Source: Hyphomicrobiales bacterium | GTDB taxonomy: Bacteria > Pseudomonadota > Alphaproteobacteria > Rhizobiales > Beijerinckiaceae | DNA: 64,000 nucleotides | NCBI GenBank assembly: GCA_003963405.1 | Contig: RXIY01000016.1 | Span: forward strand, 1-64,000 | Reading direction: 5' to 3' | Shown: positions 1 to 64,000 of the stretch, piece by piece | How the letters are laid out: each line of letters begins with the position of its first letter | How positions within the stretch are numbered: position 1 is the stretch's first letter | The notes under the pieces: model-generated | What the model was told of the DNA's origin: nothing | Databases searched by the model: none | What the model saw: the letters and a program-made list of their open reading frames with translations, nothing else | Program-made: the position numbers and the translations under genes

Positions 1-97
1 TGATCGCCGCCGTCAAGGACGTCTTGCCATGATCGACGTGACCGATCGTCCCGATGTTGCAGTGCGGCTTGGTGCGAGAGAATTTTTCCTTGGCCAT
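1..97 (-). CDS. tuf: Elongation factor Tu, N-terminal fragment (runs off the window)
   Basis: The reverse strand reads [20 protein letters not shown] followed by [12 protein letters not shown], the invariant EF-Tu amino terminus with the G1 P-loop (GHVDHGKT). EF-Tu is the GTPase that delivers aminoacyl-tRNA to the ribosome. Only 32 codons are present and the rest lies beyond the window edge. The ATG is the complement of 95-97. No fusA or ribosomal gene lies upstream; the neighbour on that side is a divergent diguanylate cyclase. This tuf therefore starts its own transcription unit, as expected for the second tuf copy many alphaproteobacteria carry (inference). Confidence 0.95.
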
Positions 98-162
98 GGT
101 CCCGTTCCTCTGGCGGGTCCACTGCCCGCGCGCGGGCGAGCCTTTAAGGCCGTTGAAGAAAA

Positions 163-192
163 TCCGCAAGGGGCGGATCGGCCCCTTGCGGA
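163..192 (-). terminator. Perfect 11-bp hairpin with U-tract in the tuf leader
   Basis: TCCGCAAGGGG (163-173) and CCCCTTGCGGA (182-192) form a perfect stem around an 8-nt loop. Read on the minus strand the stem is followed directly by TTTTCTTC, so it looks like a rho-independent terminator pointing toward tuf. It ends about 65 bases before the tuf start codon. No minus-strand gene lies upstream for it to terminate. It may be an attenuator in the tuf leader, or it may end a short unannotated transcript. Confidence 0.6.
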
Positions 193-351
193 GCCATTGA
201 CGCGCCGGTCCCGGCCCAGGCGGCGCACCCAGCGACGCGTGCGATGAAATATCGCGTGATTACAATCATTTGCGCTTATATCGAAAACGAAAAATTAGGT
301 CTTTGCCGCGAGCATTGCCGCGTCAGTCACTTCGGCTCGGCCGGTAATCAA

Positions 352-1356
352 ATGGATGGACTGCTCGATTCCGTCGGCGATCTGACCGACGCGCGCGACA
401 AGGACTCACTGGAGCAGAGCCTCGCGGCGGCGATGTTCGATCTCCTCGGGGCGGCGCGGCTCGTCCTGTGGCGGCTATCGCGGCAGAACGACGCCGTGGT
501 CTTGCGCCGGCGCGTCTCCCTTGGCGGGAGCGGCGGAGAGAGCGCGGCGCACGACTCTGGCGACGCGGCGCCGCGCAGCAAGCTCGACTCCTGGCCCGAG
601 CTTCATGCCTGTTATGCCGCCCGCGCCAATCTGCGGTGGCCAGCGGGAGCCAATGGCCTTTGTCGGCACGCTTTTCCTATCCTCGATAGCCGGGAGCCGA
701 TTGGCATTCTTGAGATTTTGCGCCCGGACGCGCTGACTGAAGAACAGGAACGGCTCGTTCTGGGCCTTCTGCGCGTCTATCGCAATCATCTGGGACTGCT
801 GGACGACACCGACTGCGACGAACTGAGCGGCCTTCTCAATCGTCGCACTTATGACGAGACGTTCAGAAAGGTCTCGACCCGAGCCTTTGGGGACGACACG
901 GCTGGCGGCGGCTTCATCGCCGTCATCGACATCGACCACTTCAAGCGCATCAACGACGCCTTCGGCCACCCCTATGGCGACGAGGTGATCGTGCTGCTGT
1001 CGCGGCTCATGTCCGCGCATTTCCAGGATACGCATTATCTTTTCCGGTTTGGCGGCGAGGAGTTCGTCGTTCTCCTGGACGGCATGACCTCAGCGGAGGC
1101 GCGCGCGACTCTGGAGCGTCTCCGCGCGACGGTCGAAAGCTTCCCCTTTCCGCAGGTCGGCAGCGTCACGGTCAGCCTGGGCTTCAGTGAAATCCGTCCC
1201 GGCGACACCGGGGCCGCCGCCTTCGGCCGCGCCGACCAGGCCTTGTATTTCTCCAAACGGAACGGCCGCAATCAGCTATTCTCCTACGAAGAGCTGGTGG
1301 CGGCGTGCGAACTGGTCGATCACACGCGAGCGGCCGACGAGGTCGAGCTATTTTGA
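352..1356 (+). CDS. Diguanylate cyclase (GGDEF domain)
   Basis: The C-terminal half is a GGDEF domain that makes cyclic di-GMP from two GTP. It contains the metal/substrate segment VIDIDHFKRINDAFGHPYGD and the active-site signature GGEEF at about residues 234-238. The inhibitory RxxD I-site expected just before the signature is not present (the segment reads QDTHYLFRF), so product inhibition may be weak. The first approximately 155 residues are an unrecognised, possibly GAF-like sensory region with no membrane segment, which suggests a cytosolic enzyme. The frame is open from an ATG at 244, but codons 244-351 are unusually AT-rich and look like a promoter, so I prefer the ATG at 352. Confidence 0.85.
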   Translation: MDGLLDSVGDLTDARDKDSLEQSLAAAMFDLLGAARLVLWRLSRQNDAVVLRRRVSLGGSGGESAAHDSGDAAPRSKLDSWPELHACYAARANLRWPAGANGLCRHAFPILDSREPIGILEILRPDALTEEQERLVLGLLRVYRNHLGLLDDTDCDELSGLLNRRTYDETFRKVSTRAFGDDTAGGGFIAVIDIDHFKRINDAFGHPYGDEVIVLLSRLMSAHFQDTHYLFRFGGEEFVVLLDGMTSAEARATLERLRATVESFPFPQVGSVTVSLGFSEIRPGDTGAAAFGRADQALYFSKRNGRNQLFSYEELVAACELVDHTRAADEVELF

Positions 1357-1375
1357 CCTTGCGGGGAATTCCGCG

Positions 1376-2452
1376 CTACGCCCCTTCCGCCCGCGCCAGC
1401 CGGTCGAACGCCCCGAGCACCATCGCCTTCTTGTCGAAGTTGAACACTTCCGTCTCGCGGGCGAGGTCGCGGATCTCGTCCCAGGCGCGGGCGTAGCCAA
1501 TGAGGCGCGCGGGCGGGGCGCCGTCCCGTGAGAGCGTTTTCACCCGCGCATCGAGATGCCGCTCCAGCGCGCGCATGAAGGTCTCATAGGCGTCTTCATT
1601 GCTGCGCCCGGTCAGCTTGTCGGCGAGCAGATGCACGCCCAGCCAATCGACGCGCGGCAGGCTTTGCAGCAGGCGGGCGACAGCGGCGTCGAAGGCCATG
1701 GCGTCGCCGCCGAGCAGGCGCAACGTCTCGCGAACGGAGCCTTCGGCCCGGCCGGCGGCGGCGGCGATCTCATCCCCCCGCCCGCTCCAGGGCGATCCGA
1801 GCCCCTCGACCGCCGCGACGGTCTCCTCCTGCGTCAGCGCGCCGAGCATGAGCTTTCGGCACCGCGAGCGGATCGTCGGCAGAACCCGGCCCGGCTGATG
1901 CGCCACCAGCAGAAACAGCGACCGCTCCGGCGGCTCCTCGATGAGCTTGAGGAGCGCGTTGGCGGCGTTCCTGTTCAGATCGTCGGCGCAGTCGATGATG
2001 GCCACGCGCCAGCCGCCGGCGCCGGAGGCCCGATGGAAGGCCCGCGTGATCTCGCGGACGTCATCGACCCTGATCTCGGTGAAGTGCTTCGGAGGCTTCG
2101 CCTTCTCGTTCCACTCACGCCGCAGCAGGAAGATGTCGGCGAGCGCCAGGGTCGCGATGCGCCGCGCGGCGGGATGCTCCTCGGGCACGACAAGCGACGA
2201 GGCGTTCTGCACCTCCGGCGAGGTCGGGTCGGGATGGGCGAGCAGGAAACGCGCCACGCGCCAGGCGAGCGTCGCCTTGCCGATCCCCTCCGGGCCGCCG
2301 ATGATCCAGGCCTGCGCCAGACGGTTGCGCCGATAGGCGTCGAGCAGCTCGCGCTCGGCCGCCTCGTGGCCGAAGAAGGCGAGCGTCTCGCGCGGATGCG
2401 GCGCGCCCTCGAAACGGTCGCTCTCGGGCGGACCGGCAAGCTCCTTTTTCAT
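1376..2452 (-). CDS. holB: DNA polymerase III subunit delta' (clamp loader)
   Basis: Delta' is part of the clamp-loader complex that places the beta sliding clamp on DNA. The 358-residue protein has the AAA+ P-loop GPEGIGKATL near residue 40 and the downstream segments NALLKLIEEPPE and SRCRKL, all typical of HolB. Alphaproteobacterial delta' commonly has GIGKAT here. The ATG at 2450-2452 overlaps the tmk stop codon in an ATGA junction, which fixes the start and implies translational coupling. A longer open frame extends upstream inside tmk but is a shadow. The tmk-holB pair is a conserved operon. Confidence 0.93.
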   Translation of the reverse strand: MKKELAGPPESDRFEGAPHPRETLAFFGHEAAERELLDAYRRNRLAQAWIIGGPEGIGKATLAWRVARFLLAHPDPTSPEVQNASSLVVPEEHPAARRIATLALADIFLLRREWNEKAKPPKHFTEIRVDDVREITRAFHRASGAGGWRVAIIDCADDLNRNAANALLKLIEEPPERSLFLLVAHQPGRVLPTIRSRCRKLMLGALTQEETVAAVEGLGSPWSGRGDEIAAAAGRAEGSVRETLRLLGGDAMAFDAAVARLLQSLPRVDWLGVHLLADKLTGRSNEDAYETFMRALERHLDARVKTLSRDGAPPARLIGYARAWDEIRDLARETEVFNFDKKAMVLGAFDRLARAEGA

Positions 2453-3120
2453 TGCGCGGCGGCGGCCTGCGTGTCCAGAAAACGCGAATCGACGATCTGG
2501 CGGATGGCACGCGCCACCTCGTCCACAGGCCGGGAGGCGTCGATCACGCAGCAGCGTTCCGGTTCCTGCTCGGCTATGTCGAGAAAGGCGCGGCGCAGAC
2601 CCTCGTGGAAGGCGCTGTCCTCCGCCTCGAAGCGGTCGGCCCTCAGCCCCGTGGCTTCGCGGCGGCTGGCGGCGCGGGCCATGCCCTGTTCGTGCGGCAG
2701 ATCGAGAATGAAGGTCAGATCGGGCCGAGTGTCGCCAATCGCCGCCTGTTCGAGAAGCGCAAGCGTTCCCGCGTCCACCCCGCCCCGCGCGCCCTGATAG
2801 GCGCGCGTCGAGTCGGCGAAGCGATCGCATAGCACATAGGCGCCGCGGGCGAGCGCCGGCGCAATGATCTGCCCCACATGGTCGATTCGCGCGGCTGCGA
2901 AGAGCGCCGCCTCGGCCAGCGGGCCGAGCGGCGCGATGCGGCCGGAGAGCAGAACCTTGCGCAGCGCCTCGGCCTTGGACGTGCCGCCGGGCTCGCGCGT
3001 CGTCACGACCTCGAGCCCACGGGCGCGCAGATGCGCCGCGAGGCGGTCAAGCTGCGTCGATTTGCCGACGCCCTCGCCACCCTCGAAGGTGATGAAGCGG
3101 CCCTTTTCGGCTCCGGTCAT
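2449..3120 (-). CDS. tmk: Thymidylate kinase
   Basis: Phosphorylates dTMP to dTDP with ATP in the dTTP pathway. The 223-residue protein has the P-loop FEGGEGVGKSTQ near the N-terminus, the DRF motif CDRFADSTRAYQG, and the lid-region residues SRREATGLRADRFE. Length is normal for the family. It overlaps dacA upstream (3117-3120) and holB downstream (2449-2452) by four bases each, so dacA-tmk-holB is almost certainly one transcript. Confidence 0.96.
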   Translation of the reverse strand: MTGAEKGRFITFEGGEGVGKSTQLDRLAAHLRARGLEVVTTREPGGTSKAEALRKVLLSGRIAPLGPLAEAALFAAARIDHVGQIIAPALARGAYVLCDRFADSTRAYQGARGGVDAGTLALLEQAAIGDTRPDLTFILDLPHEQGMARAASRREATGLRADRFEAEDSAFHEGLRRAFLDIAEQEPERCCVIDASRPVDEVARAIRQIVDSRFLDTQAAAAQ

Positions 3121-4304
3121 TTCTTCGCCAGCAGCTTCTCGTGGATCTTGGCGGCCGCATATTCGTAAACGGCGTCGAAGGCCCGCCTCGACAGCGACCC
3201 TTCATCCACCGCCGCGCTCGCCTCGAGCGGCTGCTCCAGCACGACATTGGCGCCCCGCCTGACTTCGAGCCGGCCGATCTTCTGGCCTTCGGCCACCGGC
3301 GCAATCACCGGCCCCTCATAGACGATCTTGCCCGTGAGCCGCTCCGTGGCGCCGCGCGGCAGAAGCACCTTCACGTCGCTCTTGGAGACAAGGTCGATCG
3401 AGCCCTGTGTGCCGCCATAGACCTGCGCCGGCCCGACCGGCTCGCCGGCCTTGAACAATTCCTTCTCCTCGAAATTGCGGAAGCCCCATTGCAGGAGCTT
3501 GCGCGCTTCCTCGGCGCGCTCCTTGGCGGTCTTGGCGCCGTAGACCGCGACGATCAGCCGGCGGCCGTCCTGAACGGCCGAGCCGACCATGCCGAAGTCG
3601 CCCTTCTCGATATTGCCGGTCTTGAGCCCGTCCGCGCCGATGCTCATCGTGAGCAAGGGATTGCGGTTCTGCTGGCGGATGTTGTTCCAGGTGAACTCTT
3701 TCTCGCCGAAATATTTGTAGAAGTCGGGATAGGTCTGGATCACGTGGAGGGCGAGCTTCGCCATTTCGCGGGCGGTGACCTTCTGGTCGTCGCTCGCCTT
3801 GCCCCACGGATTGCCGAAGCGCGATTTCACGAGGCCGAGCTCGGAGGCGCGCTTGTTCATGCGTATCACGAAGGCTTCCTCAGAGCCTGCGAGGCCCTCC
3901 GCCAGAACGAGAGCCGCGTCATTGCCCGAGACGATCACCAGCCCGCGCAGTAGATCTTCCACGCTGGCGCTGCTGTTGACCTTGAGGAACATGGCGGAGC
4001 CGCCCGCGGGGGCGCCGCCGTTCCTCCAGGCATATTCGGAAACCGGGAATTGGTCGGTGAGCTTGAGGCGGCCCTCGGCCAATTCGCGGAAGACGAGTTC
4101 GGCGGTGAGGATCTTCACCGTCGAGGCGGGGGTCGCCAGTTCGTCCGCGCCTTTTTCGAAAAGCACCGTGTTGGTCGCCGCGTCGATCAGGATCGCCTGC
4201 GGAACGCTTGTCTGGAAAGGCTGCGCCCGCACCGCGCCGGCGATCAGCACCGCAAAAAGAAACAGAAGATAAGAAATGATTTTCGGGGTTTTGCGCTCAA
4301 ACAA
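3117..4304 (-). CDS. D-alanyl-D-alanine carboxypeptidase (penicillin-binding protein, S11)
   Basis: A secreted or membrane-anchored DD-carboxypeptidase (DacA/DacC-like) that trims the terminal D-Ala from peptidoglycan stem peptides. It has a hydrophobic signal (KIISYLLFLFAVLIAGAVRAQ) and all three serine-acyl-transferase motifs: SxxK as STVK (about residues 61-64), SGN in IVSGNDAAL, and KTG in DGLKTGNIE. A C-terminal beta-domain and an amphipathic helix (AAAKIHEKLLAKK) follow, as in class C low-mass PBPs. I chose a TTG start at 4302-4304, preceded by GGAG eight bases upstream. An ATG at 4380-4382 would add 26 unlikely residues before the signal peptide. Confidence 0.9.
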   Translation of the reverse strand: MFERKTPKIISYLLFLFAVLIAGAVRAQPFQTSVPQAILIDAATNTVLFEKGADELATPASTVKILTAELVFRELAEGRLKLTDQFPVSEYAWRNGGAPAGGSAMFLKVNSSASVEDLLRGLVIVSGNDAALVLAEGLAGSEEAFVIRMNKRASELGLVKSRFGNPWGKASDDQKVTAREMAKLALHVIQTYPDFYKYFGEKEFTWNNIRQQNRNPLLTMSIGADGLKTGNIEKGDFGMVGSAVQDGRRLIVAVYGAKTAKERAEEARKLLQWGFRNFEEKELFKAGEPVGPAQVYGGTQGSIDLVSKSDVKVLLPRGATERLTGKIVYEGPVIAPVAEGQKIGRLEVRRGANVVLEQPLEASAAVDEGSLSRRAFDAVYEYAAAKIHEKLLAKK

Positions 4305-4409
4305 GGCGTACGCTCCGCTCGCTTGCGACGCCCTCACCCGGCGACGCAAGCAGAGAATGGCCCCGCGAACGCGAAAATGCAACGCGGCACGCCTGTCTAC
4401 GCAGGCGCT

Positions 4410-5408
4410 TCAGTTGGCCGCGTGACGCAGCGGGGGCTTGGGCGCCGATACTTCGCTATGGCCGAAAGATTCGGGCCGAACGGGCGGCAGGGGCGCCGTC
4501 TGAAAGGCTTTCATCGCGCGCGCCGGCGCGGGGGCCTCCGCCTCCGCTTTCTCCTCAGCCGCATTGCTGGCCGCTTGCGCCGCAGAGGCAGCTGCGGCCT
4601 CCGTCTCGGCATAGGCCATCATCTCGACCTCGCCGACGACAGGCTGCGTCGCGGGAGTATTCTCCTCCTGCGCCCGCTCCGCCAGCGCCGCCGTGCGCAG
4701 CGGGTCCTGCTTCGAGGCGACCATGACCGGGGCGGCGCCCTCGATCTGCGCCGGTTCGCCGTCGTCCCGCAAGGTGGCGAGAAGCCGGGCGTCGTCGTCG
4801 CCGGCGAGTTCGGCCTTGCCGACCCACTCGACCTTCACCCGCGCCATGCCGACCGAGCGGAAATCCAGCGCCTCCGCCACGCGCTGCGAGACATCCATCA
4901 CGCGGTGGCCGTGATAAGGCCCGCGGTCGTTCACGCGGACGATGATCGAGCGGGAGTTCTTCATATTGGTGACGCGCGCGTAGCTCGGCAGCGGCATCGT
5001 CGGATGCGCCGCTGAAATCGAGTCGCGGTCGAAAATCTCGCCGTTGGCCGTGCGGCGACCATGGAAATCCGACCCATACCAGGAAGCCGTGCCGGTGGCG
5101 GTATAGGGTTTCTCGTTCGGCACATAGGTCAGGCCGGCGATTTTATAGGGCTTGCCGACCATATAGGCGCCGCCGCCCTTGGGCACCTCCTCGCCATCGG
5201 CCACCACGCGGGGGCTCGGGCGGACGCCATAACGAGGGTCGACATGGCTGAGGCTGGCCACGCCCGGATAGCGGGGCGAGGACGCCGTGGACGCGCAACC
5301 GGCAAGGGAAGCCAGAGAGAGGAAGAGGATCGACCGGCGAAGAGAGACGACCGTTTGCTCAACAGGGCTCAACAAGCAATCACGCTCCCGGGACACGGCA
5401 AATCGCAT
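4410..5408 (-). CDS. rlpA: RlpA-family septal ring lipoprotein / lytic transglycosylase
   Basis: RlpA proteins act on denuded peptidoglycan at the septum. This one carries a lipoprotein signal ending in the lipobox LAGC (SILFLSLASLAGCAS), then a double-psi beta-barrel domain with the family signatures GTASWYGSDFHGRRTANGE and VRVNDRGPYHGHRVMDVS. The C-terminal third is Ala/Glu/Pro-rich low-complexity sequence. No SPOR domain is visible, unlike E. coli RlpA. The frame is open to 5639, but the ATG at 5406-5408 lies closest to the signal peptide. It precedes dacA on the same strand by about 105 bases, giving a peptidoglycan-themed pair. Confidence 0.88.
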   Translation of the reverse strand: MRFAVSRERDCLLSPVEQTVVSLRRSILFLSLASLAGCASTASSPRYPGVASLSHVDPRYGVRPSPRVVADGEEVPKGGGAYMVGKPYKIAGLTYVPNEKPYTATGTASWYGSDFHGRRTANGEIFDRDSISAAHPTMPLPSYARVTNMKNSRSIIVRVNDRGPYHGHRVMDVSQRVAEALDFRSVGMARVKVEWVGKAELAGDDDARLLATLRDDGEPAQIEGAAPVMVASKQDPLRTAALAERAQEENTPATQPVVGEVEMMAYAETEAAAASAAQAASNAAEEKAEAEAPAPARAMKAFQTAPLPPVRPESFGHSEVSAPKPPLRHAAN

Positions 5409-5684
5409 CGAAACGGTCCTTGTCGAAGGCGACGTTCGGGCGGCCGCTATCGGAATATCGTTCACATCCGGCATGGTGGCGGATTGCGCAGGAGCCATCC
5501 CCTGCCCAGCCGATGACGAAGCGAACGCCGAGAGTTTCCCCCGAAAGTCTGAAGTCGACGTTAACGACACGGTTCGGCCTTGGCGGAAAGGCGGCTGAAA
5601 TCCGGCGAAAATCAGACATTGCCCCCAGCTTGCGCCCAAGCGGGCCTTTTCGGAACGGCTGTGGCCACGGCGCCACAGTTATCG

Positions 5685-7493
5685 TTAACGCGCGTCGGCG
5701 CGAGCCATATCGACAAGGCGCGCCTCCACCCGCTCGACGCCGCGGAAGCTGTTGGGCGACAGCCGCGCCGCCACATGGAACAGTTCGCCCCGCCCTTTTA
5801 GCAGCGCGTCGCCGAGCGGCGCGCCGACGCACCGGAACGCGATGGTCTCGAGAGCGGCGCCGTCGCCAGAGCGCAGCCGCGCGCGGATGTGGCGCTCGCC
5901 GACGATCATGGCGTCGATCAGCCGATGCTCCGGCAGGACGAAGACAGGCTCGGGATTCCCCTGCCCGAATGGGCCAGCCTTCTCCACCCGGCGCAGGAGA
6001 TCGAGGCCGACCCCGCGCGCCGAGAGCGCGGCGTCTATGACGAGCGCGTCGGCGCCCCGCGCCGCCTCGACGGCGTCGGCGAGCGCGTCGTCCATGAAGG
6101 CGCGGAAGTCGGCGAGCTTCTCGCGAGTGAGGGTCACGCCCGCCGCCATGGCGTGGCCGCCGCCCTTGACCGCGAGGCCCAGCTCGACCGCTTGCCGAAC
6201 GGCCTTGCCGAGGTCGACACCAGTTAAACTTCTACCAGAACCTGTTCCAGTTTCTCCATTGAAAGCAATGGCGAATGCAGGAAAGTTGAAGCGGTCCTTG
6301 AGCCGTGAGGCGATCAGGCCGACGACGCCCGGATGCCAGTGATCATCCTCGACGACGATGCAGGACAGGCGGTTGGTTTTCGTGAAGAGCAGCTCGGCCC
6401 TGGCGATCGCCTCCTCCAGCGCGGCGCTCTCAATGACCTGCCGCTCGCCATTCAGCCGGTCCAGTTCGCGCGCGATACGAGCGGCTTCGATCGGATCGGA
6501 CAAGGTGAGGAGCCGCGCACCGAGCCCGGCGTCGCCAATGCGCCCGCCGGCGTTGATCCGCGGCCCCAACGCGAAGCCAAGATGATAGGCGCGCGGCGGC
6601 CCATCCATTCGGGCGGCGTCCATCAGCGCGGCGAGCCCCGTCCGGGCGCGGTTACGCATCACCGCGAGGCCCTTCGCGACGAAGGCGCGATTGAGCCCCT
6701 TGAGCGGCGCCACGTCGGCGACGGTGGCGAGCGCCACGAGATCGAGCGCGGCGAGAAGGTCGGACGCCGGACGCGTCTCCGTCCAGAACCCCTGCCCCCG
6801 AAGCCGCCGCGTCAGACCGGCGAGCGCCAGAAACACGACCCCGGCCGCGCACAGCCCGCCCTGGCCTGAAAGATCGTCCTGCCGGTTTGGATTGACGATG
6901 ATAGCGGCAGGCAAGGCTTCGGGGGCCTGATGATGGTCGAGAACGATCACATCCATCCCGAGGCTTTTGGCCACGGCGAAGGGCTCGTGGCTCACCGTGC
7001 CGCAGTCCACCGTGACGAGGAGCGTCGCCCCCTTGGCGGCGAGGGCGCGGATGGCGTCGGCGTTGGGGCCATAGCCCTCGAAGATGCGGTCTGGAATGTG
7101 AAGCAGCGGCTCCGGCGCCCCGGCGGCGCGCCAGTAGTCGACGATGAGCGCGGAGGAACAGGCGCCGTCCACGTCGTAGTCACCGAAAATGGCGATCTGC
7201 TCCCCGGTCTCCATGGCGTGGGCCAGCCGCTCCACAGCCTCGTCCATTGCGGTCAGAGTCGACGGGTCGGGCATCAGATCGCGCAGCGCCGGATCGAGAT
7301 AGCGCGCGGCCTCGGCGACGCCGACGCCCCGGCCGGCAAGCACGCGCGCGAGGAGATCGTCGAGCCCATGCGTCTGGGAGAGCGCGAGCGCCGCCGCCTC
7401 GCCGGCCGCATCCAGCCGCGCCCGCCAGGGACGGCCCAGGACGGAGCGTTCGACGCCCAGAAAGGCGCGTGGGGGAGTAATCATTTCAGACAT
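5685..7493 (-). CDS. recJ: Single-stranded-DNA-specific exonuclease RecJ
   Basis: A 5'-3' single-strand exonuclease used in recombination and mismatch repair. The DHH phosphoesterase motifs are clear: IFGDYDVDGACSSALI (motif I), LLVTVDCGT (motif II) and VLDHHQAPEALP (DHH motif III). A DHHA1 region follows with the signature GGGHAMAAGVTL, then the OB-fold C-terminal part. At 602 residues it is a normal length for the family. It lies between marC upstream and rlpA downstream on the same strand, with about 70 and 275 bases between them. Confidence 0.96.
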   Translation of the reverse strand: MSEMITPPRAFLGVERSVLGRPWRARLDAAGEAAALALSQTHGLDDLLARVLAGRGVGVAEAARYLDPALRDLMPDPSTLTAMDEAVERLAHAMETGEQIAIFGDYDVDGACSSALIVDYWRAAGAPEPLLHIPDRIFEGYGPNADAIRALAAKGATLLVTVDCGTVSHEPFAVAKSLGMDVIVLDHHQAPEALPAAIIVNPNRQDDLSGQGGLCAAGVVFLALAGLTRRLRGQGFWTETRPASDLLAALDLVALATVADVAPLKGLNRAFVAKGLAVMRNRARTGLAALMDAARMDGPPRAYHLGFALGPRINAGGRIGDAGLGARLLTLSDPIEAARIARELDRLNGERQVIESAALEEAIARAELLFTKTNRLSCIVVEDDHWHPGVVGLIASRLKDRFNFPAFAIAFNGETGTGSGRSLTGVDLGKAVRQAVELGLAVKGGGHAMAAGVTLTREKLADFRAFMDDALADAVEAARGADALVIDAALSARGVGLDLLRRVEKAGPFGQGNPEPVFVLPEHRLIDAMIVGERHIRARLRSGDGAALETIAFRCVGAPLGDALLKGRGELFHVAARLSPNSFRGVERVEARLVDMARADAR

Positions 7494-7565
7494 TGCGTCA
7501 ACTGGACGGGACGCCCGGCTTTTTTTGAGGCCGGGCGGCGGAAATCCACAGGAAACCGCGCCACG

Positions 7566-8216
7566 TCACAGCACGACCTTGACCCCATAGGCGCCGAGCG
7601 CCGTCATGACGCCGCCAAAGACCAGCGACACGCCCATGGCGGAGACGAAAAAGCCGACGATGCGGGTGACGGCGTCGATCCCCGTGCGCCCGAGCCACTT
7701 CACCAGCCGCCCGGCGAAGGCGAGACAGAGATAAGTGACGAAGACCGCGAGCGCGCCGGCGCTCAGTATGGCGGCGTAAGCCGAGATTTCGCTGGGCGAT
7801 TTCTCGATCGTCGCCATCAGGCCGAGCACGGTGGCGATGACGCCGGGGCCGAACATCAGCGGCATGGCGAGCGGCATGAAGGCGATATTGGCTTCAGGGC
7901 CGGGGTCGAGAAAGGAGCTGTTGCCGGACGAGGGCGTAAAGAGCGCGAAGCCGATGCGGGTCAGAACGATGCCGCCGGCAATCCGCACCATGGGAAGCGA
8001 CACGCCGAAGATCTTCAGCACAAAGGCGCCGAAGAACAGGAAGAAGAGGATCAGGAGCGCCGTATAGAGCGAGGCGCGAAAGGCGATCCCGCGGCGACCG
8101 GCGGCGTCCTTGTCATGGGTCAGAGAGAGAAAGACGGGCAAGACCTCAAACGGGTTGATGACCGCAAGCAGCGTCGTGAAGGAGGTGAAGAAAAGCTGGA
8201 GATTGCCGGCGATCAC
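7566..8216 (-). CDS. MarC-family inner-membrane protein
   Basis: A six-segment membrane protein of the MarC/UPF0056 family, whose function is unknown; an old link to multiple antibiotic resistance was not upheld. The N-terminus LFFTSFTTLLAVINPFEVLP is the family hallmark, followed by several hydrophobic helices and a C-terminal GVMTALGAYGVKVVL. The start is a GTG (8214-8216) with GGAG five bases before it. The frame remains open to 8333 but lacks family similarity there. It is divergent from the epimerase gene at 8344, so both promoters lie in the 127-base gap. Confidence 0.88.
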   Translation of the reverse strand: MIAGNLQLFFTSFTTLLAVINPFEVLPVFLSLTHDKDAAGRRGIAFRASLYTALLILFFLFFGAFVLKIFGVSLPMVRIAGGIVLTRIGFALFTPSSGNSSFLDPGPEANIAFMPLAMPLMFGPGVIATVLGLMATIEKSPSEISAYAAILSAGALAVFVTYLCLAFAGRLVKWLGRTGIDAVTRIVGFFVSAMGVSLVFGGVMTALGAYGVKVVL

Positions 8217-8343
8217 GTTCGCTCCTGGAGAATGAACCCCCCGCAAGGCGGATGGGTTTTCAGGCAGGGACATCGTCGGCGGCCCTTGTCCGTCCCCGAG
8301 CCCACGAGGCGACATGGCCCGCAACACGTGCAAAGGTCAAGCG

Positions 8344-9225
8344 ATGAGCGACGCGATTCTTCTCGAGGCAGACGGCGACCGCGCCGAAATTTCTCCTTTT
8401 GGGGCAGAGCTTTCCGCCTGGCGGGCGGATGGCGTGGACATGATCTGGGCGAAGGACCCGAAGATCTGGGACCAGACCGCGCCTGTTCTTTTCCCCGTCG
8501 TGGGCTGGACGCGCGACGGGCGCGTCACCGTCGAGGGCAAGACCTATCCGCTGGCGCTCCACGGCTTCGCCTGGAAAAAATGTTTCGAGATCGCGGAGAG
8601 GCGTCCCGATTATCTGCGGCTCGTGCTGCTGGACGACGCCGAGACCCATGCGCTCTATCCGTTCGCCTTTCGGTTCGAAGTCGAGTTCCAGCTCCGCAAG
8701 GGCGCGCTGGACAATAATCTCATCGTCACGAACACGGACCCGCGGCCCCTGCCCTACGCCTGCGGCCTGCATCCCGCCTTCCGCTGGCCCCTCGCCGGCT
8801 CGGGCGCCGAGCACGCCATCATTTTCGAGAAGCCGGAAAATCCCGATGTGCCGATCATCGGACCGGGCGGCCTCTTCTCGAAGCCTGCGCGCCGAACTCC
8901 GCTCGAAGGGAACCGCCTGCCGCTCGAGCCGAAGATGTTCGCCCGCGACGCCTTGTGCTTCCTGAATATCGACAGCCGAAGCCTCGTCTTCGACAATGGG
9001 GCCGGCGCGCGGCTGAAAGTGACGCTCGACGACTTCCCCCATGTTGGCTTCTGGACGCTGCCGCCGGCGCCCTACCTCTGTATCGAACCCTGGACCGGAT
9101 ATGGCGACCCGGAGGATTTTCACGGCGATCTGTACCAGAAGCCCTCCATGCGTATTCTCGCGCCTGGGGCCCGGGCGCGGCACGGCGCGCGTTTTGCCTT
9201 TGAGCGCAACCCCGCTTCCGGTTAG
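8344..9225 (+). CDS. Aldose 1-epimerase family protein
   Basis: A galactose-mutarotase-like beta-sandwich protein (about 293 residues) resembling the LacX/YeaD branch. Conserved parts include GAELSAWRADGVDMIW near the N-terminus, LHGFAWKKCFEI with a candidate catalytic His, YACGLHPAFRWPL with the second His, and LCIEPWTGYGD with the catalytic Glu/Asp region near the end. The probable role is interconversion of sugar anomers in the cytoplasm, but the exact substrate cannot be read from sequence. The ATG at 8344 follows an AAGG; an in-frame ATG at 8314 is less likely. cysK follows after 36 bases. Confidence 0.85.
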   Translation: MSDAILLEADGDRAEISPFGAELSAWRADGVDMIWAKDPKIWDQTAPVLFPVVGWTRDGRVTVEGKTYPLALHGFAWKKCFEIAERRPDYLRLVLLDDAETHALYPFAFRFEVEFQLRKGALDNNLIVTNTDPRPLPYACGLHPAFRWPLAGSGAEHAIIFEKPENPDVPIIGPGGLFSKPARRTPLEGNRLPLEPKMFARDALCFLNIDSRSLVFDNGAGARLKVTLDDFPHVGFWTLPPAPYLCIEPWTGYGDPEDFHGDLYQKPSMRILAPGARARHGARFAFERNPASG

Positions 9226-9261
9226 GAAATGAGATCGTTCCACATCGGGGAATCGCTTTTC

Positions 9262-10293
9262 ATGACCATCGCCGCCAGCGTTATCGAGGCCATTGGCCGC
9301 ACGCCGCTGATCGAATTGCGCGCCGCGTCCAAGGCCACGGGTTGCCGCATCCTCGGCAAGGCGGAGTTCATGAATCCCGGCGGCTCGGTCAAGGATCGCG
9401 CCGCCCTCTTCATCGTGCAGGACGCCATCGCGAAGGGCGCGCTGAAGCCAGGCGGCGTCATCGTCGAGGGCACGGCGGGAAATACCGGCATCGGCCTCGC
9501 CCTCGTCGCCAACGCCATGGGCTTTCGCACGGTCATCGTCATCCCGGAGACCCAGAGCCAGGAAAAGAAGGACATGCTGCGGCTTCAGGGCGCGCAGCTC
9601 GTCGAGGTGCCGGCCGTCCCCTACGCCAATCCCAATAATTACGTGAAGGTCTCCGGCCGCCTTGCCGAGCGGCTGGCGAAGGAAGACCCGGCGGGGGCCG
9701 TCTGGGCCAATCAGTTCGACAATGTCGCCAACCGCGAGGCGCATATCGTCACGACCGGCCCGGAGATTTACGAGGAGCTCGGCGGCAAGGTCGACGGCTT
9801 CATCTGCGCCTGCGGGACGGGCGGGACGCTCGCGGGCGTCGGCATGGCGCTGAAGGCGCGCAATCCGGCGATCCGGATCGGCTTGGCCGACCCCTTCGGC
9901 GCGGCCCTGTATTCTTATTATACCAGCGGCGTGCTGAAGGCCGAGGGCTCCTCCATCACGGAAGGGATCGGTCAGGGCCGCATCACCGCCAATCTCGAAG
10001 ACGCGCCGATCGACGTCGCCTATCAGATCCCCGACAGCGAGGCGCTCGACATCGTCTTCGCCCTCGCCGAGGAGGAAGGGCTGCTGCTCGGCGGCTCGTC
10101 GGGAATCAATGTAGCGGGCGCCATCCGCCTCGCCCGCGACCTCGGCCCCGGCCACACCATCGTGACGATCCTCTGCGACGGCGGCGCCCGCTACGCCTCG
10201 AAACTCTTCAACGTCGCCTTCCTGCGCAGCCAGAACCTGCCGACGCCGAAATGGCTGGAGAGGCAGGTCGCGATCGATCCGGGTTTCGTCTGA
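9262..10293 (+). CDS. cysK: Cysteine synthase A (O-acetylserine sulfhydrylase)
   Basis: A PLP enzyme of fold type II that makes cysteine from O-acetylserine and sulfide. The PLP lysine is in NPGGSVKDRAA, the phosphate-binding glycine loop of the family is CGTGGTLAGVG, and the substrate loop reads EGTAGNTGIGL. This differs from the TSGNTG of classical CysK, a variant I associate with a second rhizobial paralog, so the acceptor could differ slightly. At 343 residues it is slightly long because of a C-terminal extension. I take the ATG at 9262; an upstream ATG at 9229 has its only AGGA two bases away. Confidence 0.88.
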   Translation: MTIAASVIEAIGRTPLIELRAASKATGCRILGKAEFMNPGGSVKDRAALFIVQDAIAKGALKPGGVIVEGTAGNTGIGLALVANAMGFRTVIVIPETQSQEKKDMLRLQGAQLVEVPAVPYANPNNYVKVSGRLAERLAKEDPAGAVWANQFDNVANREAHIVTTGPEIYEELGGKVDGFICACGTGGTLAGVGMALKARNPAIRIGLADPFGAALYSYYTSGVLKAEGSSITEGIGQGRITANLEDAPIDVAYQIPDSEALDIVFALAEEEGLLLGGSSGINVAGAIRLARDLGPGHTIVTILCDGGARYASKLFNVAFLRSQNLPTPKWLERQVAIDPGFV

Positions 10294-10315
10294 TCTCGGC
10301 TCCTCCCGGTCTGGC

Positions 10316-10930
10316 TCAGTCGGGCCGAGCCATCATTTCCCGCGCCTGCGCCACATCTTCCGGCTCGTTCACATTGAAGAACGGGTCGCGCGGCGCGACG
10401 GGCCAGTCTGCCGTTACATTCGGGTAGCGCGCGATGAAGGCCGAGACCTTGCGGACGCCCTCCTCCACCAGCGCCCGGCGCAGTTCCTCGCGCAGCGCGA
10501 CGGGCCAGAGCGCCACCGCGTGATGGACCCGCCCGCCAGACGCCGCGACGGCGATCCGCGCCCCGGCGGCGTCGCGGGCCGCGTCGAGACGCTCGACGAG
10601 ATCGGCGGGCAGGAAAGGCGTATCGGCGGGGGCGCTGAGAATGTCCGTCACGTCCGGCCAGTGGGCGCGCGCGTAATCCAGTCCCGCCAGCACACCGGCG
10701 AGCGGGCCGGCGAATCCCTCGACGCTGTCGGAAACGACCGGCAGGCCGAAGGCGGAAAAGCGCGCTGGGTCGCCATTGGCGTTGAGAACAAGGCCGGCGC
10801 ATTGCGGGCCGAGCCGCTCGATGGCGTGGGTGAGAATGGGGCGACCACCGAGCTCGAGAAGCGGCTTGTCGCCGCCGCCCATCCTGCGCGCCAGCCCGCC
10901 CGCGAGAAGAACGCCGCCACAATGCCGCAT
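10316..10930 (-). CDS. mobA: Molybdenum cofactor guanylyltransferase
   Basis: Transfers GMP to molybdopterin to form the guanine dinucleotide cofactor used by DMSO-reductase-type enzymes. The nucleotide-binding motif GVLLAGGLARRMGGGDKPLL opens the protein, and DILSAPADTPFLPADLV is the metal-binding acidic region. Length (204 residues) is normal. It is convergent with cysK and isolated from the moaD-moaE pair some 6 kb away. Both sets imply the organism makes molybdoenzymes. Confidence 0.93.
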   Translation of the reverse strand: MRHCGGVLLAGGLARRMGGGDKPLLELGGRPILTHAIERLGPQCAGLVLNANGDPARFSAFGLPVVSDSVEGFAGPLAGVLAGLDYARAHWPDVTDILSAPADTPFLPADLVERLDAARDAAGARIAVAASGGRVHHAVALWPVALREELRRALVEEGVRKVSAFIARYPNVTADWPVAPRDPFFNVNEPEDVAQAREMMARPD

Positions 10931-11006
10931 GGTCTCAGCCGCCCTTGCAAGAAAAGCCCCGAGGGTCGATCTACCTCAAAGCACGGTTTTACGGAAAGGA
11001 GCTTTC

Positions 11007-11390
11007 ATGCTGTCTCGTCGCGCCCTTCTCGCCTCCCTCGCCTTTCTCGGCTCGCTTACGGCCGCCCTCGCCGCCGAGAAGCCCTTTACGCAGGAGGCGC
11101 TCGCGGCCGCGCAGGGCGCCGGCAAGCCCATCATCGTCCATGTCTATGCGCCCTGGTGCCCGACCTGCCGGGCGCAGGAGCCAATTCTTCACAAGCTTGA
11201 ATCCGAGCCGAAATTCGCGGGCGCGGAGGCGTTTCGCGTCGATTTCGACGGGCAGAAGGACGCGGTTCGGGCGCTGAAGGCGAGCGCGCAAAGCACCATC
11301 ATCGTCTTCAAGGGCGCCAAGGAGGTCGGCCGCTCGGTGGGCGAGACGAATCCAAAGGCCATCGCCGATCTGATCGACAAGGCGCTTTGA
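11007..11390 (+). CDS. Secreted thioredoxin-fold protein
   Basis: A 127-residue protein with a signal sequence (LLASLAFLGSLTAALAAE) and a thioredoxin fold whose active site is APWCPTCR. It likely works in the periplasm as a disulfide reductase. The ATG at 11007 has AAAGGA seven bases upstream. A CcdA-like membrane protein begins one base after the stop codon, so the two are translationally close and probably form an electron relay: CcdA-like carrier in the membrane, this thioredoxin as acceptor (inference from context and family knowledge). Confidence 0.85.
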   Translation: MLSRRALLASLAFLGSLTAALAAEKPFTQEALAAAQGAGKPIIVHVYAPWCPTCRAQEPILHKLESEPKFAGAEAFRVDFDGQKDAVRALKASAQSTIIVFKGAKEVGRSVGETNPKAIADLIDKAL

Positions 11391-11391
11391 G

Positions 11392-12114
11392 GTGAGCGCC
11401 GGCGCCCTCGGCCTCGCTTTTGTCGCCGGGCTGCTCTCGGCACTCTCCCCTTGCGTGCTGCCGCTGCTGCCGCTCGTTCTCGGCGCGGCGGCGGCCGAAC
11501 ACAAATGGGCGCCGGCCCTGCTCGCACTCGGCGTCGCGCTGTCCTTTGTCGTCATTGGTCTTTTCGTGGCGACAATCGGCTTTTCCATCGGGCTCGACGC
11601 GGGCGTATTCCGCACCGTCGCGGCGGCGCTGATGATGGCTGTCGGCGTCATTCTGCTTTTCCCCGCCCTGCAGGCGCGCGTCGCGGCGGCGGGCGGGCCG
11701 CTGAGCGATCGCCTGAACGCCGCTTTCGGCGGGGGGCCATCTCGCGGGCTTTTCGGACAATTTACCGTCGGTCTTCTACTCGGAGCGGTGTGGAGCCCCT
11801 GCGTCGGCCCGACGCTCGGCGCCGCCTCCGTGCTGGCGGCGCGGGGCGAGGATCTCATCGCCGTCGCTGTGACCATGGGCGTCTTCGGCGCCGGCGCCGC
11901 CGCGCCCCTGCTCCTTCTCGGCCTTCTGTCGCGCAAGGCGTTCATGCACTGGCGAGATTCGCTGCTTGCGGCCTCCAAGCGCATGAAACAGGCGCTGGGG
12001 CTCGTCTTCCTGGCGCTCGGCCTGCTCGTCATCAGCGGCGCGGACAAATCTCTCGAAACCGTACTGGTCTCCGCCTCGCCCGAATGGCTCACGCAGCTGA
12101 CGACGCGCTTCTGA
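11392..12114 (+). CDS. CcdA/DsbD-type transmembrane thiol-electron carrier
   Basis: A 240-residue protein made of about six hydrophobic helices. It carries the paired cysteines typical of CcdA in equivalent contexts: SALSPCVLPLLPL in the first helix and AVWSPCVGPTLGA in the fourth. CcdA proteins move reducing equivalents from cytosolic thioredoxin across the inner membrane, commonly for cytochrome c maturation or disulfide repair. The start is a GTG one base after the thioredoxin stop. No cytochrome c genes are adjacent, so its precise client is the preceding thioredoxin at best. Confidence 0.85.
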   Translation: MSAGALGLAFVAGLLSALSPCVLPLLPLVLGAAAAEHKWAPALLALGVALSFVVIGLFVATIGFSIGLDAGVFRTVAAALMMAVGVILLFPALQARVAAAGGPLSDRLNAAFGGGPSRGLFGQFTVGLLLGAVWSPCVGPTLGAASVLAARGEDLIAVAVTMGVFGAGAAAPLLLLGLLSRKAFMHWRDSLLAASKRMKQALGLVFLALGLLVISGADKSLETVLVSASPEWLTQLTTRF

Positions 12115-12165
12115 ACGGCCGTTGACCCCCCGTTTCAAATCGTATCGCCCTAAGGGCTTGGTCCT

Positions 12166-12180
12166 TTAGCCAAAAATTAA
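12166..12180. promoter_or_regulatory. CtrA-type box upstream of sciP
   Basis: TTAG-CCAAAAA-TTAA matches the CtrA recognition pattern TTAA-N7-TTAA with one deviation. It lies 57 bases before the sciP start codon, in the only AT-rich stretch of the gap. In Caulobacter, sciP is transcribed under CtrA control, which supports the reading. Binding itself is not shown by sequence. Confidence 0.6.
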
Positions 12181-12237
12181 AAGCGGCCGCGCTACAAAGT
12201 GGCCACTGTGTTGTTGTACGGTATGTGAGTTGACAAA

Positions 12238-12513
12238 ATGACCGAGACGCATCGTCCGCGTGTCAAATATGTAATTGGACCCGACGGCAGCCCCCTGACC
12301 ATCGCGGATCTTCCCCCGCCGACGACAAAGCGCTGGGTCATTCGCCGCAAAGCGGAAGTTGTCGCCGCCGTGCGCGGCGGGCTTCTCTCCCTCGACGAGG
12401 CATGCAGCCGCTACACGCTCACGGTCGACGAATTTCTGAGCTGGCAAATTTCAATCGATCAGCACGGCCTCGCCGGCCTGCGCACCACCCGCCTCCAGCA
12501 ATATCGACTTTAA
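12238..12513 (+). CDS. sciP: SciP-family (DUF1153) cell-cycle regulator
   Basis: A 91-residue helix-turn-helix protein. The sequence KRWVIRRKAEVVAAVRGGLL and the downstream LDEACSRYTLTVDEFLSW are the DUF1153 core. In Caulobacter SciP binds DNA and CtrA and dampens CtrA-activated transcription in G1 cells. The protein is full length. A CtrA-like box sits 57 bases upstream, consistent with a feedback loop. It is monocistronic, with non-coding sequence on both sides. The gene name rests on family identity, not on experiment in this organism. Confidence 0.92.
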   Translation: MTETHRPRVKYVIGPDGSPLTIADLPPPTTKRWVIRRKAEVVAAVRGGLLSLDEACSRYTLTVDEFLSWQISIDQHGLAGLRTTRLQQYRL

Positions 12514-12672
12514 AAAATCTCCCATACGCCTCGGTCTATCGGGCCAGCCAAGCCCCTCCCTCTCTCGGGGTGGGTGGCCCCCCGCGGCGTCGCGCTCGCA
12601 GGGTTTGAGTTTCTTGCGCCTCGCGGATCGCGCCGGCAGCCCTGACGGCGCCCCGCGCGCGCCGATTCCCCG

Positions 12673-13668
12673 CTATGCGGGCGGCGGTTCTTCCGTCTCG
12701 CCTTCGACCGCGTGTCGCAATTTTTCGATCAGCTTCTTGCGCTCGAAAAGCGCCACCACGACGAGGGCCGCGAGAAGCGGGATGATAAGGTAGAACAGGC
12801 GCCAGACAAGAAGCGCGGCCAGAACCTGGAGACGCGGCACCTCGGGCATCAGATTGATGAAGATGAGCTCAAAGATGCCGAGGCCGCCCGGCGCGTGGGA
12901 GACCAGCGCCGCCGAGAAGGACAAAAGGAAGGCGCCGAGCACGACGACATAGCCGGGGTTCCCCTGCTCCGGCAGCGCGAAATAGATGATGCCCGCCGCG
13001 CCGATAAGTTCCAGCGGCGCCGCGAAGAGTTGGCGCACCATGATGTCGGGGCGCGGGTAAAGGATCTCGAAGCGGCCCAGCCGGAAGGGCCGAAAATGCA
13101 TCAGCGAGCCCGCGACATAAAGCGCCACGAAGCCGAGGCAGATGAGCCCCACCGTGCGCGCCGTATGCGGATGGGTGAAAACATCCGGCAGGAAGCCAGC
13201 GAGGCGCTGCATCATGCCCGGATCGTAGGTCAGCAGAACGCCGCCGAGGAGAACATTGCCGAAGGCGAAGGTATAGGAGCACAGCACCACCAGCGCGGCG
13301 ACCTGCGTCGCGGACAGGCCCTTGGTGGAATAGGCGCGATAGCGCACCATCGCGCCCGAAAAGACGCTGGCCCCGATATTGTGCGACAGCGCATAAGTGG
13401 TGAAGGAGCACATCGAGATGAACATCCAGGAGATGTGCTTTACCCCGAGATGCAGCAGCGCGATCCGGTCGTACCAGGCGAGCGCCGCATAAGCGACGAG
13501 CGTGGAGAGGAAGGCGAAGAGATAATCGGTCGGCGGTATGGCCTTGAGATTGGCCCAGACTTCGGTCCCCACCGACTCGCCCTGAAACTCATGGTAGAGC
13601 AGGTAAAAGGAGCCGACGACCGCAAGCAGCCCGACCACGGGCCAGAAATATTCCGCCAGTTTTCTCAT
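12673..13668 (-). CDS. Flippase-like integral membrane protein (MprF transmembrane / UPF0104 type)
   Basis: A 331-residue protein with about eight hydrophobic segments. It contains the signature SHAPGGLGIFELIF near residues 283-296, found in the lysylphosphatidylglycerol synthase transmembrane region and in UPF0104 proteins. The catalytic synthetase domain of MprF is absent, so the protein probably moves or binds lipids rather than aminoacylating them (inference). It is a single gene divergent from the Yip1 gene. A Pro/Glu-rich tail (GETEEPPPA) closes the protein. Confidence 0.75.
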   Translation of the reverse strand: MRKLAEYFWPVVGLLAVVGSFYLLYHEFQGESVGTEVWANLKAIPPTDYLFAFLSTLVAYAALAWYDRIALLHLGVKHISWMFISMCSFTTYALSHNIGASVFSGAMVRYRAYSTKGLSATQVAALVVLCSYTFAFGNVLLGGVLLTYDPGMMQRLAGFLPDVFTHPHTARTVGLICLGFVALYVAGSLMHFRPFRLGRFEILYPRPDIMVRQLFAAPLELIGAAGIIYFALPEQGNPGYVVVLGAFLLSFSAALVSHAPGGLGIFELIFINLMPEVPRLQVLAALLVWRLFYLIIPLLAALVVVALFERKKLIEKLRHAVEGETEEPPPA

Positions 13669-13839
13669 GGAGCCTGTCGCGTTAGACCTATCGGGCGAGC
13701 TTAGAAAGCGAGGCCGCTACTGGCCTGTTCCCTCCCTCGCATGTAAGAGGTCCGCGAGCAAGCGCCAAGTGCCGCCGCATGGTGCATCGGCGCCGTGGGG
13801 AGCGACAAAAAAGTCCTGAAAACCAACCGGATGGACGCC

Positions 13840-14406
13840 ATGAAGGATCTGATTTCGCGGGTCAAGGGCTTGATCCTCTCTCCCCAGAAGGAATGGGAGA
13901 CCATCGAGACGGAACGAACATCCGTCCTGAGCCTTTACCGGGGGTATATTGTCATTCTCGCGGCGATCCCGCCTTTCGCGAGCTTTCTTGGCGCATGGTT
14001 CTTCGGCATGCGCGGGCTGCATCCGACATTTACGGCCGGCCTCTTTCGCGCCGCCGTGCAGTATCTGCTGAGCCTACCGGCGCTGTTCGCCGTCGCTTTC
14101 GTGATCTCGATGGCCGCGCCCTTTTTCGACGGCAAGAGCGACGACCGCCGCGCGCTGGCGCTCGCCGCCTACTCCTATACGCCCGCCTGGCTGGCGGCCG
14201 CCTTTGGCCTGGTGCCCGGCCTTCGCTTCCTCGACGTGCTCGGCTTCTACGGCATTTATGTTTTCTCGCTCGGCCTCAACCGCATGATGCGCGTGCCGAA
14301 GGATAATCTTGACGTGTTCACCCTGGTTGCGCTGTTCCTCACCGTAGCCATGGGCGCGCTGCACGCCTGGATCGTCTCGACGATCGCGCCGCAACAACTG
14401 ATCTGA
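13840..14406 (+). CDS. Yip1-domain membrane protein
   Basis: A 188-residue protein with a short cytosolic start (MKDLISRVKGLILSPQKEWE) that matches the usual opening of bacterial Yip1 proteins, followed by about five hydrophobic helices. Function is unknown in bacteria. I prefer the ATG at 13840; a GTG at 13795 and an ATG at 13831 are in frame but lack a clear ribosome site. The stop at 14406 almost touches the convergent kinase gene that ends at 14408. Confidence 0.78.
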   Translation: MKDLISRVKGLILSPQKEWETIETERTSVLSLYRGYIVILAAIPPFASFLGAWFFGMRGLHPTFTAGLFRAAVQYLLSLPALFAVAFVISMAAPFFDGKSDDRRALALAAYSYTPAWLAAAFGLVPGLRFLDVLGFYGIYVFSLGLNRMMRVPKDNLDVFTLVALFLTVAMGALHAWIVSTIAPQQLI

Positions 14407-14407
14407 G

Positions 14408-16519
14408 CTAACAGGCCCGCGCGAAGGACAGCGCCTTTTTGATATCCTCCAGGGAGGCGGGCTTCGTCATGTGGAGGTCGAAACCCGCCTCGCGTGTGCG
14501 GCGGCGCGTCTCCTCGCCGCCCCATCCCGTGAGCGCGACGAGGGTCGCCGCCTTGCCCGCAGGGCTCGACCGCAGGCGGCGGGCGGTCTCGAAACCATCG
14601 AGGCCCGGCATTCCGAGATCGAGAAAGACGAGGCCGGGCAAAAAACTTTCGAAAGCCTCGATCCCTCGCGCGCCGTCATTTGCGGCGCGGACCTTCGCGC
14701 CCATGGCGCGCAGCAGCATGGACATGCTGAGCGCCGCATCTTCATTGTCGTCGATGACAAGCACGCGCTCTGGCGCCGGGGGGACTTCCCCGACGCCCAC
14801 GTCCGTCGCCGCGCGCGCCGCGCCCTGCGCCAGTAAAGGCAGACGTAGAACGAAGCGGCTGCCCTGCCCGGGCCCGGCGCTCTCCGCCGTCGCGTCCCCG
14901 CCATGCATGGCGACCAGCGAGCGCACCAGCGCCAGGCCGATGCCCAGCCCCCCTTGCGCGCGGTCGCGGGTGCGGTCGACCTGGGCAAAAAGTTCGAACA
15001 CATGCGGCAGCAAATCTGGCGGAATGCCGACGCCCGTATCGGTGACGCTCACCACCGCCTCGGCGCCGGACGCGTAAGCCTCGACCTCTACCCGCCCGCC
15101 GGGCTCGGTATATTTCGCGGCGTTGTTGAGAAGGTTGCAAATGACCTGCGTCAACCGAACCGGATCCCCCTCGACGTGAAGCGGCTGCTCCGGCGGCCGG
15201 ACCATCAAGGCGATCCGGCTGGCGTCCAGAAAGGGCTCGCTCGCCTCGATGGCCTGCCGGATGACCTCGGCGATGTCGAGCGGCTCCAACTTCAGCTCGA
15301 TCTTGCCGCTGCGGATGCGCGAAACCTCCATCAGATCGTCGACCAGCCGGACGATATGGTCGACCTGTCGCTCCATCATCTCCTGAACCCGGGGCGCCTT
15401 GGGGTCTCCCCCATCGAGCCTGCGCAAGAGCTGGAGGCCGCTGCGAATTGGCGCGAGCGGATTGCGCAGTTCATGCGCCAAGGTCGCCAGGTACTCGTCT
15501 TTCCGCCGGGCGGCGTCTCGCAACGCCTGCTCCATCTTGAGCCGCTCCATCGCCATGGCGACAAGATGGCTCACTGCCTGCATGACTTCGATTTCGTCGA
15601 GCGTGAATGTCGGCCGCGATTTGGCGCCGAAGGAGAGCGTGCCGATGAGCTTGCGCTGTGACATCAGGGGGTGGCAGCAATAGGCCTGGACGCCATAGGA
15701 TTTCACGAGCGCCGTGCGCACATCCTCCTCGCAGGAAATGTGCTCGGCGACGATGCGCTCCCGATCGCGCGCGACGCAGCCGCAAACGGCGACGCCGAAA
15801 TCCAGATTTTCGATCTCCGCGGCCTGCGCTTCCGGGATGCCGGCATAGGCATTGAGGCGGAGACGGTTCGCGCTGTCGGCGAGAACGAAATTGAAGAAGA
15901 CGTCGCAGTCGAGGAACTGCATCACCTCCGTGCAAAGTTCGGTGACCACTCCCTGGACGTCGCTCGACTGCAAGAGCCGCGCGGCCGTGTTCGAGAGAAG
16001 CTCGTTGCGGCGGACGTTCCACTGCAAGGCTTTCTCGGCCGACTTCCGGTCGGTGATGTCCTGTGTGATTCCGAAGCCGCCGATGAGATGGCCATGCTCG
16101 TCGAATTCGAGATCCGCTTTCTCGCGGACCCATTTGACGACGCCATCGACGATGATGCGATGTTCGATGTCATAGGGCTCGCCGCGCAGGGCGGCCATCC
16201 ACCTCTCATCGACATAGGCGCGATCTTCTGGATGAACGGCCTCGAGAAAGGTCTGATAGGACTGCGGCGCGTCGGGCGCCGCGCCAAAAATGCGGCTGTT
16301 TTCCTCTGACCAGGTAAGGATGTTCTGGCGTGAGTCGAGCCGCCACCAGCCGATCTGTCCGAGCTTCTGCGCGCGCGCAAAATTCTCGTAAGGCCCGATT
16401 CGCGGCGCAGGGGCGCCCTCGGACCGTCCCCTGTCGGGGTCGCCTCGACCGACAGCGCCCTCGGTCATCTCGCCCATCTTCCGCACCCGTAAGGGCATCT
16501 CCAAACCGGGAGTTTTCAT
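14408..16519 (-). CDS. Hybrid sensor histidine kinase (PAS-GAF-HisKA-HATPase-REC)
   Basis: A soluble hybrid kinase. In order: a PAS fold (about 50-160) ending in GGFGITQDITDRKSAE, a GAF domain (about 175-330), the HisKA dimerisation helix with phospho-His about 349 in LATLAHELRNPL, a HATPase with N box NLLNNAAKYTE and G boxes DTGVGIPPDL and GGLGIGLAL, and a C-terminal receiver with acceptor Asp about 634 in VFLDLGMPGLDG. No membrane helix is seen, so it senses a cytosolic signal. The start is uncertain: I chose the ATG at 16517-16519, while a TTG at 16540 and ATGs at 16477 or 16468 are alternatives. It lies 45 bases after moaE on the same strand. Confidence 0.88.
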   Translation of the reverse strand: MKTPGLEMPLRVRKMGEMTEGAVGRGDPDRGRSEGAPAPRIGPYENFARAQKLGQIGWWRLDSRQNILTWSEENSRIFGAAPDAPQSYQTFLEAVHPEDRAYVDERWMAALRGEPYDIEHRIIVDGVVKWVREKADLEFDEHGHLIGGFGITQDITDRKSAEKALQWNVRRNELLSNTAARLLQSSDVQGVVTELCTEVMQFLDCDVFFNFVLADSANRLRLNAYAGIPEAQAAEIENLDFGVAVCGCVARDRERIVAEHISCEEDVRTALVKSYGVQAYCCHPLMSQRKLIGTLSFGAKSRPTFTLDEIEVMQAVSHLVAMAMERLKMEQALRDAARRKDEYLATLAHELRNPLAPIRSGLQLLRRLDGGDPKAPRVQEMMERQVDHIVRLVDDLMEVSRIRSGKIELKLEPLDIAEVIRQAIEASEPFLDASRIALMVRPPEQPLHVEGDPVRLTQVICNLLNNAAKYTEPGGRVEVEAYASGAEAVVSVTDTGVGIPPDLLPHVFELFAQVDRTRDRAQGGLGIGLALVRSLVAMHGGDATAESAGPGQGSRFVLRLPLLAQGAARAATDVGVGEVPPAPERVLVIDDNEDAALSMSMLLRAMGAKVRAANDGARGIEAFESFLPGLVFLDLGMPGLDGFETARRLRSSPAGKAATLVALTGWGGEETRRRTREAGFDLHMTKPASLEDIKKALSFARAC

Positions 16520-16564
16520 CCGTCTGGAGGGCGCAGGCAAGCTTGGCGCTACACATGAATTGTA

Positions 16565-17032
16565 TCAGGACCGATCCGACCAGCGCGCCGCCGCAGCGTC
16601 GTCCTCGCTTTTGGCCGCCACCCAGCCGCCCTCGGAGCCATCCGTGCGCCGCTCCTTCTTCCAGAAAGGGGCGCGGGTCTTGAGATAGTCCATCATGAAT
16701 TCCGCCGCGGCAAAGGCTTCGCCCCGGTGGCGCGCCGCCGCGACGACAAGCACGATGCGCTCGCCGGGGCGGATGGAGCCGTGGCGGTGGATCACCGTGA
16801 GGCCGACGAGCGGCCAGCGCGACAACGCCTCTTGGGCGACCCGCGAAATCTCCTCCTCGGCCATTCCGGGGTAATGTTCGAGTTCGAGCGCCGCGAGCGA
16901 ACCGTCCTCGTCCCGGCACAGCCCGATGAAGGTCACGACCGCGCCGACATCCCGGCGTCCTTGCGTGAGCAGCGCCTCCTCGTGGGCGGGATCGAAATCG
17001 CCGGCCTGCACGCGAACCGTGGGAGACGCCAT
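16565..17032 (-). CDS. moaE: Molybdopterin synthase catalytic subunit
   Basis: MoaE, with thiocarboxylated MoaD, converts precursor Z to molybdopterin. Diagnostic segments are GAVVTFIGLCRDEDG, ALELEHYPGMAEEEI, VIHRHGSIRPGE and the active-site stretch PFWKKERRTDG, whose lysines are catalytic. The protein is 155 residues. Its ATG (17030-17032) shares one base with the moaD stop, as TGATG, so translation is coupled. A longer open frame upstream is an overlap with moaD. Confidence 0.95.
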   Translation of the reverse strand: MASPTVRVQAGDFDPAHEEALLTQGRRDVGAVVTFIGLCRDEDGSLAALELEHYPGMAEEEISRVAQEALSRWPLVGLTVIHRHGSIRPGERIVLVVAAARHRGEAFAAAEFMMDYLKTRAPFWKKERRTDGSEGGWVAAKSEDDAAAARWSDRS

Positions 17033-17283
17033 CAGCCGCCCGTCATCGGCGGGAAGAAGGCGATCTCGCGCGCGGCCGCGATCGGCGCGTCCGGGGCGGC
17101 GTGGGTCTTGTCGATGGCGGCGCGGATCGTTTTGGGATTGGCGAAGGCGGCGGCGTAGCCCTCGCCCCGCGCCGCGAGCCAATCCACGAGCTGGCGGACG
17201 GTTTCGACCTCGCCGGGCGGCGAAATTTCCTCTTCCGAGAGCCCGATCCGTTCGCGCACCCAGGCGAAATAGACGGCCTTCAT
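17032..17283 (-). CDS. moaD: Molybdopterin synthase sulfur carrier subunit
   Basis: An 83-residue ubiquitin-like protein (MKAVYFAWVRERIGLSEEEI) ending in the Gly-Gly tail FFPPMTGG, which carries the thiocarboxylate sulfur for MoaE. The ATG (17281-17283) overlaps the pgsA stop in an ATGA junction and the stop overlaps moaE. This makes pgsA-moaD-moaE a tight operon, a pairing I know from other Rhizobiales. Confidence 0.94.
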   Translation of the reverse strand: MKAVYFAWVRERIGLSEEEISPPGEVETVRQLVDWLAARGEGYAAAFANPKTIRAAIDKTHAAPDAPIAAAREIAFFPPMTGG

Positions 17284-17888
17284 GATCCCTTTTCTTCTCC
17301 GAAGTGGACGAAGGCCGCCTGCATGTAGTCCGCGCCCGTATAGAGCGTCAGCACGGCGGCGACCCAGAGCATGGCCGAGCCGATCTTGACGGCGCCGGGA
17401 ATGACCGCCTCGCCAGCCGGACCGGCGATGAAGAAGCCGAGCGCCACGAGCTGAAAAGCCGTCTTCCATTTCGCAATTGCGGAAACGGGCAGACGCACCT
17501 TGAGCTCTGCGAGATATTCGCGCAGCCCCGAGACCAGAATCTCCCGGCACAGGATGATGATGGCGGCCCAGATCGTCCAGCCGACGAGCGTCTGATTGGC
17601 CACGACAGCCAGAATCGTCGCCGCGACGAGCAGCTTGTCAGCGATCGGATCGAGCATGCGGCCGATCGGCGATTGCTGCTGCCAGGCCCGGGCGAGATAG
17701 CCGTCCAGAAAGTCCGTGACGGCCGCGGCCGTGTAAACGCTGAGCGCAGCCCAGCGCGTCCACTCCTCGTTCGAGGCGAGGAGGAAGGCGGCCACCACCG
17801 GCACGGCGAGACACCGTCCGTAAGTGAGCAGATTGGGCAGCGCCAGGGCGTGAGAACGGCGCTTGGTCGTGACGGCGGTCTCGGTCAT
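17280..17888 (-). CDS. pgsA: CDP-diacylglycerol-glycerol-3-phosphate 3-phosphatidyltransferase
   Basis: First committed enzyme of phosphatidylglycerol synthesis in the inner membrane. The CDP-alcohol phosphotransferase signature is complete: DFLDGYLARAWQQQSPIGRM followed by LDPIADK (DG-x2-AR-x8-G-x3-D-x3-D). Four or five hydrophobic segments are visible. At 202 residues it is normal length. It leads the moaD-moaE operon with a 4-base overlap. Confidence 0.94.
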   Translation of the reverse strand: MTETAVTTKRRSHALALPNLLTYGRCLAVPVVAAFLLASNEEWTRWAALSVYTAAAVTDFLDGYLARAWQQQSPIGRMLDPIADKLLVAATILAVVANQTLVGWTIWAAIIILCREILVSGLREYLAELKVRLPVSAIAKWKTAFQLVALGFFIAGPAGEAVIPGAVKIGSAMLWVAAVLTLYTGADYMQAAFVHFGEEKGS

Positions 17889-17984
17889 GTCAGCAAGGGA
17901 ATAGGTCAGGCGTCTCTCTTGTCAATAGATGTAGCGGCGGCTTCGCCTTGCGGACGCAATTCTCCCGCGCCGCAATATGTTCGC

Positions 17985-18374
17985 TCAGTCCGGATCGAGC
18001 GCGAATTTCCCCGGCCCCGCGACGGCGAAGAACAGAAACACGAAACAGTAAAGAGCCGCGAGTTCGCCCTTGTTGTGGATCGGCCAGAACGACTGGAAGG
18101 CGTGAAAGCCGAAATAGGCCACCGCCATCTCCCCCGAGAGCACGAAAGCCGCCGGCCGCGTGAACAGGCCGAGCAGCAGCAGCGTCCCGCCCACGAGTTC
18201 GATGAGGCCGCCGACGCCAAGGAGGGAGAAAAGCTTCAGATCGTTGAACATGTCGACATGCGGATAGCCGAAGAGCTTCGCCGCTCCATGCTGCAGGAAG
18301 AGCAAGGCGGTCGCGATTCTCAACGCGCCCTGCGCGTGCGGCAGGTAGCGTTCCGGAATGATTCGAAGCGTCAT
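17985..18374 (-). CDS. DoxX-family membrane protein
   Basis: A protein of about 129 residues with four hydrophobic helices, beginning ALRIATALLFLQHGAAKLFG. DoxX-family proteins are small membrane proteins often linked to redox or thiol stress, but substrates are unclear. The ATG at 18374 has GAGG six bases upstream; a GTG immediately before it is an alternative. It follows the nitroreductase gene by eight bases on the same strand, suggesting co-transcription and a shared redox role. Confidence 0.85.
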   Translation of the reverse strand: MTLRIIPERYLPHAQGALRIATALLFLQHGAAKLFGYPHVDMFNDLKLFSLLGVGGLIELVGGTLLLLGLFTRPAAFVLSGEMAVAYFGFHAFQSFWPIHNKGELAALYCFVFLFFAVAGPGKFALDPD

Positions 18375-18382
18375 CACGGGCC

Positions 18383-18979
18383 TCAGATGATCTTGGCCAT
18401 GTCCTCGAAGGCGAGGCGGGGGCCGCGCGGATAGAGCTTGGCGCTGTCCCCATAGCCGATATTGATGAGAAAATTGCTCTTGATCTTCGTGCCGGCGAAA
18501 AATTCGGCGTCCACCTTCGCCTTGTCGAAGCCGCTCATCGGGCCGGCGTCGAGGCCGACGGCGCGCAGGGCGAGGATGAAATAGCCCGCCTGCAAGGTCC
18601 CGTTGCGAAACGCCGTCTCCTCGATCAGCGCGTCATTGCCGACGAACCAGGAGCGCGCGTCGGCTGCCGGGTAGAGATGCGGCAGGAGCTCAGGAAAACC
18701 GAGATCATAGGCGATGATCGCGGTTGCCGGCGCGGCCATCGTCTTTTCGAGATTGCCGGGCGACATCGCCGGGGCGAGCCGCCGCTTCGCCTCCGGCGTA
18801 CGAACGAAGAGAATGCGCAGAGGCGAGCAATTGGCGCTGGTCGGACCCCATTTGGCGTAGTCCAGCGCAAGCTCGAGGAGGTCGTCCGGGACCTCCTTGT
18901 CGACCCAGCCATTGTGCGTGCGCGCGGCTGTGAAGAGCTGCGCCATCGCCTCCGCCGAGAGTTGCTTCCCGTCAGCCAC
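18383..18979 (-). CDS. Nitroreductase-family flavoprotein, malonic semialdehyde reductase (RutE) type
   Basis: A 198-residue flavin reductase. The N-terminal [20 protein letters not shown] and [20 protein letters not shown] match the RutE/HadB-type branch of the nitroreductase family, and the C-terminal [20 protein letters not shown] completes the fold. RutE reduces malonic semialdehyde in uracil breakdown, but no other rut genes are present here, so it may instead act on other aldehydes or nitro compounds. It is probably co-transcribed with doxX. Confidence 0.82.
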
Positions 18980-18994
18980 CTGCTTCTCCGATCC

Positions 18995-19750
18995 TCAAAT
19001 GCCGCGCCCCTCCACCTCGAGGCGCAATTGTTCCTCGTGGCGCTGGAGCGCCGCGTCTCTGGGAGCAATATCGAGCGCCTTGCGATAGGCGTCGAGGGCG
19101 CGTTTCTTGTCCCCGGCTTTCTCGGAGAGCGCGCCGATCGTCTCCAGCGCGTCGAAGCGCCTCGGTTCGAGCCGCGCCGCCGTCTCCAGATCCGCCAGCG
19201 CCCCCGAAACGTCGCCGCCAGACGCGGCGACGCGCGCGCGGCGCACGAAGCCCTCCGGCCAGCGCGGCGACAAAGCGACCACGTAATCGAGCAGGGCTTT
19301 CGCGAGCACTGGCGCGCCCGCAGTCTCCGCCGCGAGCGCCCGCGCGGCCAGCAGGTCGATCGTGTCGGAGCCGGACTGCGACCAGCGGCGCAGAATGGCC
19401 CCGGCGGCTCCATTGGCCTCGCGCTCGTCCTCCGCATTGGCGAGGCGATCGAAAAGACGGTTCAAGTCGCGCGCTTCCCGCTCCTCGGGGGAAAGGCGCG
19501 GCTCGGGCCTCGGCTGCGCGGCCCTGGGGCCCGCGCCCCTCTCGGGAGGAGGCCCCTCCAGATGTTCGCCGGGGAGAGCAGGCCCGAGGCCGCGGGCGCC
19601 GGGCGAGACCGGTATCTTGCCGATGCCGGGAATGAACAGAAAAGTTCCCCCGTCGGGGTCTTCCGAAAGCGCGGGCGGCCGGGCTTCCTGCGCGGCGACG
19701 GTCGCGGGTGCAAGCATGGCCAGAAGCGCCAGCGCGCGAAGTTTCATCAT
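18995..19750 (-). CDS. Secreted TPR-repeat protein
   Basis: The protein starts MMKLRALALLAMLAPATVAA, a clear signal peptide, then a Pro/Glu/Arg-rich linker, then at least three tetratricopeptide-like repeats near the C-terminus (ALADLETAARLEPRRFDALE and ALDAYRKALDIAPRDAALQ). It is probably periplasmic and a protein-protein scaffold. I cannot assign a specific function. The frame is open to 19819, but the paired ATGs at 19745-19750 fit the signal sequence best. Confidence 0.75.
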   Translation of the reverse strand: MMKLRALALLAMLAPATVAAQEARPPALSEDPDGGTFLFIPGIGKIPVSPGARGLGPALPGEHLEGPPPERGAGPRAAQPRPEPRLSPEEREARDLNRLFDRLANAEDEREANGAAGAILRRWSQSGSDTIDLLAARALAAETAGAPVLAKALLDYVVALSPRWPEGFVRRARVAASGGDVSGALADLETAARLEPRRFDALETIGALSEKAGDKKRALDAYRKALDIAPRDAALQRHEEQLRLEVEGRGI

Positions 19751-19797
19751 CAGTCTGCCGTCCAGTAACGCGGCCCGGCGCGCCCGCGCCGTGAATG

Positions 19798-19832
19798 TTT
19801 CGTTAACCGCAGCATACATGAAATTTCGTTAA
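19798..19832. repeat. Direct repeat TTTCGTTAA upstream of the TPR gene
   Basis: TTTCGTTAA occurs at 19798-19806 and again at 19824-19832, 26 bases apart, in an AT-richer region 48 bases and more upstream of the TPR gene. The spacing is about two and a half helical turns, so the two half-sites would lie on opposite faces of the helix. It may be a regulator site, but no known regulator is assigned. Confidence 0.4.
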
Positions 19833-19980
19833 AGCGGCGCCCGGTTCATTTTCGGTTCAGCCGCGGCGCCCCATCTCTTTCCTCGATATTCACGATTGTC
19901 CTTTACAGTCGCGATCATCACTTCGAGCACAAGCCTCGGCCCGCGCAAATACTCGAGCGCTGGCCCCTGGAGTTGGACCG

Positions 19981-20238
19981 ATGACAGAGACCATCAGGCG
20001 TCTTTTGCAAGAAAACGGCCGCCTTCACACGCCGATCGAGACGCTCTCCGACAGCGCCGATCTTTACGAGGCGGGACTGACTCCCTTCGCCGCCATCCGC
20101 ACCATGCTCGCGATCGAGGAGGCTTACGACGTCGAGTTTCCGGTCGCCATGCTTCGCCGGCAGAGCTTCGTCTCCGTCGAGGCCATCGCCGCCTGCCTCA
20201 ACGAACTCTGCTCGGACGCCGATCGCAAGGCGGCGTAA
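19981..20238 (+). CDS. Acyl-carrier-protein-like protein lacking the attachment serine
   Basis: An 85-residue protein that aligns with acyl carrier proteins: DLYEAGLTPFAAIRTMLAIE followed by EAYDVEFPVAMLRRQSF. In functional ACPs the phosphopantetheine serine sits in D-S-L; the related alphaproteobacterial proteins I recall read GL(T/S)SFA here. In this sequence the codon is CCC (Pro), giving GLTPF, so the prosthetic group could not attach. It may be a non-carrier paralog or a decayed gene. The upstream ribosome site is GGAG, and a clean terminator follows the stop, so it looks expressed. Confidence 0.8.
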   Translation: MTETIRRLLQENGRLHTPIETLSDSADLYEAGLTPFAAIRTMLAIEEAYDVEFPVAMLRRQSFVSVEAIAACLNELCSDADRKAA

Positions 20239-20250
20239 TTCGCTCAACGA

Positions 20251-20297
20251 AGCCCGAAAGCGCGCGCCTGTCCGGCGGCCTTTCGGGCTCGTTTTTT
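20251..20297 (+). terminator. Rho-independent terminator after the ACP-like gene
   Basis: AGCCCGAAAG (20251-20260) pairs perfectly with CTTTCGGGCT (20280-20289), followed by CG and six T residues (20292-20297). It lies just after the ACP-like stop codon on the plus strand. The T-run abuts the remnant stop of the convergent Uma2 pseudogene. Confidence 0.8.
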
Positions 20298-20726
20298 ACG
20301 GTGCGTAAAGCTCCGAGAGCGGCAGTTCGATCCCCGGCCGCTGGAGCCGCCGGACGTCGGGGAAATGACCTCGACCACGACGACGGGATCGACGAGAAGC
20401 GCGTCCCCGGGGAGTTTGGGACCGCAATAGACAAGCGCGTCGGGCTCGTAGACTGTCTTCGCGCCAACCCGAACCGCCATGCCGTCAACCATAGCTCGGC
20501 ATTCCAGCTTTTTGGCGCGGATTGCGTTCATGAGGGCGACCGCCACGTCAAGCTTCATATCCGCATGCGCCGCCCGCTCGGCAGCCTGTGCGTAGACCAC
20601 GCCGTCGATCAACTCGTAGCGCCCCTCGCGGCCCTGGCTCCGGGCAAGATATTCCTCGACAGTCATCCGGTCTTCGGTTTCGCCCGACATGAAGGCGAGA
20701 ATATCGCTTTTTCCTCTGTCGGCCAT
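20296..20726 (-). pseudogene. Uma2-family endonuclease-like gene with an internal deletion
   Basis: The first approximately 115 residues are a good Uma2 (PD-(D/E)XK-like) N-terminus, with RYELIDGVVYAQAAE and YEPDALVYCGPKLP and the core VVVVEVISPTS. The family normally continues with approximately 50 residues containing D-x-x-x-K-L and a YLIV strand. These are missing. Instead, in a different frame, the minus strand reads RPGIELPLSELYAP then TAA at 20296, which is the usual Uma2 tail. The simplest reading is an internal deletion that also shifted the frame. Left as is, the frame runs on to 20244 with a basic nonsense tail. Confidence 0.7.
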
Positions 20727-20817
20727 AGGCGTTTTCGAGCCTCGCCGAGGTTGCGGGGGCGCGCAGGCTGGGCTATCGCCTCTATAGAAAATCCGCCCAG
20801 CGAGAAAGATTTCGCCA

Positions 20818-22656
20818 ATGCCTCCCTATCGCTCACGCACAACCACCCACGGCCGCAACATGGCGGGCGCGCGCGGCCTCTGGCGCGCCACGGGCATGAA
20901 GGACGAGGATTTCGGCAAGCCGATCATCGCCATCGCCAACAGCTTCACCCAATTCGTGCCGGGCCATGTGCATCTGAAGGACCTGGGACAGCTGGTCGCC
21001 CGCGAGGTCGAGAAGGCCGGCGGCGTCGCCAAGGAGTTCAACACCATCGCGGTGGACGACGGCATCGCCATGGGCCACGACGGGATGCTCTACTCCCTGC
21101 CCTCGCGCGAGATCATCGCGGACAGCGTGGAGTATATGGTCAACGCCCATTGCGCCGACGCCATCGTCTGCATCTCGAACTGCGACAAGATCACGCCCGG
21201 CATGCTGATGGCGGCGCTGCGCCTCAACATCCCGGTCGTCTTTGTTTCCGGCGGGCCGATGGAGGCCGGCAAGGTCGTGCTCGGCGGCAAGGAGCATGCG
21301 CTCGACCTCGTCGACGCCATTATCGCCGGCGCCGACGACAAGGTGGCCGAGAGCGACGTGAAGGCGATCGAACGCTCGGCCTGCCCCACCTGCGGCTCCT
21401 GCTCGGGCATGTTCACGGCCAACAGCATGAACTGCCTCACCGAGGCGCTCGGCCTCTCGCTGCCCGGCAACGGCACCACGCTCGCCACCCATGCCGACCG
21501 CAGGCGGCTCTTCGTCGAGGCCGGCCATCTCATCGTCGATCTCGCGCGCCGCTACTACGAGCAGGACGACGCGAGCGTGCTGCCCCGCTCCATCGCGAGC
21601 TTCGAGGCCTTCGAGAACGCCATCGCGCTCGACATCGCCATGGGCGGCTCGACCAATACGGTCCTCCATCTCCTCGCGGCCGCGCATGAGGCCGAGGTGC
21701 CCTTCACCATGTCCGACATCGACCGCATGTCGCGCCGCGTGCCGGTGCTCTGCAAGGTCGCGCCCTCCGTGCCGGACGTGCACATGGAGGACGTGCACCG
21801 CGCCGGCGGCGTCATCGCCATTCTCGGCGAGTTGCATCGCGCCGGCTTGCTGCACGGCAACCTGCCGACGGTGCACAGCGCCACCATGGCCGACGCCATC
21901 TCCCGCTGGGACATTGGCGTGACGACGAGCGAGACGGCTAAAACCTTCTTCCGCGCGGCGCCCGGCGGCGTGCCGACTCAGGTGGCCTTCAGCCAGGAGC
22001 GTCGCTTCGACGATCTCGACGCCGACCGCGCCAAGGGCGCGATCCGCGACGCCGCGCACGCCTTCTCGAAGGACGGCGGCCTCGCCGTGCTCTTCGGCAA
22101 TCTCGCCGAGGACGGCTGCATCGTGAAAACGGCGGGCGTCGACGACTCGATCCTGAAATTCTCCGGCCCCGCGCGCGTGTTCGAGAGCCAGGATGCGGCC
22201 GTCTCCGGCATTCTGACCGGCGGCGTGAAGGAAGGCGACGTCGTCGTGATCCGCTACGAGGGACCGCGCGGCGGCCCCGGCATGCAGGAGATGCTCTATC
22301 CCACGAGCTATCTGAAATCGAAGGGGCTCGGAAAGGCCTGCGCGCTCATCACCGACGGGCGCTTCTCGGGCGGCACGTCCGGCCTCTCCATTGGCCATGT
22401 TTCGCCCGAGGCCGCCGAGGGCGGGACGATCGCGCTGGTGCGGGACGGCGACAGGATCGAGATCGACATTCCCAACCGCACCATCACCCTCGCCGTGAGC
22501 GAAGCGGAACTTTCCGAGCGCCGCGCGGTTCAAGCTACGAAAGGCTTCGCGCCCGCGAGCCCGCGCCACCGCAAGGTGTCCACGGCGCTGCGCGCATACG
22601 CCGCCATGACGACCAGCGCCGCGCGCGGCGCCGTTCGCGAGGTTCCCGAGACGTAA
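20818..22656 (+). CDS. ilvD: Dihydroxy-acid dehydratase
   Basis: Iron-sulfur enzyme that dehydrates dihydroxy-acids in valine, leucine and isoleucine synthesis. Cluster-ligand cysteines lie in [12 protein letters not shown] and [19 protein letters not shown], and the catalytic/substrate region includes [20 protein letters not shown]. At 612 residues it is full length. It starts at an ATG ([20 protein letters not shown]). It is a stand-alone gene between the Uma2 remnant and a sensor kinase; no other ilv genes are in the window. Confidence 0.96.
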
Positions 22657-22670
22657 GGCGCGAGCCGCGC

Positions 22671-22704
22671 GGGCGCCCATTTGGGGCGCCCTTTCGGGGC
22701 GCCC
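22671..22704. repeat. Three phased GGGCGCCC palindromes after ilvD
   Basis: The 8-base palindrome GGGCGCCC occurs at 22671-22678, 22684-22691 and 22697-22704, at exactly 13-base intervals. Any two can pair as a strong hairpin with a loop of 5 bases, for example GGGCGCCC-TTTCG-GGGCGCCC. It follows the ilvD stop by 15 bases and probably stabilises or ends the ilvD mRNA, although no T-run follows. Confidence 0.55.
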
Positions 22705-22779
22705 GTTTCGGGCACGGCGGGCTGGCTTTTCTGCGACGCCGGCGCGTAAGATCGCCCGCTCGGTTTTCCAGGATCACGC

Positions 22780-24717
22780 ATGGCGGCGTCGAGACGATTT
22801 CTGTCTTTCGAGACAGTCAGTCTGATTGTTGCTTTCGCCATTCTCGTTTCGGCGGGCGTGGTCACGATCCGCACGGAACAGTATCGGCGAGAAAGCAACG
22901 CCTGGGTGCGCCACACCGTCGAGGTCGAGAGCGCGCTTCATCGTCTCGACGCAGCCATCCGCCGCTCGGAAAGCGACGAGCGCGGATACATCATCACGCG
23001 CGACCCTCGCTATTTCAAATCCCCCAACGACCTTTCCGAACGCCTGAAAAGCGAGCTTGCGGCGCTCGGGGCGCTCCTGTCCGACAACGCGAAGGAATCC
23101 GAGCGGTTCGAGAAGCTCCGCCCCCTCATAGCGGAGCGCCTGGATCTCCTTCAGCGGAAGCTAGGCCTCATGCGGGAGGGGCGCTTCGACGAGGCCGCGG
23201 ACGTGGTGCGCGCCGGGCGCGGCAAGGAGCTGACCGATCAGATCGAGGCGTTGATCGGGGAGATGATCGCGCAGGCGGAGGATCTCTACAGGCAGAGAGA
23301 CCAGCGCCTCTCGGAGGCGACGGACACGCTGCAAATGGCGATTGGCGCGATGATCGTTCTTCTGGTGATCGTCGCAATATTCGCCGTGCTACAGGCGGAA
23401 AAGCAACTCGACGCCCTGCGCAAGTCAGAGGAATCCCTGCGGCGGGCTTATGATGAGCTCATCGCGGAATCGACGCGGCGCGGGGCGCTCGAAGCGCAGC
23501 TCCGCCAGTCGCAGAAACTCGAGGCGCTCGGCCAGCTCGCCGGCGGCATCGCTCATGATTTCAACAATATGCTCGGCGTCATCGTCGCCAGCCTCAACAT
23601 CATGCGGCGCAGGCTGAAGCACGACGACGGCGGAATCGAGCCGCTGATCGGTTCGGCGATGGACGGCGCCGAGCGCGCCGCCGGGCTGGTGCGCAGGCTT
23701 CTTTCCTTCTCCCGAATCCAGCCGCTCAAACCGGAGCCGCTGGACGCCAATCAGCTCGTCGCCGGCATGTCGACGATTCTGCACCGAACGCTCGGCGTGC
23801 ATATCGAGCTCGCCACCCGGCTCGGCGAAGATCTTTGGCCAATCAAGGTCGACGCCAACGAGCTCGAAAGCGCGATCGTCAATCTCGCCATCAACGCGCG
23901 GGACGCGATGCCGAACGGCGGCAGGCTGACGATCGAGACGGCCAATGTCATGCTCGACGAGGATTACGCCGCGGCGAATCCGGATGCTCGGCCCGGCGCC
24001 TATGTCCGGCTTTCGGTCTGCGACACCGGCGAGGGCATGCCCCCGGAGGTCATAGCGAAGGCTTTCGAGCCCTTCTTCACGACAAAGCCCATGGGCAAGG
24101 GCACTGGCCTCGGCCTCTCGCAGGCGCATGGCTTCGTCCGCCAGTCGGGCGGGCACATCAAGATCCACTCGGAGGTCGGTCGCGGCTCCTGCATCAAGCT
24201 CCATCTGCCCCGTTATGTCGACGAAAGCCAGGCGGCCCCGCCCCCGCCCCCGCCCAAGGAAGAGGATTTCCCGCGCGGCAGGCCGGAGGAACTCATTCTC
24301 CTTGTCGAGGACGACGAACAGGCGCGGCGGGTGACGGCGCAGGGCGTGCGCGAGCTCGGCTATACGGTGCTCGAGGCGGCAAGCGGCAGGGACGCCATCC
24401 AGATCATCCGCGCGCGCGCCGATATTTCGCTTTTGATCACCGACGTGAACATGCCGGGAATGGACGGCGCACAGCTCGCCCGCGAGGCCGTCTTTCGCCG
24501 GCATGCGCTGCAGGTGCTTTTTATCACTGGATATTCGCCGAACGCGATCGCCCAGAACGGCATCCTGGATCCGCACGTCAACCTGCTGACCAAGCCGTTC
24601 ACCCTGGCGCAGATTGCAACGGTAATCCGCGACGCCCTCGACGGGCGCGCCGGACAGACAGGGGGAGCCGGCCGGAAGGCGCGCCCGTTCACGCCTCCGC
24701 CTTCAGCGGGCGCATGA
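22780..24717 (+). CDS. CHASE3-domain hybrid sensor histidine kinase
   Basis: A membrane hybrid kinase of 645 residues. A first transmembrane helix (about 9-29) is followed by a periplasmic CHASE3 domain with [20 protein letters not shown], a second helix (about 183-206), a HisKA helix with phospho-His about 259 in [15 protein letters not shown], a HATPase with [10 protein letters not shown] and [10 protein letters not shown], and a receiver with acceptor Asp about 555 in [13 protein letters not shown]. The HDFNN motif places it in a common Rhizobiales group. No response regulator is adjacent. Its last 29 bases overlap the end of gpsA on the other strand. Confidence 0.9.
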
Positions 24718-25678
24718 GCAGGGCGTCGATGGCGGCGTCGACGCTCAGGCGAGCCGCGAGAATGGCGTCCACCGCCTCGACGATCGGCATTTCGACGCCG
24801 GCGGCCTGCGCCATCTCGACGAGCACACGCGCGGTGAAGGCCCCTTCCGTAAGCTTGCCGGCGGATGCGTCCTTCACCGAAGCGCCCTGCCCCAGCGCCT
24901 GCCCGAAGGCGAAATTGCGGGACTGCGCCGAGCCGCAGGTCAGCACGAGGTCGCCAAGGCCCGAGAGGCCCATCAGCGTCTCGCTTCTCGCGCCCAGCGC
25001 GCGGCCGAGCCGCGTGAGCTCGGCGAAGCTGCGGGCGATCAGCGCGGCCTGCGCGCTCGCGCCGAGCTGGCGCCCCGAAGCCATGCCGGCGGCGATGGCG
25101 AAGACGTTCTTGGCGGCGCCGCCGATCTCGACGCCCAGAACGTCCGTCGAGCGGTAGAGACGAAACGCCTTTGTCGAGAGCGCCTCGCAAAGTCGCTGCG
25201 CCAGCGGCTCGTCCTGGGCCGCCAAAGTCACGGCCGTGGGCAGTCCCTTGCACACATCCGCCGCGAAGCTCGGGCCGGAGAGAACGGCGGGCCGCGCCTG
25301 CGGCAGCTCCTCGGCCACGACCTCGCTCATGAAGCGGCGCCGGTCGCGCTCGATGCCCTTGGCGCAAATGACGAAAGCCGCGCCCTTTGAAAGGTGTGGC
25401 CGCGCCGCCCGCGCCACCTCGCGCATCGCCTGCGCCGGGACCACGGCGAGCACGATCTCCGCGCCTGCGATGCTCGCGAGATCGGTCGTCGGCGCCACCG
25501 CGCAAGCCAGCGCGAGACCCGGCAGATGGCGGCGGTTCTCGCGATCCTGCGCCAGCGCGGCCACATGGGCGGCGTCGCGCGCCCAGAGCGGCACGCGCGC
25601 GCGTCCCTGCGCCGCCACATTGGCGAGCGCGACGCCCCAGGCGCCGGCGCCGAGAACTGCAATTCTGTCGCGGGTCAT
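24689..25678 (-). CDS. gpsA: Glycerol-3-phosphate dehydrogenase [NAD(P)+]
   Basis: Makes sn-glycerol-3-phosphate for phospholipids from dihydroxyacetone phosphate. The Rossmann motif [16 protein letters not shown] opens the protein; the catalytic lysine region is [18 protein letters not shown] and the substrate segment is [17 protein letters not shown]. It is 329 residues, full length. The order tsaD-gpsA is conserved in Rhizobiales; here a phospholipase D-like gene lies between them. Confidence 0.95.
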
Positions 25679-25763
25679 GGCTCGGGATCCATAAAGTGAA
25701 ACGCCTCGCGCCGTGAACGCGAAGGCCCTCTATAACGAGCCAATGTCGCGCCTCAAAGACGGT

Positions 25764-26312
25764 TCAGCGCAAACCCAGTCTCTGATTGTCCGGCCGCGCC
25801 CAGAGCCGCTCGAAGGCCTCGCGAAAGCGCGCCGCCGCCTGCGGGCTTTCGACCACGATCAGGTCGTTGTCCTGCCGGACCTCGCCGGAGACCGAAAAAT
25901 TCGCCGAGCCGCTGCGCAGCACGTGGCCGTCGACCTGATAGCTTTTCAGATGCATCAGATCACGGCCCCGACCCTTGCGGCGCACGTCGAGATTGGGCGC
26001 GTCGGCGATGTCGAGGATCGCCGCCGAGCGGCCCAGTTCTTCGCCGTCGAGATAGACCCTGACTTTCACGCCGCGCATGGCGGCGCGGCCCAGCGCCGCG
26101 ACCAGGGCGCGGTCGGTCAGCACATAGGCGGCCATGTCGATGGAGCGCCGCGCGCCATTGATGAGGCGCGCGTCGACCGACTCGAAATCGTCACCGGGTC
26201 CATACAGAATTTGCACGCCGGCGATGAGCGGCTCCTGCGAAAGCGGCCCCGCCGCCTGCGGCTCCGGCGTCAGCGTCAGCGCCGCGAGCGCGGCGAGAAA
26301 GGCGCGACGCAA
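25764..26312 (-). CDS. Phospholipase D-like (HKD) protein, probably secreted endonuclease-like
   Basis: A 182-residue protein with a predicted signal peptide (FLAALAALTLTPEPQAAG) and a single HKD motif HLKSYQVDGHVLRSGSANFS (HxK-x4-D). One-motif members act as homodimers, as in the Nuc endonuclease of Salmonella. It could cut nucleic acid or phospholipid in the periplasm. It starts four bases after the tsaD stop, so it is probably co-transcribed. Gene position between tsaD and gpsA suggests insertion into an ancestral operon (inference). Confidence 0.82.
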   Translation of the reverse strand: MRRAFLAALAALTLTPEPQAAGPLSQEPLIAGVQILYGPGDDFESVDARLINGARRSIDMAAYVLTDRALVAALGRAAMRGVKVRVYLDGEELGRSAAILDIADAPNLDVRRKGRGRDLMHLKSYQVDGHVLRSGSANFSVSGEVRQDNDLIVVESPQAAARFREAFERLWARPDNQRLGLR

Positions 26313-26316
26313 GCGG

Positions 26317-27378
26317 CTACGCCTTGCCGTGATGCGCCTCGCTGGCGACGGCGTCGAGCGGCCAGCGCGGGCGTGGCGCGAAGCCGAGATCGCTGGTGAA
26401 TCCGCATTTCAGCCGCTCGAGCCCGGCCCAGGCGATGATCGCGCCATTGTCCGAACAGAGATTCGCGGGCGGCGATACGAAGCGCAGGCCGCTCTCGGCG
26501 CAAAGCCGCGTCAGCGCGCGGCGGATCGCGCCATTGGCGCCGACGCCGCCGCCGATCACGAGCCCGCTCGGCCGCCCCTCGCTCTCGCTGAACAGGCGGA
26601 TGCCGCCGCGCACGCGATCGACGATCACATCCACGATCGCCGCCTGGAAGGAGGCGGCGAGGTCTTTCTTGTCCTGCTCGCTGATCGTCTGAAGCTTGAG
26701 AATTTCCTGTCGCACGGCGGTCTTGAGCCCGGAGAGCGAGAAATCCGCGCCGCCGCGCCCGACCATGGGGCGCGGGAATTCGAAGCGGTGGGAATCGCCC
26801 TCCTGCGCGAGCTGCTCGATATGGGGGCCGCCGGGATAGGGCAGCCCCATCATCTTGGCCACCTTGTCGAACGCCTCGCCGGCCGCGTCGTCGATGGTCG
26901 ACCCGAGGCGGCGGTAATCGCCCACCCCGCGCACGGCGACGAGCTGGGTATGGCCGCCGGAAATCAGCAGCGCGATAAAGGGAAATTCCAGGTGATCGGT
27001 CAGCCGCGCGGTGAGCGCATGCGCCTCGAGATGATTGACCGCGACGAAGGGCTTGCCCAGCGCGAGGGCCAGTCCCTTCGCGGCCGTGAGCCCCACCAGC
27101 ACCCCGCCGATCAGCCCCGGCCCGGCGGCGGCGGCGATCGCGTCGATGTCGCCGAGTTCGACCCTGGCGTTGGCGAGCGCGCGAACAATGAGGCGGTCGA
27201 GCGCCTCGATGTGGGCGCGGGCGGCGATCTCCGGCACCACCCCGCCATAGGCGGCATGCTGCGCGATCTGGCTCAGCACCTCGTTGGAGAGGATGTCGCC
27301 GCCATCCCCGCCCAGCCGATCCGACACGACCGCGGCCGCCGTCTCGTCGCAGGTGGTTTCGATGCCGAGAACGCGCAT
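26317..27378 (-). CDS. tsaD: tRNA N6-adenosine threonylcarbamoyltransferase
   Basis: Catalytic subunit for the t6A modification at position 37 of ANN-decoding tRNAs. It begins [18 protein letters not shown] and has the metal-binding [11 protein letters not shown] and the ATP-binding strands [10 protein letters not shown] and [16 protein letters not shown]. Length is 353 residues. The ATG at 27376-27378 has AGGAG six bases upstream; the open frame extends to 27417 without similarity. No TsaB or TsaE gene is in the window. Confidence 0.95.
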
Positions 27379-27503
27379 GCACACTCCTTGGCGCCAACTC
27401 GCGCCGTTTTGAAACACTTGCAGGCTGTAGCCCCGCCCGGCGCCGGCCGCAACCGACGAAACTCTTACTCGGTCATGGTTTGGGAAGAGTTTACAGGGGC
27501 CGC

Positions 27504-28277
27504 CTACTCCGGCGCCACATCCGGCGTGCGCCAGGCGAGATGCTGGCCGCTGTCGACGGCGATCATCTGGCCCGTGACGCTCTTCGCTTTCGCCAGAAAA
27601 ACCACCGCGTCCACCACGCCCGAGACATCGGCCGCATGGCCGAGCGGCACGCCGCGGGCCTCGATCTCGAACTCGCGGTCGCCCAGCGCCTCATTTGGGA
27701 AGACCGGCCCCGGCCCCACGGCATTGACGCGGATCCTTGGCGCATAGGCCTGCGCCATGGTGCGCGTCGCGGTCCACAACGCCGATTTGGTGAGCGTGTA
27801 GCTGAAGTAGCGCGGGGTGAGGCGCCAGACGCGCTGATCGATCATGTTCACGATGACCCCGTCCGCCCCCGCCGGCAATTGGGCCGCAAAGTCGCGGGAG
27901 AGCAGCAGTGGCGCGCGCAGATTGATCGCCATGTGGCGTTCGTAGCCATCGAGGGAAAAATCCTGCGCTTCGTCCACCTCGAAGATCGACGCGTTATTGA
28001 CGAGGAGCGTCAACGGTCCGAAGGCGCGCGCCGCGAACTCGATGAGCCGCTGCGTCTCCGAGGCGTCCGCAAGATCGGCGACCGCGACGACGGCCTCGCC
28101 GCCGCGTGCGCGGATCGCCTCCGCCGCAAGCTCCGCCTCATCGGCCGAACGGCGCGACGTATGGAGCACGACCGGCCGCCCCTCATGCGCGAGACGCCCG
28201 GCGATGGCGAGGCCGATGCGCCGCGCCGCGCCTGTCACAAGCGCCGGCCCCGCAGGATTGTCCCCGGTCTCGATCAT
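27504..28277 (-). CDS. Short-chain dehydrogenase/reductase (SDR)
   Basis: A 257-residue classical SDR. The cofactor motif is [20 protein letters not shown] with NADP-type features (arginines at the end of strand two), and NNAS occurs near residue 93. The active site is YSYTL with T-K rather than the usual YxxxK spacing: Y-x-x-T-K-S-A-L. The sequence resembles pteridine-reductase or FolM-like members, but I cannot fix the substrate. It is a single gene divergent from the Kbp-like gene. Confidence 0.82.
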
Positions 28278-28450
28278 GCCGCTCTCCTCTCAGGAGGCGC
28301 CGCTTCCCATGGCGCGCCCTCCGCGTCAACGGCTGTCCATGGGCGTTTGGCCCCATGCAAAAATCCGTCACCATGGGTGTCGCGCCGCCCAAACGCGCCT
28401 AGATTAGGCTTGCGGGATGCAGAAACCAGTTTCAGCAGAGGAGAAATTTC

Positions 28451-28966
28451 ATGGGTATCTTTGACTTTTTCACTGGCAAGAGCAAAGCGGCGCCGAGCGT
28501 TTCTGGCGCAACGGACACTGCGGCCGCCCCCGCCGACGCGCTCATGAAGGAGCTGCAAGGGCTGGGATTCGACGTCTCGGGCGTCGACATAGAAGTCAGC
28601 GGCGACACAGTGACGCTCAATGGCGCGGTCCCTTCGCGCGCGGAGCTCGAGAAGATCGTGCTCGCGGTCGGCAACAGCAAGGGCGTCGCGAAGGTCGAGA
28701 ACAATCTCATCGCGCCCGACCACGATCCGACGCGGCCCTCCGGCATTCACGTCGTCGAAAAGGGCGACACGTTGTGGAAGATCGCCGAAGCCTGTTACGG
28801 CGACGGCGCGCGCTACAAGGAAATCTTCGAGGCCAACAGGCCGATGCTCTCGGACCCCGACAAGATCTACCCCGGCCAGCGCCTGCGAATTCCGGGCGCG
28901 AGCGGCGCGGCGCTGGCGAAGGCCGGCGGCTGGGCGCCGCCTGCCGAGATCGCCGGCAAGTCGTAA
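28451..28966 (+). CDS. BON-LysM protein (Kbp/YgaU-like)
   Basis: A 171-residue protein starting MGIFDFFTGKSKAAP. It has a BON domain (about 30-95) and a C-terminal LysM domain (about 99-150) with VVEKGDTLWKIAEACYGDG. E. coli Kbp with this arrangement binds potassium in the cytoplasm. No signal peptide is seen, so this protein is probably cytosolic too. The start ATG has GGAG seven bases upstream. It is tail-to-tail with the GST gene, separated by six bases. Confidence 0.88.
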   Translation: MGIFDFFTGKSKAAPSVSGATDTAAAPADALMKELQGLGFDVSGVDIEVSGDTVTLNGAVPSRAELEKIVLAVGNSKGVAKVENNLIAPDHDPTRPSGIHVVEKGDTLWKIAEACYGDGARYKEIFEANRPMLSDPDKIYPGQRLRIPGASGAALAKAGGWAPPAEIAGKS

Positions 28967-28972
28967 GGCGGC

Positions 28973-29566
28973 TTATGCCCCTGTCGCCGCGAAGGCCGGA
29001 ACCTGCACTTCGAATTCCGCAAGCCAGGCGGCGAGTCTCGGATGGCCTGCGCGCCATGCGCCCTCGAAACGCAGATCGAGATAGCCGAGCGCGCAGGCGA
29101 CGGCGATCTGGCCGATGTCCACGGGACCCTCGGGCGGCGCGGCGTCCAGCACGGCGAGCGCGCGGTCGATCTTGCCCTGCTGAAGCGCGATCGCCTCGGG
29201 GTCGCGCAGCTCGGTCCGGCGCGTCGCCGTCTCGTAGCGGATGAGCAGCGCGGCGTCGTTGATCCCGTCGCCGAGCGCCTGGAGCCGCAGGACATCGAAA
29301 CGGCGCAGCGGATCGGCGGGGATCAGTCTATGGCCGCCGAGGTAATCGAGATAATCGGCGATCACGCGGCTGTCGTAGAGCGCCGTTCCATCTTCGAGCA
29401 GCAGCGTCGGGATTTTGCCGAGCGGATTTTGCTGGCGCAGCGAATCCTTCGGGTCGGCCGTGCTGGCCGCGACGATCTCGATGCGCGAGGCGAGCCCCAG
29501 AAGCTCAGCCGCGATGCGGATCTTGCGCGCGTAAGGAGAGGCGGCGGAATAGCGAAGGATCATCAT
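28973..29566 (-). CDS. Glutathione S-transferase family protein
   Basis: A 197-residue protein with a thioredoxin-like N-terminal half: MILRYSAASPYARKIRIAAE, with cis-Pro region NPLGKIPTLLLEDGTALYDS, then an alpha-helical C-terminal half. The catalytic residue would be the Ser or Tyr near position 10. It probably conjugates or detoxifies electrophiles, or works as a glutathione-dependent reductase, but the substrate is not evident. Confidence 0.88.
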   Translation of the reverse strand: MMILRYSAASPYARKIRIAAELLGLASRIEIVAASTADPKDSLRQQNPLGKIPTLLLEDGTALYDSRVIADYLDYLGGHRLIPADPLRRFDVLRLQALGDGINDAALLIRYETATRRTELRDPEAIALQQGKIDRALAVLDAAPPEGPVDIGQIAVACALGYLDLRFEGAWRAGHPRLAAWLAEFEVQVPAFAATGA

Positions 29567-29602
29567 GAGCGGTCTCTGTTGTTCATGGACTATGCGCCTC
29601 TA

Positions 29603-30448
29603 TCACTCTTGCGTCAGCCGCTCGACCTCGAAACCCGCGCCGGGACCCTGGGCCAGTCTTGGCGCCAGAAAAGAGAGGATGCGGCGGGCCTCCTCCTCGA
29701 AGAGGAAGGGCGGATTGACCACGACGAGGCCGGTGCGGCGCAGGCCATCGCCGCTTGCCGCGACGGCGAGCGACAGACGCAGCGCCCGCTTGACGCCCTC
29801 GCGCGCGAAGGCGTCGAGGAATTTGCGCTCGATCTGCGCGTCCTTGGAGGGATGCCACAGCGCGTAAACGCCCGTCGGCCATTTCCGGTAGGCGCCGAGG
29901 AAAGCCGAAAACATCGCCTCGAACTCGTCCGTGCGCTCGAAAGGCGGGTCGATCAGCACGAGCCCGCGCCGCTCTTTTGGGGGCACATAGGCGGAAAGGC
30001 CCGTATAGCCGTCGATGTGGATCGCCTTGACGCGCGCGTCGCGGCCGAAGCGGTAACGCAGCGCCGCGAAGGCGTCCGGGCGTAGTTCGCAGAAGATGGC
30101 GCGATCCTGCGGGCGCATCAGCCGCGCGGCGATGAGCGGCGAACCGGGATAGAGCGCCGGGCGCCCGGCCGGAGCGAAAGGACCGAGGCAATCCAGATAG
30201 GGCGCGAGCAGCTCCAGCGTCTGCGCGTCCGCGCCCGAAAGATCGGCGAGGCGGCCGACCCCGTCCCGCCATTCGAGCGTGCGCTCGGCCTCGTCGGCGG
30301 AAAGATCATAGGCCCCTTCTCCGGCATGGGTGTCGATGACGCGAAAGGGGGCGTCCTTTCGCGTCAGATACGACAGCAGCCGCGCCAGCAATGCGTGCTT
30401 GAAGACATCCGCGAAATTGCCGGCGTGAAAGCCGTGGCGATAATTCAT
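29603..30448 (-). CDS. rlmJ: 23S rRNA (adenine-N6)-methyltransferase RlmJ
   Basis: Methylates A2030 of 23S rRNA. It starts MNYRHGFHAGNFADVFKHAL, the invariant N-terminus of the RlmJ family, and has the catalytic motif VLIDPPFE. It is 281 residues, full length. It is followed on the same strand by the GST gene after 36 bases and preceded by the RNase T2 gene four bases away, hence possibly co-transcribed with it. Confidence 0.95.
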   Translation of the reverse strand: MNYRHGFHAGNFADVFKHALLARLLSYLTRKDAPFRVIDTHAGEGAYDLSADEAERTLEWRDGVGRLADLSGADAQTLELLAPYLDCLGPFAPAGRPALYPGSPLIAARLMRPQDRAIFCELRPDAFAALRYRFGRDARVKAIHIDGYTGLSAYVPPKERRGLVLIDPPFERTDEFEAMFSAFLGAYRKWPTGVYALWHPSKDAQIERKFLDAFAREGVKRALRLSLAVAASGDGLRRTGLVVVNPPFLFEEEARRILSFLAPRLAQGPGAGFEVERLTQE

Positions 30449-30451
30449 GCG

Positions 30452-31225
30452 CTATAGCGGCGCGGGCGCGGAAATTTCCCGCTGATGGCAGCCGCGCCGG
30501 ACAATATCCGGACAGGCGCGGAACTCCCGCAGGTCCTTCGTCATGCAGATGCGCACGCCGTCCAGCACGTCGCGGCGGCAGGAGACGGCCATCATGCCGG
30601 GCCGCAGGCGCGGATTGGCGTCGAAGAAGGCGCGCTCCACGTCGATGGGCGTAAAGGTCTGGTCGCGCGTCGGCTTCACGAAAGGCTGCGGGATCGTCAC
30701 CGCCTCGCGCGCGCGGGCCACGTCGGCGAAATAGTCGCTCGGACTTTTACCCGTGCAGGTCCCATGCTTGCGCCACTCGTAGCGCGCCAGCCTGTCGTCG
30801 GGAAAGAGGCCATTGGCGCGCTCGAGCGCAAGGCGCGACGGCGCGCGCGGCCCGGCGCACTCGCTCGGAAAGCCCTGCTCATATTGCGGCCAGAGGCCAT
30901 GGACGACGAAGCCCTGCCCTTTTCCCGGCTCGCACTGGTCATGCGCGCCGCCGACGCTGTCGCAGAAGCCGGGCGACCAGCTCAGCGCCAGAACGTAAAA
31001 ATCGAAATCGCGCGCGGGCGCTCCGGCGCGAAGGCCGCCGTCGGCCCCCGTCGCTGGTTCGGGCTTCGTCGAAGGCTCTGTCGCCTTGGGCGGCAGGCGG
31101 TCGGCGCAATGGTCGAGAATGCAGTCGTCGTCCTTCGCCTGAGCGGAGACGACGGGCGCGAAGACGCAAAAAGCGGCCGCGAGCGCGAAAGCGCGCGCGA
31201 AAATGGCAGCGTTGAAACCTGACAT
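30452..31225 (-). CDS. Secreted ribonuclease T2
   Basis: An RNase T2-family endoribonuclease that cuts single-stranded RNA through 2',3'-cyclic phosphates. The two active-site segments are FVVHGLWPQYEQG (CAS I His) and YEWRKHGTCTGK (CAS II, Glu, Lys and His). It has a signal peptide (MSGFNAAIFARAFALAAAF with a cleavage after VSAQA) and several cysteines for disulfides, so it acts in the periplasm or outside the cell. The start at 31225 has AGAGG nearby; an ATG-open frame to 31309 is not needed. Such enzymes are less common in Rhizobiales than in Enterobacteria. Confidence 0.9.
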   Translation of the reverse strand: MSGFNAAIFARAFALAAAFCVFAPVVSAQAKDDDCILDHCADRLPPKATEPSTKPEPATGADGGLRAGAPARDFDFYVLALSWSPGFCDSVGGAHDQCEPGKGQGFVVHGLWPQYEQGFPSECAGPRAPSRLALERANGLFPDDRLARYEWRKHGTCTGKSPSDYFADVARAREAVTIPQPFVKPTRDQTFTPIDVERAFFDANPRLRPGMMAVSCRRDVLDGVRICMTKDLREFRACPDIVRRGCHQREISAPAPL

Positions 31226-31259
31226 GGGCGAGACCTCTGGGCCGAAACGACGGCCCGGA

Positions 31260-31727
31260 TCAAGGTCCGGCCGCGCGGCAATTCGGACTGAAGGCATGGT
31301 TACGGTCAAGCCCTTCCACGCACCAGGTCACGCCGGGACCAAGCCCGATGAAGCCGAGCGCCTCGCCGATATTGTAGACGACCCGTCGGCGCAGCCCATC
31401 GTTGAAGAGCGCGTCCACGCGGCAATACCGGCGCGGAATGTAGCTCAATCCATTCGTCCGGTAGCCATATTCGACGGGCGGATCGAAGCCTTCGATCTCG
31501 AGGCCGGAACCCCAGTATTCCCACTCACGCCCCTTGAAGCTCCAGACGATCTCGGCAAGCACGCCTGGATCGCCGCAGGGACGAATCTCGCCGCTGTAGG
31601 GAGACGCGCGATTCTCGGCGAGTGGCCGATCCTCTTCGCCCAGCGTCAGCGGCGCAGCGGCGGCCCCCGAGACGAAGGCCGAAATGGCGAGACAAAAGAC
31701 AGCGCGCGCCACGGCGAAATTCCTCAT
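31260..31727 (-). CDS. Secreted protein of unknown function (Rhizobiales-type)
   Basis: A 155-residue protein with a signal peptide (MRNFAVARAVFCLAISAFVS) and conserved-looking blocks CGDPGVLAEIVWSFKGREWE, IPRRYCRVDALFNDGLRRRV and YNIGEALGFIGLGPGVTWCV. Four cysteines (in CGDP, YCRV, TWCV and NCRA) could form two disulfides, fitting a periplasmic location. Similar small proteins are common in Rhizobiales, as I recall, but no function is known. The ATG at 31725-31727 has GGGAG seven bases upstream. It is 34 bases before the RNase T2 gene and may be in its operon. Confidence 0.72.
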   Translation of the reverse strand: MRNFAVARAVFCLAISAFVSGAAAAPLTLGEEDRPLAENRASPYSGEIRPCGDPGVLAEIVWSFKGREWEYWGSGLEIEGFDPPVEYGYRTNGLSYIPRRYCRVDALFNDGLRRRVVYNIGEALGFIGLGPGVTWCVEGLDRNHAFSPNCRAAGP

Positions 31728-31830
31728 TTTCTGCTCCCGCATCCGACTCGGCGAGGATTGGGCCCCGAAGGCCTCCACCGCGTCAAGACGCGATTTGGAC
31801 AGCGGCGCGCCGCGCCCTTATAGTAGCGTA

Positions 31831-33141
31831 ATGGCGACGAATTCCAGAGCAACGGCCATTTTCACGCGCCTGCTGGCGATTGCGGCGATCACGCTGGCTG
31901 CGCTCGTGGTCAGTGCGCCGAGTTCGCACGCGCAGGACCCCTTCTCGGAGTTTTTCGGGAGCATTTTTGGCGGCCCGAGGCGCGCGCCAACGCAGCACGC
32001 AGAGCAGCCGCGGGTCCGCCGCATCATGCCCCATCAGGAGAATCGGCCGCCAACCTATTGGCGTGGCGGCGAGGCCAGCCGCGGCGCCAAACGCGCCAAG
32101 CGGGCCGAACCGGCGACAGACGTCTCCGCATCCGAAAAGCCGGACGTCGCCGCGAATTATTTCGTTGCGGTGATGGGCGACAGCTTCGGCGTGCTGCTTG
32201 CCAATGGGCTCGAAGAAACCTTCGCCGACAAGCCCGAGATCGGCGTAGAGAAAAAGGCGAAGGAAAACTCCGGCCTCGTCCGCGAGGATTATTATGACTG
32301 GGCAAAGGCCGCGAGGGACATCGCCAATGGCGCGCCGAAGGTCGACGTCGCGGTGATCATGATCGGCTCGAACGACCGCCAGCCGCTGCGCGACGGAACA
32401 AAGAGCGAGGAGCCCTTTTCGCCCCGCTGGCGAGAACTCTATCAGGCGCGCGTCGACGCCATACTGGCGCCGTTCCGGGAGAAGAAAATCCCCGTCGTCT
32501 GGGTTGGCCTGCCCATCATGAAGAGCGAGACTTTCTCGGCCGATATGGCGAAGCTCAACGAGATCTATCGCGACGCGGTCGCGAAAGATGGCGGCGTTTA
32601 CGTCGACTTATGGGAGGCGCTCGCGGACGAACGCGGCCAGTTCAGCGCCTTCGGACCGGACATCAACGGCCAGATCGTCAAATTGCGCACGGCCGACGGC
32701 GTGCATCTCACTGACGCCGGCGCGCTCAGCGTCGCGCATTTCGTCGCGAACGAAATCAGGAAATTATACGACGGCAATCGCCCCGCCTTGCCCGAACAGC
32801 CGCCGACAGCGGCGGCGCCCGCGACCGGCGCGCCCGCCGAAACGCCCGCTCAGGCCGCCACGCCAGCCGCCAATGGCCCGCCCATCGTCTTCCGCTCGCC
32901 CGTCAATCCAGTTTCGCCCAACGCCCCCGCCCTGCCCGATCGGCCGGCGATCGGCCCCGTTCAGGCCCTGACCGGAGCGCCGGCGCCGGGCGGCGCCGAA
33001 CTCGCGCGCCCCAAGCAGCAAGCAAACGAATCCGGCGCCGGCGCGCAGGCTCTCGCTCGGCATGTGTTCGTTGACGGCGGCGATCAGCCGTCGCGCCCCA
33101 ATCGCGCCGACGACACGTCCTGGCAAGCGCCGCGCCAGTAA
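31831..33141 (+). CDS. DUF459-family SGNH hydrolase-like protein
   Basis: A protein of about 436 residues with a signal sequence (FTRLLAIAAITLAALVVS) followed by a DUF459 domain in the GDSL/SGNH fold: FVAVMGDSFGVLLANGLEET contains the Ser motif, VAVIMIGSNDRQPL the Asn block and DGVHLTDAG the His block. The C-terminal about 110 residues are Pro/Ala-rich low-complexity sequence. DUF459 proteins are periplasmic and often sit near cell-envelope genes, as here, upstream of an L,D-transpeptidase. The frame continues upstream to 31684, but the ATG at 31831 begins the signal peptide. Confidence 0.82.
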   Translation: MATNSRATAIFTRLLAIAAITLAALVVSAPSSHAQDPFSEFFGSIFGGPRRAPTQHAEQPRVRRIMPHQENRPPTYWRGGEASRGAKRAKRAEPATDVSASEKPDVAANYFVAVMGDSFGVLLANGLEETFADKPEIGVEKKAKENSGLVREDYYDWAKAARDIANGAPKVDVAVIMIGSNDRQPLRDGTKSEEPFSPRWRELYQARVDAILAPFREKKIPVVWVGLPIMKSETFSADMAKLNEIYRDAVAKDGGVYVDLWEALADERGQFSAFGPDINGQIVKLRTADGVHLTDAGALSVAHFVANEIRKLYDGNRPALPEQPPTAAAPATGAPAETPAQAATPAANGPPIVFRSPVNPVSPNAPALPDRPAIGPVQALTGAPAPGGAELARPKQQANESGAGAQALARHVFVDGGDQPSRPNRADDTSWQAPRQ

Positions 33142-33265
33142 AAAACGCGATCATTAACCGCTGTGTCTATATTGCGGCGAAAAATTCTTGCGGGCGCGCC
33201 GTTGCGGGGAACTCTTTGTCTGGCTCACGCATTTCCCGCCCAGAGGGATTTTCGGAGCCATAAAG

Positions 33266-33967
33266 ATGCCCCATTTCGATTTCGGCGCGCGTCGTCTTCT
33301 GTCTCTAGCCGCTTTTTCGTTTCTCGCGGGCGCCCTCGTGACTCCCGCGTCAGCGGACGATCGCGGCTTCCTCGCGCTCTTCGACAGCGAACCGGCCTCG
33401 GACGCGCGCGACATGACCGCCTATTACGGCGAACCCGGTTACAGCCATTACAGCGCCCCTCAACAGGCAGCGCCGCGAGACTTGCAGGATGAGACTCGGC
33501 TCGGGCGCGAATATCCCACGGTTACCCGAGAAATGATGGCGGACCCGACCGATGAGCGGCCCGGCACGATCACCGTCGACACGGCGAACCGCTATCTCTA
33601 TCTCTCGCTCGCCAATGGGCAGGCAATGCGCTACGGCATCGGCGTCGGCCGGCAGGGCTTCACCTGGAAGGGCCGCGTCCGCATCGGCAGGAAAGAAAGC
33701 TGGCCCGACTGGACGCCGCCGAAGGAAATGCTCAAACGCCGGCCGGACCTGCCCCGCCACATGGTCGGAGGCGAAGACAATCCGCTTGGCGCTCGCGCCA
33801 TGTATCTCTACGCCGGCGATAAAGACACGATGTTCCGCATCCACGGCTCCAACGAACCCTGGACGATCGGCCAGGCGGTCTCCTCCGGCTGCATCCGCAT
33901 GACCAATGACGATGTGACCGATCTGTTCAGCCGCGTGAAAATCGGCACGACGGTCGTCGTTTTGTGA
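33266..33967 (+). CDS. L,D-transpeptidase (YkuD domain)
   Basis: A periplasmic transpeptidase that forms 3-3 cross-links or anchors lipoproteins in peptidoglycan. It has a signal peptide (RRLLSLAAFSFLAGALVTPA) and the catalytic motif HGSNEPWTIGQAVSSGCIRM, which contains HGS and SSGCIRM with the active-site Cys. The protein is about 233 residues. The start has GGAG eight bases upstream. A strong hairpin terminator lies 32 bases after the stop. Confidence 0.92.
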   Translation: MPHFDFGARRLLSLAAFSFLAGALVTPASADDRGFLALFDSEPASDARDMTAYYGEPGYSHYSAPQQAAPRDLQDETRLGREYPTVTREMMADPTDERPGTITVDTANRYLYLSLANGQAMRYGIGVGRQGFTWKGRVRIGRKESWPDWTPPKEMLKRRPDLPRHMVGGEDNPLGARAMYLYAGDKDTMFRIHGSNEPWTIGQAVSSGCIRMTNDDVTDLFSRVKIGTTVVVL

Positions 33968-33999
33968 TCAGGCGTCGCCAGGCGCGAACACATGAAATG

Positions 34000-34025
34000 A
34001 AAAGCCCCGGCGAACCGGGGCTTTT
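34000..34025. terminator. Bidirectional terminator between the L,D-transpeptidase and gltBD operons
   Basis: AAAAGCCCCGG-CGAA-CCGGGGCTTTT is a perfect 11-bp stem with a CGAA tetraloop. A-rich and T-rich flanks work on both strands: it ends the transpeptidase mRNA on the plus strand and the gltB-gltD-small protein mRNA on the minus strand. Confidence 0.85.
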
Positions 34026-34031
34026 GAGCTG

Positions 34032-34241
34032 TTACTCGAGATTGCAGCTGAAGACGAAATTGGTCAGCGCGGAGAAGGATATCGTCACGGCGACCCAGAT
34101 GCCGATGAGGATCCAGCCCCATTTCTTCTGGTCGCGGCCGTAGAGGAACGCGCCGACCAGCGGCAGCAGCAGGAAGAAGAACTGCCACGGCTGGCTGACG
34201 AAGGTGTCGCAATACCAGAGATTGAGCTTTTCGCTGACCAT
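34032..34241 (-). CDS. Small two-helix membrane protein in the gltBD operon
   Basis: A 69-residue protein with two hydrophobic segments (PWQFFFLLLPLVGAFLYG and GWILIGIWVAVTISFSAL) joined by a charged turn GRDQKKW. It starts seven bases after the gltD stop with GAGG five bases upstream, so it is surely transcribed with gltBD. I do not recognise a family. A role linked to glutamate synthase is inference from context only. Confidence 0.72.
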   Translation of the reverse strand: MVSEKLNLWYCDTFVSQPWQFFFLLLPLVGAFLYGRDQKKWGWILIGIWVAVTISFSALTNFVFSCNLE

Positions 34242-34248
34242 TTTTTCC

Positions 34249-35667
34249 TCACCTTGGCAAATTCGTTTCGCCCATCAGGTGAAGGTCGACCGCATGGGCG
34301 CATTGGCGTCCCTCGCGAATGGCCCACACCACGAGCGATTGTCCGCGCCGCATGTCTCCGCACGCGAACAGTTTCTCGCGCGACGATTTATAGGCTCGCG
34401 TATCGGCCGCGACGTTTCCGCGGTTGTCCAGATCCACGCCCGCCTGGTCGAGCAACCCCTTGCGGACAGGCGAAACGAAGCCCATGGCGAGGAGAACGAG
34501 ATCGGCCCTCAGCGTGAAGGAGCTGTCCGGAACTTCCTGCATCTTGCCATCGACTCGCACGCAGCGCAGACCCGCAACCGCGCCGCCGTCGCCGACAAAT
34601 TCCCTTGTCAGCACTGAGAACTCGCGCGCCGAACCTTCTTCATGCGACGAGGAGGTGCGCAGCTTCAGCGGCCAGTCCGGCCAGGTCAGCAGCTTGTTCT
34701 CCTTCTCCGGCGGGCGCGGCATGATTTCGAGCTGCGTGACGGACAGAGCCCCCTGGCGCACGGAAGTGCCGATGCAGTCCGAACCGGTGTCGCCGCCGCC
34801 GATGACGATGACGTGCTTGCCGGTCGCGAGAATCGGCTCGTTGGTCGTGAGCGGCTCGCCCGAAACGCGGCGGTTCTGCTGCGTGAGGAAGTCCATGGCG
34901 ACATGCACGCCCCGCAGCTCGCGGCCGGGAATCGGCAGATCGCGCGGCTCCTCGGCGCCGCCCGCGAGAACGACGGCGTCGTGACTCGCGACCAGGTCGC
35001 GGACATTCATGTCCACGCCGACATCGACATTGTAATGGAAGATGACGCCCTCGGCCTCCATCTGCTCGACGCGGCGGTCGACCAGATGCTTCTCCATCTT
35101 GAAGTCCGGGATGCCATAGCGCAGCAGGCCGCCGGCCTTGGGCGCCTTCTCGAAGACATGCACGTCGTGGCCGGCGCGCGCGAGCTGCTGCGCAGCCGCG
35201 AGGCCCGCTGGACCCGAGCCGACGACGGCGACACGGCGGCCTGTCTTGCGCTTGGGCGGCTCGGGGACCACCCAGCCCTCGGCGAAGCCACGGTCGATGA
35301 TGGCGCATTCGATCGTCTTGATCGTGACCGGCTGGTCCTGAAGGTTCAGCGTACAGGACGCTTCGCAGGGCGCCGGGCAGATGCGGCCGGTAAATTCCGG
35401 GAAGTTGTTCGTCGAATGGAGGTTGGCGAGCGCCCGCCGCCAGTCGTTGTGATAGACGAGGTCGTTCCAGTCCGGGATCTGGTTATTGACCGGGCAGCCA
35501 TTGTGGCAGAACGGGATGCCGCAATCCATGCAGCGCGAGGCCTGGCTGCGGGTCGCCTCTTCCGAAAGTGGAATGACGAATTCGTCGTAATGACGAATGC
35601 GATCGGCCGCCGGCTTGTATTTGCGGTCCTGACGGTCGATTTCGAGAAAGCCCGTGACCTTGCCCAT
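34249..35667 (-). CDS. gltD: Glutamate synthase (NADPH) small subunit
   Basis: Transfers electrons from NADPH to the large subunit for glutamate formation from glutamine and 2-oxoglutarate. The N-terminus holds two cysteine-rich motifs, [15 protein letters not shown] and [14 protein letters not shown] and NADPH sites follow as [20 protein letters not shown] and [15 protein letters not shown]. It is 472 residues. The ATG at 35665-35667 is used; a frame to 35691 is open but unconserved. gltB lies 228 bases upstream on the same strand. Confidence 0.96.
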
Positions 35668-35895
35668 GAGTAGCTTCCCAACCTTTCGCATCGGGCTCCA
35701 GCCACAACCGGAGCCTCAACTTTGCTCCTTTCATGCAGCCAGATACAAAGGCGAATTCCGCCAGCCTGCCGACAGCCGCCGCCATAGCGGGATTTCGCAA
35801 CGATTTTTCGACCCGTCAAGCCATCCTGCCTGACGCGCGCGCGGCGCGAAGCTTACGAGGCTTCGCGCCGCATTGGCCCCGGAGGGCCTGACGCC

Positions 35896-40596
<4,701 letters not shown>

Positions 40597-41002
40597 GGCG
40601 GCGTCTCCCCGACGTGACGCGGCGCGCGAGCGGCCTTTCGTCCCGTCATATCTTCGTTCCAAACTGCATAGAGCAAGACCGGGACGGATAGAAGCGCCCG
40701 CGCGCTTCGTCCAGTCCCCGCTTGCGTCCGGCCAATCGCTTCGGCCGATCGATTCCAAAGCCCCGGACCGGCCGCCGCGCCCTCAGGCAAAAGGCGCGCC
40801 AGTCCCAAATTTTCGCCGACCGGCAAAGCCCTGTTGGCCGCGCTCGATGGGCGGGCAAGGCAATCACACGGCAGGCGAAGGGCGCATGCGTCAAAAGGTC
40901 AGCAGCACTGACATATCGACGCCCATGATTGTTGCCAGATTTATGCCCGCATGACAAGCAACCGCCCTGCAAGAAGGGGGAATTTCATCCCTTCCGGGCG
41001 GT
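40597..41002. other. 406-base gap upstream of gltB
   Basis: No gene is supported here. The gltB promoter must lie in it. The only structure I see is the hairpin at 40960-41003. Open frames in both directions look like random GC-rich sequence. Confidence 0.6.
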
Positions 41003-41003
41003 T
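40960..41003 (-). terminator. Weak hairpin after the hypothetical gene at 41003
   Basis: AACCGCCC (40960-40967) and GGGCGGTT (40996-41003) form a perfect 8-bp stem, with an inner partial stem AAGGG/CCCTT. It directly follows the stop codon of the 41003 gene. No clear U-run follows, so it is a structural stop rather than a textbook terminator. Confidence 0.4.
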
Positions 41004-41542
41004 CAACGCGCTGCGGAGTCGATCAGCGCCCGCGCCTTTTCATTGCTCGTCGTCGCGCCGAGAAGCCTGGGCTTCCCGTTCTCGAGCAGAAAGGCGAGCA
41101 AAGCCGACGCGGGCTCGGTCGAGCCGGGAATTTGATACTCGACCCGGACGATGAAGCCACGCACCGCCTTCCGGCGATCGAGGCGCCATTCCATCATCCC
41201 CTTCTCGCTGACGGTGGGGAATTCGCCCAGCTTGAATTCTCCGACCATTTCCCGCTGGAGTGGCGCGCGAACGCCCCCGCGCTCCAGAACCAGCCAGCTT
41301 CGCGGATCCTGATCGACAATGTAGACCGTGAAGCCACCCTGCCCTGGGCAACGGACGACGCCTTCGCGGTCGCTACGCCGAATCGTCCTGTCCGGCAGGC
41401 CGAGGCTCTCGACCGTCTGGCACTTCTTCAATGACGAGTAGAGCGACGAAAACGGCGCGCTCGAGCCGAAGGCCGCTCCCGGCATGGCCAGGCAGGCCAT
41501 GACCGGAAGGACGGCGAGAAGTAGCAGCGCCGTCGCCCTCAA
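41003..41542 (-). CDS. Secreted hypothetical protein
   Basis: A 179-residue protein with a clear signal peptide (TALLLLAVLPVMACLAMPGA). The mature part has two cysteines (KKCQTVE and RCPGQGG) about 27 residues apart and beta-rich sequence. No recognised family. It overlaps the peptidoglycan-binding gene upstream by four bases (ATGA), so the two form one translation-coupled unit, which suggests a linked envelope role (inference). Confidence 0.65.
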   Translation of the reverse strand: MRATALLLLAVLPVMACLAMPGAAFGSSAPFSSLYSSLKKCQTVESLGLPDRTIRRSDREGVVRCPGQGGFTVYIVDQDPRSWLVLERGGVRAPLQREMVGEFKLGEFPTVSEKGMMEWRLDRRKAVRGFIVRVEYQIPGSTEPASALLAFLLENGKPRLLGATTSNEKARALIDSAAR

Positions 41543-41997
41543 AGCCGGTCCCAGGTCTTGCGGTCGACCACGCCGGTGACGTCCAGCCCGCTCGCGGACT
41601 GGAACGCCATGACGGCCGCGAGCGTGTCGCGCCCGAACACGCCGTCGACGACAAGATCCTCACCGCCCGCATTGAGCTTCCTCTGCAACTCGGCGACGCG
41701 GGCGCCCCGATCGCCCAGCGTCAGCCGCTCGTCGGCCGCATGGGAGGTCTCGGGCAGGATATCTGCGTGCCACGACATCAGCAGTTGCTTGCTGATCTCG
41801 AAATGCATGCCGGGGAAGGGGCCGACGCTTTCCGTGATGATATGCGGCGCGAGACCCGGATTGGTCACGGGCTGGCAAGACGGACTGTAGCGGGAGCGCG
41901 GGTTGCCGAGAATACTCAGCGCCAGGCGATTGGATACGCCGTCGAGACCGGCGTTGACGCCTTGAGGAATGGGGATCCGATCTATCAATCTGGACAT
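41539..41997 (-). CDS. Peptidoglycan-binding-domain protein with a novel N-terminus
   Basis: The last approximately 65 residues are a peptidoglycan-binding domain 1: LGDRGARVAELQRKLNAGGE then VVDGVFGRDTLAAVMAFQSA. The first approximately 85 residues (LALSILGNPRSRYSPSCQPV and FPGMHFEISKQLLMSWHADI) match no domain I can name with certainty, and they contain one Cys and two His (GMHF and SWHA). No signal peptide is visible. The ATG at 41995-41997 has GGAGAG nearby. It overlaps the next secreted protein by four bases. Confidence 0.7.
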   Translation of the reverse strand: MSRLIDRIPIPQGVNAGLDGVSNRLALSILGNPRSRYSPSCQPVTNPGLAPHIITESVGPFPGMHFEISKQLLMSWHADILPETSHAADERLTLGDRGARVAELQRKLNAGGEDLVVDGVFGRDTLAAVMAFQSASGLDVTGVVDRKTWDRL

Positions 41998-42126
41998 CAA
42001 TTCTCTCCGCGTGAAAACCTAAAACAAAATGAATTTCGCCTAGTGAAATACGACATTTTGAGAAAAGCAAGGCTTCCCGCTCGCGAAACGCGGCAGGCGC
42101 GGAGAGAAAAGAAACCGGCGCTTCTC

Positions 42127-42155
42127 GTAAAAGAGGCGCCCGGTTGGGGCGCCTC
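42127..42155 (-). terminator. Terminator after hsp20
   Basis: On the minus strand GAGGCGCCC-CAACC-GGGCGCCTC is a perfect 9-bp stem followed by TTTTACG. It lies 27 bases downstream of the hsp20 stop. Confidence 0.7.
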
Positions 42156-42181
42156 GCCGTTTGCGCGCTCTCTTTTGGAGA

Positions 42182-42646
42182 TTACGCGGCCTTGGACTCC
42201 ACGACCTGCGCGGTCGCGGCGACGCCGCCGATTTCGATGCGGCGCGGCTTCTGGGCCTCGGGGATCTCGCGAACGAGGTCGACATGCAGCAAACCGTTGA
42301 CGAGGCTTGCGCCCGTGACAACGACATGGTCCGCCAGCTGGAAGCGACGCTCGAAGGCGCGGGCCGCGATGCCCTGATGCAGCATCTCACGGCCCTCGGC
42401 GGGGCCGCTCTGCTCCTTGGAGCCCTTGATCGAGAGGGTGTTCTCGCGGGTCTCGATCGTCAGCTCGCCGCGAGAGAAGCCCGCGACCGCGAGCGTGACG
42501 CGGTAGGCGTTCTCGCCCGTCCGTTCGATATTGTAGGGCGGATAGGTCGAGGCGCTGTCGACGCCGCCGGCCTGATCGAGAAGATTGAAGAGACGATCGA
42601 AGCCCACCGTCTGACGATAGAGGGGCGAAAGATCGAAGTGACGCAT
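42182..42646 (-). CDS. Small heat shock protein (Hsp20/IbpA-type)
   Basis: A 154-residue alpha-crystallin-domain chaperone that holds unfolded proteins during heat stress. The N-terminal arm MRHFDLSPLYRQTVGFDRLF is typical of rhizobial class A sHsps; the crystallin core runs about 38-130 with YRVTLAVAGFSRGELTIETR and NGLLHVDLVREIPE. The C-terminal I-x-I-like anchor is KPRRIEI. The start is preceded by AGGAGG. A heat-shock-type promoter and a structured leader lie upstream and a terminator downstream, so it is monocistronic. Confidence 0.94.
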   Translation of the reverse strand: MRHFDLSPLYRQTVGFDRLFNLLDQAGGVDSASTYPPYNIERTGENAYRVTLAVAGFSRGELTIETRENTLSIKGSKEQSGPAEGREMLHQGIAARAFERRFQLADHVVVTGASLVNGLLHVDLVREIPEAQKPRRIEIGGVAATAQVVESKAA

Positions 42647-42700
42647 GACATATCCTCCTCATGAAGCGACATGCGGCGCGCTGCGTAACGCGCCGCGCCT
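42647..42700 (-). promoter_or_regulatory. Possible RNA-thermometer (ROSE-like) leader of hsp20
   Basis: The minus-strand leader has a GC-rich inverted repeat (GCGGCGCG...CGCGCCGC, at 42671-42697) and then GTCGCTTCATGAGGAGGATATGTC. UCGCU matches the U(U/C)GCU motif of ROSE elements that base-pairs with the Shine-Dalgarno AGGA in rhizobial sHsp genes. The leader from promoter to ATG is about 80 nt, within the ROSE range. Folding is not computed here. Confidence 0.4.
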
Positions 42701-42733
42701 GATCGCGCGTCCATTGCGGCCCGCGCTGATCCC

Positions 42734-42765
42734 GATTTGGGAATTGAGGGCGCGAAGTTCAAGGG
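42734..42765 (-). promoter_or_regulatory. Sigma32-type heat-shock promoter of hsp20
   Basis: The minus strand reads CCCTTGAA, a 15-base spacer, then TCCCAAATC. This closely resembles the E. coli heat-shock consensus CCCTTGAA-N13-15-CCCCATNT. It is upstream of the hsp20 leader, with the start codon about 88 bases downstream of the -10 region. The likely factor is RpoH. Confidence 0.65.
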
Positions 42766-42825
42766 CTATGCAGATCGCGGGCTTCCGGCTAACCCCTGCG
42801 CATGAATGCAACCGGGAATGACAAC

Positions 42826-43392
42826 ATGTTTCGAATAGCCGGCCTCGCGCTCCTGATCGCCTTCGCGCCCACGCTGGCGCGCTCGGAAATCATCGGCATG
42901 CAGGTCGAGCGCGCGGTGAGCGAAGAGGAGATGAAGGCGTCGCTGCGCTCGGTGGAGCTCGTGGACGAGAAAGGCGCGCCGCTCGATCTCTCCGCTTTGA
43001 TGGCGAGCGGCAAGCCTACGCTCGTCTCGCTCTGGGCGCACTGGTGTCCGAACTGCCTCGCCGAAGTCCAGGGCTACAAGGCGCTGGCCAAGGCCTGTCC
43101 GCAGCGGTGGAACGTCGTCTTCGTCTCCGCGCGCGCCAGCGATTATCCAAAAGATCTGGCCAAGTTCAAAAGCTACAGCCTGCCATGGAAATTCTACCGC
43201 GTGGGCGACGCGGCGCGGACCGATCGCGCGAAGGCGGAGGTCGCGCGCGCCTTTTATGGCGAGACGTCGGAGGGCGGCGTCGTGACGCCAATGCATTACT
43301 TCATCGACAGCCGCGGCGTGGTTGAAGCGATCGTCGCGGGCAAGATGGATTTCTCGCAGCCCGACAGGCTCGCGGCCTTCTGCGGGCGCTGA
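42826..43392 (+). CDS. TlpA-like periplasmic thioredoxin
   Basis: A 188-residue thioredoxin-fold protein with a signal peptide (RIAGLALLIAFAPTLARS) and active site WAHWCPNC. The proposed fold also has the cis-Pro region GGVVTPMHYFID. Members of this group reduce cytochrome c apoproteins or other periplasmic disulfides. An upstream ATG at 42802 is in frame, but GGGAATGACAAC before 42826 fits better. It is divergent from hsp20. Confidence 0.82.
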   Translation: MFRIAGLALLIAFAPTLARSEIIGMQVERAVSEEEMKASLRSVELVDEKGAPLDLSALMASGKPTLVSLWAHWCPNCLAEVQGYKALAKACPQRWNVVFVSARASDYPKDLAKFKSYSLPWKFYRVGDAARTDRAKAEVARAFYGETSEGGVVTPMHYFIDSRGVVEAIVAGKMDFSQPDRLAAFCGR

Positions 43393-43422
43393 GCCGCCCC
43401 GCCGTTCGGCCCCTGGAGGAAA

Positions 43423-44415
43423 ATGCACTATCCTTGCGCCGAGAGAATCGGGCTCGAGCGCCACGGAGAAGACATGCGCGAACTGGTCGCGACGCCAGAC
43501 AATCCCATCCCCGAGGGCGCCGTCGTCCATCACCTGCGCACACAGGACGGCCGACGCCTGCGGGCGGCGACCTTCCCCTGCCCCACGAAGCCGCGCGGCA
43601 CGGTCGCGGTGTTCCAGGGGCACAATGAATTCATCGAGAAATATTTCGAAACCATCGAGGCGCTGCGTCAGCGCGGTTTCGACGTGGTCGCGCTCGACTG
43701 GCGCGGACAGGCGGGCTCGGAACGTGAACTGGAAGACCCGCGCAAGGGCCATATCGACGACTTTTCGCAGTATCAGCGCGACCTCGAGGTCTTCTGCGCG
43801 GAGGTCCTGCGCTCGCGACCGCAGCCGTGGTTCGCGCTCGCCCATTCCATGGGCGCGGCCATCATGCTCGACATGGCGCACGAAACCCGGCCGCCTTTCG
43901 AGCGGATGGCGCTCACCGCGCCGATGATCGACCTCCACAGTCTGCGCTTTCCGCGCGGAGCGCGCTGGCTCGCCGACACGCTCGACATGCTCGGCCTCGG
44001 CGGCTGGTACATCCCCTTCGGCAAGGGCCGATCCTTCCTGGAAGGGCCGTTCGAAGGCAACAAGCTCACGACCGATCCGGTGCGCTTCGCCCGCAACGCC
44101 CGCATCGTCGAGGCCGCGCCGCGCCTTGTCATCGGCGATCCGACGATCGGCTGGGTGAACGCCGCCTTCCGCCTGATGAAGCGTTTCGAGGCGCCGGAAT
44201 ATGCGCGCCACATCCGCACGCCGATCCTGAGCTTCTCCGTCGGGCGCGAGCAGATCGTGTCGAATCCCGCGATCGAACGCTTCGCGCAAAATCTCAACAA
44301 CGGCGCGCTCATCCAAATCCCCGGCGCGAAGCACGAGCTACTCATGGAGCGCGACGACTATCGCGCCCAGTTCTGGCGCGCCTTCGACGCCTTCATTCCG
44401 GGGAGCGGGACGTAG
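43423..44415 (+). CDS. Alpha/beta hydrolase, monoacylglycerol lipase-like
   Basis: A 330-residue alpha/beta hydrolase of the lysophospholipase (PldB/monoacylglycerol lipase) type. The oxyanion-hole region is AVFQGHNEFIEKYFETIEAL, the nucleophile elbow FALAHSMGAAIML contains the catalytic Ser, and the catalytic His is likely in GAKHELLME near the C-terminus. GGAGG precedes the ATG at 43423; a second ATG at 43474 with GGAG is also plausible. It follows the TlpA-like gene by 30 bases. Confidence 0.86.
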   Translation: MHYPCAERIGLERHGEDMRELVATPDNPIPEGAVVHHLRTQDGRRLRAATFPCPTKPRGTVAVFQGHNEFIEKYFETIEALRQRGFDVVALDWRGQAGSERELEDPRKGHIDDFSQYQRDLEVFCAEVLRSRPQPWFALAHSMGAAIMLDMAHETRPPFERMALTAPMIDLHSLRFPRGARWLADTLDMLGLGGWYIPFGKGRSFLEGPFEGNKLTTDPVRFARNARIVEAAPRLVIGDPTIGWVNAAFRLMKRFEAPEYARHIRTPILSFSVGREQIVSNPAIERFAQNLNNGALIQIPGAKHELLMERDDYRAQFWRAFDAFIPGSGT

Positions 44416-44461
44416 CCCCCCGCTGGGAGAGCGAAGCGAAGAAGCGAGCGGGTGACGCGCC

Positions 44462-45265
44462 CTACCCCGCGAGCAGCTTCACCGCCGCCTCGTGTAGCGC
44501 CCGATCTCCCGCCGCGACGATGGCGCCGCCATCCGAGGGGTCGCCGCCGTCCCAGGTGGTGACGACGCCGCCCGCGCCTTCGACGATCGGGATCAGCGCA
44601 AAAATATCGTATTTGTTGATGCCGGATTCGATCACGAGATCGACATGGCCGGCTGCGAGCGCGCAATAGGCGTAGCAGTCTCCTCCATAGCGCGACAGCC
44701 GGACTTTCTCTTCGACGCGGTGGAAGGCGTCGCGTCGCTCGGGCTCGATCAACAACGGCGAAGTCGTCATCAGGGTCGCCTGCGCCAGCCGGGGGCAAGG
44801 CCGCGTGACCAGCTTGCGACGCTCCTCGCCGCCCCTGCCGTGACGCGCCGGCCCGCGCCAGAAGGCGGCCTCGCCGTCGCCATGGAAACGCTCGCGCGTG
44901 AAGGGCTGGTTCATCATCCCGTAACAGGGCCGGCCGTGATGCGAGAGACCGATCAGCGTGCCCCAGGTCGGAAAGCCGGAGATGAAGCTTTTCGTGCCGT
45001 CGATGGGGTCGAGCACCCAGACATATTCGGCCTGTTCGTCGCGGGCGGCGAATTCCTCGCCGATGATTCCATGGCTCGGAAAGGTGCGTTCGATCAGGCG
45101 GCGCATGGCGAGCTCCGCCGCGCGATCGGCCTCGGTCACCGGATCGAAGGCGCCGCCATGCGCCTTGTCGTCTGCGGCGATGGCGGTGCGAAAAAAGGGC
45201 AGGATGGCGTCGCCCGAAACCTCGGCCAGCTCCTCGACGAATTTTTCGAAATCGACGACGGTCAT
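44462..45265 (-). CDS. hisN: Histidinol-phosphatase (inositol monophosphatase family)
   Basis: The protein has the IMPase fold: GEEFAARDEQAEYVWVLD and PIDGTKSFISGFPTWGTLIG give the DPIDGT metal-binding motif, and ESGINKYDIFALIPIVEGAG supplies the second motif. The FISGFPTWGTLIGL signature is typical of HisN, the histidine pathway phosphatase used by Rhizobiales and Actinobacteria. Length is 267 residues. The ATG at 45263-45265 is used; frame to 45610 is an overlap. Its neighbour N-formylglutamate amidohydrolase 29 bases upstream is a common pairing. Confidence 0.88.
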   Translation of the reverse strand: MTVVDFEKFVEELAEVSGDAILPFFRTAIAADDKAHGGAFDPVTEADRAAELAMRRLIERTFPSHGIIGEEFAARDEQAEYVWVLDPIDGTKSFISGFPTWGTLIGLSHHGRPCYGMMNQPFTRERFHGDGEAAFWRGPARHGRGGEERRKLVTRPCPRLAQATLMTTSPLLIEPERRDAFHRVEEKVRLSRYGGDCYAYCALAAGHVDLVIESGINKYDIFALIPIVEGAGGVVTTWDGGDPSDGGAIVAAGDRALHEAAVKLLAG

Positions 45266-45293
45266 TCCTGCTCCAGCGCCGGAAAGCCGCTGA

Positions 45294-46214
45294 TTATTCG
45301 GCGGCCATCCGGCGTGGGCCGCCAAAGATCCTGTCAGAGTCCTGAGCCAGGCCCGCGGCCACCTCGGCGAGGTCGGCGGCGATCGCCGCGAAGCGCGGAC
45401 CCTTCTCCAGTGTCGCTTCGTCCATGTAAAGACCGCGTGAAACTTCGATCTGAATCGCGTGCCATCCGGCCGCCGGGCGCCCGAAATGCTCGGTGATGAA
45501 CCCGCCCGCATAGGGCCTGTTGCGCTGAATCTGGTGGCCGCGCGCGCGCAGCCGCTCCTCGACTCCCTCGACCAGCCCCGGCGCCGCGCTCGCCCCATAG
45601 CGATCGCCAATGACGAAATCGAGACGGCGCTTGTCGCCGCGCCCGGCGAGCGACGGCTCGCGCGCGCTGCTCGACGGCATGGAGTGGCAATCGACCAGAA
45701 TGGCGACGCCGAACCGCTCCTGCGCGCGCTCCATCAGGCCGCGCAGCATGGCGTGATAGGGCTTGTAGAGCGCCTCGATCCGCCTCAGCGCCTCGTCGAT
45801 GGGGATGCGCCCCGCGTAGATTTCCCGCGCGTCCGCCACCACGCGGGGGATGGTTCCGAGCCCGGCGGCGACGCGCAGCGACCGCGTATTGGCGAATTCC
45901 GGCAGCCGGCCCTCGAAAAGCTTCGGATCGAGTTCATAGGGCTCGCGATTGAGATCGAGATAGGCGCGCGGGAAATGCGCGCGCAACAGGGGCGCGCCGA
46001 CCTCCCCGGCCGAGGCGAACAATTCGTCGACATAGGCGTCTTCGGAGCGGCGCAGCGCAGCCGCGTCGAGACGCGCCGCCGCGAGGAACCGCGCGGGATA
46101 GACCCGGCCCGAATGCGGCGATGAGAAGACGAGCGGCGATGTGAGCTCGCGCGGCTCGAGCACCTCGGACGGGGGGTCAAAGTCACCCTCGATTGGCGCG
46201 CCGTTTTCCTGCAT
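45294..46214 (-). CDS. N-formylglutamate amidohydrolase
   Basis: A zinc-dependent amidohydrolase of the HutG family. Motifs FSSPHSGRVYPARFL, LLRAHFPRAYLDLNREPYEL and AILVDCHSMPSS give the metal ligands. It releases formate and glutamate from N-formylglutamate, but in Rhizobiales lacking other hut genes nearby it may act on other N-formyl amino acids. It is 306 residues. It is upstream of hisN on the same strand. Confidence 0.92.
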   Translation of the reverse strand: MQENGAPIEGDFDPPSEVLEPRELTSPLVFSSPHSGRVYPARFLAAARLDAAALRRSEDAYVDELFASAGEVGAPLLRAHFPRAYLDLNREPYELDPKLFEGRLPEFANTRSLRVAAGLGTIPRVVADAREIYAGRIPIDEALRRIEALYKPYHAMLRGLMERAQERFGVAILVDCHSMPSSSAREPSLAGRGDKRRLDFVIGDRYGASAAPGLVEGVEERLRARGHQIQRNRPYAGGFITEHFGRPAAGWHAIQIEVSRGLYMDEATLEKGPRFAAIAADLAEVAAGLAQDSDRIFGGPRRMAAE

Positions 46215-46326
46215 GCGTCCTCGATCAATACCCCTTGCCTGCCGCTCCGCCCTGTCCGCGCGGGCCCCGGAGGGACGGCCACGCCGGGGCTTTGCAAGCC
46301 TTGCGCATATTCCGTTATGTAATGGC

Positions 46327-46340
46327 CCAAGTTAACTTGG
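46327..46340. promoter_or_regulatory. Perfect 14-bp palindrome upstream of cpdR
   Basis: CCAAGTTAACTTGG is a perfect palindrome lying 69 bases before the cpdR start, in the gap between the divergent N-formylglutamate amidohydrolase and cpdR. It contains a TTAA half-site but not a full TTAA-N7-TTAA box. It may be an operator for cpdR or for the divergent gene. Confidence 0.5.
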
Positions 46341-46408
46341 CGCGGCGCAAGTTTCACCTGATATTTACGAAGCTGCGGCCTTATGGGTAAAAAAGGACGA
46401 GAACGGCG

Positions 46409-46783
46409 ATGAACGAACGGATGACGGCGAAGATCCTGCTGGCGGAAGACGACAATGACATGCGTCGCTTCCTGGTCAAGGCTTTGCAGCAGGCCGGCTT
46501 TTCCGTAACGTCCTTTGACAACGGCCTGTCGGCCTACGACCAGCTGCGCGTCGAACCCTTCGAGCTGCTGCTGACCGACATCGTCATGCCGGAGATGGAC
46601 GGGATAGAGCTGGCGCGCCGCGCCACCGAGCTCGATCCCGACATAAAGGTGATGTTCATCACCGGCTTCGCCGCCGTCGCGCTCAATCCCGACAACCAGG
46701 CGCCGCGGCAGGCCAAGATTCTCTCCAAACCCTTCCATCTGCGCGACCTCGTGAGCGAGGTTCAGCGCATGCTCGCCGCCTGA
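46409..46783 (+). CDS. cpdR: CpdR response regulator (single-domain)
   Basis: A 124-residue receiver-only protein: ILLAEDDNDMRRFLVKALQQ, phospho-acceptor Asp in LLTDIVMPEMDGIELARRAT, and VMFITGFAAVALNPDNQAP. The tail KILSKPFHLRDLVSEVQRML is typical of CpdR. In Caulobacter unphosphorylated CpdR directs ClpXP to the pole and promotes CtrA degradation. The protein lies in the same window as sciP and rcdA. A second ATG at 46421 is in frame and may be the true start. Confidence 0.93.
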   Translation: MNERMTAKILLAEDDNDMRRFLVKALQQAGFSVTSFDNGLSAYDQLRVEPFELLLTDIVMPEMDGIELARRATELDPDIKVMFITGFAAVALNPDNQAPRQAKILSKPFHLRDLVSEVQRMLAA

Positions 46784-46924
46784 GCCCGCGCGAAGCCGGT
46801 CGGCCTTGCCGAATGGGAAGCATTGCGCTATGAGCGCAGCCAAATCGTCAATTCGGCTGGCCGCCCCGCGCCAAAAGGCGTCACGGGGTTGTGGCCGTTC
46901 AGGATCGCAGGAAGGACGCGTTCG

Positions 46925-47155
46925 ATGAAAAAGGATATCCATCCCGACTATCACACGATCAAGATCGTGATGACCGACGGCTCCGAGTATCTGACGCGCT
47001 CGACCTGGGGCAAGGACGGGGACACGATGAACCTCGACATCGACCCCAAGACGCATCCGGCCTGGACCGGCGGCTCGACCCAGTTGCTCGATCGCGGCGG
47101 CCGACTGTCGCGCTTCAATTCGCGCTTCGGCGGCCTGAGCTTCGGCAAGAAGTAA
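46925..47155 (+). CDS. rpmE: 50S ribosomal protein L31
   Basis: A 76-residue ribosomal protein beginning [20 protein letters not shown]. The zinc-type CxxC cysteines of some L31 proteins are absent, so it is the non-zinc (C-minus) form. The start is fixed by homology; the longer open frame to 46823 is not coding. GGAAGGA precedes it. A strong terminator follows. It probably has its own promoter. Confidence 0.95.
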
Positions 47156-47180
47156 GCGGTACAACGCTCGAACCTGATGC

Positions 47181-47211
47181 AGAAATGCCCGGCCTTGCGC
47201 CGGGCATTTCT
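47181..47211 (+). terminator. Terminator after rpmE
   Basis: AGAAATGCCCGG (47181-47192) pairs perfectly with CCGGGCATTTCT (47200-47211) around a 7-nt loop. It is a 12-bp stem 26 bases after the rpmE stop. No extra T-run beyond the stem is present. Confidence 0.7.
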
Positions 47212-47292
47212 GATTCTGGCGATGCGAACGGTCGAAAGCCCCTCCCTCTGGGGGGAGTTCTATGACGGCGATCCGCCGCCTCGCCCCTTGCC

Positions 47293-47829
47293 TTATTGCG
47301 TAAAGGCGTCCCGGAGCCGCGCCAGCTGCTCCTGAACGGGGCTCGCCGCCGGCGCCAGCTGCGCCGTGGCCGCTTCGGGACCCGTATAGATCAGCTGATC
47401 CAGATGAATGATTCGCGCCTGGAGACGCAGCGAATGCAGCGCAAGCTCGCGCAGACGCTGCGGCAGGCGCTGGAACACCTCTGGCGAGGAAGCCAGTTCC
47501 TGATGCTGGAGCTTGACCCGATGGCGATCGCTCGCCGCCTGCGTCCGCGTCAGTTCGCCCTGGTTGACGGCGCGCTGAAGCAGGAGCCAGGACGCGACCT
47601 GCATCAGCCGGGTGGTCAGGCGCATGCTCTCGGCCGCATAAGCCAGCGCCTCGGCGCGCGGCAGAGCCTTGGCGTCCCCGCGACCGGCGCCGTCGAGATA
47701 GGCGGCCGCCTCCTCGACGAGGCCCATGCCTTCCTTGAACATTGCGCCGAAGGCCTCGGAGCCCGCGAGTTTCTCTACAAAGGAAACGGGTTGGCTCTGC
47801 TCGCCCCGATTATCACTGACACGACCCAT
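47293..47829 (-). CDS. rcdA: RcdA-family (DUF1465) regulator of CtrA degradation
   Basis: A helical protein of 178 residues. KLAGSEAFGAMFKEGMGLVE and SMRLTTRLMQVASWLLLQRA are the DUF1465 signature blocks. Caulobacter RcdA is an adaptor that, with CpdR and PopA, delivers CtrA to ClpXP. Family membership is clear; the role here is inferred from it. The ATG at 47827-47829 is chosen, although the frame runs to 47886. A CtrA-like box lies 85 bases upstream, and cpdR is only about 500 bases away on the other strand. Confidence 0.88.
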   Translation of the reverse strand: MGRVSDNRGEQSQPVSFVEKLAGSEAFGAMFKEGMGLVEEAAAYLDGAGRGDAKALPRAEALAYAAESMRLTTRLMQVASWLLLQRAVNQGELTRTQAASDRHRVKLQHQELASSPEVFQRLPQRLRELALHSLRLQARIIHLDQLIYTGPEAATAQLAPAASPVQEQLARLRDAFTQ

Positions 47830-47913
47830 GCCACGCTCACGCTTGCTGCCGGGGCTGACGCCCCCCGAACTCGATAGAGGGGACATTAGCGCACGTCGGC
47901 CGGGCGCGCTTCA

Positions 47914-47928
47914 TTAGCTCTCTTTTAA
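47914..47928. promoter_or_regulatory. CtrA-type box upstream of rcdA
   Basis: TTAG-CTCTCTT-TTAA, followed by a second TTAACC (TTAACCTTAACC at 47925-47936). It matches TTAA-N7-TTAA with one deviation. It is about 85 bases before the rcdA start. In the minus direction it reads TTAA-N7-CTAA, so rcdA could be a CtrA target. Confidence 0.55.
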
Positions 47929-47954
47929 CCTTAACCGCGGAAGGGTTTTGAACA

Positions 47955-48040
47955 CAAAAAAAGAGCCGCAAACGCGGCTCTCGAGGCGTGACAGGGAGGC
48001 ATCAAGGACGAGTGGAGAAGAAGAGCCACTCGGGACATAC
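47955..48040 (-). ncRNA. Candidate small RNA, MmgR/suhB-motif-like
   Basis: On the minus strand, a stem CGAGTGG/CCACTCG (48009-48032) with the pyrimidine loop CUCUUCUUCU is followed by an unpaired CCUCCCU and then a terminator: AGAGCCGC-GTTT-GCGGCTCT plus seven U (47955-47981). It sits about 480 bases from suhB on the other strand. The suhB RNA motif (MmgR, alpha-r8) of alphaproteobacteria, as I recall it, has a conserved CCUCCCU and a strong terminator and lies opposite suhB. A CtrA box and a -10-like AATATC (48046-48051 on the plus strand) lie just upstream. The start near 48040 is estimated. Confidence 0.55.
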
Positions 48041-48045
48041 GCTGT

Positions 48046-48086
48046 AATATCGCCAAGTTAGGACTGGTTGGTTAAAGAATCGTTAA
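48046..48086 (-). promoter_or_regulatory. CtrA-type promoter of the candidate small RNA
   Basis: TTAA-AGAATCG-TTAAC at 48072-48086 is a perfect CtrA pattern. Read toward the small RNA it is followed by ...AACTTGGC and GATATT at 48046-48051, placing a -10-like element 18 bases after the box. The same AACTTGGC(A/G)ATAT follows the box at 48418-48432 in the same spacing within one base. Confidence 0.6.
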
Positions 48087-48120
48087 CGCCCTGCCCGGCA
48101 TGCGCCAGACAAAAGCCGCC

Positions 48121-48372
48121 TCAGACCTTCGGCTGAAAGGCGGCAACCGAACCGCTTGCCGGAAGCCTCTCGGGGCGAGGGAGTTGGGATAGTCCGAGAC
48201 AGAGCAGAACGAGGAGCGCCGTGCGGATCAGTTGCCCGCCATCGACGCGACAGAACCTCGGACGGGCCGGCGCGGGACGCTGGGCCTGGATCTTTTCCCG
48301 CGCGCGCACGGGATTTTGAGGAGCGGACGGCCTTACCGCCGCCGCGCGATAGCCGAGCTCGATATGCGCCAT
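48121..48372 (-). CDS. Small basic membrane protein, unknown family
   Basis: An 83-residue protein with a basic N-terminal half (MAHIELGYRAAAVRPSAPQN) and one hydrophobic segment (LIRTALLVLLCLGLSQL) near residues 49-65. No family recognised. It is supported by GGAG eight bases before the ATG, by a CtrA-type box 46 bases before it and by a short predicted leader. Its only downstream terminator is the one also used by the candidate RNA. Confidence 0.55.
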   Translation of the reverse strand: MAHIELGYRAAAVRPSAPQNPVRAREKIQAQRPAPARPRFCRVDGGQLIRTALLVLLCLGLSQLPRPERLPASGSVAAFQPKV

Positions 48373-48390
48373 GACTGGCTCTCCGAAACC

Positions 48391-48432
48391 GATATTGCCA
48401 AGTTTCGACTCGATTGCTTAATTTTGGATTAA
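48391..48432 (-). promoter_or_regulatory. CtrA-type box and -10-like element of the small membrane protein gene
   Basis: TTAA-TTTTGGA-TTAACC (48418-48432) is a perfect CtrA pattern. Toward the 48121-48372 gene it is followed by AACTTGGC and AATATC (48391-48396 on the plus strand) at the same spacing as at the candidate RNA. It is 86 bases before suhB, so the box could also act divergently. Confidence 0.6.
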
Positions 48433-48517
48433 CCATGCGAAGCCCCGGCGCTGCTTGACGCGCGGGCGGTCGGGATGCATTTGAACGCCTCCCCCCTTCT
48501 CCCGAGGCCTTTCCCAA

Positions 48518-49309
48518 ATGATTCGTTCCGCGTTGATGAATGTGATGACCGCCGCCGCGATCAAGGCGGGCCGCGGCCTCAAGCGTGACTTCGGGGAGGT
48601 CGAGAATCTTCAGGTCTCGGTCAAAGGCCCCGGCGATTTCGTCACCGCCGCCGACAAGCGCGCCGAAAAGACGCTGTTCGAGGAGTTATCCAAGGCGCGG
48701 CCTGGCTACAGCTTCCGGCTCGAGGAAAGCGGCTTTATAGAGGGGTCGGACAAGAGCCACACCTGGCATATCGACCCGCTCGACGGCACCTCGAACTTCC
48801 TGCACGGCTTGCCGGTCTTTGGCGTCTCCATTGCGCTGGAGCGGGAGGGACAGCTTGTCGCCGGCCTCGTCTATAATCCTGCGACCGACGAGATGTTTGT
48901 CGCGGAAAAAGGCCAGGGCGCCTATTTCAACAACCGTCGCATGCGCGTCGCCGCCCGCCGCTCGCTGGCGGAATCGATGGTGGCCTGCGGCATCCCGCCG
49001 CTCGCGCGCGTCCGCGATCATGAGTCCTTCAAGCGCGAGCTGGCCGCCGGCATGGCGAAGATCGGCAATATCCGCCGCATGGGCGCCGCCGCCCTGGACC
49101 TCGCCTTCGTCGCCTGCGGGCGCTTCGATGGCTATTGGGAGCGTGGGATCAACAGTTGGGACGTCGCGGCGGGCATCGTGCTGGTGCGCGAGGCCGGCGG
49201 CTTCGTCACCGATCTTTCCGGCGGCGGCGACATGCTCGCCAAGGGCGAGATCTGCGCGGGCAACGAGGCAATCCACCGCCTGCTTCTCGACGTCATAAGG
49301 AAGGCCTGA
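48518..49309 (+). CDS. suhB: Inositol monophosphatase SuhB
   Basis: A 263-residue IMPase-family phosphatase. SVKGPGDFVTAADKRAE, EESGFIEGSDKSHTWHIDPL followed by DGTSNFLHGLP give the metal-binding motifs and INSWDVAAGIVLVREAGG the second signature. It hydrolyses inositol-1-phosphate; SuhB also binds RNA polymerase in E. coli in rRNA transcription. The ATG at 48518 begins the conserved region. A GNAT gene follows in frame-close order, and the candidate sRNA lies opposite. Confidence 0.95.
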   Translation: MIRSALMNVMTAAAIKAGRGLKRDFGEVENLQVSVKGPGDFVTAADKRAEKTLFEELSKARPGYSFRLEESGFIEGSDKSHTWHIDPLDGTSNFLHGLPVFGVSIALEREGQLVAGLVYNPATDEMFVAEKGQGAYFNNRRMRVAARRSLAESMVACGIPPLARVRDHESFKRELAAGMAKIGNIRRMGAAALDLAFVACGRFDGYWERGINSWDVAAGIVLVREAGGFVTDLSGGGDMLAKGEICAGNEAIHRLLLDVIRKA

Positions 49310-49313
49310 GGAC

Positions 49314-49820
49314 GTGACTGCCGTCGAGTTTGACCCTGAGTCACCCCTCCCCGGCCCGGCTTCCCCCCCTCTCCTGCGCAGGCGCGCAGACGCCGACTGG
49401 CCCGCCATGCTGGATCTCTGGGTCGCCGCATGGCGCGCAACCTATCCTGAGATTGATTTCGACGCGCGCCGTGACTGGCTGACGCAGCAAATCGCCAAGC
49501 TCGAAGCGGAGGGCGCGCTCACGCTTTGCCTCTTCGCCGGCGACCCGCCCGCGCTGGCGGGCTTCGTTGTCATCGATCCGCGGACGGGCTGGCTCGACCA
49601 GATCTGCGTCGGACCGGCGTTCAAGGGGCTGGGCTGCGGCGAAAGGCTCATGGCCGCCGCGCGCGCCCTCGCGCCCGGCCTCGTGCGGCTCGACGTCAAC
49701 GCCGACAACAAGCGCGCCATCCGCTTCTACGAACGCGGGGGTTTCACCCAGATCGGCCAAGGGGCCAACACGCTTTCGGGGCGCGCAACAATAATGATGG
49801 AGTGGCGAGAGCCGAAATAA
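49314..49820 (+). CDS. GNAT-family acetyltransferase
   Basis: A 168-residue protein with the GNAT acetyl-CoA loop in [20 protein letters not shown] and [13 protein letters not shown] toward the C-terminus, as in RimI-like enzymes. The substrate is unknown. It begins with GTG four bases after the suhB stop, with AGGA overlapping the stop, so it is likely coupled to suhB. Confidence 0.82.
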
Positions 49821-49846
49821 TCGCACGTCCCGCTTTATTTTTTCGA

Positions 49847-49879
49847 CCAAAACACCATATTGGCGGAATCGGGTTTTGG
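49847..49879. repeat. Inverted repeat in the cold-shock gene leader
   Basis: CCAAAAC (49847-49853) and GTTTTGG (49873-49879) are a perfect 7-bp inverted repeat, preceded by the AT-rich TTTATTTTTTCG. It lies between the GNAT stop and the cold-shock ORF, about 120 bases upstream of the latter. It may be part of the long leader typical of cold-shock genes. Confidence 0.35.
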
Positions 49880-49995
49880 CCGAAACGTTCTCGCTCTCTC
49901 GTCTCGGGACGTCGGCGCCTGACTTTCAACCTCAATCTCGATGGGAAGACGCCGCGCCCTGCGGCCGTCCGTTCATGTCTCGAAAGGACACGCCA

Positions 49996-50208
49996 ATGCA
50001 GACTGGCGCAGTTAAATGGTTCAATGCACAAAAAGGCTTCGGCTTCATTCAGCCTGACGCCGGCGGAAACGACGTTTTCGTCCACATCAGCGCCGTCGAG
50101 CGCGCGGGCCTGCGCGATCTGGCCGAGGGCCAGAAGGTCAGCTACGAGATCGTCGTCGACAAGCGCAGCGGCCGGTCATCCGCCGACAATCTCCAGGTCA
50201 AAAGCTGA
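49996..50208 (+). CDS. Cold-shock protein (CspA family)
   Basis: A 70-residue single-strand nucleic-acid binder beginning [20 protein letters not shown], with RNP motifs KGFGFI and DVFVHIS. It is probably an RNA chaperone. GAAAGGA precedes the ATG at 49996. The upstream gap is about 175 bases, and a terminator follows. Genomes of this order carry several paralogs, so no specific symbol is given. Confidence 0.94.
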
Positions 50209-50215
50209 TAGGAAC

Positions 50216-50242
50216 GGGGCCGCCAAACGGCCCCTTTCTTTT
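50216..50242 (+). terminator. Terminator after the cold-shock gene
   Basis: GGGGCCG-CCAAA-CGGCCCC followed by TTTCTTTT. Standard rho-independent form, eight bases after the cold-shock stop. The convergent pyk stop lies in its T-run. Confidence 0.85.
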
Positions 50243-51692
50243 ATGGCGCTTCGCCTGCCGGCTGGCGCGTCTCTTCGCCTACATGGGCGATACGAATCAT
50301 GTTGGTCGCGCCCGGCGAACCGAAGGGCATGCCAGCGACAATGATGATCCGGTCCCCGTCATCGCCGAAGCCTTCGCTCTTCGAATATTCTGAAGCGCGC
50401 TTCACCATGTCCTCGATGTCGACGGCGTCGCGCGTCTCGAGCGCATGAACGCCCCAGACGAGGGCCAGACGGCGCGCGGTGTCGCGCTTTGGCGTCAGGG
50501 CGAGAATCGGGGACTGCGGGCGCTCGCGGGCGATGCGCAGCGCGGTCGAACCGGAAGACGTCCAGGCGCAAATCGCCTTGCAGTGCAGCGTCTGCGCCAC
50601 GTCGCGCGCGGCGACGGCAATGGCGTCGGCCGAGGTCGGATCGGGCAATTCGCCGCGCTGGGCGTTGATGATCGAGCGGAAGAAGGCGTCGGTCTCGACC
50701 TCTTCCGCAATCCGGCTCATCGTCGCGACGGCCTCCTGCGGATATTGCCCGGCGGCGCTCTCCGCCGAGAGCATGACGGCGTCGGCGCCCTCGAAGACTG
50801 CGGTGGCCACATCCGAGACTTCCGCGCGCGTCGGTAGCGGCGAGAGGATCATCGACTCGAGCATCTGCGTCGCGATCACGACCGGCTTGCCGAGTCGCCG
50901 CGCCGAACGGTTGATGCGCTTCTGTAGGCCCGGGACGCGTTCGAGCGGCACCTCGACGCCGAGATCGCCGCGCGCCACCATCAGCGCGTCGGAGACTTCG
51001 ATCACTTCTTCGAGACGGTGAATCGCCTGAGGCTTCTCGATCTTCGCCATCACGAGGGCGCGGCCCTTGGTGATCTGCTTGACCTCGATGACATCCTCGG
51101 GACGCTGCACGAAGGAGATCGCCACCCAGTCGACGCCCTCCTTGAGCGCCGCTTCCAGATCGGCGCGGTCTTTCGTCGTCATGGAGGTGATCGGGATTTC
51201 CGTATCCGGCAGGCTCACGCCCTTGCGGTTCGAGAGTCGGCCCGCGACGTCGACGACCGCATGAGCGCGCTCGGGCGTCGTCTCGACGACATGCAGGCGC
51301 ACGCGTCCGTCGTCGATGAGAATGGTGTCGCCGACTTTCAACGCCGCGAGAATCTCCGGATGCGGCAGCCGCACGCGCGTCACGTCGCCGGGCCTGGGGT
51401 CCGAATCGAAAACGAAGACATCGCCCTTGCGCAGATGGACCGAGCCTTCCTCGAAGGCGCCGATGCGCAGCTTGGGCCCCTGAAGATCGACGAGAATGCC
51501 GATGGCGCGCGACATCTCCGTCTCGATCTCGCGGATCGTGCGGACATAGGCTGCGAGCCCCGCATGGTCCGTGTGGCTCATGTTGATGCGGAACACGTCG
51601 GCGCCCGCGCGCACGAGCCCGGCGATGACCGCCTTGTCGACTGTCGCCGGTCCCAGCGTGGCGATAATCTTGACGCGCCTGAGCCTTCTCAT
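50241..51692 (-). CDS. pyk: Pyruvate kinase
   Basis: Makes pyruvate and ATP from phosphoenolpyruvate. RRVKIIATLGPATVDKAVIA, FRINMSHTDHAGL, the catalytic MVARGDLGVEVP and ATQMLESMILSPLPTRAE are typical. Length is 483 residues from the ATG at 51690-51692, preceded by GGGAACGGAC. A TTG at 51704 is in frame but less likely. It is convergent with the cold-shock gene. Confidence 0.95.
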   Translation of the reverse strand: MRRLRRVKIIATLGPATVDKAVIAGLVRAGADVFRINMSHTDHAGLAAYVRTIREIETEMSRAIGILVDLQGPKLRIGAFEEGSVHLRKGDVFVFDSDPRPGDVTRVRLPHPEILAALKVGDTILIDDGRVRLHVVETTPERAHAVVDVAGRLSNRKGVSLPDTEIPITSMTTKDRADLEAALKEGVDWVAISFVQRPEDVIEVKQITKGRALVMAKIEKPQAIHRLEEVIEVSDALMVARGDLGVEVPLERVPGLQKRINRSARRLGKPVVIATQMLESMILSPLPTRAEVSDVATAVFEGADAVMLSAESAAGQYPQEAVATMSRIAEEVETDAFFRSIINAQRGELPDPTSADAIAVAARDVAQTLHCKAICAWTSSGSTALRIARERPQSPILALTPKRDTARRLALVWGVHALETRDAVDIEDMVKRASEYSKSEGFGDDGDRIIIVAGMPFGSPGATNMIRIAHVGEETRQPAGEAP

Positions 51693-51741
51693 GTCCGTTC
51701 CCAAATCCTTTGCCTGGCGCCGCTATAGCACGGCGCATGTG

Positions 51742-52161
51742 TCAATGCGTCGACGCGTTGGGGTCGGTAAGCTGCACCGTCCAGCTCTTTGCGTCGCGGC
51801 CCGTGTCGATCTCGAAGAACCCGGTCCTGTCATAGCCGCGCGCGAAGCAGTCGTCGCGTCCCTCGATCCTGAACTCGCGGTCGCGCGTGCACATGAAAGC
51901 CTTGCCTTTCCACTCGCCGCCGCGCTCGTCCATCGCATAGACATAGTAGAATTGCGCGGCGAGCGGCCCGCGCAGCAGCGTCTCGCAGGCCGTTGGCCGC
52001 AGGTTCCACCACCCTTCCGAGAGCCAGCTTTTTCCGTCCGTATAAGCGATGGCGACGCTCACGCGCGTGCTCGTGTTGTTGCACAGACGAAAATCGGCGC
52101 GCGCTGGCGCCGTCAGGGCCAGCCCCGTCGCAATGGCGGGAAGGAGAAGGCGTCGAATCAT
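51742..52161 (-). CDS. DUF1036 secreted protein
   Basis: A 139-residue protein with a signal peptide (LLLPAIATGLALTAPARAD) and the DUF1036 pattern FRLCNNTSTRVSVAIAYTDG, SEGWWNLRPTACETLLRG and CFARGYDRTGFFEIDTG. Function unknown; the family is periplasmic in alphaproteobacteria. The frame runs far upstream to 52374, but the signal peptide fixes the start at 52161. It lies 49 bases upstream of pyk on the same strand. Confidence 0.82.
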   Translation of the reverse strand: MIRRLLLPAIATGLALTAPARADFRLCNNTSTRVSVAIAYTDGKSWLSEGWWNLRPTACETLLRGPLAAQFYYVYAMDERGGEWKGKAFMCTRDREFRIEGRDDCFARGYDRTGFFEIDTGRDAKSWTVQLTDPNASTH

Positions 52162-52351
52162 CGTCAGCAGCGGGAACCGGGAAGGACATTGGCCGCGGCC
52201 CCGAAGCGCCGCCGCTATGGGCAAGGCAAACCACGTGAGGCCGTGTTTGTCCACCCCGACCGCGCCGAAAGCCGACCATAAGGCCGCCCGGTTGCACTGT
52301 TTCGCCTCCGGCTCCAGTTTAAGGCAAGGAAAGCGTGTGGAGGCATGGGAC

Positions 52352-52936
52352 ATGGGCAAGCGCATCGCGATCATTCAGGGACATCCCGACCGGCGGCCGG
52401 AGCGGTTTTGTCGGGCGCTGGCGCAAGCCTATGCGGCCGGCGCCGCCCGGAGCGGCCACGAGACGCGCCTCGTCGATGTCGCGGCTCTCGACTTCCCCCT
52501 GATCCGCAGCCAGGCCGAATTCGAAAGCGGCGCGCTCCCTGAGCCGATCGCCGCGGCGCAGGAGACTTTGCGCTGGGCCGAGCATTGGGTGATCGTCTAT
52601 CCGCTCTGGCTCGGGGACGCGCCGGCGCTTTTCAAAGCTTTCGTCGAGCAGACCTTCCGGCCCGGATTTGCGCTTCGCTACAGGGAAGGACGCCTGCCCG
52701 AGGGGCTTCTCAAGGGAAGATCGGCGCGCGTCATCGTGACGATGGGCATGCCTGCGCTCGTTTACCGCTTCTTCTTCCTCGCGCATGGTCTGCGCAATCT
52801 CGAGCGCAACATCCTCAAATATGCGGGCGTCTCGCCCGTGCGCGCCACGCTGATCGGCTCGATCAAGAACATGACGTCCGCGACGGCGGAAAAATGGCTT
52901 GCCGCCGTCGAAGACCTGGGAGGCCGGGCGAGCTGA
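52352..52936 (+). CDS. NAD(P)H-dependent oxidoreductase, flavodoxin-like (KefF/MdaB-type)
   Basis: A 194-residue flavodoxin-fold protein: MGKRIAIIQGHPDRRPERFC, IVYPLWLGDAPALFKAFVEQ and LLKGRSARVIVTMGMPALV. It belongs to the NQO1-like quinone reductase family. The start has GGAGG eight bases upstream; longer frames to 52049 are shadows. It is convergent with hemB, separated by five bases. Confidence 0.85.
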   Translation: MGKRIAIIQGHPDRRPERFCRALAQAYAAGAARSGHETRLVDVAALDFPLIRSQAEFESGALPEPIAAAQETLRWAEHWVIVYPLWLGDAPALFKAFVEQTFRPGFALRYREGRLPEGLLKGRSARVIVTMGMPALVYRFFFLAHGLRNLERNILKYAGVSPVRATLIGSIKNMTSATAEKWLAAVEDLGGRAS

Positions 52937-52941
52937 CGCGC

Positions 52942-53994
<1,053 letters not shown>

Positions 53995-54069
53995 TTATCC
54001 AGCTTTCGACTCCGGCGCGCGGCCTCGGTATAAACAGGCGTCCGCTCCGCTCGCGGAAGGAATGAGAAG

Positions 54070-54597
54070 ATGGTCGCCGCGGGCGTATGCTCTCCCCTCG
54101 CCATGATCGCCGCAGCTATGCTGGCGAGCTTCTGCGCCGTGGAACTCGCGACGCCGGCTCTCGCCCAGCCGGTCCGAAATGCGCCTGCGCGTACCGCGGC
54201 GCCATTGATACTCGCGCAATCGGCGACGCCGCCCGCTTCCGCGACGAAGCCATCGGCCCCCGCGCAGCACGGCAAGCCGACCTCGAAAAATGCAGAGGGA
54301 GGCGTCACGAAGCCAAAAGCGCCAGGCGTGCAGAATGCGCCGGCCCAGAGTCCCGCCCTCCCGGCGCCGCCTCCGCCGGCAAGGCTCGCGCCTTTGCCGC
54401 CGGTCGATACATCGACGCCGCCGCCGCTGTTGCCGCGCGCGTCACGGGAGCGCATGCGCGCCTGCGCCGAGGAGTGGGATCAAATGAAGCGTCGCGGGAT
54501 CGCCGGCCTGCCGACATGGCGCGAATTCGCGTCGCAATGCCTCACGCGCCAGACCAGCCGCGAGGAGGAACGTTCTTCGCGAAAGACCGCCCCGTAA
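54070..54597 (+). CDS. Secreted Pro/Ala-rich protein with a C-x-W-x-C tail
   Basis: A 175-residue protein with a signal sequence (LAMIAAAMLASFCAVELATP), a long Pro/Ala-rich low-complexity linker (about 30-120), and a compact end RMRACAEEWDQMKRRGIAGL then PTWREFASQCL. That C/W/C module is common at the ends of alphaproteobacterial periplasmic proteins; the function is unknown. Identity as a coding gene is supported by the signal and the conserved tail. Confidence 0.72.
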   Translation: MVAAGVCSPLAMIAAAMLASFCAVELATPALAQPVRNAPARTAAPLILAQSATPPASATKPSAPAQHGKPTSKNAEGGVTKPKAPGVQNAPAQSPALPAPPPPARLAPLPPVDTSTPPPLLPRASRERMRACAEEWDQMKRRGIAGLPTWREFASQCLTRQTSREEERSSRKTAP

Positions 54598-54708
54598 AAC
54601 AAATCCGCCCGAGGCGCGCTGGATGTGGGCTTCCTCGGGCGATCAAAACTTTTGCGCAAGGCGCATTCACGACGCGTGATCCTGTGATCACGCATGGCGA
54701 AGACGCCT

Positions 54709-55059
54709 CTACTCAACGCCCTCTGCCGGAGCGACCGGCGGCGCCACCTTCACCTTGCGCGGCGTGCGCTTCTTGGTCGCCGCCTTCTTCGTGGTCGCCT
54801 TTCTCGTCGTCGCCTTCTTGGTGGCGCGCTTCTTGGTCGCCGCCTTCTTCGTCGTCGCCTTCTTCACCACGCGCTTCTTGGTCGCCGCCTTCTTCACGAC
54901 GCCGCGCTTCTTGGTCGCAGCCTTGCGGACGGTCTTCTTGGCGGTCGCCTTCTTCGTTGCGCGCTTCTTGGTCGCCGCCTTCTTGGTCGCGGTTTTACGC
55001 GCGCCCTTCTTCGCCGCCGCCTTCTTGGCCGGCTTACGCTTTGTTGTAGCTCTCGCCAT
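54709..55059 (-). CDS. Histone H1-like Lys/Ala-rich protein
   Basis: A 116-residue protein that is almost wholly Lys, Ala, Thr and Arg, with repeated units such as [12 protein letters not shown] and [12 protein letters not shown]. The acidic/neutral end is [11 protein letters not shown]. It resembles histone H1-like and AlgP-type bacterial proteins, which bind DNA and compact the nucleoid. The repeat is visible at the DNA level too. The actual number of repeats may vary between strains. It stands alone, with a long gap upstream. Confidence 0.88.
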
Positions 55060-55605
55060 AATAAGTCCCCTTGATCCGAATTGCCGGAACTATGGTCGAC
55101 CGACAATACGCCCAACTAGCGTAACGTGGTTAATCACGGGTTCAAGTGGCGCCGCGCGACAGCCATGCCTTTCAGAGCGCGTGAAACCCTTCTGCAGCAT
55201 CGTCGACAAAGAAGAAGCGCGCCCGGTCGGCCTGTCCGCATGTTTCGCCAACGCTCGCTGCGAAACCGACGCACGCTTGAAACGATTGCGGGGGCGATGC
55301 GGCGATCACCCGTGGATGCAGCCAATCCAAACCATGCCGACGCGTCTCTCCTTGGTGACGCACGCATATTTCAATATGTTGTTTTTCTTTGAAATATTGG
55401 ATGGTCGTCGCTTCGAGTCACAATCCGTTTCGCACTGGCCCGATGAAGCGACGCAGGCTTCCTCGCACGCCGACCACATCATTGCCTGCATCGGCGAAGG
55501 AGGAATGACGCGCGCTTCAAGCGCCGGCATGCGCGCGACTCGAGAGCACGCCTGTCGCCCGCACGGGGCTTTGAAAAAAAATTGTGCGCGACGGTCAAAA
55601 AAAGC
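55060..55605. other. 546-base gap upstream of the histone-like gene
   Basis: I support no gene here. Three frames are open but look random. An AT-rich patch at 55366-55397 holds an inverted repeat ATATTTCA...TGAAATAT with a 16-base spacer. The histone-like gene's promoter should lie near 55080-55140, where a half-match TTAATCACGGGTTCA occurs. Confidence 0.5.
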
Positions 55606-55662
55606 AAAAAAATGTCGGCCGGGACGACGCGCGGGGAAAAAACCGCGCATGTCCGGGCCGAC
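55606..55662 (-). terminator. Terminator of gatB
   Basis: GTCGGCC-GGGAC and GTCC-GGGCCGAC (55614-55662) form a long stem with one mismatch, enclosing an inner perfect GCGCGG/CCGCGC stem. On the minus strand it is followed by a run of seven U (55606-55612). It lies about 35 bases after the gatB stop. Confidence 0.7.
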
Positions 55663-55695
55663 TCGATTCGGCGGGAAGCGAATGAAGGGCGTCGC

Positions 55696-57165
55696 TCAGA
55701 CGCCCAATTTGCTCTTCAGCAGGTCGTTCACGGCCTGCGGATTTGCCTTGCCGCCCGTTTGTTTCATCACCTGGCCGACGAACCAGCCGAGCATTGTTGG
55801 CTTCGCCTTCGCCTGTTCCACCTTGTCCGGATTGGCGGCGATGACGGCGTCGACGGCGGCTTCGATGGCGCCCGTGTCGGTCACCTGCTTCATGCCGCGC
55901 TGTTCGACGATCTCCTTCGGATCGCCGCCTTCGGTCCAGACAATCTCGAACAGATCCTTGGCGATCTTGCCGGATATGACGTTCTCCGAGATGAGGTCGA
56001 TGATCGCGCCGAGCGCCTGCGCCGAAACCGGCGAGCGCGTCACGTCGAGCCCTTCTTTGTTCAGTCGGCCGAAGAGTTCGTTGATGACCCAGTTTGCCGC
56101 AAGCTTCGCGTCGCGGCCCTTCGCCGTCTGCTCGAAGAAGTCGGCGCTCGCGCGCTCCATCACCAGCACGCCCGCGTCATAGGGCGGCAGGCCATATTCG
56201 GCGATGAAGCGCGCGCGCTTGGCGTCGGGCAATTCCGGCAGCTGCGCTTTCAGCGCATCTACGAAAGCCTGGTCGAACTCGAGCGGAAGAAGATCCGGAT
56301 CGGGGAAATAGCGATAGTCGTGCGCCTCCTCCTTGGAGCGCATCGAGCGCGTCTCGCCCTTGCCCGGATCGAAGAGCCGCGTCTCCTGATCGATCTTGCC
56401 GCCATCTTCGAGAATGCCGATCTGGCGGCGCGCCTCGACCTCGATGGCCTGGCCGATGAAGCGGATCGAGTTCACATTCTTGATCTCGCAGCGCGTGCCG
56501 AGCGGTTCGCCCGGACGCCGCACGGAGACATTGACGTCCGCGCGTAGCGATCCCTGCTCCATGTTGCCGTCGCAGGAGCCGATGTAGCGCAGCAGCGCGC
56601 GCAGCTTGGTCACATAGGCGCGCGCCTCCTCGGCCGAACGCATGTCGGGCTTGGAGACGATTTCCATCAAGGCGACGCCGCTGCGATTGAGGTCGACATG
56701 GCTCTCGCCGGGAGAAAGATCGTGCAGGGATTTGCCGGCGTCCTGCTCGAGATGCAGACGCTCGACGCCCACCGTGATGCGCTCGGTGGGCGACACGTCG
56801 ACGATGACCGCGCCCTCGCCCACGATCGGGTGCTTGAACTGCGAGATCTGATAGCCCTGCGGCAGATCGGGATAGAAATAGTTCTTCCGGTCGAAGATCG
56901 ACCGCAGATTGATTTTGGCTTCCAGTCCGAGCCCCGTGCGGACCGCCTGCTTGACGCATTCCTCGTTGATGACCGGCAGCATGCCCGGCATGGCCGCGTC
57001 GACGAGCGAAACGTGATCGTTGGGCGCGCCGCCATATTCGGCTGAAGCCCCGGAGAAGAGCTTGGCGTTGCTCGTCACCTGCGCATGTATTTCCATGCCG
57101 ATGACGACTTCCCAGTCGCCGGTCGCGCCTTTGATGAGCTTGGAGGGAGCCGCCTGTGTCGCCAT
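55696..57165 (-). CDS. gatB: Aspartyl/glutamyl-tRNA amidotransferase subunit B
   Basis: Subunit of GatCAB, which amidates Glu-tRNA(Gln) and Asp-tRNA(Asn). It begins [20 protein letters not shown] then [20 protein letters not shown], the GatB signature. [20 protein letters not shown] and [20 protein letters not shown] are further core blocks. It is 489 residues. GAGG precedes the ATG at 57163-57165. It is separated from gatA and gatC by the gene at 57252 on the other strand, an order that is usual for this group. Confidence 0.95.
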
Positions 57166-57251
57166 ATTTTCCTCGCTGAACCTGTGCCTTCCATATAGAC
57201 CACAGCGGGCGCCAGCGGAACGGGCGACGCGCAGAGAGAGAAAGGCCAACG

Positions 57252-57578
57252 ATGGCCGGGAACGACGAGCCGGACAACAACCGCAAGAACCGTAGGAACG
57301 GGTTGGTCGCGCGCATGCGCGCGGCGCCGCGCTATCTCAGCATCCCCATCGGAGTGGGCCTCATCCTCGGCGGCACGATCCTCGCGCCGCTGCCTGTCTT
57401 CGGCATCTGGATGGCGCCGATCGGCCTGGCGATCCTTGCGCCGCATTCTCCGGGCGCCCATCGCGCCGCGCAGCGCCTTTACTGGCAGAAACTCAAATTT
57501 CTGCGCTGGGCGATCCGACACGGATTCCTGCGCGTCAAACGGGTCGAGCGCAAGAATGACCCGGACGTTGGGGCGTGA
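57252..57578 (+). CDS. Small membrane protein of unknown family
   Basis: A 108-residue protein with a basic N-terminal region ([20 protein letters not shown]) and two hydrophobic segments ([20 protein letters not shown] and [18 protein letters not shown]). A basic amphipathic tail [18 protein letters not shown] follows. I recognise no family. The gene lies between convergent/divergent gatB and the chorismate mutase, and has its own start with GAGAAAGG upstream. Confidence 0.7.
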
Positions 57579-57611
57579 CCTGAGGCCATCGCCCTGTCAC
57601 GAGTGTGCCGC

Positions 57612-57947
57612 TTAGTCGCCCTTTGGCGCGTGATCGCCCATGAGGCGCTCTTCGTAGTGGATCGACCATTCGATGATGTTCGTCCAGAGATTCATGGCGA
57701 GCTCGACGGATAGCCCCTCGCGCCGCGCCGCGCCGAGCACGCGCGCCAGCACTTCGTCGACACGATCCGGCACGCGGGCGGGAATGCCGAGCGCGGGCTT
57801 TACTTTTGCGGCGCGCTCGATCTGACGCTGGCGCTTTGCGAGCAACGCGACGAGTTCGTCGTCGAGTTCGTCGATGATGCGGCGAACGTCGGACATTTCG
57901 TCCTGCATCGCCTTGAGGTCGGTGTCGGCCGCGGCCTTGTTCATCAT
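57612..57947 (-). CDS. Chorismate mutase (AroQ class)
   Basis: Rearranges chorismate to prephenate, for Phe and Tyr. It is a single helical domain of about 111 residues with the AroQ pattern DVRRIIDELDDELVALLAKR and QRQIERAAKVK, then VPDRVDEVLARVLGAARREG. The start ATG at 57945-57947 shares one base with the gatA stop (TGATG), implying coupling. A longer form starting at 57962 is less likely. Monofunctional chorismate mutase after gatA is an unusual but clear pairing. Confidence 0.87.
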   Translation of the reverse strand: MMNKAAADTDLKAMQDEMSDVRRIIDELDDELVALLAKRQRQIERAAKVKPALGIPARVPDRVDEVLARVLGAARREGLSVELAMNLWTNIIEWSIHYEERLMGDHAPKGD

Positions 57948-59437
57948 CAGGCCTCGCGCCACCAGGGTTGGGGGAAGTCGATCTTCGGCGCCGCCTGCTC
58001 CAGCGCCGCGGCGAGCGAAAACAGCGTCTCCTCATCGAAGGGACGGCCAATGAGCTGCAAGCCGAGCGGCAGGCCATTGGCGGCGATGCCGCCCGGCACG
58101 GCGACGCCCGGGAGACCCGCCATGTTCACTGTCACCGTGAAAACATCGTTGAGATACATTTCGACCGGATCGGTCGAGCCCTGTTCGCCTTGAGCGAAGG
58201 CGGTCGAAGGCGTCGCGGGCGTGAGCACCGCATCGACGCCGGCGGCGAAGGCCTGATCGAAATCGCGCTTGATGAGGCTACGCACCTTCTGCGCGCGCAC
58301 GTAATAGGCGTCGTAGTAACCCGCCGAGAGCACATAAGTGCCGATCATGATGCGTCGGCGCACTTCGGCGCCGAAACCCTCGGCGCGCGATTTCTCGTAC
58401 ATCTCCACAATGTCGCGGCCAGGCTCGCGCAAGCCGTAGCGGACGCCATCGTAGCGCGCGAGATTGGACGACGCCTCCGCGGGCGCGATGATGTAATAGG
58501 TCGGCAGCGCGTATTTCGTATGCGGGAGGGAAATCTCGACGATCTCCGCGCCCGCGTCCTTCAGCCAGGCGACGCCCTGATCCCACAGCGCCGCGATCTC
58601 GGCCGACATGCCGTCGAGGCGATATTCCTTCGGCACGCCGATGCGGCGCCCCTTCACCGAAGCGCCGACCGCCGCCTCGTAATCCGGCACCGGCGCATCG
58701 ACGCTCGTCGTGTCTTTCGGATCGTGGCCGGCCATGGAGCGCAGCATGATGGCGGCGTCGCGCACAGTGCGCGCGATCGGTCCGGCCTGATCGAGCGACG
58801 ACGCAAAGGCGACGATGCCCCAGCGCGAGCAGCGGCCGTAAGTCGGCTTGACGCCCACCGTGCCGGTGAACGCCGCCGGCTGGCGAATGGAGCCGCCCGT
58901 GTCCGTCGCCGTGGCGCCGAGACACAGATGCGCGGCGACCGCCGCCGAGGAGCCGCCCGAGGAGCCGCCCGGGACGATTTTCGCCCCGGGATCGTTCTTG
59001 CGCCGCCAGGGTGAAACGACAGGGCCAAAGGCGCTCGTTTCGTTCGACGAGCCCATGGCGAATTCGTCGAGATTGAGCTTGCCGAGCGTCACCGCGCCGT
59101 CGCGCAGCAGATTGGCGGAGACGGTCGACTCATAGGTGGGCGTGAAATTGCCGAGGATGCGGCTTGCAGCCGTCGTGCGCACGCCCTTTGAGCAATACAG
59201 ATCCTTGATGCCGAGCGGCAGCCCCTCGAGCGACCCGGCTTCGCCGCGCGAAAGCTTCGCGTCGCTCGCTTCGGCCTGCTTCAGCGCGAGTTCGGGCGTC
59301 TCGGTGATAAAGCAGTTCAGCGCGCGCGCCTGCTCCATCGCGGCAAGATGCGCCGTGGTCAGCTCGACCGCCGAGATTTTCTTCGACTTCAGCGCGTCGC
59401 GCGCGTCGGCGAGGGAGAGATGCGTCAGATCGGACAT
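57947..59437 (-). CDS. gatA: Aspartyl/glutamyl-tRNA amidotransferase subunit A
   Basis: Amidase of GatCAB. The Ser-Ser-Lys catalytic triad is in the amidase signature: [14 protein letters not shown] (Lys) and [18 protein letters not shown] then [13 protein letters not shown] (both Ser). Length is 496 residues. The [20 protein letters not shown] start is typical. gatC precedes it by 51 bases. Confidence 0.96.
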
Positions 59438-59488
59438 CGAGTCTCTTTATATATCGGAAGCGGGAGGCTGTGTGGCTTCGGGCGCGCG

Positions 59489-59776
59489 CTACTCGATCAC
59501 CTTGGGAACGACGAAATAGTGATCCTCGCGCGCCGGCGCATTGGCAAGAATGTCATCGGCGATGCCGCCATCCGTCACAACGTCCGCGCGCTTCTTCATC
59601 TGCATCGGAAGAACGGAGGCGATAGGCTCCACGCCCTCGACATCGACCTCGCCGAGCGTCTCGACAAAGGAGAGAATGGCGTTGAGTTCGCCGCGCAGAC
59701 GCTCGACCTCGTTCCCGTCGACGGCGATGCGCGCGAGATGGGCGATGCGGCGTACCACCGCGGAATCGACAGACAT
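59489..59776 (-). CDS. gatC: Aspartyl/glutamyl-tRNA amidotransferase subunit C
   Basis: A 95-residue helper subunit of Gat[23 protein letters not shown] and [20 protein letters not shown], then [20 protein letters not shown], match GatC. It leads the gatC-gatA-chorismate mutase unit. Confidence 0.95.
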
Positions 59777-59914
59777 GGGAGAGCTCCGCCGGTTGAAACT
59801 GTCACGGCGCTATAGCAGCCGAAGACGGCGGGGCGCAATGCGGGCGCGCCGCCAAGGCCGCGTTTGCCCGCCCGGGGCGGTTTATCCCTGACGATGGGCA
59901 TGGTAGCGCGAGGC

Positions 59915-60391
59915 ATGACCAGCATAGACACCACGCTCGAGGATCTGGCGCGCGCGCTGCCGTCGCGCGGCCGACTCATGGGCCTCGATCTCGGAACCAA
60001 GACGATCGGCCTCGCGCTCTCCGATGTGGAGCGGCGGCTCGCCTCCCCGCTCGACACCATCCGCCGCGTCAAGTTCTCGCAGGACGCCGAGGCGCTCCTG
60101 AAGCGCGCGGCGGATTTCGAGGCTCAGGCGCTCGTCTTCGGCCTGCCGCTCAACATGGACGGCACGGAAGGTCCCCGCGCCCAGGCGACCCGCGCCTTCA
60201 TGCGCAATCTGCGCAAGCTCACCCCCCTGCCCTTCGCCTTTTGGGACGAGCGTCTCTCCACGGCGGCGGTGACGCGCGACCTCATCGCACAGGATGCGTC
60301 CCGCGCCAAACGCGCCGAGGTCGTCGACCGCATGGCCGCGGCCTATATTCTGCAAGGTGCGCTCGACCGGCTGGCAAGATTGGGAATTTAA
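59915..60391 (+). CDS. ruvX: Holliday-junction resolvase-like protein RuvX
   Basis: RuvX (YqgF) is an RNase H-fold nuclease involved in pre-16S rRNA processing. LMGLDLGTKTIGLALSDVER, LVFGLPLNMDGTEGPRA and PFAFWDERLSTAAVTRD give the conserved acidic sites. Length is 158 residues from the ATG at 59915; upstream ATGs at 59894 and 59900 are also in frame. It is divergent from gatC. Confidence 0.93.
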   Translation: MTSIDTTLEDLARALPSRGRLMGLDLGTKTIGLALSDVERRLASPLDTIRRVKFSQDAEALLKRAADFEAQALVFGLPLNMDGTEGPRAQATRAFMRNLRKLTPLPFAFWDERLSTAAVTRDLIAQDASRAKRAEVVDRMAAAYILQGALDRLARLGI

Positions 60392-60547
60392 GCGGAAAGT
60401 CAAAGACTTCCGGTGGATGCACGAGATCGCGCCGCCGGTCGCCGTTACGGCTTTCCGTACTTGACTTCCCTAGACTGTGCTCTAAGACGGTTACACCTTA
60501 CGGTTGAGATCAAGCTGCGGCAGAGACAGATCGACGGAGGCAAGTTC

Positions 60548-60784
60548 ATGGCCCGAACACCTGCCACAGGAGCCACGCCATCGCAGGCGTCGACGCCCGC
60601 GCGCCGCGCCGAGGAGGACGCCGCGGCCATGGCGAGCTATATCGCGGACATGACCGCTGAACTCGCTCAGCTCGCGGCTCGCGCGGAGCTGCAAATGGTC
60701 GCGTATTTCCTCAATCTCGCTCGGGTCGAAGCGGAAATCCGCGCCCGCGAGATGGGGGGCGCTGTCATTCTTCGCGAGAATTGA
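60548..60784 (+). CDS. Conserved short hypothetical protein
   Basis: A 78-residue alpha-helical protein (SYIADMTAELAQLAARAELQ then MVAYFLNLARVEAEIRAR) with a Pro/Thr-rich start. No signal peptide or membrane helix. The ATG at 60548 has GGAGG seven bases upstream. It is a probable Rhizobiales-wide small protein by appearance only. It is convergent with dprA. Confidence 0.7.
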   Translation: MARTPATGATPSQASTPARRAEEDAAAMASYIADMTAELAQLAARAELQMVAYFLNLARVEAEIRAREMGGAVILREN

Positions 60785-60786
60785 GA

Positions 60787-62034
60787 CTAAAGCGCGCACA
60801 GGAGCGACACCGCATTGGCGCCATGCCGCTCGAGCCGGCCATCCAGATCGAGCTCCATGAGGGCGCCGTGCACGTCACGCGCGGCAAGACCCGTCAAACG
60901 GATGAGTTCATCCACCGGCACAGGCGCGGGACCGAGCAGCGCCAGGACGATCTCGCGCGCGTCTCCCGCCGGCGGGTTGTGCGTTGGGGCGGCCGCTCCG
61001 GTCGATTCACGAAGCTCGTATTCCGATGCCTCCGGGGCGCTTTCCTCGAAAGCGAATTCTCCTTGCGGCGCGGAGAGATCCAGCTCGTCGAACAAGGGCT
61101 CGACCTCCTCGCCGCTCATGGCCTCGTCGAGGAGCGCGCCCGGCGTCGCGGAACGGCCCTCGGCCAGCGCGTCGATGACATCCTCCGGCCTTGCGCACAG
61201 CGTCGCTCCCTGACGGAGAAGGTCGTTCGTCCCCTCCGCGCGCGGATCGAGCGGCGAGCCGGGCACGGCGAAAACCTCCCGCCCCTGTTCATTTGCGAAT
61301 CGGGCCGTGATCAGCGAGCCCGAGCGCCGCGCCGCCTCGATGACCACGGTGGCGCGACTGAGGCCGGAAATGATTCGGTTGCGGCGCGGAAAATCGCGCC
61401 CGCGCGGCTCCCACTCGATCGGCATCTCGGACACCACGAGCCCCTGCGCCGCGATATCGGCCACGAGCCGCTCATGCTCGGCGGGATAGGGCCGAGCCTG
61501 TCCGCCGGCCAGCACGGCGATCGTTCCCGTCTCCAGACTGGCGCGGTGCACGATGGCGTCGACGCCGCGCGCAAGGCCCGACACGACGACATGATCCGCG
61601 CGGCCGAGGCTGCGGGCCATCCGTTCTGCAAAGGCGAGCCCCGCCGCCGAGGCGTTGCGCGAGCCGACGAGCGCCACGGCGCTTCGCTGCGCCACGGCGG
61701 GATCGCCGCGAAGGGACAGCACGGGCGGCGCGTCGTGAATCTGGCGCAACAGCGGTGGGTAATCGGAATCTCCGGTCGTCACGAAGCGCACGCCCATGGC
61801 GGTCGCGGCGTCGATCTCCCGCAAGACGTCGTCGCGCTCGGCGATGCGAATCGTGCGGCCGCGCAACGTTTTCCTGGCGAGTTCGGGCAGCGCCTCCAGC
61901 GCCGCGCGCGCGCCGCCGAAGCGGTTGATCAGCTCCCGGAACGTGCGCGGCCCGATGTTTTCGCTACGGATCAGGCGCAGCCAATCGACGAGCTGCTCCT
62001 CGCTCAGATGCGCGCCCGTCCCCGCGTCCTTCAT
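60787..62034 (-). CDS. dprA: DNA-processing protein DprA
   Basis: Protects incoming single-stranded DNA during transformation and loads RecA. The Rossmann core has [40 protein letters not shown] and the signature [22 protein letters not shown]-terminal winged helix ([20 protein letters not shown]) closes it. At 415 residues it is full length. The ATG at 62032-62034 overlaps the plsY stop by four bases (ATGA). Confidence 0.95.
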
Positions 62035-62624
62035 GTCTTCTGACCTATGCGGCTTTCGGTCCCCGCGCGCAGCCGGGCGATGTTTTCGGCGTGTTTGCGC
62101 CACAGCAGCGCCGTCATCGCGCCGACGACGAAAGCCTCGCCGCCCTGCCCGACCACCAGCAGCAGCAGCGGCGCCGCGACGCTCGCGACGAGCGCCGAGA
62201 GCGACGAATAGCGGGTGATCGCCGCGACAGCGAGCCAGACGGCGCAGAAGGCCAGTCCCGCCGGCCAATAGAGTCCGAAGAGACAGCCGAGAAAGGTCGC
62301 GACGCCCTTGCCGCCCCTGAACTTCAGCCAGACGGGCGCAATGTGCCCGACGAAAGCGGCGAAGCCCGCGATCATCGCGCCCTCGGGCGAAAGCTTGGCG
62401 CCGATGAGCACGGCGGCCGTTCCCTTGAGCGCATCGAGCAGCAGGGTCGCGGCCGCGAGGTCCTTGCGACCGGTGCGCAGCACATTGGTCGCGCCGATGT
62501 TGCCGGAGCCGATGGAGCGGAGATCGCTCGTTCCGGCGACGCGCGTGAGCAGCAGACCGAAGGGAATCGAGCCGAGGAGATAGCCGATGGCGAGCGCGAG
62601 GGCGTCGGACAGGAAGGAGATCAT
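62031..62624 (-). CDS. plsY: Glycerol-3-phosphate acyltransferase PlsY
   Basis: Transfers an acyl group from acyl-phosphate to glycerol-3-phosphate, the first step of phospholipid synthesis. It is a 197-residue membrane enzyme with [34 protein letters not shown] and [12 protein letters not shown] as its three catalytic loops. dprA follows in a 4-base overlap. Its start overlaps a divergent small ORF by two bases. Confidence 0.95.
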
Positions 62625-62793
62625 GACGGTTTACGCAAGCTCTGATCTTCGAGACACGCCGGCTGAAGCGCGGCGAATGCTAGCGGAGGCTCGGCAGGTG
62701 CGCAACAAGCACCCGGATGACGACGCCGCCGCCGCTCCTTCCTTGGCCAAGGCGTCGGGGGCAGACAAGCCTTTTTCCAAGAAACGATCATGA
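62623..62793 (+). CDS. Possible small soluble protein overlapping the plsY start
   Basis: A 56-residue ORF ([20 protein letters not shown] then [17 protein letters not shown]). AAGGAG is three bases upstream, but that site is formed by plsY codons on the other strand, so it may be chance. It has moderate coding-like composition and no recognised family. The two start codons overlap by two bases. Confidence 0.3.
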
Positions 62794-62854
62794 CGCTCCC
62801 GTTTTGCGGCCGAAAGCGATAAAGGACTATCTCGATTATTCCCGGACATGGCCC

Positions 62855-63913
62855 ATGAGCAACTCCGAGCGCAATTCCGAACGCAGACTCCGCCCGCGCG
62901 CGTTTCGCCTCGATGGCGACGAGACCGTCGCCTCGAAGCCCGCGCCGGAGGTGATAGAACCAGAAGTCGATGTTTTCGCCGAAGCGGTCGAACTCGTCGA
63001 AGGCGCGCCGGGCGGCGAGGAGGCCGTCGCGGCGGCTCGGGCCAAGGGCGTTCTCGATCGCTGGTTTCTCACCCCCGGCGGTCTGTTCCTGTCCGCGCTG
63101 AGCGGCCTTCTCACTCTGGCGGTGAGCGCATGGGCATGGAATCTCGTCGAGGACCTTTTCCGGCACTCCGCTTTTCTCGGCACAATCGGACTGGCGCTCG
63201 CGATCGCCGCCGCCGCCGCGGCGCTCGTCTTCATCGCGCGTGAAATCCGCTCGATCATGCTGCAAAATCGCGTCGCCAAACTCCACGCTGCTTTGGCGGG
63301 CGCGCGCGCGGCGAACGACGCAGAAATTGCGCGCGTCCATGTGCTGGAGCTTTGCGCGCTCTATGAGCAGCGCGTCGATCTCGCGCGGCCGCGCGCGCTC
63401 ATGAACGATTACGCAAAGCAGATCATCGACGGCAAGGATCTCGTCGACCTCGCCGAGCGCAATCTCGTCGCGCCGCTCGATGGGCAGGCGCGGCGCGAAA
63501 TCGCGGCGGCGGCGAAGCGCGTCTCTGTCGTGACGGCAGTGAGTCCCCGCGCCGTGCTGGATGTGATCTTCGTCGGCGGACAGGCGATCGTGCTCATGCG
63601 GCGCATTGCCGAAATCTATGGCGGGCGCCCCGGCCTGCTCGGATTTTTCAAACTCGCGCGCTCCGTCGGCGCGCATCTCGCCATCACCGGCACCGTGGCG
63701 GTCGGCGATACGCTACTCCAGCAGGTGCTCGGGCACGGCATCGCCGCGCGTCTCTCGGCCAAGCTCGGCGAGGGCGTGCTCAACGGCCTGCTCACGGCGC
63801 GCGTCGGGCTCTCCGCCATGGCGGTGTGCCGCCCCACCCCTTTCGTCACGGAGAAGCAGCCCGGCGTGAAAGACGTGGCGCCCTTCCTGTTCGGCGACAA
63901 AACCAAGGCCTGA
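62855..63913 (+). CDS. YcjF-family (DUF697, TIGR01620) membrane protein
   Basis: A 352-residue protein with an acidic/Arg N-terminal region (SERNSERRLRPRAFRLDGDE), a pair of transmembrane helices at about 85-140 (FLSALSGLLTLAVSAWAWNL and IGLALAIAAAAAALVFIARE), and a DUF697 C-terminal region (ISAVSPRAVLDVIFVGGQ-like block, as TAVSPRAVLDVIFVGGQAI). In most bacteria ycjF follows ycjX, a GTPase-like partner; no ycjX is adjacent here. Function is unknown. Confidence 0.83.
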   Translation: MSNSERNSERRLRPRAFRLDGDETVASKPAPEVIEPEVDVFAEAVELVEGAPGGEEAVAAARAKGVLDRWFLTPGGLFLSALSGLLTLAVSAWAWNLVEDLFRHSAFLGTIGLALAIAAAAAALVFIAREIRSIMLQNRVAKLHAALAGARAANDAEIARVHVLELCALYEQRVDLARPRALMNDYAKQIIDGKDLVDLAERNLVAPLDGQARREIAAAAKRVSVVTAVSPRAVLDVIFVGGQAIVLMRRIAEIYGGRPGLLGFFKLARSVGAHLAITGTVAVGDTLLQQVLGHGIAARLSAKLGEGVLNGLLTARVGLSAMAVCRPTPFVTEKQPGVKDVAPFLFGDKTKA

Positions 63914-63918
63914 CCCAT

Positions 63919-64000
63919 TTGAAGCTCACGACCTGGAACATCAATTCCGTTCGGCTGCGCATGCCGCTCGTGGCGCATTTCCTGAAAACGACGGCGCCCG
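63919..64000 (+). CDS. xthA: Exodeoxyribonuclease III, N-terminal fragment (runs off the window)
   Basis: The plus strand reads MKLTTWNINSVRLRMPLVAH then FLKTTAP, the conserved start of Xth-type AP endonucleases. The start is a TTG. It begins only three bases after the YcjF stop, hence co-transcription is likely. The rest lies beyond the window. Confidence 0.88.
   Translation, partial: MKLTTWNINSVRLRMPLVAHFLKTTAP

Follow-up and report, generated by a model that had tools for sequence, protein, structure and literature searches.

CtrA is a cell-cycle regulator, and RcdA helps to destroy it. The described small RNA closest to the one considered here is BjrC1505 (Rfam family RF02356), which is attributed to Madhugiri et al. 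2012 and is reportedly expressed in Bradyrhizobium, with lower amounts in nodules. Our literature search, which met BjrC1505 only in a list and did not extend to its founding description, found no link of BjrC1505/RF02356 to CtrA or rcdA. On the rcdA region itself, a CtrA ChIP-Seq study in S. meliloti reports binding in the rcdA promoter region, with rcdA transcription unchanged on CtrA depletion (PMC4433202). For three agrobacterial lineages, another paper describes more than one rcdA start site, together with possible upstream CtrA sites that lie further from the gene than in Caulobacter (PMC10469942). At the locus described here we consider it likely, judging from sequence comparison, that CtrA activates an independent, trans-acting, Shine-Dalgarno-masking small RNA (sRNA) of about 90 nt belonging to the BjrC1505 family, and that a second CtrA box serves a genus-limited membrane protein.

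How strong is the signature of CtrA at this locus? Exact TTAA-N7-TTAA boxes occur twice in the window (the whole 64-kb stretch of DNA analyzed), exactly where the first-pass annotation had placed them, and chance is excluded by 100 dinucleotide shuffles, from which 0.00 were expected. With one mismatch allowed there are seven, against 1.04 expected, and these include the third, imperfect box that had been noted before rcdA (47914-47928), which is present as TTAAGGTTAA-N7-YTA in 36 of the 37 same-genus rcdA loci. Both exact boxes had been said to point toward lower coordinates; because TTAA-N7-TTAA is identical on both strands, the box alone gives no strand, and the direction is set by what follows it. 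The two promoters had also been called near-identical on account of a shared -10-like AACTTGGC(A/G)ATAT. A box followed within 8-18 nt by AACTTGGC is found at these two places only in the 4.64-Mb assembly, and the full match is retained in a genome of the same species (G670, L273). In the nearest other species to be aligned, G021, the boxes are retained and the positions of the shared sequence hold AGCTTGACGTTG and CCTTAACAATAA. Near-identity is therefore true of the host species only: aligned across relatives, the boxes persist, and the -10-like sequence is unsupported as an element conserved past the species. CtrA is encoded in all 30 genomes tested, including that of the host (G000:C100:67202-67873; 421 bits, cut-off 350).

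Table 1. Features of the rcdA region in the window, with the evidence for each.
Feature	Position	Strand	Basis
cpdR	46409..46783	+	NF046022, 197 bits, cut-off 180
rpmE (ribosomal protein L31), convergent with rcdA	46862..47155	+	PF01197
rcdA, protease adaptor RcdA	47293..47886	-	NF051867, 214 bits; DUF1465
rcdA -10-like GCGCTAAT	47885..47892	-	genus sequences listed; inference
rcdA promoter box TTAAGGTTAA-N7-CTAA (third box, 47914-47928)	47914..47934	-	one-mismatch scan; 36/37 genus loci
Small-RNA intrinsic terminator, AGAGCCGC AAAC GCGGCTCT + T7	47956..47981	-	sequence, fold, consensus pairs
Small RNA, BjrC1505 (RF02356) orthologue, ~90 nt	47957..48051	-	Rfam match and R1 model
Conserved element TTGATGCCTCCCTGTCA; its CCUCCC loop is complementary to Shine-Dalgarno sequences	47989..48005	-	alignment; consensus helices 2 and 3
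Hairpin CGAGTGG..CCACTCG, pyrimidine-rich loop	48009..48032	-	fold; 3/5 pairs changed on both sides
Candidate -10 CCTAACT, weak	48056..48062	-	aligned with order-wide TTATAACT-like stretch; inference
Predicted CtrA box of small RNA, TTAACGATTCTTTAA on minus strand	48072..48086	-	shuffle test; order-wide box count
83-aa protein of a genus-limited family, with a single hydrophobic helix at the C-terminus (GQLIRTALLVLLCLGLSQLP, by eye)	48121..48372	-	homologue searches
Predicted CtrA box of small membrane-protein gene, TTAATCCAAAATTAA	48418..48432	-	shuffle test; alignment of relatives
suhB-type inositol monophosphatase, divergent neighbor	48518..49309	+	PF00459

What would the first box transcribe? 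The first-pass annotation had it driving an RNA with a strong terminator, and such a terminator is indeed there: a perfect 8-bp hairpin followed by seven T, within a 96-nt stretch of the RNA strand that folds at -29.5 kcal/mol (z = -4.1). Transcription itself is predicted, with a 5' end that would lie near 48051-48046. The candidate RNA proved to be a catalogued family, which the annotation had missed, and to be linked to rcdA in most of the loci examined across the order. An Rfam search of the window at curated cut-offs reported no family; a permissive search of 1 kb matched RF02356 at 47956-48093 (49.2 bits, E 5e-8), 0.8 bit short of the 50 bits that formal membership takes. Six other same-genus loci were scanned, and five scored above the cut-off at the same position (L024, 53.0 bits; L031, 54.0; L034, 61.5; L042, 56.5; L048, 55.5), the sixth, L025, staying under it at 29.7 bits. 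Because the window copy reaches 49.2 bits against a cut-off of 50 and these same-genus loci 53.0-61.5, we call it an orthologue, not a formal Rfam match. It has the BjrC1505 layout, with a GAGUGG/CCACUC hairpin, the GCCUCCCUG element and a GC-rich terminator in that order, and it occupies the same genomic place, 5' of rcdA. An RNA model built in this analysis (R1), whose training set overlaps the loci later scanned, scores 67.6 bits on L023:2164-2256 (window 47959-48051), L023 itself being part of that training set. Other identities were rejected: the C-rich MmgR/alpha-r8 (RF00519) scored 14.7 bits (E 4.2) against a cut-off of 41, and the Rfam matches to SorY and Twister-sister were likewise under cut-off. 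Elsewhere in the host there is a second RF02356 match (G000:C76:9662-9767; 21.4 bits, E 0.18), which is probably due to chance.

An alignment of 51 RNAs resolves a variable 5' hairpin, the GAGUGG/CCACUC hairpin, the segment UUGAY-GCCUCCCU-GUYAA with CCUCCC in its loop, and the terminator. Most of GCCTCCCTG is invariant across the 51 sequences, one C being kept at 90% or more, and the loop of the GCCUCCCUG hairpin is near-invariant in the family. Over 16 consensus pairs, 98.4% of cells can pair and both partners vary in 6 of the pairs, a level reached by 0 of 500 shuffles; slid controls fall to 33-55% paired. The structure counted here and R1 both draw on many of these sequences, and some alignment rows are without a true 5' end. 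In single-sequence minimum-energy folds, the CCUCCC hairpin formed in L117 and not in the window. A per-locus stem test of the 5' hairpin gave 99 of 121, against 85.9 in shuffles; this test is crude and the result barely above shuffles, so we build no claim on that hairpin. The CCUCCC loop resembles an anti-Shine-Dalgarno sequence. Loops of this kind mask ribosome-binding sites, and the one here could mask Shine-Dalgarno sequences in the same manner.

How widespread is the RNA, and how closely does it keep to rcdA? Of the 347 genomes sampled across the order, RF02356 was found at E <= 0.001 in 299, which cover 112 of 129 genera, and scored above cut-off in 261; at the same E-value none of 14 controls had it. 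At E <= 1, weak matches appeared in 7 of the 14 controls, none above cut-off. A class-wide sample yielded it in 32 of 289 genomes, three of which were the host genome and two of the host's family. For synteny we examined 69 loci, representing 25 families, from among the best matches that the order search listed (39 of them picked for variety). In all 69, rcdA lies 3' of the RNA on the same strand, with 81-489 bp from the RNA end to the start of the rcdA match (one exception, 1402 bp), and rpmE follows past rcdA in the opposite orientation in 58. Starting instead from rcdA, R1 (E <= 0.001) finds the RNA at 27 of 37 same-genus and 18 of 22 other order loci. It finds none at the remaining 4 order loci and 10 same-genus loci, the latter including L039, which a contig end truncates; L036, close to the end of its contig, has a weak R1 score of 28.8 bits. 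The order-wide linkage has exceptions. G043 appears to carry the two on different contigs, with rcdA on C133 and a near-exact 17-mer from the RNA element on C13. No rcdA was found within 1.5 kb of the RNA in 4 of 10 class-sample loci; one of the ten, L165, comes from the window's own family and has rcdA.

Several individual loci deserve separate mention. The four class-sample loci with no rcdA found within 1.5 kb (L162-L164 and L166) share the TTTGACGCCTCCCTGTT element and have an exact box. One genome with 6% contamination (G060) has two RF02356 copies (L082, G060:C439; L065, G060:C138), one beside rcdA and the other on a contig without an rcdA match in the stretch examined. Four small assemblies of the same genus (L055-L058, from G020, G027, G015 and G008; 1.4-2.2 Mb, 66-98% complete) keep the small-protein ORF, as seen in an iterated search, and the rcdA box, with no recognizable RNA.

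Does the box travel with the RNA? Among 123 distinct sequences, 120 have an upstream box that deviates from TTAA-N7-TTAA at no more than one position, as against 13.7 expected from shuffles; the best box has no mismatch in 59, one in 61, two in 2 and three in 1. Since the sequences are related, these occurrences are not independent events, and the box counted is the best match within a 50-nt upstream stretch, a choice that favors half-sites. The rows come from 145 loci, less 20 whose RNA the pattern did not recognize and L036, which is cut short, leaving 124 (123 distinct). Among loci reached from rcdA with a recognized RNA, such a box is present in 26 of 26 from the genus and 17 of 19 from elsewhere in the order, the 19 including two Sinorhizobium records and one Shinella record. 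Half-site positions in these order loci carry 1.4-1.7 bits and spacer positions 0.1-0.8, a contrast partly favored by the best-match picking. The loci chosen through Rfam all have the box (69 of 69), a count that is biased because the RF02356 model itself contains it: the first ~22 model positions are a CtrA-like box (window 48072-48093). For that reason the model appears to include promoter DNA, and its 5' boundary is probably wrong. The box of the small RNA is thus a conserved TTAA-N7-TTAA in promoter position, as looked for in the CtrA regulon, and CtrA control of the RNA is strongly predicted.

Copies in the Rhizobiaceae are diverged. In S. meliloti Ak57 (L168, a 3.7-Mb record filed as pSymB), a diverged RNA copy with an exact box lies 5' of rcdA, in the order DUF1192 gene, exact box TTAACCGCAAATTAA, structured RNA (CUCCCUG, terminator), exact box TTAACCCTTTCTTAA, rcdA and rpmE; this RNA scores 27 bits with Rfam (E 0.24) and 26.7 bits with R1 (E 5e-5), and its fold has z = -3.9. 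The copies in Shinella and Sinorhizobium sp. K101 are like it. In S. meliloti and Shinella the conserved element has shrunk to CUCCCUG. Sinorhizobium and Shinella copies score 27-32 bits with RF02356, which suggests that the Rfam model, besides including promoter DNA, places Rhizobiaceae copies under its cut-off. Methylobacterium bullatum scores 50.5 bits, with the CCUCCC run interrupted. A distal CtrA promoter serving the RNA would reconcile the S. meliloti ChIP result with the agrobacterial start sites (Agrobacterium being compared by description), and so offers a testable reason both for CtrA occupancy at S. meliloti rcdA without a response of rcdA and for the extra agrobacterial start sites.

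Could the transcript instead be a by-product of rcdA expression, the distal box being a second CtrA site for rcdA and the terminated RNA an attenuated long rcdA leader? Within the genus, rcdA owns a conserved box that lies past the small-RNA terminator, followed in most of the genus loci listed by a GCGYTA-like -10; moreover, the RNA body is strongly conserved, CCUCCC element included, and the RNA is kept in the four class-sample loci where rcdA was not found within 1.5 kb. These points make the by-product explanation quite unlikely to our minds, despite the RNA lying on the rcdA strand immediately upstream and despite the several start sites upstream of agrobacterial rcdA being treated as rcdA's own in published work (PMC10469942). 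An independent RNA, terminated before a separate rcdA promoter, is the reading we retain. Where rcdA itself begins is a related matter: the first ATG of its ORF coincides with the rcdA -10/start region (47829-47886), and many relatives align with the product only from residue 20 onward, although in the nearest the homology sets in at residue 5, so translation may in fact start at the ATG at 47829. The identities of RcdA and CpdR, which the first-pass annotation had named, agree with NCBIfam equivalogs. Two inositol-monophosphatase-like genes about 3 kb apart, at 44462-45610 (-), assigned by eye from its translation, and 48518-49309 (+), flank the cpdR-rpmE-rcdA cluster.

The second box had been assigned to an 83-residue membrane protein, and the ORF is real, with relatives in the genus and a single pass judged by eye. 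The protein has no Pfam or NCBIfam match, and its relatives were not found in a search of the genome contig set. When the ORFs upstream of rcdA were searched directly, nine clear relatives including itself (E <= 7e-8) and four weak ones came up, and iteration extended this to 15 of the 37 genus loci, with one further borderline case; a whole-genome protein search placed it in 11 of 39 genus genomes, including one from the same species. Aligned across relatives, the small gene is thus conserved as a protein and genus-limited, with a variable N-terminus and, at the hydrophobic helix, a (G/S)QxxR motif. The box before it is exact in four of nine aligned loci (L023, L024, L025 and L027 among L023-L031), has one mismatch in two (L029 and L030) and is worse, by eye, in L026, L028 and L031. 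Because L027 and L029 keep the ORF and the box with no recognizable RNA, the small-protein and RNA units can part. This box also lies ~86 bp upstream of suhB and its sequence is without direction, so it might serve that divergent gene, with the 83-aa ORF a minor passenger. We regard this as unlikely, given that the ORF is conserved as a protein and that a box precedes it in the aligned loci, exact or with one mismatch in six of the nine and worse in three. On our preferred assignment, this box makes the 83-aa membrane protein a new candidate target of CtrA.

Which mRNAs might the small RNA regulate? The first-pass annotation saw the cluster as a feedback locus including an RNA; in concrete terms, the RNA would pair with rcdA or ctrA mRNA (or dnaA, gcrA) and tune CtrA turnover. 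We compared pairing of the RNA linker/loop segment with mRNA leaders against dinucleotide shuffles, using the duplex energies of this segment alone. Mean z was -0.33 for rcdA leaders (120 loci, four loci without rcdA having been dropped; 5.8% at p<0.05), +0.15 for dnaA (25 genomes, after 5 of 30 were dropped, four starting at a contig end and one fragmented), -0.35 for gcrA (30) and +0.33 for ctrA (30). Since predicted pairing is at chance level on average, the feedback reading is unsupported, and we judge it improbable even though the RNA adjoins rcdA, isolated good duplexes exist (e.g., with G314 dnaA, CAGGGAGGCGGG before the ATG) and similar rcdA-leader pairings are seen in related loci of one family (L085-L098). 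A conserved long-complement target was rejected as well: in a 17-mer search of 110 genomes with at most two mismatches, many exact matches coincided with RF02356 positions, being the RNA gene itself, and an overall inspection of the others showed no recurrent second site. A search of 20 genomes for CAGGGAGGC-N1-11-ATG gave forward counts above the reversed control, as for any Shine-Dalgarno-like motif. Among the matches listed for 70 loci scanned for short-complement sites, recurrence between genomes was confined to two pairs, UspA-like (L204/L216) and CinA-like (L175/L211), named by eye and both from G000/G019. These complement and pairing searches, taken together, found no recurrent target of the RNA.

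How, then, might the locus work? From the observed sequence, consensus structure, family, box conservation and synteny we infer transcription here, CtrA control and Shine-Dalgarno masking. Phosphorylated CtrA would bind the TTAA-N7-TTAA box (at about -40 to -24) and switch the RNA on; as CtrA turns on its promoter, the RNA should track CtrA activity, with its level peaking when CtrA is active and falling as CtrA is degraded. The transcript would stop at its own terminator, short of the separate CtrA-type rcdA promoter. Its CCUCCC loop would pair in trans with Shine-Dalgarno regions rich in purines and thereby repress a set of mRNAs in the CtrA-active phase. In that same phase the second box would yield the genus-limited single-pass membrane protein. 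Because the RNA, a predicted CtrA site and an rcdA neighbor recur widely in the order, this known RNA probably belongs to the cell-cycle circuit. A widespread sRNA family, for which the literature searched offered no function, thereby gains a likely regulator and a cell-cycle context. A broader proposal, on which we are evenly divided, is that an order-wide CtrA-activated sRNA is a standing component of the Hyphomicrobiales cell cycle, adding a Shine-Dalgarno-masking post-transcriptional arm to each CtrA pulse, and that the CtrA binding in the S. meliloti rcdA region is chiefly for the RNA.

Compared with BjrC1505, the window RNA is alike in its hairpins, GACGCCUCCCUG element and terminator, and the Rfam model starts with a CtrA-like box; it differs in falling just under the cut-off, in having GAU for GAC and in a longer loop in the GAGUGG hairpin. 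CcnA of Caulobacter crescentus resembles it at the promoter, being a non-coding RNA that has a predicted CtrA site and is putatively CtrA-activated (PMC8959179). The comparison is one of promoter function: CcnA acts on ctrA and gcrA mRNAs (PMC8959179), with which the window RNA's predicted pairing is at chance. EcpR1 of S. meliloti is likewise a Rhizobiales-wide trans sRNA in the cell cycle, with dnaA and gcrA as targets; however, its gene lies between divK-pleD and rpmG and not at rcdA, and its promoter is sigma-70-dependent (PMC4414408). GspR of S. meliloti is likewise a trans sRNA tied to the CtrA circuit but is restricted to Sinorhizobium, lies between SMc03844 and SMc03845, represses ctrA and lacks any known promoter signature (PMC5928217). 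MmgR/alpha-r8 is also a short alphaproteobacterial sRNA, with a characteristic 10-mer (PMC12559287), but the window RNA falls far below the RF00519 cut-off. The RNA family and CtrA-linked non-coding RNAs as kinds were thus known already; new, so far as our literature search reached, is that this family is tied to CtrA, by prediction, and to rcdA across the order.
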